From IMG/VR virus record IMGVR_UViG_3300036846_000379, positions 1 through 20,457 of that record: DNA of 20,457 nt; one strand, given 5' to 3'. Source of the stretch: a virus. Each line of letters begins with the position of its first letter. Positions within the stretch are counted from its first letter, which is position 1. Made by a program: the position numbers and the translations under genes. The notes under the pieces were generated by a model, which searched no databases, had not been told where the DNA came from, and saw nothing but the letters and a program-made list of their open reading frames with translations. Below are positions 1 to 20,457 of this stretch, piece by piece.

Positions 1-148
1 ATCCAGTTCCAGGCATCTCGGAACGGGGCGGTGATCACATTGAACAGCACGGACAGGGCCCGACCGATGTCGCCCACCAGGTGACCGAAGAAGCCGACTA
101 CCGACCCGACCGCACTGGCTGCGGCGGAGACCACGTCATGCCACACCT
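1..148. repeat. Terminal direct repeat, left copy
   Basis: Bases 1-148 match 20310-20457 except at position 49 (A here, C at 20358). The two ends therefore overlap and the sequence closes into a circle of about 20,309 bp. The tape measure frame continues across the join without a shift, which supports real circularity (or terminal redundancy) rather than a chance repeat. The mismatch changes one tape measure residue: Val in this copy, Gly in the other. Confidence 0.95.
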
Positions 149-1286
149 TGGCGATAGCCCCGCTGATGGTCGACCAGTATTTGATGATGAAGAAGACGGC
201 CGTGACGATCGGTCCCAGCAGGATGGCCACCAGCAGAGGCCAGTTAGCCCTGATCCAGTTGAACACGTCAACGAAAATCTCCCGCACCGCTTTGACCTTG
301 ATCGCCAGCAGCACCACGATGGCAATCAGAGCGATAATGGCTATAGCGATGATGGTCACCGGGTTGGCGTCCAGCACGATGTCGAGTAACGCTTGAGCGT
401 CGTGCCAGACGTTCACTGCGCCGGTAACCAGCTTGATCACGGCCACCAGGGCCACCAGGCCACCTATCAGCGGTACCAGCCAGTCGCTGTTCGACGCCAT
501 GAAACCGATGAGGTCCACCATGACGGCCTTGATCTTGTTCACCCAGGGCAGCAGGGCGGTACCGATCTTGACCTTGACTTCCTCGAAGGCCACGGACATT
601 TTCGCTCCAGCCGTGGCGGTACTGGCCGCCGTGCCTTTGACCTGTGATTCCACTTCGCCCAGCACGATTTTCTGGGCGCCCAGAATGTCGTTGTGCTTGA
701 CCATGGTGGCGATCTGCTGCTTCTCCGCCGCTGAGAAGTTGACACCGGCCTTAGCCAGTGCCGTGGTGCCTTTCACCGGGTCCTGTAGCGCTTTGCCCAG
801 CTGAATGGCGTTGGTGTGCAGGTCTCCGTACCCGGCTGCGGCCAGATCGGCCGCTGCGGCCGTAGCCCGATTGAAGATACCGGCCTGGCGTCCGCTGGCA
901 TCGGACACACTGTGGAACGTGGTCAGGATGGCCTGGGCGCCTTTGATGACGTCAGGGTTGACCCCGATCTGACGGCCCAGAGCCTCTGCGTAGTCCTCCG
1001 CCTGCTTCGCCGCCTCGCCCGTACTGTCGCCTGCATCCTTGAAAGTCTGCGCCAGCCGCTTATTGGCGATAGCGGCCTGGTCCGCCGCGTCTATCGAAGC
1101 CTTACCGAAGGCCACCACCTTTGTCACTGCGTAACCAGTGGCCAGTGCCTTGCCGAATCCGGCCAGTGCGCTGCCTGACTTTTTTGTCTTCGCTGCGGTC
1201 TGTTCCGCCGCCGCGTCTACCTTTTTGAAACCGGTGACGGCCTTGGACGCATCGGTGACGATATCGACCATCAACTGGGCGGCCAC
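1..1286 (-). CDS. Tape measure protein, N-terminal part (continues at the other end of the window)
   Basis: The GTG start at 1286 follows a good ribosome site (AGAAGAAGGG). The frame is open to base 1 and continues in frame from 20309 down to the stop at 19850, giving 581 residues in all. Tape measure proteins set siphophage tail length and line the tail tube. The N-terminus (VAAQLMVDIVTDASKAV) is followed by Ala/Lys-rich helical sequence typical of the family. A hydrophobic block (PLIGGLVALVAVIKLV, then TIIAIAIIALIAIVVLLAI) and a second one (WPLLVAILLGPIVTAVFFI) are the membrane-like segments common in these proteins. At roughly 1.5 angstrom per residue, 581 residues would predict a short tail near 87 nm (inference). 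It is preceded by the two chaperone frames and overlaps the tail hub gene by ATGA at the far end. Confidence 0.93.
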   Translation of the reverse strand, partial: MAAQLMVDIVTDASKAVTGFKKVDAAAEQTAAKTKKSGSALAGFGKALATGYAVTKVVAFGKASIDAADQAAIANKRLAQTFKDAGDSTGEAAKQAEDYAEALGRQIGVNPDVIKGAQAILTTFHSVSDASGRQAGIFNRATAAAADLAAAGYGDLHTNAIQLGKALQDPVKGTTALAKAGVNFSAAEKQQIATMVKHNDILGAQKIVLGEVESQVKGTAASTATAGAKMSVAFEEVKVKIGTALLPWVNKIKAVMVDLIGFMASNSDWLVPLIGGLVALVAVIKLVTGAVNVWHDAQALLDIVLDANPVTIIAIAIIALIAIVVLLAIKVKAVREIFVDVFNWIRANWPLLVAILLGPIVTAVFFIIKYWSTISGAIAKVWHDVVSAAASAVGSVVGFFGHLVGDIGRALSVLFNVITAPFRDAWNW

Positions 1287-1287
1287 G

Positions 1288-1398
1288 TCAACCCTTCTTC
1301 TGGCTCAGGTCGGCGAGAACCTCCAGGGCGGTACCGAGGGCGGCGGGGTCGTTCAGCCACACGGACGGGGCCACGCCGGTCAGTACCGCCACGGTCAC
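1288..1398 (-). CDS. Tail assembly chaperone, downstream frame (gpT-like)
   Basis: This 36-residue frame starts at a GTG that overlaps the TGA of the upstream chaperone frame (GTGA) and ends one base before the tape measure start. The peptide (WLNDPAALGTALEVLADL) resembles the short second product of actinophage tail chaperone pairs, which often start or align around a 'W..DP..L.T..E.L' stretch. In many siphophages this frame is reached by a programmed -1 shift from the first frame. The frame here is indeed -1 and is open back into the upstream gene for about 23 codons, but I see no classic X-XXY-YYZ heptamer, so reinitiation at the overlapping GTG is equally likely. Position between first chaperone and tape measure is canonical. 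Confidence 0.7.
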   Translation of the reverse strand: MTVAVLTGVAPSVWLNDPAALGTALEVLADLSQKKG

Positions 1399-1706
1399 AG
1401 CGAGTCTTCCCAGTCCGCCTGCCGGGTAGGGTCCATCGGGTTGGTCTCCTCCTCCGCCTCCAGGTCGTCAATGTCGTCAAACAGTTCTGTGAACTTGACC
1501 CAGTTCCGGGCCAGGGCGTGCTCGGGGTAGGTACGGCCCAGGGCGTAGAAAGCTACGCGGGTCTGAAGCAGCACGGCCGCGCCGCCCACCTCGCGGTGCT
1601 CGCGTGCCGCGGCCTCCTCCGCCCTCAGGTGGTCGCCTACCGTGGTGCGGACCTCCAGGCGCTCTTCGTCCACGGTGATGGCCAGCCGCCTGCGGAATGT
1701 GGACAC
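1395..1706 (-). CDS. Tail assembly chaperone, first frame (gpG-like)
   Basis: A 103-residue protein with a GTG start at 1706, immediately after the TGA (1709-1707) of the preceding gene. The sequence is basic at the N-terminus (STFRRRLAI) and strongly acidic at the C-terminus (FDDIDDLEAEEETN). That pattern, and the location just before the tape measure gene, fit the first tail assembly chaperone, which keeps the tape measure soluble while the tail tube polymerises on it. Assignment rests on context and composition rather than a sequence motif. Confidence 0.75.
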   Translation of the reverse strand: MSTFRRRLAITVDEERLEVRTTVGDHLRAEEAAAREHREVGGAAVLLQTRVAFYALGRTYPEHALARNWVKFTELFDDIDDLEAEEETNPMDPTRQADWEDSL

Positions 1707-2063
1707 TCAGACTCCTCTCACCTGGTTGCAGATTTTCTGCATGGCGTGCAGGTAGGTCTGTTGCCACAGGTCTTCGGTATCGTTGGCGGCGTTCATCAGG
1801 AACCGGTTGGGCTTGATGTGACGGCTGGCCCAGCCCCAGTGGATGGGGTTGGCGTAGACCAGCTGGCTGCGGGTACGAGCGCGGGCCACCAGTCGTCCGG
1901 CCCGCAGTGACCCCATCAGGGTCCCGGTGCGCCTAGGTCCGATGACCTGGGCCCGGTCGACCACGATCTGGGCCACTTCCTGGTTGGCCATCTTCATGTC
2001 GGTCAGATCAGCGCCCGCCTTCTTCATGGTGGACCGAAACCGGTCCAGCCCCTTGATCTGCAT
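1707..2063 (-). CDS. HK97 gp10-like head-tail joining / tail completion protein
   Basis: 118 residues starting MQIKGLDRFRSTMKKAGADL. The start at 2063 is chosen because the preceding gene stops at 2071. Features match the HK97 gp10 family: the N-terminal 'I.GLD.F...M..A', a central 'VVDRAQVIGPRRTGTLMGSLRAGR' (the family's typical 'A...aP.rTG.L..Si' region), and an aromatic 'YANPIHWGWASRHIKPNRFLMNA' near the end (family: 'YA...eyGt......p.pFl..A'). These proteins help join tail to head. The order here is unusual: it lies after the major tail protein instead of before it. Confidence 0.75.
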   Translation of the reverse strand: MQIKGLDRFRSTMKKAGADLTDMKMANQEVAQIVVDRAQVIGPRRTGTLMGSLRAGRLVARARTRSQLVYANPIHWGWASRHIKPNRFLMNAANDTEDLWQQTYLHAMQKICNQVRGV

Positions 2064-2070
2064 GATGGTT

Positions 2071-2538
2071 TCAGGCACTGGCGCTGACCGGCTCCCGGGC
2101 TGCCTGCTGCAGCGGGCCGTAAGTGCGGACCGGTTCGTCCTGGATGTTCCAGGCGAAATCCGACGTGACACGAGTGTTCACGTCTCCGCCGTAGGTTTCG
2201 GCGGGCACTTCCAGCATTACGTTCCCGGTGATGGTCAACGGCGATTCATCCGGGACGAAGTTGAACGCCACTACCGTCAGGTCGTTATCCCACAGGTAGG
2301 CCACGATCCCCGCCGGGTCGTCGAAGTCCTGCACGAAAGTACCGGTCAGCTGGCGTCCGTCCAGCTGACGTCCAGCAGGCTTGGTGTCTCCGCACAAGGT
2401 GGTGACCGGGTTGCCGTCGTCCGAATAGGCGCTGGTAATCTTCACGTTGGTCACCTGGCAGGACATGTCCACATCTCCGGTGCCGACTGGCCCCAGGGTG
2501 AGCGTGCCGTTCTTTACTCTTGATTCGGTAATGGTCAT
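2071..2538 (-). CDS. Major tail protein
   Basis: 155 residues starting MTITESRVKNGTLTLGP. The start at 2538 has GGAGG seven bases upstream and overlaps the TGA of the previous gene (ATGA). It is a beta-rich sequence with 'NVKITSAYSDDGNPVTTLCGD' and a C-terminal 'DVNTRVTSDFAWNIQDEP', matching small actinophage major tail proteins whose first strands form 'L.lG.......cQv.n..i'. The protein would polymerise into the tail tube around the tape measure. No immunoglobulin-like C-terminal domain is present, so it is a minimal tube subunit. Longer upstream extensions of the frame only shadow the preceding gene. Confidence 0.75.
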   Translation of the reverse strand: MTITESRVKNGTLTLGPVGTGDVDMSCQVTNVKITSAYSDDGNPVTTLCGDTKPAGRQLDGRQLTGTFVQDFDDPAGIVAYLWDNDLTVVAFNFVPDESPLTITGNVMLEVPAETYGGDVNTRVTSDFAWNIQDEPVRTYGPLQQAAREPVSASA

Positions 2539-2888
2539 AGCGCCTCCGTGAAGGTTGATTGATAGCTGGGGAAACTGGTCAGGCCCGCTGCGCCCGGACG
2601 CTGGAATGCCTGGGCCTGGGACCGTTCGATGGGGAAGCAGGCTTCGACCACTTCGACCAGGGCTTCCAGCTGGGCCCAGGCGGTACGGTCCCAGCTGGTG
2701 GGCGCGGGAGCGATGCAGTCCAGCGCCCACGTCACTGAAACCCCGCAGGCCAGGTCGTTCCGGCGCTGGGTGGGCAGGTTCACCAGCACCGCAGGCAGGT
2801 TCAGGGCGCTCACATCAGTGGTGGCCCTGACCCCCTTGTCGGTCAGCAGCTGCACGATCTGATCGGCACGCTCCAGACTGGTAGTCAT
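2535..2888 (-). CDS. Tail terminator-type protein
   Basis: 117 residues, start MTTSLERADQIVQLLTDKG at 2888, three bases after the preceding stop. The composition and length fit the minor tail / tail terminator slot: an N-terminal helix 'RADQIVQLLTDKGVRATTD', followed by 'LNLPAVLVNLPTQRRNDLACG' and 'DRTAWAQLEALVEVVEACFP'. Tail terminators cap the tail tube and dock it to the head. The function is inferred from the position between connector and major tail protein; no signature residue is diagnostic. Confidence 0.55.
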   Translation of the reverse strand: MTTSLERADQIVQLLTDKGVRATTDVSALNLPAVLVNLPTQRRNDLACGVSVTWALDCIAPAPTSWDRTAWAQLEALVEVVEACFPIERSQAQAFQRPGAAGLTSFPSYQSTFTEAL

Positions 2889-2891
2889 GAC

Positions 2892-3242
2892 TTAAGCCAC
2901 GACCATGGCGGTATAGGGAGACAGCAGCCGCTTGATGTCCGTGTCTTGCGGCAGTATCTGGGCCGTACCCAGGTCGCTGACGCCCACCACTCCGTCAGGG
3001 CTGTTGCGTCTGGCCAGCAGCCGATTGACCCACAGCAGAGACGCTTCCATCACGTCATCGGGTGGTGGCGGCGGATCGGGGGGCGGTTCGATCAGAGGGT
3101 TTACCGTGATGAACAACCGCGGGCAGCGGCCGGCTACCGCAGCCATCACCGCAGTCACAGCCTGATCAATGGCGGCATCATCAGTGGTGTCCGTGATGCG
3201 GGCCCAGGCTTTGTACTGGTCGGTAGTCAGCCAGTCTGCCAT
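2892..3242 (-). CDS. Head-tail connector (gp6-like adaptor)
   Basis: 116 residues starting MADWLTTDQYKAWARITDTTDD. The N-terminus ('W.t..d.k.w.ri.d..dD..id.av..v.a.v....') and the segment 'DDVMEASLLWVNRLLARRNSPDGVVG' are typical of the head-tail adaptor family (HK97 gp6 / SPP1 gp15 type), helical proteins that form a ring under the portal. A proline-rich linker (EPPPDPPPPPDD) separates the two helical parts and is longer than usual. It lies five bases after the capsid gene, the canonical position. Confidence 0.75.
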   Translation of the reverse strand: MADWLTTDQYKAWARITDTTDDAAIDQAVTAVMAAVAGRCPRLFITVNPLIEPPPDPPPPPDDVMEASLLWVNRLLARRNSPDGVVGVSDLGTAQILPQDTDIKRLLSPYTAMVVA

Positions 3243-3247
3243 GGCGG

Positions 3248-4504
3248 TTACTTGCTGCTGGTGCTCTTGCTGGCGTGGCTGGCAGCCAGAGGTATCGGGG
3301 TGTAGGTGATCTTGACGAAAGAGCCCGGGTCGGTCACCAGCGTGGCGAACATGCCCGCTACTCCGATGTTGTAACCCAGCACGCCAACATCGATCACGGA
3401 CAGGCGCACGGGCGCCCCGGCGTTCTCGTAGAATTCCACCGCGGTGGAGTCGCCCACGATGAAGGTGTCCGGGCTAATGAACGGGTCCACCACTGTGGAC
3501 ATGCCCCCGATGCTGGAGACGTTGCCGCGCAGGTCGGCCCCACCCAGGGCGTTCTGCGGGGCCAGGAAGGGGAACATGGGGCGCCCGTCGTCCGACGTCA
3601 GCCCGACCAGAGCCTGATAGGCGTTCAGCCCTAGCCAGATGGTGTCAGGGAACATGTTGTCAACGCTGTTGGTAGCGCCGGTCACCGAAGCCGCGGCCAA
3701 CGTGGTCAACAGCCCGGCAGCCGAACCGTCCCAGGCTGCGGTCTGGGTCACGGCTGCGGCCATGGCGGTGGCCGCGGCATTGTTGCTGTTACGGGCGTAG
3801 ACCGCAGTGAAGTCACTGAAGATCAGGTCAATGGCCGCAGGGCTGGACCGTTCCACCAGCTGCCAGGAGACGTCCACCGCGCCAGCCCAGGTGGCTAGGT
3901 CGGCCTTCAACAGATCCAGTTTGAACTGCCGGGAGGCCACGTCGGTCTTCTGGGTGGCCTGGGCCTGGACGTCCACATGCTGGCTGATGTGGGGTCGCTG
4001 CACTTCCATACCCACCGCGGGCAGCGGCGGATGAGCGAAGCTGTTCACCGAAGGTCTGGAGGTCAGCCACTGCCCGATCACCGGTCCGGTCACCTGAGGC
4101 GGTACCAGCCCGGGCGCCTCCGTGGTGGTCACGTCGGCCAGCACCCGGGTCAGCCTGGACCGGGCCTGGTTGTCGCCCTGCTGCATCCTCATATAGTCCA
4201 TGGCATAGGCGCCCGGACTGGCGTAGGTGCTCTGAATGGCGTTCCCGCCGCCTCCGGCGGAGACCGGATCAGCCGCCCTGGTGATCTTGGCCAGCGTGGC
4301 CGCGGCCCGCTGGTCCAGTTCCTCCCGGGAGGCCAAGATTGTCAGCCGCTCCGCGTAGGACTCCGCCTGGGTCCGCAGCTCGTCCCAGGTGGTCTGCTCC
4401 ACGTCGGTCAGCCCGTCGCGGTTCTCCGATGCGGCCAGTTCCTCAATGCCGCGCATACGGCCCTGAGTCTCGTCAAAACGGTCCCGGATTACGTCTATCA
4501 GCAT
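3248..4504 (-). CDS. Major capsid protein, HK97 fold, with N-terminal scaffold domain
   Basis: 418 residues, ATG at 4504 with GGAAG seven bases upstream. The first ~85 residues are a charged helical domain (RDRFDETQGRMRGIEELAA, then RTQAESYAERLTILASREEL) like the HK97 delta domain that acts as built-in scaffold and is normally removed by the prohead protease encoded upstream. The rest has HK97 family features: 'GLVPPQVTGPVIGQWLTSRP' near residue 130-150, a spine-helix region, 'NMFPDTIWLGLNAYQALVGL', 'GGADLRGNVSSIGGMSTVVDP', and the C-terminal 'FIVGDSTAVEFYENAGAPVRLSV'. The nearly 300-base leader upstream, containing a large inverted repeat, is unusual in this tightly packed genome and may control expression of this highly made protein. 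Confidence 0.93.
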   Translation of the reverse strand: MLIDVIRDRFDETQGRMRGIEELAASENRDGLTDVEQTTWDELRTQAESYAERLTILASREELDQRAAATLAKITRAADPVSAGGGGNAIQSTYASPGAYAMDYMRMQQGDNQARSRLTRVLADVTTTEAPGLVPPQVTGPVIGQWLTSRPSVNSFAHPPLPAVGMEVQRPHISQHVDVQAQATQKTDVASRQFKLDLLKADLATWAGAVDVSWQLVERSSPAAIDLIFSDFTAVYARNSNNAAATAMAAAVTQTAAWDGSAAGLLTTLAAASVTGATNSVDNMFPDTIWLGLNAYQALVGLTSDDGRPMFPFLAPQNALGGADLRGNVSSIGGMSTVVDPFISPDTFIVGDSTAVEFYENAGAPVRLSVIDVGVLGYNIGVAGMFATLVTDPGSFVKITYTPIPLAASHASKSTSSK

Positions 4505-4567
4505 GGTGCGCTTCCTTCTGTGCGAGGTTTGGTCTTCACTCGCTCAGTGGTGCGCCCTGGACCTCCG

Positions 4568-4696
4568 CTACGTGGGTACCGGCGTAGCTGGTCCGTCGCC
4601 CGGCTGGGCTGTCACCGGCACAGTAACACCATCGGTCTGGGTTGGGCCAGCTTCTTCAGCAGGTGGATACTGCGGGCGCTCGATATGGCCTATCAA
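4568..4696 (-). CDS. Possible 42-residue Pro/Thr-rich peptide before the capsid gene
   Basis: This frame opens just after the big inverted repeat and stops with TAG at 4568. The only possible start is TTG at 4696, which overlaps the TGA of a 33-residue frame that reads through the repeat (4794-4693). The peptide contains HIERPQYPPAEEAGPTQTDG and VPVTAQPGDGPATPVPT, which looks like genuine linker-type coding sequence rather than a random frame. It has no strong ribosome site. It could be a small real gene, the tail of a gene disrupted by the repeat, or chance. Confidence 0.25.
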   Translation of the reverse strand: MIGHIERPQYPPAEEAGPTQTDGVTVPVTAQPGDGPATPVPT

Positions 4697-4794
4697 CCCG
4701 ACCGTCCGTCTTTAAGGTCGACACTAAATCGTTTAGTGTCGACCTTAAAGACGGACGGTCGGCACGGCGGAGGTTCCGGCCAGCGCCCTGACAT
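4693..4794 (-). CDS. Possible 33-residue ORF running through the inverted repeat
   Basis: An ATG four bases after the zinc-finger gene's stop opens a 33-codon frame (begins MSGRWPEPPPCRPSVFKVDT) that reads through both arms of the 31-bp inverted repeat and ends in TGA overlapping the next TTG. There is no clear ribosome site. It is kept as a low-confidence entry because position and overlap fit the compact style of this genome, but the palindrome explains most of the sequence. Confidence 0.15.
   Translation of the reverse strand: MSGRWPEPPPCRPSVFKVDTKRFSVDLKDGRSG
4698..4762. repeat. Perfect 31-bp inverted repeat with 3-base loop
   Basis: The arms 4698-4728 and 4732-4762 are exact reverse complements separated by TCG. 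The centre reads GTCGACACTAAA-TCG-TTTAGTGTCGAC. It sits in the only sizeable gap of the structural operon, between the zinc-finger gene and the capsid gene. As RNA it would form a very stable hairpin. There is no U-run after it on the minus strand, so it is not a classic intrinsic terminator. The possible roles are an attenuator or RNase III site setting protease-to-capsid ratio, a protein binding site, or a small inserted palindrome. Confidence 0.95.
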
Positions 4795-4798
4795 AAAG

Positions 4799-4972
4799 TC
4801 AGCGAAGCCAGATCTGCGGCTTGGCCTCGTCCGGGTTCTCCGTGTGGGTGGCGCTGTGGGCGACCAATTCCTCCAGTAGCGCGGCTGTGGTGTCGTCCGC
4901 GATCCACTCTCGCCCGCACTGGCGGCAGACCAGCTTGCCGGGCTGAGTGTCGATGGACAGCGGCTGGTTCAT
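4799..4972 (-). CDS. Small C2H2 zinc-finger-like protein
   Basis: 57 residues, ATG at 4972 overlapping the protease stop (ATGA). The cysteines and histidines form C16-x2-C19-x19-H39-x3-H43, within KLVCRQCGREW and ELVAHSATH, so a single zinc site is likely. Small proteins of this type occur in many actinophage structural operons, often near protease or capsid genes, with no established role. Longer upstream versions of the frame overlap the protease gene and are not supported. Confidence 0.7.
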   Translation of the reverse strand: MNQPLSIDTQPGKLVCRQCGREWIADDTTAALLEELVAHSATHTENPDEAKPQIWLR

Positions 4973-5550
4973 CGCTGGATGCGCCCGAAACGGTCCACCA
5001 GGGCCAGTCTGCTCTGAGCCAGGTCGGCCAGGCTGGGGCCTTCTGACCGCTGTCCGGTCACGCCCGCTAGCTCGTAGGCCGGGAACGTGCACAAGCTCAC
5101 TTCGAACAGCCTGACTTCTGTGCGCTCCACCAGATCGCGCCCTTCGGCCCGGTCCTGGGCTCTGGTGATCTTGTTGCCCATAGGCTCGAAACCGATTGAC
5201 AGACCACTGACCACACGGTCACGGATGAGCACGGAGGCATCACGTCCGGCGGGGACGTCCGACAGCTGCCATTCGCCTCGCAGCCCTTCTGGGGTCTCCG
5301 CCAGATACTTGGCGTAGCCGATGCCCCAGCTGCGGTAATCGTGGCTCTGCATCAGCGGCACCGGCTTCGAAGCCCAGCGCTCTTGCAGCGTCTTGGCGAA
5401 GGCGCCCATGCGGAATACCTCGTCATACGGCTTCTTGGTGTCACCGGTGATGGTGGCGGGCTGGTTGTACGGGATGGCCAGGCCGCTGAAGGTCATTCCG
5501 TCGCCCACAGTGTCGAAGCCTTCCAGGGCCGCGAATCTGACTTCTCTCAT
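4969..5550 (-). CDS. Prohead protease (HK97 family)
   Basis: 193 residues starting MREVRFAALEGFDTVGDGMTFSGLA. The features match the HK97-type serine protease that cleaves the capsid scaffold domain: 'F.G.A..Yn.pa......' followed by 'YDEVFRMGAFAKTLQERW', 'VPLMQSHDYRSWGIGYAKYL' (containing the catalytic-type His in 'l..HD'), and 'DRVVSGLSIGFEPMGNK' (containing the catalytic-type Ser in 'glSiGf'). Its ATG overlaps the portal stop (ATGA), the standard portal-protease-capsid order. It probably removes the N-terminal helical domain of the capsid protein. Confidence 0.92.
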   Translation of the reverse strand: MREVRFAALEGFDTVGDGMTFSGLAIPYNQPATITGDTKKPYDEVFRMGAFAKTLQERWASKPVPLMQSHDYRSWGIGYAKYLAETPEGLRGEWQLSDVPAGRDASVLIRDRVVSGLSIGFEPMGNKITRAQDRAEGRDLVERTEVRLFEVSLCTFPAYELAGVTGQRSEGPSLADLAQSRLALVDRFGRIQR

Positions 5551-6908
5551 GCTGGCTTGACCTCCGAGACTGGTTCTGGCGGTGTAGGCGCTGGCGCCGG
5601 TAGCAGGGCCAGCTGTGGCGCTTCGCTGGGTGCCAGTTCGATACCGCCTGTGTCCGCCGGTCCGATGCCAGGCCCACCATCTGCCGGGTAGCCCATCAGT
5701 TCCCTGGCTTCGCCTTCGGTCAGCAGATGGGCCTGGAACCCCTGTACGGCCATGGTGAAACGGGCGGGAGCCTCTGGGCGCAGCAGGTTGCGAGTGTCGA
5801 ACACCGCGGTATTGCCACGGGGCAGCAGTTGCAGGCTCAGCTGCTGTTCCAGCGGCACCAACAGCCGCATGATGGTAGTGCGGATGAAACGGCCGAACTC
5901 GTTCTCAGCATTGGTGTACGTGTGGCGCTGAGTCTCAATACCCAGCATAAATGGCGGGATGCCGAGTGCCATGGCCACTGTCTGGGCGTTCCACTGCCGA
6001 GCCTGGACCAGTTGGGCGTTCTCCGCATCGGACACCAGGGGAGTGAACGTGGTGGACGTGGGCAGCACTATCGGAGTCCGACGTCGGCTGCCGACCGTGC
6101 GCAGCCAGGCGGCTTTCAGTTCGTCCGCCTGGTCCTGGCTTAGGTCAGGACGGCTATCGGTGATAACACCAGTGGGAATAGCCGACTCGTCGAAGTACCG
6201 GCCTGCGAACTCCTCCGCCGCCGACGCAGATGACAGCGCCGCGGACATGGTGGGTATGAGACCGTGCCCCACCAGCTGCCCGCTGCGCCGGTCCAGGGCC
6301 ACGTGCATCAGGTCGGAGCCGTCCAGCATGGTCTCGGTCTCGGCATAGGTGTAGACCAGGCGCCCGGTAACGGGGTGAACGGCTACGGAGACCTGGCACA
6401 CGTCCACCGGCAGGATGCTGGCCGGCCAACCGGTAGAGTCAGGCTCACCCAGCAAACAGACATGGTTGCCGTAGAGACTGATGTCTTCCACGTAGGCATC
6501 GCAGTAGGACGCCAGCGTGCCGTTATTGGCCGGGGCTGGGTTCAGGACCACAGGCGCCGCCGGGATCACCTCGTCGTCACCGCGGAACTGGCGCAGCGGC
6601 ATCTGCATCACCACACCGGACACCAGGCGGAGACCGGCCGTGAGAGGGACGATGCCGCGCGCCCGCCACTCCGAGACGAAGCCAGGAAACATGCCGGGCG
6701 ACCAGCCTGACGACGAGGAGTTCAGCTGGTCCTGTTCGAACATGCGCCTAGCCATCTCCGCCGCGCCCGCCAGGTCACCATGGACGCCTATGTCCGGTAA
6801 GCCGCCCCCGAGACCCAGAATGCCACTGGACCCCCACTGCCCCGATGCCTGACCCAGCGCACCACCCACCTGGCGCACCAAGGTTACTACGCGGTCATAT
6901 AAGGCCAT
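5547..6908 (-). CDS. Portal protein (HK97 family)
   Basis: 453 residues beginning MALYDRVVTLVRQVGGALGQ. It forms the dodecameric ring at the packaging vertex. Family features are visible: 'GLRLVSGVVMQMPLRQFRGD' (typical 'i..ia..ia.lPl.ly'), 'YVEDISLYGNHVCLLGEPDS' (typical 'l..GNay......'), 'DLMHVALDRRSGQLVGHGLI' (typical 'vlHir.......G.Spi'), and 'MALGIPPFMLGI' (typical 'iA..fgVPp.llG'). The C-terminus is Pro/Ala-rich. There is no good ribosome site before ATG 6908, and the 68-base gap upstream is the boundary between the early and late halves, so a late promoter or leaderless start is possible but not evident. Confidence 0.93.
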   Translation of the reverse strand: MALYDRVVTLVRQVGGALGQASGQWGSSGILGLGGGLPDIGVHGDLAGAAEMARRMFEQDQLNSSSSGWSPGMFPGFVSEWRARGIVPLTAGLRLVSGVVMQMPLRQFRGDDEVIPAAPVVLNPAPANNGTLASYCDAYVEDISLYGNHVCLLGEPDSTGWPASILPVDVCQVSVAVHPVTGRLVYTYAETETMLDGSDLMHVALDRRSGQLVGHGLIPTMSAALSSASAAEEFAGRYFDESAIPTGVITDSRPDLSQDQADELKAAWLRTVGSRRRTPIVLPTSTTFTPLVSDAENAQLVQARQWNAQTVAMALGIPPFMLGIETQRHTYTNAENEFGRFIRTTIMRLLVPLEQQLSLQLLPRGNTAVFDTRNLLRPEAPARFTMAVQGFQAHLLTEGEARELMGYPADGGPGIGPADTGGIELAPSEAPQLALLPAPAPTPPEPVSEVKPA

Positions 6909-6976
6909 CGGACGCGAAGGCTAGTCGCAGCTTCCCTGGTCATGGGGGTTTTCGTACCTACCCGCGGACTGGGTCG

Positions 6977-7216
6977 TTATTCATGCGATGACCCAGAGCC
7001 AGATGAGGGCGATGACGGCCCAGCAGGCGAGTCCGACGCCCATGAGGATGGCCCAGTAGCGGCCGCCTCGGTCGTACAGTTCGACGTGTTCGGCCACGAT
7101 TCGATCGCCTCCCATAGCAGTTCCATCCCGTAGATGTCGCCGGCTGAGGTCAGGTGGTGGCGTAGGTCGGCGAAATGCCCGGCCAGTTCCCGATATCCGG
7201 GGTCGGGACTAGCCAT
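6977..7216 (-). CDS. Small hypothetical protein with the DPGY N-terminal motif
   Basis: 79 residues, ATG 7216 in an ATGGCTAG overlap with the stop of the frame upstream, the same junction seen before the VUT transporter gene. Begins MASPDPGYRELAGHFADLRH, with a degenerate copy of the start motif found repeatedly in this module. The first ~45 residues look like a real helical protein (DIYGMELLWEAIESWPNTSN); the rest (Ser/Pro/Gly-rich) is read in the same DNA as a small membrane protein in another frame (7097-6981) and may be under that gene's coding constraint. No function is recognised. Confidence 0.5.
   Translation of the reverse strand: MASPDPGYRELAGHFADLRHHLTSAGDIYGMELLWEAIESWPNTSNCTTEAAATGPSSWASDSPAGPSSPSSGSGSSHE
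6981..7097 (-). CDS. 38-residue single-span membrane protein
   Basis: The GTG start at 7097 has GGGAGG nine bases upstream, one of the better ribosome sites in the region. The peptide is VAEHVELYDRGGRYWAILMG followed by a hydrophobic helix (VGLACWAVIALIWLWVIA), so it is most likely an N-in/C-out or N-out single-pass membrane peptide. It lies entirely within the 79-residue frame 7216-6977, in a different frame. It could be a holin-type or other small inner-membrane protein, but nothing assigns a role. Confidence 0.5.
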   Translation of the reverse strand: MAEHVELYDRGGRYWAILMGVGLACWAVIALIWLWVIA

Positions 7217-7520
7217 CGGCACCCCGGACGCGCCGGAAGGCCCCGAAGGGCCTCCCGGTCGGTACCACCTGATAAGCGGTAGCTATCGCAAGCACACCCA
7301 GTGTACGCGAACCGGGGACCGTCGCAAGCGGTCCCCGAGTGTTGCGGCGGAGCGTGTGGGATTCGAATCCACGGCTGCTTGCGACAGCAACTCGCTTATG
7401 AGGCGGTTCCGTTAGACCTCTCCGGCAACGCTCCGTCAACACCCATTGTACAAGGGGGGTGTGACAGCCAAGCGTCATCGGCTGGCGCTGATATCCGGGG
7501 TTATCGGTACTAGCGGTCAC
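7209..7520 (-). CDS. Questionable ORF that contains the tRNA gene
   Basis: A GTG at 7520 overlaps the stop of the GNAT gene (GTGA) and has GGGAGG four bases upstream. The frame begins VTASTDNPGYQRQP, with the DNxxY start motif, and ends at 7209 in GGCTAG overlapping the ATG of the next gene. Start and stop signals therefore look real, but the middle of the frame reads straight through a promoter, a tRNA and a hairpin, and its sequence after residue ~15 is Arg/Thr-rich without protein character. It may be a short leader whose reading frame was interrupted by insertion of the tRNA unit. Confidence 0.3.
   Translation of the reverse strand: MTASTDNPGYQRQPMTLGCHTPLVQWVLTERCRRGLTEPPHKRVAVASSRGFESHTLRRNTRGPLATVPGSRTLGVLAIATAYQVVPTGRPFGAFRRVRGADG
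7271..7287. repeat. Diverged GATAA/TATC dyad without a start codon
   Basis: The plus strand reads GATAAGCGGTAGCTATC, close to the start-associated dyads at 9398, 8235 and 7967, and on the minus strand it is followed by CAGG as at 8235. No gene starts here; it lies just beyond the hairpin downstream of the tRNA. Confidence 0.4.
7313..7337 (-). terminator. Hairpin downstream of the tRNA
   Basis: CGGGGACCG (7313-7321) and CGGTCCCCG (7329-7337) pair perfectly across the loop TCGCAAG. The hairpin begins 10 bases after the tRNA 3' end in the direction of transcription. No U-tract follows, as is common for actinobacterial terminators, so termination is plausible but unproven. Confidence 0.55.
7348..7434 (-). 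tRNA. Unusual class II tRNA-like gene with CAU anticodon
   Basis: 87 bases. The acceptor stem GGAGCGT/ACGCTCC is perfect, followed by a G discriminator and no encoded CCA. The D-arm has CCG/CGG. The anticodon loop is CTCATAA, giving CAU. The anticodon stem has only three simple pairs and needs a bulged A to extend. A long variable arm (GCTG-TCGCAAG-CAGC) makes it class II. The T-loop is TTCGAAT, but the T-stem's closing pair is A-C instead of the near-universal G-C. Class II form with GGAG and G73 is serine-tRNA-like, while CAU is read as Met or Ile2. It may be a functional but odd tRNA, a decoy, or a decaying gene. Confidence 0.75.
7445..7471 (-). promoter_or_regulatory. Probable tRNA promoter
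   Basis: On the minus strand TTGGCT (7471-7466), a 15-base spacer and TACAAT (7450-7445) lie just upstream of the tRNA, whose 5' end is ten bases beyond the -10 box. The spacer is short, but the -10 match and placement fit a sigma70-type promoter giving the tRNA its own transcript inside the operon. Confidence 0.5.
7490..7505. repeat. Start-associated dyad, copy at the 7520 start
   Basis: Plus strand GATAT-CCGGGG-TTATC, one base short of a perfect GATAA-N6-TTATC dyad. It codes the DNPGY part of the frame starting at 7520. A further shortened copy (GATATCCGGGGT, then ACTAGCCAT) lies at 7192-7216 at the start of the next gene. Confidence 0.6.
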
Positions 7521-8065
7521 GATGCCTCCCACAACGTGCGCGCCACGCCACCCGCGCCGACAGGATGACGCAGGTGGGCCAGCTTCACCGATGACGCGAC
7601 CCACGATTCACGCGCTGGGCGTTCACCGACAATCCGCCAGGCGGCGGCGCGCAGACTGGAGCCGGATTCGCCGGCCTGGGTGTAGGTGATGAGCCGCCGG
7701 TAGCCGAGTGCTCGCGCGGCACGCCATGCCGCGGCGTAGAGCGCGCTATTGGCGTTGGGCGTGCCATCGGTGCACGTCCGGTTCACTTCTAGAGTTCGGC
7801 CGTCGTCGTAGTGGCGTGCTACCGGTCGGCCGACCATGGCCACGCCGACCAGCTGGTCAGCGGTGGCGACGCCGAGACAGAACCGGCAGCCGCGCGGCGG
7901 GTCGTGGTGACGGTGGTGCAGGGCGACGAATGCCGACGCTTGGCGGAACGTCACCGGGACGATGTCCAGATAAGTGCCGTTATCTGTCATAGCGCTACTT
8001 GCTCCCCGGTAGCAGATCGGGCAATCCGGCGTCTCGTGAAGGATGCACGGCGCATGGGTGATCAT
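7517..8065 (-). CDS. XF1762 / Mom-like GNAT-fold acyltransferase
   Basis: 182 residues from ATG 8065, which overlaps the previous stop (ATGA) and has AGGA four bases upstream. The first 25 residues hold C-x7-C-x2-C (PCILHETPDCPIC), a possible zinc site. The GNAT-type body follows: 'VTFRQASAFVALHHRHHDPP', 'ADQLVGVAMVGRPVAR', 'LEVNRTCTDGTPNANSALYA', 'GYRRLITYTQAGESGSSL'. This pattern (His-rich first helix, 'GV..vGrP.aR', 'lE.nR......pNa.S.L') matches the XF1762 family of phage proteins and resembles phage Mu Mom, a GNAT-fold enzyme that modifies adenine in DNA. An internal ATG at 7990 carries the module's start motif (MTDNGTYLD) and is the main alternative start. Position after a DpdA-like gene suggests a DNA-modification role (inference). 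Confidence 0.65.
   Translation of the reverse strand: MITHAPCILHETPDCPICYRGASSAMTDNGTYLDIVPVTFRQASAFVALHHRHHDPPRGCRFCLGVATADQLVGVAMVGRPVARHYDDGRTLEVNRTCTDGTPNANSALYAAAWRAARALGYRRLITYTQAGESGSSLRAAAWRIVGERPARESWVASSVKLAHLRHPVGAGGVARTLWEAS
7967..7986. repeat. Start-associated dyad, copy at internal ATG 7990
   Basis: The plus strand CAGATAA-GTGCCG-TTATCTG is a perfect 7-bp dyad with a 6-base spacer, immediately following the ATG at 7990 in the minus direction. It codes TDNGTYL and is the most symmetrical of the set. Confidence 0.8.
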
Positions 8066-8256
8066 GGGGTCCTGCGCCGGGCTGGATGTAGGACGAGCCA
8101 CGTCGGGTCGTTACCTCGGCGACAGATGATTTCTTCGATCAGACGGGCCACGACGGACGCCGGCCACATCTCATCGGGTTGGCCGACTGCAATCCGATGC
8201 ATCCCCCGCAGTGCGCCGTCGCCGTACTGCTCCTGATAAACGTCATTATCGGTCAT
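8062..8256 (-). CDS. 64-residue protein of unknown function in the modification module
   Basis: ATG 8256 overlaps the stop of the DpdA-like gene (ATGA), and its own TGA overlaps the ATG of the GNAT gene at 8065. It begins MTDNDVYQEQYGDGALRGMH, with a perfect copy of the start-associated dyad. The remainder contains an amphipathic helix (PASVVARLIEEIICRRGND) and ends in basic residues. No family is recognised. Coupling on both sides implies it is made together with the two putative modification enzymes. Confidence 0.65.
   Translation of the reverse strand: MTDNDVYQEQYGDGALRGMHRIAVGQPDEMWPASVVARLIEEIICRRGNDPTWLVLHPARRRTP
8235..8250. repeat. Start-associated dyad, copy at the 8256 start
   Basis: The plus strand GATAA-ACGTCA-TTATC is a perfect 5-bp dyad with 6-base spacer, placed six bases into the 64-residue gene and coding TDNDVY. 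Confidence 0.8.
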
Positions 8257-8888
8257 ACGAATTCCAGTTGGGTTGGTTGGTCGAGCATGGCGACGAGTTG
8301 GCGGATCATCTCCGGGCGCGGCCCGTGCTTGACCAGCGTGCCGTCCGCGCTATCGGCGCCGAAGATCCGCGCCGACCCGAACCGGACCGCGGTGTTGACC
8401 CGGCCGACATGCGCGTGCCGGCCGCGGGCTTTGGCGGCGGCAACGTGCGCGGCCGCCCACCGCGACAGCTTCCAAGCCGTATCGCCGCCGATGAACACCG
8501 CTTCGGCGTCGACCGGCACGTCGTCGGGGGTCGAGCCGTTCTGGCACACGAAAGCCGGGCGCAGACCCCGGCCGGCCACCTCCTCATGCCATTCGTGCCA
8601 CATTTCGAGCGTGGCCGGATGGTTGCCGGCCAGATCTGTCGGGTCGAAGCGATCAGGGACGACCGCGAACAGGCACCGCTCCGGCCGGAACGCCGAGCGG
8701 TCGAGGGTGCGTTGCCAGGCGTCCGCGTGGAAATGGCCGCCGAAACAGCCGTTGTCAACGGCGTACCACGGGTACAGGTCGATCTGACGGTACAAACCAT
8801 TACCGGGCTGGATCATCAGGCCGAGATCCGCGCGGCCGCGCGCTACCGCCTGGGTGTCGGCGTTGCTCACTCCGGTCAGGTAGATCAC
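8253..8888 (-). CDS. DpdA-like / TGT-fold 7-deazaguanine transglycosylase (putative)
   Basis: 211 residues with a GTG start overlapping the transporter's TGA. The sequence reads like a compact TIM-barrel enzyme of the queuine/archaeosine transglycosylase (TGT) superfamily: 'DLGLMIQPGNG', 'YPWYAVDNGCFGG' (family 'aiDnG.F'), 'RCLFAVVPDRFDPT', 'GLRPAFVCQNGSTPDDVPVD', 'AEAVFIGGDTAWKLS' (family 'ifiGG...wKl'), then 'RHAHVGRVNTAVRF'. Phage members of this group (DpdA types) exchange guanine in DNA for a 7-deazaguanine. It is shorter than classic TGT (~370 residues), as phage forms can be. The preceding gene is a queuosine-precursor transporter and the phage lacks biosynthesis genes (no QueC/D/E or FolE seen), so salvage of host or medium precursor is implied. 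Family identity is by motif memory, not by search. Confidence 0.6.
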   Translation of the reverse strand: MIYLTGVSNADTQAVARGRADLGLMIQPGNGLYRQIDLYPWYAVDNGCFGGHFHADAWQRTLDRSAFRPERCLFAVVPDRFDPTDLAGNHPATLEMWHEWHEEVAGRGLRPAFVCQNGSTPDDVPVDAEAVFIGGDTAWKLSRWAAAHVAAAKARGRHAHVGRVNTAVRFGSARIFGADSADGTLVKHGPRPEMIRQLVAMLDQPTQLEFV

Positions 8889-9427
8889 GCCGCGACCGCC
8901 CAGCGGTTGACGGTCCGCCGGCCGATCAGCCGTACCGGCAGGAATGCCAGGGTGACCATGACTTTGGCGGCGGTGGTGGCCTGCCAGTGGGCGGTCGACC
9001 CGAACGCGATCTGGAGGAAGATCAGCGTGTCGATGGCGGCGCCGACGGTGTTGGCCAACAGGAAGGCGGCGATCACCTGGCCGCGCTCGATCAGCGGCGT
9101 GAACGCGGCCCAGTCGATCAGCTCACCGCAGCCGAACGCCACCGCGGACGCCACCGCGAACGACGGCGACACCCGCCACGACAGCAACGCCCCCGCCGCG
9201 ATGGCGGGCAGCACCCACCAGCGGCCGAAGGTCAGCTGGATGACGTCGCGGAAGACGAACACCGCGCCGGCGAAGTAGGTGCCGGCCGGTACCACCCCGA
9301 ACGGCCCCCAGATGAACCCGAATCGGCTGATAGCCCAGTTGGCCAGGACGATGGCGCCGACATAGCCGGCCAGGGCGGCCGCGCCGACGGCGAGTCGCGG
9401 ATAAGCCGGATTATCCGGACTAGCCAT
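8885..9427 (-). CDS. yhhQ: VUT-family (YhhQ-type) queuosine precursor transporter
   Basis: 180 residues beginning MASPDNPAYPRLAVGAAALA. ATG 9427 lies in an ATGGCTAG overlap with the nuclease stop. About six hydrophobic segments are visible (LAVGAAALAGYVGAIVLANW, PFGVVPAGTYFAGAVFVFRD, WWVLPAIAAGALLSW, FAVASAVAFGCGELIDW, QVIAAFLLANTVGAAIDTLI, MVTLAFLPVRLIG). The signatures 'vpaGt..f...F.frDviq...Gr' and 'fgcgEliDw....', with 'l.aNtvga.iDtliFl.iaFg', are typical of VUT (PF02592) proteins, which import preQ0/preQ1 across the inner membrane. A phage-borne copy next to a DpdA-like gene suggests it feeds DNA modification. It is shorter than bacterial YhhQ (~220), lacking N-terminal residues. Confidence 0.85.
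   Translation of the reverse strand: MASPDNPAYPRLAVGAAALAGYVGAIVLANWAISRFGFIWGPFGVVPAGTYFAGAVFVFRDVIQLTFGRWWVLPAIAAGALLSWRVSPSFAVASAVAFGCGELIDWAAFTPLIERGQVIAAFLLANTVGAAIDTLIFLQIAFGSTAHWQATTAAKVMVTLAFLPVRLIGRRTVNRWAVAA
9398..9417. repeat. Start-associated dyad, copy at the VUT transporter start
   Basis: The plus strand CGGATAA-GCCGGA-TTATCCG is a perfect 7-bp dyad with 6-base spacer, beginning ten bases into the transporter gene and coding the DNPAYP motif. Confidence 0.8.
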
Positions 9428-9815
9428 CGTCGGGGTCGTCGTCGTAGTGCTCCACGGCCTGGAGGACGCGTACCTCAGTAATCGCACCGACTCGGCGGGC
9501 ACGTCGAATCGTCTCACCGAGGATGCCCCCAAGTAGATGGGTCATAAAGAGCATGAACGGGCGCTGTTCGCCAAGTTGCTGGAGGTCGTACGCGACAGCG
9601 ACCGCCTTCAGGACGTTGTCTTTGCCCGATGGTCTGTCACCCCAAGTCTTGACCTCGATCAACCATTCCTCGCCAGTCACTGGGTGTATTGCGGTGTGGT
9701 CGATACGGTGCCCGTGGCATGGAACGTGAGCGCCAGTGAACTTCCAGCCCTCTCGCTCTAGGACCGTCCTGGCATCGCGTTCGCCATCTCGTCCCGATTC
9801 GCTAGCTCGACTCAT
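9420..9815 (-). CDS. PD-(D/E)XK nuclease-like protein
   Basis: 131 residues starting MSRASESGRDGERDARTVLE. ATG 9815 overlaps the methyltransferase stop (ATGA). The core reads 'GHRIDHTAIHPVTGEEWLIEVKTW', which fits a PD-(D/E)XK active site with D39, E54 and K56, preceded by a helix with E12/E20 and followed by 'LKAVAVAYDLQQLGEQRPFMLF'. This resembles Holliday-junction-resolvase or restriction-like folds in phage early operons. The substrate is unknown: recombination, host DNA breakdown or a restriction-type partner for the adjacent methyltransferase are all possible. Longer upstream versions only shadow the methyltransferase gene. Confidence 0.65.
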   Translation of the reverse strand: MSRASESGRDGERDARTVLEREGWKFTGAHVPCHGHRIDHTAIHPVTGEEWLIEVKTWGDRPSGKDNVLKAVAVAYDLQQLGEQRPFMLFMTHLLGGILGETIRRARRVGAITEVRVLQAVEHYDDDPDDG

Positions 9816-10603
9816 TTCGTGAACACCAGCAGCATTGAGGAAACCTCCCGAGCCGTCTTCTGCTCGCGCGGCGAGCCGTCCAGGTTCGTCAGCGTCTGCG
9901 GGCCGCCCTTGCCGGTAGAGATGTGGTGGAACCGGTCGACCAGACGCAGCCCCAGATCCTCGCCCTTCGCCACCATGTGGAACGTGTTCCACACCTTCCG
10001 GCCAGACTCGACGTAGTCCATGCACTTCACCAGGAGAAAGCCCTTCGGTCGCAGGATGCGGGCACACTCGGTCTGACCGTCATCCATCAGCCGCCGGATC
10101 GCACGCCAGCCCTTCAGTTCCCCGAGCCCGTAGGCCCGATAGAACGCGTCGATGCTCGACGTCTCCCGGTTCCCGGTTGAGATGTAGGGCGGATCGAAGC
10201 ACACCACCGGAACCGTGTCGGTCTCCTCTGGACGGTCCCGGAAGTCACCCTCGCCCCGGATCAGGAGGCTCGGGGTGCATCGGGTCCACCACTTCCCCTC
10301 GCCGTAGGTCACGTCCAGGACCCAGTCGTCCGGACCGCCGAGGTAGCCCAGCTCAGCAACCCGGGCGATCAGCTTGCCGTTGGTGCCCCGGATGACTGAG
10401 GGGACCGGCCCCGAATCCCGTGACATCTTGTCACGGTTTCTTTCTCGGTCCTTCCGTGCACGGGCGGCGCACCGTTCAGTGCAATACCGCTGGTTTGGTC
10501 GGCCGGTGATCACTCGGTTGCATCCGGCGCAGCGGCGCTTGACCTGTCGCCGCTCTGCGGGTGTGGGCGGTGCTAGGTCAAGGAGTTGCGGGTCGGGGCT
10601 CAT
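9812..10603 (-). CDS. DNA methyltransferase (DPPY type) with N-terminal zinc finger
   Basis: 263 residues, start MSPDPQLLDLAPPTPAERRQ at ATG 10603, overlapping the previous stop with GGGGGG seven bases upstream. Residues 25-45 hold C25-x2-C28 and C41-x3-C45 (CAGC and YCTERC), a zinc-ribbon like those in phage HTH/DNA-binding proteins. The catalytic part has a motif-I-like 'WVLDVTYGEGKWW' (94-106) and the motif IV DPPY at 137-140, the signature of amino-methyltransferases that make N6-methyladenine or N4-methylcytosine. Motif I is degenerate for SAM binding ('VTYGEG' instead of 'FxGxG'). It probably protects phage DNA from host restriction and is coupled to a nuclease-like gene downstream. Confidence 0.8.
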   Translation of the reverse strand: MSPDPQLLDLAPPTPAERRQVKRRCAGCNRVITGRPNQRYCTERCAARARKDRERNRDKMSRDSGPVPSVIRGTNGKLIARVAELGYLGGPDDWVLDVTYGEGKWWTRCTPSLLIRGEGDFRDRPEETDTVPVVCFDPPYISTGNRETSSIDAFYRAYGLGELKGWRAIRRLMDDGQTECARILRPKGFLLVKCMDYVESGRKVWNTFHMVAKGEDLGLRLVDRFHHISTGKGGPQTLTNLDGSPREQKTAREVSSMLLVFTK

Positions 10604-11037
10604 CGCCATTCCCCCCAGTGGCTGTGGTCGCCGCCGGTCCAGTCTTTGACCCATCCTGAGCCGAAGGCGAAATGCTGCGTTCCTTCTTTCTTCTTTCTAC
10701 TTCCTTCTGTCGCGCGCTGTGCGCGGGGTGGCGCGCAGAAACTAGGGGGGTAGCGCGCAGAGCGCGCGGGGTCCGGGGGGCTGTGGAAAAGATATTCACA
10801 GGACCGGCCGTACCTATGGATGACCTCTAGGAGCCCGGCGGTTTCGAGGCGTTGCACGGCCCTGCGGACAGTGCCGGGGTGCAGGCCGGTCTCGCGGGCG
10901 ATGGTGGCCACACCGGGCCACGCCCGGCCTTCCCGGTTGGCGTGAGTGGCGATCACGACCAGGACATGGTGGGCGGTGGCGTCGCCGGCCGGGACGTGAG
11001 CCTCACGGGCGGCCCACAGGACGTGATCCCAGCTCAT
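10600..11037 (-). CDS. Helix-turn-helix protein, probable replication initiation type
   Basis: 145 residues from ATG 11037, overlapping the previous stop (ATGA); GTG 11046 is an alternative. A winged-helix domain at about residues 20-80 reads 'HHVLVVIATHANREGRAWPGVATIARETGLHPGTVRRAVQRLETAGLLEVIHRYGR', here split as 'TIARETGLHPGTVRRAVQRL' for the recognition region. The C-terminal half is low complexity and basic. Proteins of this kind precede replication genes in many phages and often contain the origin in their coding sequence; this gene carries GCGCGC-rich repeats and two DnaA-box-like 9-mers. No helicase or polymerase is encoded, so it would rely on host replication proteins. Confidence 0.65.
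   Translation of the reverse strand: MSWDHVLWAAREAHVPAGDATAHHVLVVIATHANREGRAWPGVATIARETGLHPGTVRRAVQRLETAGLLEVIHRYGRSCEYLFHSPPDPARSARYPPSFCAPPRAQRATEGSRKKKEGTQHFAFGSGWVKDWTGGDHSHWGEWR
10712..10800. other. Candidate replication origin inside the HTH gene
   Basis: GCGCGC-containing repeats (GGCGCGCAGAAAC and AGCGCGCAGAGCG among them) are followed by TGTGGAAAA (10782-10790) and ATATTCACA (10792-10800), two DnaA-box-like 9-mers in opposite orientation (consensus TTWTNCACA). A pyrimidine-rich, less GC-rich stretch lies beside it at about 10680-10711. The arrangement is origin-like but unproven. Confidence 0.4.
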
Positions 11038-11243
11038 CCGGTCCACCCCGATGTTTCCATGAGCATGGCCAGCCGGCGGGCTGAGGCGTCGACGATGTGG
11101 CGCAGGGTGGCCAGCTCGTGGACGGCCTCGGCTTCGTCCCGGGTGATGTCCGGTACCGCCTGGCGGCGTTCCAGCGCCGCGTTGATCGCTCCCAGCTGGT
11201 CCAACAGGTTGCGGCGGCGTTGAGCGTCGGGGGGCATCGTCAT
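11034..11243 (-). CDS. Small helical protein of unknown function
   Basis: 69 residues beginning MTMPPDAQRRRNLLDQLGAI. It is nearly all helix with repeated Arg/Leu/Ala and 'DITRDEAEAVHELATLRHIVDASARRLAML', suggesting a coiled coil or small helical bundle. The stop overlaps the start of the HTH gene downstream (ATGA). No family recognised; position suggests an early or replication accessory role. Confidence 0.6.
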   Translation of the reverse strand: MTMPPDAQRRRNLLDQLGAINAALERRQAVPDITRDEAEAVHELATLRHIVDASARRLAMLMETSGWTG

Positions 11244-11253
11244 GTCCGTTCGG

Positions 11254-11409
11254 TCATGGGCGGGCGGTTTCGGTGCGGCGTAGCAGGATCACGGCCCGGT
11301 CGAGTTCGTGGGCGTTGGCCGGGGTGGGGTGGCGGCGGTATTCCAGGTCGGCCTGCCACACCAGGTGGCGGACATGCCAGCGGTGCCAGCGCCAGCGCAG
11401 CCCGACCAC
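11254..11409 (-). CDS. Small basic Trp/His/Arg-rich protein
   Basis: 51 residues from GTG 11409, overlapping the tail of the preceding gene by a few bases in another frame; GGGGAG lies upstream. The sequence begins VVGLRWRWHRWHVRHLVWQA and continues with 'DLEYRRHPTPANAHELDRAV'. The start could be the upstream GTT/CTA region instead, but GTG is the only standard codon with a plausible ribosome site. The amphipathic basic N-terminus hints at membrane or nucleic acid contact; no role can be assigned. Confidence 0.5.
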   Translation of the reverse strand: MVGLRWRWHRWHVRHLVWQADLEYRRHPTPANAHELDRAVILLRRTETARP

Positions 11410-11411
11410 GG

Positions 11412-12062
11412 CTAGAACGGCTCCCCGTCGGGGTCCGCCGGGCCGGCCGGTCCGGCTTCCCCCCGGTTGGCCGGCCCGGACGGTCGTTGCCCGCGCGCTT
11501 CGGGGGCGTCGTCGTAGACGTAGTCGGGGACGCGTTCGGCCCGGCCGCGCGGCCCGGGCGGGCGGGCCCGGCGCGGCTCGGCGGCCGCCGGGGCGGTGGC
11601 GTCGTCCTCGGCGAACAGCCCGGACGCGGCGAGCGCGGCCCGGGTGGCGGCCACGGTGGCCCGTTTCTGGGCCATCTGGAGCACGTTGTTCCAGTCGGCC
11701 CGCCAGCCGTTGCCGTTGTCGAAGCGGGACTCGTCGTACCCGGCGTAGCCTTCGCGTTCGGCCACGGTGAACCCGGTGCGGTCGGTGATGGTGCAGCGGT
11801 AGCGGACACCGCGATGCTGGCGGGCGTCGTCGTCGGGGATCAGCGCGCACACCGCCCCCAGTTGGAACCCGAACAGCAGTTTCTCGGCGCCCGGTTTCAG
11901 CAAGGTCGGGGTCTGGGTGTGGGGCAGGGTGGCGTAGTCGATCCCGCGCACCAGCGATTCGCGCATCATCTGCTGAATCTGGTCGGAGCGGCGGCGGACC
12001 TCGGCCGGGGTGAGCGGCCCGGCCGCGACGATCTCGCCGGTGGCAACCTCGATGTCGGTCAC
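11412..12062 (-). CDS. Recombination / ssDNA-annealing-associated family protein (putative)
   Basis: 216 residues from GTG 12062, overlapping the previous stop (GTGA). The conserved-looking body is 'RESLVRGIDYATLPHTQTPT', 'LLKPGAEKLLFGFQLGA', 'GFTVAEREGYAGYDESRF', and 'WNNVLQMAQKRATVAATRAA'. This 'G.dY...P....P.L.KpGAEkL......A' followed by '...N.v..mA.KRA.v.a.l.a...s.lF..D' pattern is a widespread phage and integrative-element family found in early operons beside recombination genes. The C-terminal ~65 residues are disordered and Pro/Arg/Gly-rich, ending PADPDGEPF. It probably acts on DNA during replication or recombination; the biochemical activity is not settled. Confidence 0.55.
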   Translation of the reverse strand: MTDIEVATGEIVAAGPLTPAEVRRRSDQIQQMMRESLVRGIDYATLPHTQTPTLLKPGAEKLLFGFQLGAVCALIPDDDARQHRGVRYRCTITDRTGFTVAEREGYAGYDESRFDNGNGWRADWNNVLQMAQKRATVAATRAALAASGLFAEDDATAPAAAEPRRARPPGPRGRAERVPDYVYDDAPEARGQRPSGPANRGEAGPAGPADPDGEPF

Positions 12063-12319
12063 CGTTTGCCGGCCAGGAATTCGTCGAGGGCCACCGCGGC
12101 GATGCGGGCCGGGTTGAGGTGGGGCACGGTGGGCAGGTGGCCGGCGCCGATCAGGCGGTACACGGTTTTGTCCGACACGTCCAGGCGTTCGGCCACCTGT
12201 GCTACGGAGTAGGCGCGCGGGCCGGCCAGGCCGGCCAGGCGGTCGACGACGCCGGGCAGGGTGTGGGCCAGGGCGTCGGCGAGAGCCTGCTCGAGGGCGT
12301 CCAGCGGGCCGACGGTCAT
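12059..12319 (-). CDS. Helix-turn-helix excisionase-like protein
   Basis: 86 residues starting MTVGPLDALEQALADALAHT, ATG 12319 overlapping the repressor stop (ATGA). The C-terminal half contains 'YSVAQVAERLDVSDKTVYRLIGAGHLPTV' and 'ARIAAVALDEFLAGKR', the standard HTH_17/MerR-type DNA-binding domain of excisionases (usually 'ysv.eva..l.vs..tvyrli..G.lpa......riri....l..fl'). It lies close to integrase, as excisionases do, and probably directs excision from attL/attR; a transcriptional role is the alternative. Confidence 0.75.
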   Translation of the reverse strand: MTVGPLDALEQALADALAHTLPGVVDRLAGLAGPRAYSVAQVAERLDVSDKTVYRLIGAGHLPTVPHLNPARIAAVALDEFLAGKR

Positions 12320-12585
12320 GCCGGGCGCAGCAGCTCCCGGTTGGCGGCCATGCGGGCCTCGTACTCGGCGAAGAGGATCGCCTCGTCGACGCCGTATAGG
12401 CCGGCCAGCAGGGCCCGCAGGTCGTCGCCGGGGATGGCACCACGCTCCCACTGGGCTACGGCGGTAATCGACACCCCGCACTTGGCGGCCACCTTGGCCA
12501 GGGTCAGGCCGGCCAGTTCCCGGGCGGCCCGCATCCGCTCCCCGGCAGCAAACCGTTCCGTTAGATTCAGGCGAGTAACAGGCAT
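12316..12585 (-). CDS. XRE-family repressor
   Basis: 89 residues with an XRE helix-turn-helix at about 17-66: 'MRAARELAGLTLAKVAAKCG', 'VSITAVAQWERGAIPGDDLR' and 'ALLAGLYGVDEAILF'. The region matches Cro/CI-type DNA-binding domains. There is no dimerisation or cleavage domain, so it is a minimal regulator. It is the first gene after the promoter/operator gap beside integrase and the likely immunity or Cro-like protein. It is transcribed in the same direction as everything else, without the usual divergent partner. Confidence 0.8.
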   Translation of the reverse strand: MPVTRLNLTERFAAGERMRAARELAGLTLAKVAAKCGVSITAVAQWERGAIPGDDLRALLAGLYGVDEAILFAEYEARMAANRELLRPA

Positions 12586-12596
12586 AGATACTCACC

Positions 12597-12615
12597 TACA
12601 CCCGGTGAGGGTGTA
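12597..12615. promoter_or_regulatory. Probable operator palindrome
   Basis: TACACCC-GGTGA-GGGTGTA forms a 7-bp inverted repeat with a 5-base spacer, 12 bases upstream of the XRE gene's start and just downstream of the candidate promoter. It is a fitting site for autoregulation by the XRE protein. Confidence 0.6.
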
Positions 12616-12619
12616 CTGC

Positions 12620-12647
12620 AATGTAAATGTGTAGATTTCGGTGGAAA
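12620..12647 (-). promoter_or_regulatory. Candidate promoter for the early operon
   Basis: On the minus strand TTTCCA (12647-12642) and TACATT (12625-12620) are separated by 16 bases, in the 86-base gap between integrase and the XRE gene. A second possible pair, TTGCAG (12621-12616) and TAGGTG (12598-12593) 17 bases apart, overlaps the operator palindrome. Confidence 0.45.
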
Positions 12648-12671
12648 GTTGTGCGGCCCCTGTGGGAAAGG

Positions 12672-13805
12672 TCAAGCCATGATGGCGGCCATGATCTCCG
12701 CGGCGCGCCGGTCCTCGTCGCCGGCCACCCGGTGGGAGTAGGTCTTGATCACGTTGGCCTCGGTGCAGCCGAGCCGTTCCGCCACCGTGCGGTAGGAGAC
12801 CCGGTGGGTCAGCATCTGGGTTGCGGCGAAGTGGCGCAGGTCGTGCAACCGGCATCCGGTCACCCCGGCCCGCCCGCAGGCGATGGCCCAGGCGTGGGTG
12901 GGATATTCCACCGACCAGTGCTGGGTGCCGCCGTTGCGGGAGAACACGAACAGATCGCGCAGGTCCCCGGCGGTACCGAGCGCCAGCGCCGTTTCCGCGG
13001 CCCGGCGGTAATGGGCTCGCACCGCCTCCAGGGCGGTCGGACCCAGCTCGACGGTGTAGGGCCGGTTGGCTTTGGTGCCCTTGCGCACCGCGCCGTTCTC
13101 GCCTACCGAGATGGCATGCGAGAACAGCACCGCCCCGGTGTCGAGGTCGATCTGGTGCCACTTGAGGGCGGCGATGGTGCCACGCCGGGCGCCAGTAGCT
13201 ACCGCGATCTCGAAGTACGTGGCCGCCGACGGCGAGGCGGCAGCGTCGATCACCCGGCGGATGTCGGCCTTGTCGGGGATGTGCATACGCTCCGGGGCGG
13301 CCCCGCCGGCCGGGGTGACCCGGGCCATCGGGTTCACCCGGACCAGGCCCAGGCGGGTGGCGTCGGCGTAGATCGAGTGGATGATGCCGTGCCAACGCCG
13401 TCGGGTTGGTGCTGCGTACCCGACGCGCGTCCACCTGGCGTACAAGTCCTCGATCTGGGCCGGGCTGACCTCGCCGAACTCGGTGACGCCCAGGGCGGGC
13501 AGGATATAGCGGCGCAGGGCGTAACGGGTCTCCTTGATGGTCTTGGGCGACCAGTCTGGATGGCGGTCCACCCAGGCGTGGGCGGCCGCCGCGAACGATC
13601 CGGCCACGCTGCCGCCGGGCCGCTCGAACTCCAGTTCGTCGAGCACCTCGACCCGCAACCGGGCCTCGACCGCCTCAGCCTGGCGGCGCCCGGCCCGGGT
13701 GTTGGGCGCCTTGAGATCGAGGTTGCGACGCCGGCGGGGCTCACCGGGCCGGTAGGCCGCCACGCTGACCCGCCAGGCGCCCCTGCTCTCGTCCCATCGA
13801 GCCAT
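12672..13805 (-). CDS. int: Tyrosine recombinase integrase
   Basis: 377 residues from ATG 13805, with GAGG eight bases upstream; GTG 13814 would add three residues. The N-terminal arm-binding part begins MARWDESRGAWRVSVAAYRP. A SAM-like core-binding domain ('WVDRHPDWSPKTIKETRYAL') precedes the catalytic domain. Catalytic residues are visible: R207 in 'ATGARRGTI', H321 and R324 in 'LHDLRHFAATQ', and the nucleophile Y356 in 'NVIKTYSH'. The gene lies directly downstream of attP, and the tRNA fragment in attP points toward it, so after integration transcription from the host tRNA could enter int. Confidence 0.95.
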   Translation of the reverse strand: MARWDESRGAWRVSVAAYRPGEPRRRRNLDLKAPNTRAGRRQAEAVEARLRVEVLDELEFERPGGSVAGSFAAAAHAWVDRHPDWSPKTIKETRYALRRYILPALGVTEFGEVSPAQIEDLYARWTRVGYAAPTRRRWHGIIHSIYADATRLGLVRVNPMARVTPAGGAAPERMHIPDKADIRRVIDAAASPSAATYFEIAVATGARRGTIAALKWHQIDLDTGAVLFSHAISVGENGAVRKGTKANRPYTVELGPTALEAVRAHYRRAAETALALGTAGDLRDLFVFSRNGGTQHWSVEYPTHAWAIACGRAGVTGCRLHDLRHFAATQMLTHRVSYRTVAERLGCTEANVIKTYSHRVAGDEDRRAAEIMAAIMA

Positions 13806-13817
13806 CCTTGCCACCTC

Positions 13818-13836
13818 ACTTTAATCTGGTTAAAGT
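13818..13836. promoter_or_regulatory. Palindrome before integrase
   Basis: ACTTTAA-TCTGG-TTAAAGT is a 7-bp inverted repeat with 5-base spacer, overlapping the leader of int just upstream of its ribosome site. It may be an operator for control of int. Confidence 0.5.
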
Positions 13837-13872
13837 CAGTGTACAACGGTTGAAGAGGGCGCGTTCGGGGGG

Positions 13873-14056
13873 TGGCACCACAAGTGGCGCCAAGATTGGC
13901 AAAAACCCAGCAGCCCCAACGGGATTCGAACCCGTGTTCCCACCTTGAGAGTGTGAACCGCAATCCCCCTACCAGCACCTATGTGTCCCTGGCGCCACCA
14001 TCTGGTGGCACCAGCCACGCTCAGGGGATAGGGGGGTGGCACCACAAGTGGCACCA
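13873..14056. other. attP: attP: tRNA-Glu-like core flanked by integrase arm sites
   Basis: The core at about 13911-13952 (minus strand) reads as the 3' half of a tRNA: anticodon loop CTCTCAA, GGTGG, a four-base variable loop, T-arm ACGGG-TTCGAAT-CCCGT and TGGGGCT. This fits tRNA-Glu(CUC). The 5' half is absent. Six copies of TGGCRCCA flank it in three pairs: 13873/13885, 13990/14006 and 14037/14049. Paired repeats around a tRNA-derived core beside int are what arm-type binding sites look like. attB is predicted to be the host tRNA-Glu(CUC) gene. Confidence 0.8.
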
Positions 14057-14238
14057 AGATTTTGGGCACCCTGAGCCGGGCACGAGAGCATCACCGGGTG
14101 TAAGCGACGGCCCCCATCCACGCCCCTGTCCGGAATGCGGGACACAATTGCGGACAAGCTCCTCGGGCCCGCCACCCGGTTCGCACGATCTCCTTGCAGA
14201 GACCTCCTAGGCGCCCCCGGCGGGCCCGGGGTGCTCCC
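14057..14238. other. Non-coding stretch between attP and small membrane gene
   Basis: No convincing gene. A plus-strand frame with CPECGT at about 14129 looks zinc-ribbon-like but has no start, and minus-strand frames are short. GCAAGGAG followed by GTG (about 14182) opens only a 32-codon minus frame. This could hold remaining arm sites or packaging signals, but I see none I can name. Confidence 0.4.
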
Positions 14239-14355
14239 CTACCGGGTCAGCCAGCGGATGACCAGGTAGACCAGCTCGGCCTCGGCCAGCATGCCGGCGC
14301 CGATGGCTACCCAGGTGATGACCATGGCCACCCGCCGGCGCCGCTCGTGATCCAT
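14239..14355 (-). CDS. 38-residue single-span membrane protein
   Basis: From ATG 14355: MDHERRRRVAMVITWVAIGA followed by GMLAEAELVYLVIRWLTR. A basic N-terminus precedes one hydrophobic helix, consistent with an inner-membrane peptide with its N-terminus inside. It follows the terminase gene. The ribosome site (AAAGG) seen nearby better fits a GTG at 14398 that opens an overlapping Pro/Arg/Gly-rich frame, so the start is uncertain. It could be a lysis accessory or superinfection-exclusion type peptide; no evidence decides. Confidence 0.45.
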   Translation of the reverse strand: MDHERRRRVAMVITWVAIGAGMLAEAELVYLVIRWLTR

Positions 14356-14408
14356 GAATGACGGAACGCGGGTCAGGGGTCGTCCGTGCTGGGTTCACAG
14401 GTCACCTT

Positions 14409-15845
14409 TCAGTAAGCCGACCACGTGGCGGCTGCCACCTTGACCGGTCTGCGCCCGGCCTCGTAGTGGGCCAGGACCACAGCGCGCGCCGCGTCGATAT
14501 CGGATGTGGCGGCGCGCCGCTCCGGTACCCCGCCCGGAGTGTCGGAGGAGCACAGGCCCACGGCGGCGTCTAACACCGGGTCACCCATGTGGACCACCTG
14601 ACGGCCGGTAACGCCCTCGTAGAAGCCCGCGGAGGCCCGCTGAAGGTCCGCGGCGCTGATGTGGGCCACTTCGGTGCCGGCCGGGACCAGACGGGAGACC
14701 AGAGCCTCCGCTGGAGTCTTCGCAGCGACGGAGACTACCGGAGGCTGCCAGCGTTCCAGCAGTTCGCCCAGGCGGTTGCCCAGCTTGGCCAGCACGCTGC
14801 CTTCGGACTCGTCGTACGCTGCGGCCAGGTCTACGCCCGTGCGGCCGTCCTCGCGCTTCCAGGCCACGGCCACGCTGGCGTGGCGGAGCTCGGGGCCGAC
14901 GTCCACGGCCAGGCAGACCATGCCGGGCGCGGCCGGTAGGGGCTGGCGATGCTCGGCACACGCGGTCCAGCTGCCCTCCGGCAGGTAGGGGTGCATGACC
15001 AGGACCGGGCGGCACAGGACTTCGGTCTCGAACACGTCGGGCGGGTCGGTCTTCAGTTCCGCTTCGATGGTGTCCAGATCGATCAGGTAGCCCAACGCCG
15101 GGTTGGCCTGGACCCAGCCCCGCGGGTCGTGCCTCTCGTACTCCGGCGCCGCGGACCAGCTGTAGAAACCGAGTGGCGAGGCCGGGTCTTTCCTCCAGGT
15201 CTCGCCCTGGGCGGCCAGGGTGCGCAGCACGATGGAAGACATGTCGCCTTCGTTGCTGATGGACCAGAACTGACTTTTGGGTCGGGCCCGCCTGGTCTTC
15301 TCCAGTGCCGCATAGGCGCGCCAGTCGGTGGCCTCCCGAAGCTCGTCGAGCACCACCAGGTCGCCATGCAGGCCACGTCCGGCCGACCGCGTCGACGCGG
15401 TCACCTTGTAGCGGGCCTTGTCCCCGACGCGAAAGGACTCCCTGCCGTTCTGGTGGTGCACGTCCCACGGGGACAGCCCAGCCTCCTCCGCCAGGTCCAG
15501 CGCCTCCGTCCATGACTCCAACGCCACATCCCGGTTCTGTGCGGCACCGATCACCTCCTCACCCCACAGGCACATGCCGGCCAGCACTCTGATGGTGGTG
15601 CACTTGGTCTTACCGTTCTGGCGGGCGGCCAGGGCCAGAACCGTGCGCCGACTCCAACGTCCGGCGGACCGTTCCAGGCTGTGATCGAACAGCCACGACT
15701 GCCAGGGCAGCACTTCCAGGCCCAGCACATCGGTGGCGAAGACCGTGACCTTAGGGCCCCAAGTGATCCCTCTACCCATCCTCGTGGCCAGGCGAGGTTC
15801 GGTAGATCCCAGCAGCTTCGGGGCCTTTCTGGCTCTAACGGCCAC
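14409..15845 (-). CDS. terL: Terminase large subunit
   Basis: 478 residues from GTG 15845, with GGAAGGTGA six bases upstream. The N-terminal ATPase has a Walker A-like 'LAARQNGKT' (residues 72-80) and Walker B 'GDLVVLDELRE' (161-171), the latter with D167/E168. The nuclease half includes 'VCLAVDVGPELRHASVAVAW' (metal-binding Asp) and a C-terminal 'VGLCSSDTPGG'/'ATSDIDAARAVVLAHYEA'. This is the HK97-type motor that pumps DNA through the portal. It is the last late gene before attP and lies far from the portal gene, unlike the usual terS-terL-portal order. No small subunit is seen beside it. Confidence 0.93.
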   Translation of the reverse strand: MAVRARKAPKLLGSTEPRLATRMGRGITWGPKVTVFATDVLGLEVLPWQSWLFDHSLERSAGRWSRRTVLALAARQNGKTKCTTIRVLAGMCLWGEEVIGAAQNRDVALESWTEALDLAEEAGLSPWDVHHQNGRESFRVGDKARYKVTASTRSAGRGLHGDLVVLDELREATDWRAYAALEKTRRARPKSQFWSISNEGDMSSIVLRTLAAQGETWRKDPASPLGFYSWSAAPEYERHDPRGWVQANPALGYLIDLDTIEAELKTDPPDVFETEVLCRPVLVMHPYLPEGSWTACAEHRQPLPAAPGMVCLAVDVGPELRHASVAVAWKREDGRTGVDLAAAYDESEGSVLAKLGNRLGELLERWQPPVVSVAAKTPAEALVSRLVPAGTEVAHISAADLQRASAGFYEGVTGRQVVHMGDPVLDAAVGLCSSDTPGGVPERRAATSDIDAARAVVLAHYEAGRRPVKVAAATWSAY

Positions 15846-15851
15846 GATCAG

Positions 15852-15950
15852 TCACCTTCCACCACTTTCGGGGGTAAAAAGACGCGGACAGTCGGGGTGT
15901 CCGCTACCTCCGTTATGCCAAAAAATCGGACATTCTCGCCGTTTCGTCAC
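15852..15950 (-). CDS. Possible 32-residue peptide upstream of terminase
   Basis: GTG 15950 overlaps the TGA of the HNH-like remnant frame (GTGA) and the frame ends just before the terminase ribosome site. The peptide, beginning VTKRRECPIFWHNGGSGHPD, holds two cysteines and basic residues. It is too short for a small terminase; it might be a remnant of one or chance. Confidence 0.25.
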   Translation of the reverse strand: MTKRRECPIFWHNGGSGHPDCPRLFTPESGGR

Positions 15951-16028
15951 CTGATTCCGTTCGCCTTCACCATCCGCCACCCCGGGTGGGCCTGGGGGGG
16001 CTATCCGATTATTTGTTTTGTTTCAGCC
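15950..16028 (-). pseudogene. Remnant / diverged copy of the HNH gene 3' end
   Basis: On the minus strand this stretch (AAACAAAACAAATAATCGGA and onward) aligns with 16934-17009, the last part of the HNH endonuclease and its downstream spacer. In the matching frame it reads NKTNNRIAPQAHPGWRMVKA, against NKTRNQIAAQVSHQSRW in the HNH protein, but a TGA precedes it, so it is not expressed as HNH. The copies flank the PEQ peptide and endolysin genes. Confidence 0.6.
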
Positions 16029-16080
16029 GTGCTCACGCCCTGAGCCGTCGGACAATCCCAGACCAGCGATCGCCCACTGA

Positions 16081-16821
16081 TCACGTGACTGGCGCCGTCC
16101 ACGTCGCGGCCCAGGTGTCAGGTCCCACCATCGCATCGACCGCTAGTCCTTTCTCCTGCTGGAAGGCACGGCAGACAGCAGCAGAGGCCGGTCCGTACTG
16201 GTCGTCCACGTCTATGGCCCAACCTCTGGCCTGCATCTGTCGCTGCCATTGGGCCGTACCGTGTCCGGCCGTGTAGTCCACCAGCACTGTGCCCGGCCAT
16301 GGTGGTGCCGTACCGCCGGTCTGTGGTGGTGTGGGCGTGGACGGCTGACCACCGGCACGCCTGAGTATCTCCGCTCTGGCGTTCACTCTCACGTCGCACG
16401 GACATCCGGTGGCCGGGCCACCTTGACATCTGTGATAGTTCAGACCGGGCGTGCTGGTGGATTCGGACAGCTGTAGTGGGATGCCGTGCACGTCATGGGC
16501 CCAGGCCATGAGTGCGGCGAAGCTGTCCAGCTGATGTTCCGAGAGTGGATCCGCATAAGGCGAGTGGCCGCAGCCTTCGGTCTCCACTCCGATGCTGGTG
16601 CCGTTGTGGTTGTCCATGCCGTGCCAGGCCCGGACGTTGGTATCCACATGCTGCACGGGCTGGCCCTGTATCGGTAGCCAGAAGTGGGCGCTGACATCCC
16701 GGCTGGCATACACGGCTGCTGGGTTCCCCCATCCGGCCTGATGGTGCAGGCAGACGGCAATGGGATCGAGAGTGCCCGAGCATTGCGCCACTGGCTGCCA
16801 GATGGCTCCGGGCCAGCGCAT
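16081..16821 (-). CDS. Endolysin: N-acetylmuramoyl-L-alanine amidase with PG-binding domain
   Basis: 246 residues from ATG 16821, coupled to the preceding stop (TGATG). Residues 1-155 form an Amidase_2/T7-lysozyme-like domain: 'VCLHHQAGWGNP' (zinc His26), 'VSAHFWLPIQGQPVQHVD', 'AWHGMDNHNGTSIGVETEGC', 'LNYHRCQGGPATGCPCDV' (zinc His130 and Cys140). This cuts the amide bond between muramic acid and the stem peptide. After a Pro/Thr/Gly linker, residues ~185-243 are a peptidoglycan-binding repeat ('TAQWQRQMQARGW', 'DQYGPASAAVCRAFQQEKGL', 'VGPDTWAATW'). No signal peptide is seen, so a holin is needed; the 58-residue membrane protein upstream is a candidate. Confidence 0.92.
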   Translation of the reverse strand: MRWPGAIWQPVAQCSGTLDPIAVCLHHQAGWGNPAAVYASRDVSAHFWLPIQGQPVQHVDTNVRAWHGMDNHNGTSIGVETEGCGHSPYADPLSEHQLDSFAALMAWAHDVHGIPLQLSESTSTPGLNYHRCQGGPATGCPCDVRVNARAEILRRAGGQPSTPTPPQTGGTAPPWPGTVLVDYTAGHGTAQWQRQMQARGWAIDVDDQYGPASAAVCRAFQQEKGLAVDAMVGPDTWAATWTAPVT

Positions 16822-16925
16822 CAGTCCTCGTCCCCGTGGCCCATGCCTTCCGTGTCCATGTCGGGCTCTGGCTGCTCTGGCTGCTCTGGCTGCTCTGGCT
16901 CTGGCTGTGTGGGGGTGTCGCTCAT
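16821..16925 (-). CDS. 34-residue acidic PEQ-repeat peptide
   Basis: ATG 16925 has GAAAGGAA eight bases upstream. The peptide begins MSDTPTQPEPEQPEQPEQPE and ends acidic with Asp/Glu/Gly. The repeated Pro-Glu-Gln is coded by a ~9-base tandem repeat (CTCTGGCTG on the plus strand, about four copies at 16866-16901). Its stop overlaps the endolysin start. It may act only as a translational leader for the endolysin. The repeat number could vary between relatives. Confidence 0.6.
   Translation of the reverse strand: MSDTPTQPEPEQPEQPEQPEPDMDTEGMGHGDED
16866..16901. repeat. 9-bp tandem repeat, about four copies
   Basis: CTCTGGCTG repeated at 16866, 16875, 16884 and 16893 (last copy incomplete) on the plus strand of the reverse-coded CTC/TGG units, keeping the reading frame of the PEQ peptide. 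Confidence 0.85.
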
Positions 16926-16933
16926 AATGGGTT

Positions 16934-17009
16934 CCTTTCTTCATTCGCCCTCACCATCTGCTCTGATGGCTCACCTGGGCGGCTATCTGGTTTCTTGTTT
17001 TGTTCCGCC
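16934..17009 (-). repeat. HNH 3' end copy (partner of 15950-16028)
   Basis: Direct-repeat partner of 15950-16028, sharing AACAAAACAA, GATAGCC, CCCAGG and GATGGTGA(A/G)GGCGAA in the same order, with scattered differences. Roughly two thirds of bases match by eye. Confidence 0.6.
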
Positions 17010-17217
17010 TGGCGTTGCACATGGCGCACGCAGCCCGCAGGTTGGTAGGTGCGTCGCTGCCGTTCATCGCTCTGGGCTGCCTGTGGTCCACAGTGGTGGC
17101 CACTGTGGTGCAGCCCGGACCACGGACCTGGCATAGGTAGCAGTCACGCTCCAGTACCTGCTGGCGCAGTATGCGCCACTGTCTGGTGCTGCCCCGTTCG
17201 CTCAGCATCCGGGGCAA
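16951..17217 (-). CDS. HNH endonuclease
   Basis: 88 residues from TTG 17217 (GAAGG upstream); ATG 17208 is the alternative. The HNH motif is clear: 'LRQQVLERDCYLCQVRGPGC', 'VATTVDHRQPRAMNGSDAPT' (catalytic 'vDHi.P' His) and 'NLRAACAMCNARRNKTR' (N and Cys pair; the HNH third position). The four Cys (two CxxC-type knuckles) bind structural zinc. HNH proteins next to terminase genes usually assist cos cleavage/packaging in HK97-type phages. Here the gene is separated from terminase by the lysis genes. Confidence 0.88.
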   Translation of the reverse strand: MPRMLSERGSTRQWRILRQQVLERDCYLCQVRGPGCTTVATTVDHRQPRAMNGSDAPTNLRAACAMCNARRNKTRNQIAAQVSHQSRW

Positions 17218-17228
17218 CGGCCCGGCCT

Positions 17229-17405
17229 TCAGTGGGTGAGTAGCGCCAGTGCGAACAAGGCCCAGCCTGCTGCGATGGCAGCCCGGTACACGTCACGAGA
17301 CCAAGCCGCGAAGATGGCAGCCACGGCCAGCAGCGTGGTGGCCACGATCAGGTAAACCTGTGGCGCGCCCGCTGGCTTGTTGGCCAGATAGGTGGCGACG
17401 ATCAT
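17229..17405 (-). CDS. Two-span membrane protein, holin candidate
   Basis: 58 residues from ATG 17405, overlapping the preceding stop (ATGA). MIVATYLANKPAGAPQVYLI leads into a first hydrophobic helix (VYLIVATTLLAVAAIFAAW), a short charged turn (SRDVYR), and a second helix (AAIAAGWALFALALLTH). Two helices, a small size and position shortly before the amidase fit a class II-like holin, though the HNH gene intervenes. It might instead be a different small membrane protein. Confidence 0.6.
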   Translation of the reverse strand: MIVATYLANKPAGAPQVYLIVATTLLAVAAIFAAWSRDVYRAAIAAGWALFALALLTH

Positions 17406-17500
17406 GCCAGGTCAACCCAGACCGTCTCGTGCTCGGCGGTGTCTTCGCCTTCGTCCTCGTCCTCTGGGTCCGGCTCTGGGTAGTGACTTATGTCAGACAT
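17402..17500 (-). CDS. 32-residue acidic peptide
   Basis: ATG 17500 overlaps the 3' end of the preceding gene by eight bases, and its TGA overlaps the membrane protein start (ATGA). The sequence begins MSDISHYPEPDPEDEDEGED and ends VWVDLA. About half the residues are Asp/Glu. No function known; the MSD...PEP style resembles the PEQ peptide before the endolysin. Confidence 0.55.
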   Translation of the reverse strand: MSDISHYPEPDPEDEDEGEDTAEHETVWVDLA

Positions 17501-17846
17501 TGATCCCCCTCACGGGATTGGGGTTGCCGTCGGCATCGAAGTACAGGGCGGCTACCACCTGCCAGTTGGCCTGGGTCAGGCTCAGCAGGTCTTCATCAGT
17601 CACCTTTGATTGGTCAATGGTGCCGTCGCCGTTGTCGACCTTCGCTCCAACTCCCGGTCCTGCGGCCGAGATGCGCACGAAGGCGTCATACAGATTGCCG
17701 TCGCCTCGCAGCACTCCGTTAGCGACCGCCACGAACTGGGCCCGCTGATCGTTCTGGTAGGACTCGCCTTGTTCAACGGTCACGGCCCGAACTCGGCCGA
17801 TAAACACTGTGTCGCTGGTCAGTTGGTCGATACTGCGGTATGACAC
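17493..17846 (-). CDS. Conserved-looking hypothetical protein after the tail genes
   Basis: 117 residues starting MSYRSIDQLTSDTVFIGRVR. It contains 'DQRAQFVAVANGVLRGDGNL', an acidic loop 'KVDNGDGTIDQSKVTDEDLL' and 'WQVVAALYFDADGNPNPVRG'. Similar proteins sit between minor tail and lysis genes in several actinophages, where no role is established. A structural or tail-tip accessory role is a guess. Confidence 0.6.
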   Translation of the reverse strand: MSYRSIDQLTSDTVFIGRVRAVTVEQGESYQNDQRAQFVAVANGVLRGDGNLYDAFVRISAAGPGVGAKVDNGDGTIDQSKVTDEDLLSLTQANWQVVAALYFDADGNPNPVRGINV

Positions 17847-17858
17847 GGTTGGGCCTCC

Positions 17859-18599
17859 TCAGGTTCCGATGTCCTCGACAAGCAGGATGCTCGGGTTGGT
17901 CGAACTGGCTATCGCGGTCACCGGGCCGACTCCGGTAGCCAGATTGACGTTGAGTTTGTAGGTGTGGCTGCCGGCGGCCGGGACTCCTTGCCAAACGCCG
18001 ACAACGCCGGCCTGGCCGCCACCGCCGGCAATGACAAGCTTGGCCTGGGCATACTGCAGCACCGTTGAGCCTTCCATAAGGTTCAACCGGAACAGATCGT
18101 TAGCGGTACTGGTGTTGCCGAGAGTGTTGAACGTGATTTTCACCCGGCGGGTACCGTCGGCGGTGATCGGCGGGGCGGTGATCCAGTCGACATTCGTGCT
18201 GGTGCTGGCGCTGTTGGTCGTGGTCGACACCTGGGCCAGGGTGCCGGACGGTAAGCCGCGCCACACTCCGGCCTTGCGAATCCATAGCGCCGCAGCGTCG
18301 ACCGTGTAGCACACCGCCCCGTCAGGCGGCGTGGCCCACTGGGCGTCACGATCTGTGACGGAGGCGAAACAGTTGACGGATTGATTCCAGACCGGGTTTC
18401 CCCAACTGGCGCTGCTGATGGTCTGGCCTGGCGAGACCGTGACGTGACCCACCGGAGTACCAGCCAGCGCGTTTATGTCCCGGCCTGCGTCGTTGATGAA
18501 TCGCTGTGGTCGTTCCCTGACCTTCACGGCCACCATGGCCAGGAAGGCCGGATTATCGGCCAGGTCGGCGGCCAGTGTGTCTATGTCGGTTGCTGTCAT
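17859..18599 (-). CDS. Minor tail protein / receptor-binding candidate
   Basis: 246 residues starting MTATDIDTLAADLADNPAFL. A short N-terminal anchor (to ~45) is followed by a segment with collar-like 'VTVSPGQTISSASWGNPVWN', the 'G..i.a..wgN.V......f.s..dRda......dGav.y......l....g' pattern common to actinophage tail fibre or minor tail proteins. A beta-rich C-terminal domain contains 'TRRVKITFNTLGNTSTANDL' and 'GSHTYKLNVNLATGVGPVTA', resembling a jelly-roll or carbohydrate-binding fold. It probably contributes host recognition. Confidence 0.7.
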   Translation of the reverse strand: MTATDIDTLAADLADNPAFLAMVAVKVRERPQRFINDAGRDINALAGTPVGHVTVSPGQTISSASWGNPVWNQSVNCFASVTDRDAQWATPPDGAVCYTVDAAALWIRKAGVWRGLPSGTLAQVSTTTNSASTSTNVDWITAPPITADGTRRVKITFNTLGNTSTANDLFRLNLMEGSTVLQYAQAKLVIAGGGGQAGVVGVWQGVPAAGSHTYKLNVNLATGVGPVTAIASSTNPSILLVEDIGT

Positions 18600-18602
18600 A
18601 AG

Positions 18603-19853
18603 TCAGATGCTCCATATCCCTACGTCCCAGCCGTCCGTGTCCCAACGTCCGCCCACCCAGCGCGTCACGTCACTCAGTACCAGCGTGCCGGTCAGCCCTT
18701 TGCGCACGATGTCCACGGAATAGCCCACCACGGCACAGGTGAACAGTTGGCCTGTGTCCTGCACCATCAGCACGTCACCTATCTCCGCACTGAGCAGCAG
18801 GTCGGCCACATGCGTGCTCTGTCTGATGTCCAGTGCCGCCACCTGAGGATGCAACAGGGGCCAGGCTCCGTCCAGCAGTACCGCTCCGGCCAGCGTGGCA
18901 CTCCAGCCGTCGTCCTGGTTGATCAGGTCGGCACGTTCGTAGGTGTGCGGTCCGAACTGGGCCACGCTGGCGCTGTCCTGGGCCACCACCGCCGCCGGTG
19001 TGTCGCCCTCGATCAAAGGGTCGGCCGCTCTGGTGATGCTCACGACGTTACGGGTCACGGCCGGTTCGCTGTTCACGTAGTTCACCACGCAGACCCAGGT
19101 GTCGGTCTTGTTGACGTCGGCCAGCCCGTAGGCCAGATAGTTCGGAGTCCAACCTCCGGCCTGGCCTACCGGCAGATAGGCCACCTCCCCAGTGCGTTTG
19201 ACCCACAACAGACCGATACCGGTGTCCGCCGCGGTCTGCAACATGACCCACGGGGCCTGGCCCAGTTCGGTACTGATCACTCTGTGGCTGTCGGCTGGGA
19301 TCACTCGCAGCCCGGTAGACCAGGCGGCTGCGTTCAGGATGCGATTCATGCGCTGGTCTATGGTCTCGCCTTGGCCCACGGCTGGTGTCTGTGTCGGTAG
19401 CGTCATGTTGGCCAGTAACCCGGTGGCGTTCAAGATGGGTATGGGCGCGGTACCGGAGGCCCGATCGAAAGGCCAGCCGTCCGTGACTCCGGTGAAGGCG
19501 GTCTGAAAGCTGGCATCACCCACATGGCGCCAGCGCAGCCTCACCGGTACGGCCGGTCCCAGCAACCCTGGGGCCTGTGGTGGCGCCCAGGGGTTGTACT
19601 GGTCTCCGTGCAGCGTCACGCCTCCGGTAGTGCCGTTGATGGCGGTCAGCAGGCCATCGGGCGCAGACGCCCCCGATGCCAGCGTCACCTCTGATGTGTC
19701 ACAGGTGACGTCCACCCATCCGCCGCTGGTGTCGGAGGCCCAGGCCGCGAAGTCCCACGCTGACTGGTCCCAGCCGTTCACGCCGGAACCACCAATAGCC
19801 ATTTCGACGGCTAGCTCCAGGTCGCCCGTGCTGTAGGGCAGTATGGCGGTCAT
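18603..19853 (-). CDS. Minor tail protein, tail hub type
   Basis: 416 residues from ATG 19853, overlapping the tape measure stop (ATGA). The N-terminus 'DLELAVEMAIGGSGVNGWDQ' and 'SAWDFAAWASDTSGGWVDVT' and the phage tail hub-like 'TLPTQTPAVGQGETIDQRMN', 'RILNAAAWSTGLRVIP' and 'LLSAEIGDVLMVQDTGQ' indicate a tail-associated hub protein of the type found at the base of siphophage tails (gp37-like in Rhodococcus phages). The terminal 'DVTRWVGGRWDTDGWDVGIW' is a repeated Trp-rich motif that echoes the N-terminus. It would sit at the tail tip around the tape measure exit. Confidence 0.8.
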   Translation of the reverse strand: MTAILPYSTGDLELAVEMAIGGSGVNGWDQSAWDFAAWASDTSGGWVDVTCDTSEVTLASGASAPDGLLTAINGTTGGVTLHGDQYNPWAPPQAPGLLGPAVPVRLRWRHVGDASFQTAFTGVTDGWPFDRASGTAPIPILNATGLLANMTLPTQTPAVGQGETIDQRMNRILNAAAWSTGLRVIPADSHRVISTELGQAPWVMLQTAADTGIGLLWVKRTGEVAYLPVGQAGGWTPNYLAYGLADVNKTDTWVCVVNYVNSEPAVTRNVVSITRAADPLIEGDTPAAVVAQDSASVAQFGPHTYERADLINQDDGWSATLAGAVLLDGAWPLLHPQVAALDIRQSTHVADLLLSAEIGDVLMVQDTGQLFTCAVVGYSVDIVRKGLTGTLVLSDVTRWVGGRWDTDGWDVGIWSI

Positions 19854-20457
19854 GCCACTGCGATCCCTGGAATGGGGCCGTTAGCCCGAACGTAGGCTTT
19901 GAGACTGTTGACCACCTGGCGCCCCACTTCGGCCGGGTTGACCGATGGCGGCACGTAGACGTTGATGGTGACGTTGCTGCCGCTGTTCTCCCGTACGATC
20001 TGGCGCAGCAGCGCCTCCGGAGCGGCGATCTCGGTCCCCGCCTCGCCGATGACGCCAACCGTAGCCCGGGTGAACACTCCGCCTCGGGCGAAGGTGGGCA
20101 GATGCCAGGGTGGACGCCAGTCGAACCCTTTACCGTCGATGTGCAGCGCCTTCGTCAGTGGGTTGCTGGGTATGTGGGCCGACAGGTGCACTGCGTTCAG
20201 GGCCCGGGCGATAGGGTTCCAAACCACCTTCAGCGCACCCACCAGGAAGTTGAACGCGCTACCTATCCCGTTCAGTGCGCTGTGCAGCGGCCCCACGAAA
20301 TGGGAACTGATCCAGTTCCAGGCATCTCGGAACGGGGCGGTGATCACATTGAACAGCCCGGACAGGGCCCGACCGATGTCGCCCACCAGGTGACCGAAGA
20401 AGCCGACTACCGACCCGACCGCACTGGCTGCGGCGGAGACCACGTCATGCCACACCT
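19850..20457 (-). CDS. Tape measure protein, C-terminal part
   Basis: This is the continuation of the gene that starts at 1286. The frame is open from the window edge to the TGA at 19850, and bases above 20309 duplicate the left end. The segment carries an AAASAVGSVVGFFGHLVGDI helical stretch. A more soluble C-terminus follows, with ARGGVFTRATVGVIGEAGTE, the 'GG...GEAGPE'-like motif often seen at tape measure C-termini, and then a segment rich in V/N (NVTINVYVPPSVNPAEVGRQ). Its TGA overlaps the ATG of the next tail gene at 19853. GTG 20455 is an internal valine codon of the joined gene, not a real start. Confidence 0.93.
   Translation of the reverse strand, partial: VWHDVVSAAASAVGSVVGFFGHLVGDIGRALSGLFNVITAPFRDAWNWISSHFVGPLHSALNGIGSAFNFLVGALKVVWNPIARALNAVHLSAHIPSNPLTKALHIDGKGFDWRPPWHLPTFARGGVFTRATVGVIGEAGTEIAAPEALLRQIVRENSGSNVTINVYVPPSVNPAEVGRQVVNSLKAYVRANGPIPGIAVA
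20310..20457. repeat. Terminal direct repeat, right copy
   Basis: This is the second copy of the 148-base terminal repeat, identical to 1-148 apart from C at 20358 against A at 49. Annotation of the circular genome should keep only one copy. Confidence 0.95.

Follow-up and report, generated by a model that had tools for sequence, protein, structure and literature searches.

The locus analyzed here raises the question of what a perfect inverted repeat is doing between the zinc-finger-like and capsid genes of a small phage. The window, i.e. the whole stretch of DNA that was analyzed, spans an entire virus record, 20,457 bases in length. Its ends (1-148 and 20310-20457) overlap over 148 bases with one mismatch, so that the record is probably a closed circular genome of about 20.3 kb. 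In the annotated collection, phages with a related capsid (about 24-30% identity) infect mycobacteria only, and these distant matches, our sole basis for naming a host, point to an actinobacterium as the likely one.

The hairpin and its place in the head operon

The head genes, and the transcript in which the hairpin would form, are on the minus strand. The features discussed below are, in the order of transcription:

5547-6908, minus strand, portal gene
4969-5550, minus strand, head maturation protease gene, peptidase S78 (PF04586, 74 bits)
4799-4972, minus strand, zinc-finger-like gene, 57 amino acids with CxxC...HxxxH (from its translation; homologues at the same place in relatives)
4788-4802, no strand assigned, CTGACATAAAGTCAG, palindrome resembling an operator, across the zinc-finger stop codon (motif search)
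4732-4762, minus strand, 5' arm of the hairpin in transcript sense, 100% complementary to 4698-4728
4729-4731, minus strand, hairpin loop of 3 bases
4698-4728, minus strand, 3' arm of the hairpin in transcript sense, complementary to 4732-4762
4620-4625, minus strand, TACTGT in the leader element GNTACNNTG, putative promoter (leader alignment of four clade members)
3248-4504, minus strand, major capsid protein gene (phrog_2263, 149 bits)

The 57-residue zinc-finger-like protein had no match in Pfam or PHROG. Between its stop codon (4799) and the capsid start (4504) lie 294 nt without a gene, taken up by the hairpin and some 230 nt besides; the hairpin begins 36 nt past the stop codon and ends 193 nt ahead of the capsid start. 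A 43-residue, TTG-initiated frame directly after the hairpin was considered and rejected as unsupported, and it crosses the conserved leader element. From the portal through the head-tail connectors, the other neighbors in a hand-picked gene list overlap or abut. A sequence-only reading had described this gap as the one large gap of an operon with otherwise overlapping genes; no other gap in the head operon is large, but the genome has further ones, of 294 nt (7223-7516, with tRNA-Met), 594 nt (at the integrase gene) and 235 nt. The tRNA-Met gene itself is at 7346-7434, and just upstream of it a protein encoded at 7517-8101 scores 28.7 bits against the Mom family of DNA modification (PF25680, cut-off 27.1). 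Just upstream of the integrase gene there is a 31-bp direct repeat (13867-13897 and 14031-14061, 97% identical, 164 bases apart), whose copies are candidate integrase arm or attachment sites.

The perfect 31-bp inverted repeat that the same reading reported at 4698-4762 was confirmed, with two 31-nt arms that are 100% reverse-complementary and a loop of TCG. Folding of the 86-nt hairpin segment as RNA gave -58.4 kcal/mol, compared with a mean of -23.1 for shuffled sequences (z -11.9), and the stem was still dominant when folded in 351 nt of context. The palindrome far exceeds chance. Perfect arms reached no more than 8-12 bp per window in 60 order-2 Markov simulations with matching composition, and no more than 19 bp in 1.96 Mb of viral loci other than the window; no second hairpin of such kind was found within the window. 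The absence of U-runs was also borne out, as no T-run lies beside the stem on either strand (the sequence that follows it is GTTGATAGG on the minus strand and CACGGCGG on the plus strand) and a scan did not list the hairpin either.

Relatives and the variable gap upstream of the capsid gene

Capsid searches of the viral collection yielded 38 related loci. In none of the 38 was a comparable hairpin detected upstream of the capsid gene, within an interval of 700 nt before it (a shorter stretch for a few). Thirty-six relatives carry protease and capsid on one stretch, and the strongest 75-nt fold in their protease-capsid interval ranges from -36.9 to -53.3 kcal/mol, compared with -59.0 kcal/mol in the window. 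It had been proposed that the hairpin sets the ratio of protease to capsid. This idea found no comparative support, as all 36 manage without the hairpin, and the comparisons, as far as they go, do not support a part for it in any conserved regulation of how much protease and capsid is made. Judged from the same loci, the hairpin is private to the window phage and is not conserved.

The hairpin might nevertheless act on the message in this phage alone, and a role in termination or in RNase III cutting is possible. Uninterrupted duplexes longer than 22 bp that lie between genes transcribed together are good substrates of RNase III. In the case of such processing, the 31-bp duplex in the portal-to-capsid message would be cut, and the two halves would decay differently, so that the capsid half accumulates. 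The stem, uninterrupted over 31 bp where about 20 bp or more would suffice, and its very stable fold, also in context, agree with this. However, the hairpin is missing from all relatives in which the genes are ordered alike, which argues against a conserved need, and there are no compensatory changes pointing to selection on the RNA. The comparison of arms that had been suggested for this purpose has no covariation to score, because the site in relatives is without the hairpin. We regard processing by RNase III as rather unlikely.

The closest relatives of the window are L130 (capsid 73% identical), L131 and L133; searches with the portal and the protease added no member to this clade. Both L130 and L131 have a reversed SprT-like gene between the zinc-finger stop codon and the capsid leader (L130 2859-3788, minus strand, HEAAH motif, weak Pfam match below the cut-off; L131 2666-3739, minus strand, HEAAH motif, no Pfam match), and the two proteins are 64% identical. 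In L133, merely about 150 nt separate the zinc-finger stop codon from the leader, and the gap of the window exceeds that of L133 by about 140 nt, palindrome included. The presence of the reversed gene in two members and the short gap in a third indicate that this gap is a variable cargo spot, which gains and loses DNA. No SprT remnant was found in the window. The possibility of a collapsed cargo bounded by inverted repeats was rejected as unsupported, since no matching inverted repeats flank the cargo of L130 or L131.

The leader element GNTACNNTG is common to all four clade members. In L133, by eye, TTGACA lies 17 nt upstream of it, whereas a consensus promoter scan of L133 listed no site, and the element of the window scored poorly against the sigma-70 consensus. 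The case for a capsid promoter in the leader is thus weak.

Origin of the palindrome

Exact symmetry had been taken as a sign of selection or recent origin. Our data favor the latter, and long-term selection less so; the stem may be perfect because the hairpin is young. It is conceivable that such a young palindrome has no function at all, being the scar of a short inverted duplication (a template switch during replication) or of a small palindromic insertion, tolerated in a cargo spot that is free of coding constraint. The perfect symmetry, the GC content of the arms (52%, compared with 66% for the genome), their occurrence as a singleton of which no copies were found and the placement where DNA is gained and lost all fit such a scar. 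On the other hand, there is no target-site duplication (no shared flank of at least 5 bp) and no second copy of an arm within the window that could have served as donor, and a place close after a stop codon is typical of the functional hairpins in relatives. A functionless scar is doubtful in our view.

Copies of the palindrome were sought more widely. The 31-mer arm had no copy in viral contigs, and the hairpin core with 13-bp arms was absent from prokaryotic genome contigs. An 18-mer of the arm had two viral matches, both inside unrelated AT-rich coding genes reading FSVDLK, and these were judged to be chance. Only weak chance pieces were returned by blastn against phages and plasmids. Among the matches listed by a scan with a 7-bp core, there were only short hairpins, mostly in AT-rich DNA. 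Matches to Rfam microRNA models were far below cut-offs and were dismissed, as such models score any perfect hairpin. Two peptide patterns detected no prophage relatives in genomes. With neither copies in these collections nor a target-site duplication, the two marks of MITE or REP type elements, no mobile element family is visible.

The site occurs in no other record, and the one record that has it is metagenome-derived and has ends that overlap with one mismatch. It could thus be an artefact of assembly or amplification, in which a fold-back chimera formed in library making yielded the second arm. However, fold-back chimeras mirror long stretches and not 31 bp only, and both flanks here are unique sequence, with the genes beyond them in the expected order. 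Such an artefact is very unlikely.

The palindrome may also be viewed as a DNA site, i.e. an operator or a replication or resolution site, at which a dimeric protein would bind or a cruciform be extruded. It has full dyad symmetry, and a repeated 14-bp palindrome is found elsewhere in the clade, with a variant at 4788-4802, 26 bp away. Yet the hairpin is present in a single copy, is much longer than dimer operators and is distant from the integrase and replication genes; in addition, among the window proteins scanned, only an ordinary tyrosine integrase was recognized and no protelomerase. A protein-binding or replication site is the least supported of the explanations and hardly to be expected.

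The 14-mer palindromes deserve a description of their own. The genomes of L130 and L131 are designated L245 and L246, respectively. In both of them the palindromic 14-mer CTG(A/T)CTTAAG(N)CAG recurs, several times at gene junctions (L245 1740, 7470, 9253, 13301 and 16729; L246 55, 4426, 7582, 12458 and 17825). With up to 3 mismatches, there are 6 and 7 matches in the two relatives, compared with 0.6-0.8 expected, and all five CTTAAG sites of L245 fall inside the 14-mer. Diverged copies, of the CTGACATAAGTCAG type, are present in the window, with 8 matches (both strands) at 5 sites compared with 0.6 expected, including 4788-4802, 17483-17496 and 18593-18606. The set looks like a putative repressor operator or a stoperator-like array.

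Putative transcript ends in the clade and comparison with known systems

Other hairpins occur in the clade. At the end of the SprT-like cargo of L131, in the same gap, there is a perfect stem of 15 bp followed by TTT, by its sequence a conventional terminator, and in L130 an 18-bp stem spans the zinc-finger stop codon. Long stems without a T-run, each with one mismatch, were found at 13067-13127 in L245 (25 bp) and at 8361-8412 in L246 (23 bp). Both are within about 20 nt of the stop codon of an AAA_25 ATPase (helicase-like) gene and directly precede the first head-module gene, that is, they mark a module border. By eye, their sequences are unrelated to each other and to that of the window hairpin. 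The genome of L133 has no long hairpin of such kind.

We therefore prefer, mainly because long U-less hairpins after stop codons recur in three of the four clade members (small numbers), to view the palindrome tentatively as a U-less, or I-shaped, transcript-end hairpin, private to the window phage and placed in the gap of variable cargo that separates the zinc-finger gene from the capsid gene; we consider this possible, though somewhat short of an even chance. In the minus-strand transcript, the hairpin would form 36 nt past the zinc-finger stop codon, stall RNA polymerase and perhaps partly release it, and shield the portal-protease-zinc-finger message at its 3' end. Expression of the capsid gene and those downstream of it might then rely on read-through, on a start at a presumed promoter in the 193-nt leader, or on both. 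Full termination inside the head operon would mean that the capsid needs its own promoter, which, given the weak case for one, speaks against this reading, whereas partial termination would leave either read-through or an own start. The perfect symmetry would have come from recent acquisition or an inverted duplication.

The canonical (L-shaped) type of intrinsic terminator combines a stable hairpin, which is present here (-58 kcal/mol), with a U-run directly after the stem, which is not. Terminators of the I-shaped type are described in a review of mycobacterial transcription (PMC12288462) as having no U-tail and lying no more than 50 bp from a stop codon, and the window has a strong hairpin without a U-tail that follows, at 36 nt, a stop codon of the same strand. 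In high-GC actinobacteria, U-tail-less hairpins near the stop codon were reported as the main intrinsic type, though this is disputed (PMC12288462); Czyz et al. (2014), cited there, reportedly found that termination requires a U-tract. Thus, the premise of the sequence-only reading that terminators need a U-run is unsafe for such hosts (PMC12288462), and is itself under dispute, as is termination by their RNA polymerase without a U-run. A terminator could also do with a stem far shorter than this perfect one of 31 bp, and L133 and all wider relatives lack a hairpin; both observations speak against a terminator. If the hairpin does end transcripts, it would offer a clean natural test of disputed U-run-free termination in high-GC actinobacteria, and would exemplify how quickly phages can re-create such punctuation where cargo is exchanged; failing that, it is a curiosity of a single phage genome.

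A broader proposal is that, in this clade of small integrase-bearing phages, very long U-less hairpins right after stop codons at module borders are a general transcription punctuation, unrelated in each lineage and re-created rather than inherited. This generalization is quite improbable at present.

Polycistronic messages of T7 and lambda have established RNase III sites at which cutting was shown. The window hairpin resembles them in being a long duplex between co-transcribed phage genes, but it is not conserved, and its cutting is putative. Cluster O mycobacteriophages, several of which have capsids distantly related to that of the window (about 24% identity), carry stem-loop terminators of 12-18 bp near gene ends. 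Their tails are T-rich, two of the three stems have a bulge, and one is located after the gene for the major tail subunit but none after that for the protease (PMC4351075). The window hairpin, in contrast, has neither T-rich tail nor bulge and is downstream of the protease and zinc-finger genes. Gene 60 of YungJamal, a reversed cargo gene flanked by imperfect 24-bp inverted repeats (PMC4351075), is a parallel for a phage intergenic gap that gains or loses a reversed gene, the SprT-like gene in L130 and L131; the gap of the window, however, is gene-free, and the cargo of L130 and L131 has no matching flanking repeats. Compared with the I-shaped terminators of mycobacteria and other high-GC bacteria (PMC12288462), the window hairpin, a putative terminator, has a stem of 31 bp free of mismatches and is internal to an operon, whereas theirs are terminal; what it shares with them is that it lacks a U-tail and follows a stop codon by less than 50 bp.

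What the first reader, a model, noticed from the sequence alone, without database searches (positions are those of the whole stretch)
7517..9427. Candidate salvage-based DNA hypermodification module: YhhQ transporter, DpdA-like enzyme, small unknown protein and Mom-like GNAT
Four overlapping genes form one unit. The VUT/YhhQ family imports queuosine precursors (preQ0/preQ1), and DpdA-type TGT relatives insert 7-deazaguanines into DNA. XF1762 proteins resemble the GNAT-fold Mu Mom DNA-modifying enzyme. No biosynthesis genes for 7-deazaguanine are present, so the phage would depend on imported or host precursor. A GNAT beside DpdA suggests the inserted base, or adenine, is further acylated. This pairing is one I do not know as characterised, and the 64-residue coupled protein would be a new component.
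Basis: partly seen in the sequence, partly recalled or inferred. Interest (0 to 1): 0.85.

Follow-up and report, generated by a model that had tools for sequence, protein, structure and literature searches.

The report
Phage import-and-insert DNA disguise genes
A small actinophage-like virus appears to carry a transporter and an enzyme that together import an unusual base and swap it into DNA, plus a separate Mom-like DNA-modifying enzyme; both tricks are known, but the recurring transporter-plus-compact-enzyme cassette and its stacking with Mom look like a new variant worth a mass-spectrometry test.

Summary
Observation confirmed: four overlapping minus-strand ORFs at 7517-9427, the last four of eight overlapping genes in a 20.4 kb actinophage-like record. 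Interpretation partly supported. (1) 8253-8888 is a compact relative of phage DpdA: TIM-barrel model (pLDDT 88), profile match to phage DpdA E 1.8e-9. (2) 8885-9427 is a distant YhhQ/VUT relative (E 9.5e-9 against E. coli YhhQ). VUT beside compact DpdA recurs in 60 of 179 other sampled loci; none of 29 loci with QueC nearby has VUT. This fits 'make it or import it', but the tree-corrected test lacks power. (3) 7517-8065 is Mom-like: Mu Mom (8bv8) is the best solved match to its model, and the serine changed in that 'inactive mutant' is invariant here. (4) The four genes are not a conserved unit: XF1762 is in 2 of 50 compact-DpdA virus records, and in 48 of 50 XF1762 records no DpdA was found. 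The 64-residue protein has no relative found. Best reading: two independent anti-restriction DNA modifications stacked in one operon, one fed by salvage. Acylation of the inserted base is not excluded but has no direct support. Nothing has been measured chemically.

The parts
8885..9427 (-). VUT/YhhQ-like polytopic membrane protein, 180 aa, predicted importer of preQ0/preQ1
   Evidence: Pfam Vut_1 31.1 bits, cut-off 27.2; hhalign of its family with E. coli YhhQ E 9.5e-9; hydrophobic segments; below NCBIfam equivalog cut-offs
8253..8888 (-). compact DpdA-like transglycosylase, 211 aa
   Evidence: AlphaFold2 pLDDT 88.2, TIM barrel; TGT among the best solved matches, tied with other barrels; hhalign with phage DpdA E 1.8e-9; invariant D45, D79, H160, D182
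8062..8256 (-). 64-aa ORF of unknown function, no relative found
   Evidence: the one frame of its strand without a stop there, codon-position G+C 0.70/0.47/0.69; no match; PHROG best E 0.29
7517..8065 (-). XF1762-family Mom-like GNAT, 182 aa
   Evidence: NF045478 196.7 bits, cut-off 50; PHROG 1384 Mom-like 6.2e-41; model's best solved match 8bv8 Mu Mom; S107 aligned with Mom S124 and invariant
9420..9815 (-). NERD-like protein (possible nuclease), 131 aa, upstream in the same overlapping run
   Evidence: Pfam NERD 19.1 bits, below cut-off 22.1; overlaps VUT by 8 nt
9812..10654 (-). DNA-methyltransferase-like protein, 280 aa, with a DPPY motif (by eye)
   Evidence: PHROG 24333 DNA methyltransferase 1e-16; PADLOC MTase_II 2.3e-6; no Pfam match

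Best explanation
The segment holds two separate DNA-modification devices side by side in one overlapping operon. Device 1: the VUT protein brings a 7-deazaguanine base (preQ0 or preQ1) into the infected cell, and the compact DpdA-like enzyme exchanges guanines in DNA for it by TGT-type base exchange, shielding phage DNA from restriction. The phage lacks the precursor genes searched for and would depend on salvage or the host. Device 2: the XF1762 protein is a Mom-type acyltransferase that modifies adenines independently. With the nearby methyltransferase-like gene they stack several protections. Shown here: homology, predicted fold, gene order, recurrence of the VUT-DpdA pair, its separation from QueC in the sample, occurrence of XF1762 without DpdA. 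Inferred: transport, substrate, base exchange on DNA, adenine as the XF1762 target, protection. The 64-aa ORF is left unexplained.
For: DpdA: profile of 46 compact proteins against 10 phage DpdA proteins E 1.8e-9, motif for motif over 123 columns; two unrelated control pairs gave E 0.19 and 0.26; TIM-barrel model, TGT chains at Z 13.5-13.9 over 200-204 residues. VUT: hhalign with YhhQ E 9.5e-9; [quoted passage not shown] Pairing: VUT within 3.5 kb of compact DpdA in 47 of 92 virus/phage loci and 13 of 87 genome/plasmid loci, window apart; 58 of 61 VUT ORFs, window included, lie within 50 nt of DpdA or overlap it (longest frames); the association changes at least 18 times on a quick DpdA tree. 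Make-or-import: QueC nearby in 29 of 180 loci, VUT in 61, both in 0, Fisher 2e-6; 50 records: VUT 30, QueC or QueD 12, both 1, Fisher 4e-5. Mom. Independence of XF1762.
Against: The barrel fold is common: pyruvate kinase and epimerase chains tie with TGT; in Foldseek TGT ranks fifth behind a lyase and a transaldolase. VUT is below NCBIfam's equivalog cut-offs. Make-or-import weakens when relatedness is taken out: p 0.009 by 75% clusters; 0.005, 0.015 and 0.47 at 70, 60 and 50% clusters; the tree-paired test had too few informative pairs (median p 1). 9 of 50 records have neither VUT nor QueC/QueD. 74 of 87 genome/plasmid loci have no VUT nearby. Seuratvirus-type phages with the longer DpdA have both routes. 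I saw no nucleoside data for a phage with the compact enzyme.
Confidence: 0.68

Rival explanations
1. One coupled pathway: DpdA inserts preQ1 (which bears a primary amine) and the XF1762 GNAT acylates it, making a new hypermodified 7-deazaguanine.
For: VUT, compact DpdA and XF1762 lie close together, in different orders, in three elements: the window, the Dactylosporangium vinaceum chromosome (L213) and a Streptomyces sp. 11x1 plasmid (L267). Record overlaps exceed independence: phages 2 found, 0.01 expected; plasmids at least 1 (60 of 73 XF1762 records listed), 0.015 expected.
Against: 48 of 50 XF1762 virus records gave neither compact nor long DpdA; 48 of 50 compact-DpdA records gave no XF1762; of 27 genomes with compact DpdA 4 have XF1762 over its cut-off, one of them known to lie beside it. 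The serine tied to Mom activity is kept, suggesting Mom's own reaction. The closest XF1762 relative lacks the pair at the same place. Some overlap is expected for accessory anti-restriction genes of mobile elements; the two phage records are two Synechococcus phages with equal match values, so probably one event.
Confidence: 0.1
2. The compact enzyme acts on tRNA, not DNA: phage-supplied queuosine-type tRNA modification with an imported base.
For: Relatives were deposited as 'tRNA-guanine transglycosylase' or 'queuine tRNA-ribosyltransferase'; TGT shares the predicted fold.
Against: It matches DNA-acting phage DpdA by profile. The comparison with E. coli TGT is not a fair contrast: a single TGT sequence fails against both the compact and the long DpdA profile. 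The TGT zinc motif (recalled) is absent: cysteines only at 48, 72, 115. Neighbours in the window are methyltransferase-, nuclease- and Mom-like, and DNA methyltransferases recur near compact DpdA in small numbers of clusters (names by eye).
Confidence: 0.12
3. The genes are relics or cargo without a present DNA-modification role; VUT only feeds the host's queuosine pathway.
For: No biochemical data; 64-aa ORF without relatives; VUT missing near many compact DpdA genes.
Against: 17 invariant columns over 46 compact DpdA sequences, repeated VUT pairing, intact overlapping frames.
Confidence: 0.1

Closest known systems
'DpdA-only' phages of Hutinet et al. 2019 (e.g. Mycobacterium phage Orion, Salmonella phage 7-11)
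   Same: DpdA without preQ0 synthesis genes; host supply or uptake proposed; some phages carry YhhQ
   Different: the compact ~210-aa enzyme and its repeated direct pairing with VUT are not described in the parts read; that paper saw no correlation of YhhQ with a phage group
Seuratvirus-type 7-deazaguanine cluster (Escherichia phage CAjan, Enterobacter phage EC151)
   Same: DpdA with a VUT-type preQ0 transporter (PMC8310023 passages)
   Different: these phages also make preQ0 and have a longer DpdA (306 aa in the Seuratvirus slur01)
Bacteriophage Mu Mom (8bv8)
   Same: GNAT fold, best structural match, aligned serine S124/S107 and histidine H58/H51
   Different: XF1762 is shorter; its upstream small ORF has one cysteine and no Com identity; target and acyl group untested
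Jumbo phage vB_PaeM_PA5oct (review PMC7824862, passages)
   Same: momylating enzymes and a deazaguanine system in one phage, read there as multiplicity against several restriction systems
   Different: jumbo genome with a synthesis/incorporation system, not a 20 kb phage with one overlapping operon

Membership tests
Phage DpdA (DNA 7-deazaguanine transglycosylase) | profile similarity to known phage DpdA | tested here: met
   hhalign prob 96.3, E 1.8e-9 over 123 columns; controls E 0.19, 0.26
Phage DpdA (DNA 7-deazaguanine transglycosylase) | TGT-type TIM barrel | tested here: met
   model pLDDT 88.2; TGT Z 13.5-13.9, tied with other barrels
Phage DpdA (DNA 7-deazaguanine transglycosylase) | conserved Asp, Asp, His, Asp in order | tested here: met
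   D45, D79, H160, D182 invariant in 46 of 46; invariant D37, D73, H155, D174 in 10 of 10 DpdA; the last pair lies beyond the hhalign stretch and was matched by eye
Phage DpdA (DNA 7-deazaguanine transglycosylase) | inserts a 7-deazaguanine into DNA | not testable with these tools
   needs LC-MS
tRNA TGT | zinc-binding cysteine motif (recalled) | tested here: not met
   211 aa with cysteines only at 48, 72, 115
VUT / YhhQ family | Pfam Vut_1 over its cut-off and similarity to YhhQ | tested here: met
   31.1 bits vs 27.2; E 9.5e-9 vs E. coli YhhQ
NCBIfam queuosine precursor transporter equivalogs (TIGR00697, NF008406) | curated cut-off | tested here: not met
   18.6 of 50.95 and 18.2 of 252 bits
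VUT / YhhQ family | transports preQ0/preQ1 | not testable with these tools
   needs uptake assay
XF1762 family | NF045478 cut-off | tested here: met
   196.7 bits vs 50
Mom | Pfam Mom cut-off | tested here: met
   28.7 vs 27.1 bits, only just; the Streptomyces 11x1 relative scores 16.8, below; hhalign of XF1762 with Mu Mom alone is weak, prob 4.5, E 0.009
Mom | Mom-like GNAT structure | tested here: met
   8bv8 ranks 1-2 by Foldseek, E 4.3e-8 and 1.4e-7, next 6.7e-6; Z 15.1 over 151 residues, tied with three other GNATs at 14.2-14.7
Mom | serine S124 (S124A called inactive in the title of 8bv8) | tested here: met
   aligned with S107, invariant in 22 of 22; assumes the 241-aa numbering, in which residue 124 is a serine
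Mom operon | upstream zinc-finger Com (zinc finger recalled) | tested here: not met
   64-aa ORF has a single cysteine; no relative found
Mom | modifies adenine in DNA | not testable with these tools
   needs LC-MS

The most novel reading that the evidence does not exclude
The imported base inserted by DpdA (preQ1, whose aminomethyl group is a natural acyl acceptor) is acylated in DNA by the XF1762 GNAT, giving a hypermodified 7-deazaguanine that I do not know as described, with the 64-aa protein as an accessory; actinobacterial phages, plasmids and chromosomal elements would share this salvage-acylation cassette in shuffled gene orders.
Probability: 0.09. Interest if true: 0.82.

Novelty: new variant of a known kind. 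Interest (0 to 1): 0.45.

Why it matters
If right, a 20 kb phage spends about a tenth of its genome on two unrelated base modifications, one of which works only if the cell can take up or make a base the phage cannot. The recurring VUT plus compact DpdA cassette gives a sequence signature for salvage-dependent 7-deazaguanine DNA on phages, plasmids and chromosomes, makes the modification status of such phages testable with isolates already deposited (Phegasus, Majeke, Aoka, ReqiPine5), and would refine the 2019 statement that YhhQ shows no correlation with a phage group.

Tried and rejected
Rejected: that overlap alone proves a four-gene unit (the overlapping run is eight genes long). Rejected as unsupported: the 64-aa ORF as a conserved partner (no relative in phages; none in viral contigs by pattern; best E 0.30 in the loci fetched by then; against the 58-aa ORF at the same place in L094 its score was reached by 477 of 500 shuffles). 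An ORF ending at or near an XF1762 start was found in 62 of 84 rows and is of varied kind; this scan was permissive, had no chance control, and its 84 rows hold the window twice (as window and L007).

Led nowhere: sequence search of solved structures with the DpdA profile (best E 0.033, no TGT) and with XF1762 (best E 0.078); E. coli TGT as a single sequence against either DpdA profile; PADLOC for five of the six proteins given. Papers not held: DOIs 10.1093/nar/gkad657, gkt573 and gkaa319, recalled as the phage 7-deazaguanine, DNA-modification survey and Mom papers; nothing is taken from them. Paper searches: 'XF1762' 0 papers; 'VUT family' with 'DpdA' 0; 'Mom', '7-deazaguanine', 'phage', 'acetyltransferase' as whole words 0; 'DpdA', 'Mom', '7-deazaguanine', 'phage' 3 (listing only, none read); 'DpdA', 'YhhQ', 'phage' 5, of which I read Hutinet 2019 in part. 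So the pairing could be in print outside this library.

Dropped rows: L045 (same contig as L003) and L007 (the window's own); one search's counts still hold both, so I quote. L246 gave no DpdA match. For whole-record tests I gave 50 of the virus/phage compact-DpdA loci (mostly records of 15 kb or more; 92 loci) and 50 of the 80 XF1762 loci. The search for related loci kept the best 80 per call, so the loci are a sample ranked by similarity. Of the 30 VUT records, 4 score below the Pfam cut-off; the one overlap record, G026, has only a 69-position QueC match. The local 'QueC' family was named by eye; 8 of its 29 loci lie in records tested with PF06508 and all 8 matched.
Full report
What is there. 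The window is a 20,457-base virus record whose ends share a 148-nt direct repeat with one mismatch. Its terminase is at best 34.7% identical to those of Arthrobacter phages. Four overlapping minus-strand ORFs lie at the stated place, preceded by a NERD-like protein, a methyltransferase-like protein, an HTH/replication-like protein and a 69-aa ORF, all overlapping. QueC and QueD models find nothing in the record.

The 8253-8888 protein. Pfam and NCBIfam are silent and PHROG 15826 has no function. Of 50,697 phage records 20 hold a relative, several annotated 'DpdA-like tRNA-guanine transglycosylase'. An alignment of 46 proteins gave a confident model. Its solved matches are TIM barrels: TGT is prominent but tied with others; among viral models, phage queuine tRNA-ribosyltransferases rank 2, 4 and 24. 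The deciding test is the profile comparison with ten longer phage DpdA proteins: E 1.8e-9 over 123 columns; the final aspartate motif lies outside that stretch and was matched by eye. Negative controls gave 0.19 and 0.26. Arthrobacter phage Sonali and Vibrio phage R29Z carry both a long DpdA and this compact form, so the compact form need not be a simple substitute.

The 8885-9427 protein. Pfam Vut_1 over its cut-off and a profile match to E. coli YhhQ of E 9.5e-9, but below NCBIfam's equivalog cut-offs. Phage relatives include the annotated preQ0 transporters of CAjan and EC151; EC151's authors suggest that theirs raises preQ0 in the cell (PMC8310023, passages).

The pair. In 180 loci with compact DpdA (the window, 92 virus/phage, 87 genome/plasmid; a sample ranked by similarity, not a census), VUT lies within 3.5 kb in 61, in 58 of those within 50 nt or overlapping if the longest frames are taken. 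After grouping DpdA at 75% identity it is 42 of 96 clusters, and the association changes at least 18 times on a quick tree. Of the 20 phage records with compact DpdA, at least 15 have VUT; Sonali, R29Z and Ssp-JY42 have none, and Sonali and R29Z carry QueC and QueD. In 50 records VUT occurs in 30 and QueC or QueD in 12, with one overlap (Fisher 4e-5). Locally, QueC 29, VUT 61, both 0 of 180 (Fisher 2e-6). Against it: significance falls to 0.009 by clusters, to 0.005, 0.015 and 0.47 with other groupings, and the tree-paired test is uninformative. Hutinet et al. had proposed host supply or uptake for DpdA-only phages and saw no correlation of YhhQ with a group; the pattern here concerns the compact subfamily. 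Phages such as EC151, with preQ0 synthesis genes and a transporter, have both routes.

The 7517-8065 protein. NCBIfam XF1762 (196.7 bits), PHROG Mom-like, Pfam Mom just over its cut-off; against the single Mu Mom sequence the profile match is weak (E 0.009). Its model (pLDDT 81.7) finds the crystal structure of Mu Mom first, by Foldseek with a clear gap and by VIA at Z 15.1, tied with three other GNATs. The serine whose change the title of 8bv8 calls inactive aligns with S107, invariant in 22 of 22 XF1762 proteins. Mu Mom modifies adenine (PMC7824862 passage).

Are they one system? XF1762 is found in 2 of 50 compact-DpdA records. Of 50 XF1762 records, two gave weak partial matches to the compact model, and these two are long DpdA; in 48 neither was found, though records may be fragments. 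Of 27 genomes with compact DpdA, 4 have XF1762 over its cut-off. The nearest XF1762 relative, contig L094 (86% identical), has relatives of the window's 69-aa and HTH-like genes upstream but no match to the methyltransferase-like, NERD-like, VUT, DpdA or 64-aa genes; it is only 4 kb long. So the modules can move separately. Yet they meet again in actinobacteria: Dactylosporangium vinaceum has a methyltransferase, XF1762, VUT and DpdA in that order on one strand (L213); Streptomyces sp. 11x1 has XF1762, on the other strand, about 1.2 kb from VUT-DpdA on a plasmid; genome G336 has both on one contig about 42 kb apart. Among 394 genomes of that class 6 have compact DpdA, 9 have XF1762 over its cut-off and 2 have both, one of them the seed; without it 1 is found and 0.10 expected, p 0.10. 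Overlap exceeds independence in phages and plasmids, but few events are independent and anti-restriction genes gather on mobile elements anyway. A jumbo-phage review reports momylating enzymes and a deazaguanine system together in PA5oct and reads it as multiplicity.

Mechanism, with marks. Import of preQ0/preQ1 (inferred from homology), TGT-type exchange into DNA (inferred from homology and invariant residues), restriction shielding (inferred from CAjan, PMC6884629), independent adenine acylation by XF1762 (inferred from Mom). The NERD-like and methyltransferase-like genes upstream are suggestive company only.

Verdict. Real and coherent, resting on known kinds of enzymes; the cassette of VUT with compact DpdA and its stacking with a Mom relative is a new variant.

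Noticed in passing
L004, L010, L016, L020, L024, L026, L080, L281 and 13 other loci; separately L011 6598-7515: A gene that looks PP-loop/PAPS-reductase-like (by its SGG-type motif; Pfam gives only 17.3 bits for L024 and nothing for L004 and L281) recurs within a few kb of compact DpdA in 21 of 180 loci (15 of 96 clusters; 8 loci also have VUT). Rhodococcus phage ReqiPine5 has a true PAPS-reductase match (53 bits) next to its VUT-DpdA pair. It could be a tailoring enzyme.
   Followed up: partly
window 7346-7434 (-): ARAGORN calls an 89-nt tRNA-Met (CAT); by eye it has a long variable arm, which is odd for a CAT anticodon.
   Followed up: no
window about 13900-13990: A tRNA 3'-half-like stretch with a T-arm sequence lies next to the integrase gene: probable attP (read by eye).
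   Followed up: no
L009 6001-6618 and 8988-9878; L012 4767-5351 and 2638-3588: Sonali and Vibrio R29Z each carry a long DpdA and a compact DpdA, suggesting two targets or substrates.
   Followed up: no
L181-L253: Compact DpdA is scattered through bacterial genomes (Caballeronia, Paraburkholderia, Nonomuraea, sphingomonads and others), with VUT close by in 7 of the 80 genome loci; context not studied.
   Followed up: no
window 9420-9815: The NERD-like protein upstream of VUT might be a nuclease that spares modified DNA; another nuclease-like family (by eye) recurs near compact DpdA in 6 of 96 clusters.
   Followed up: no
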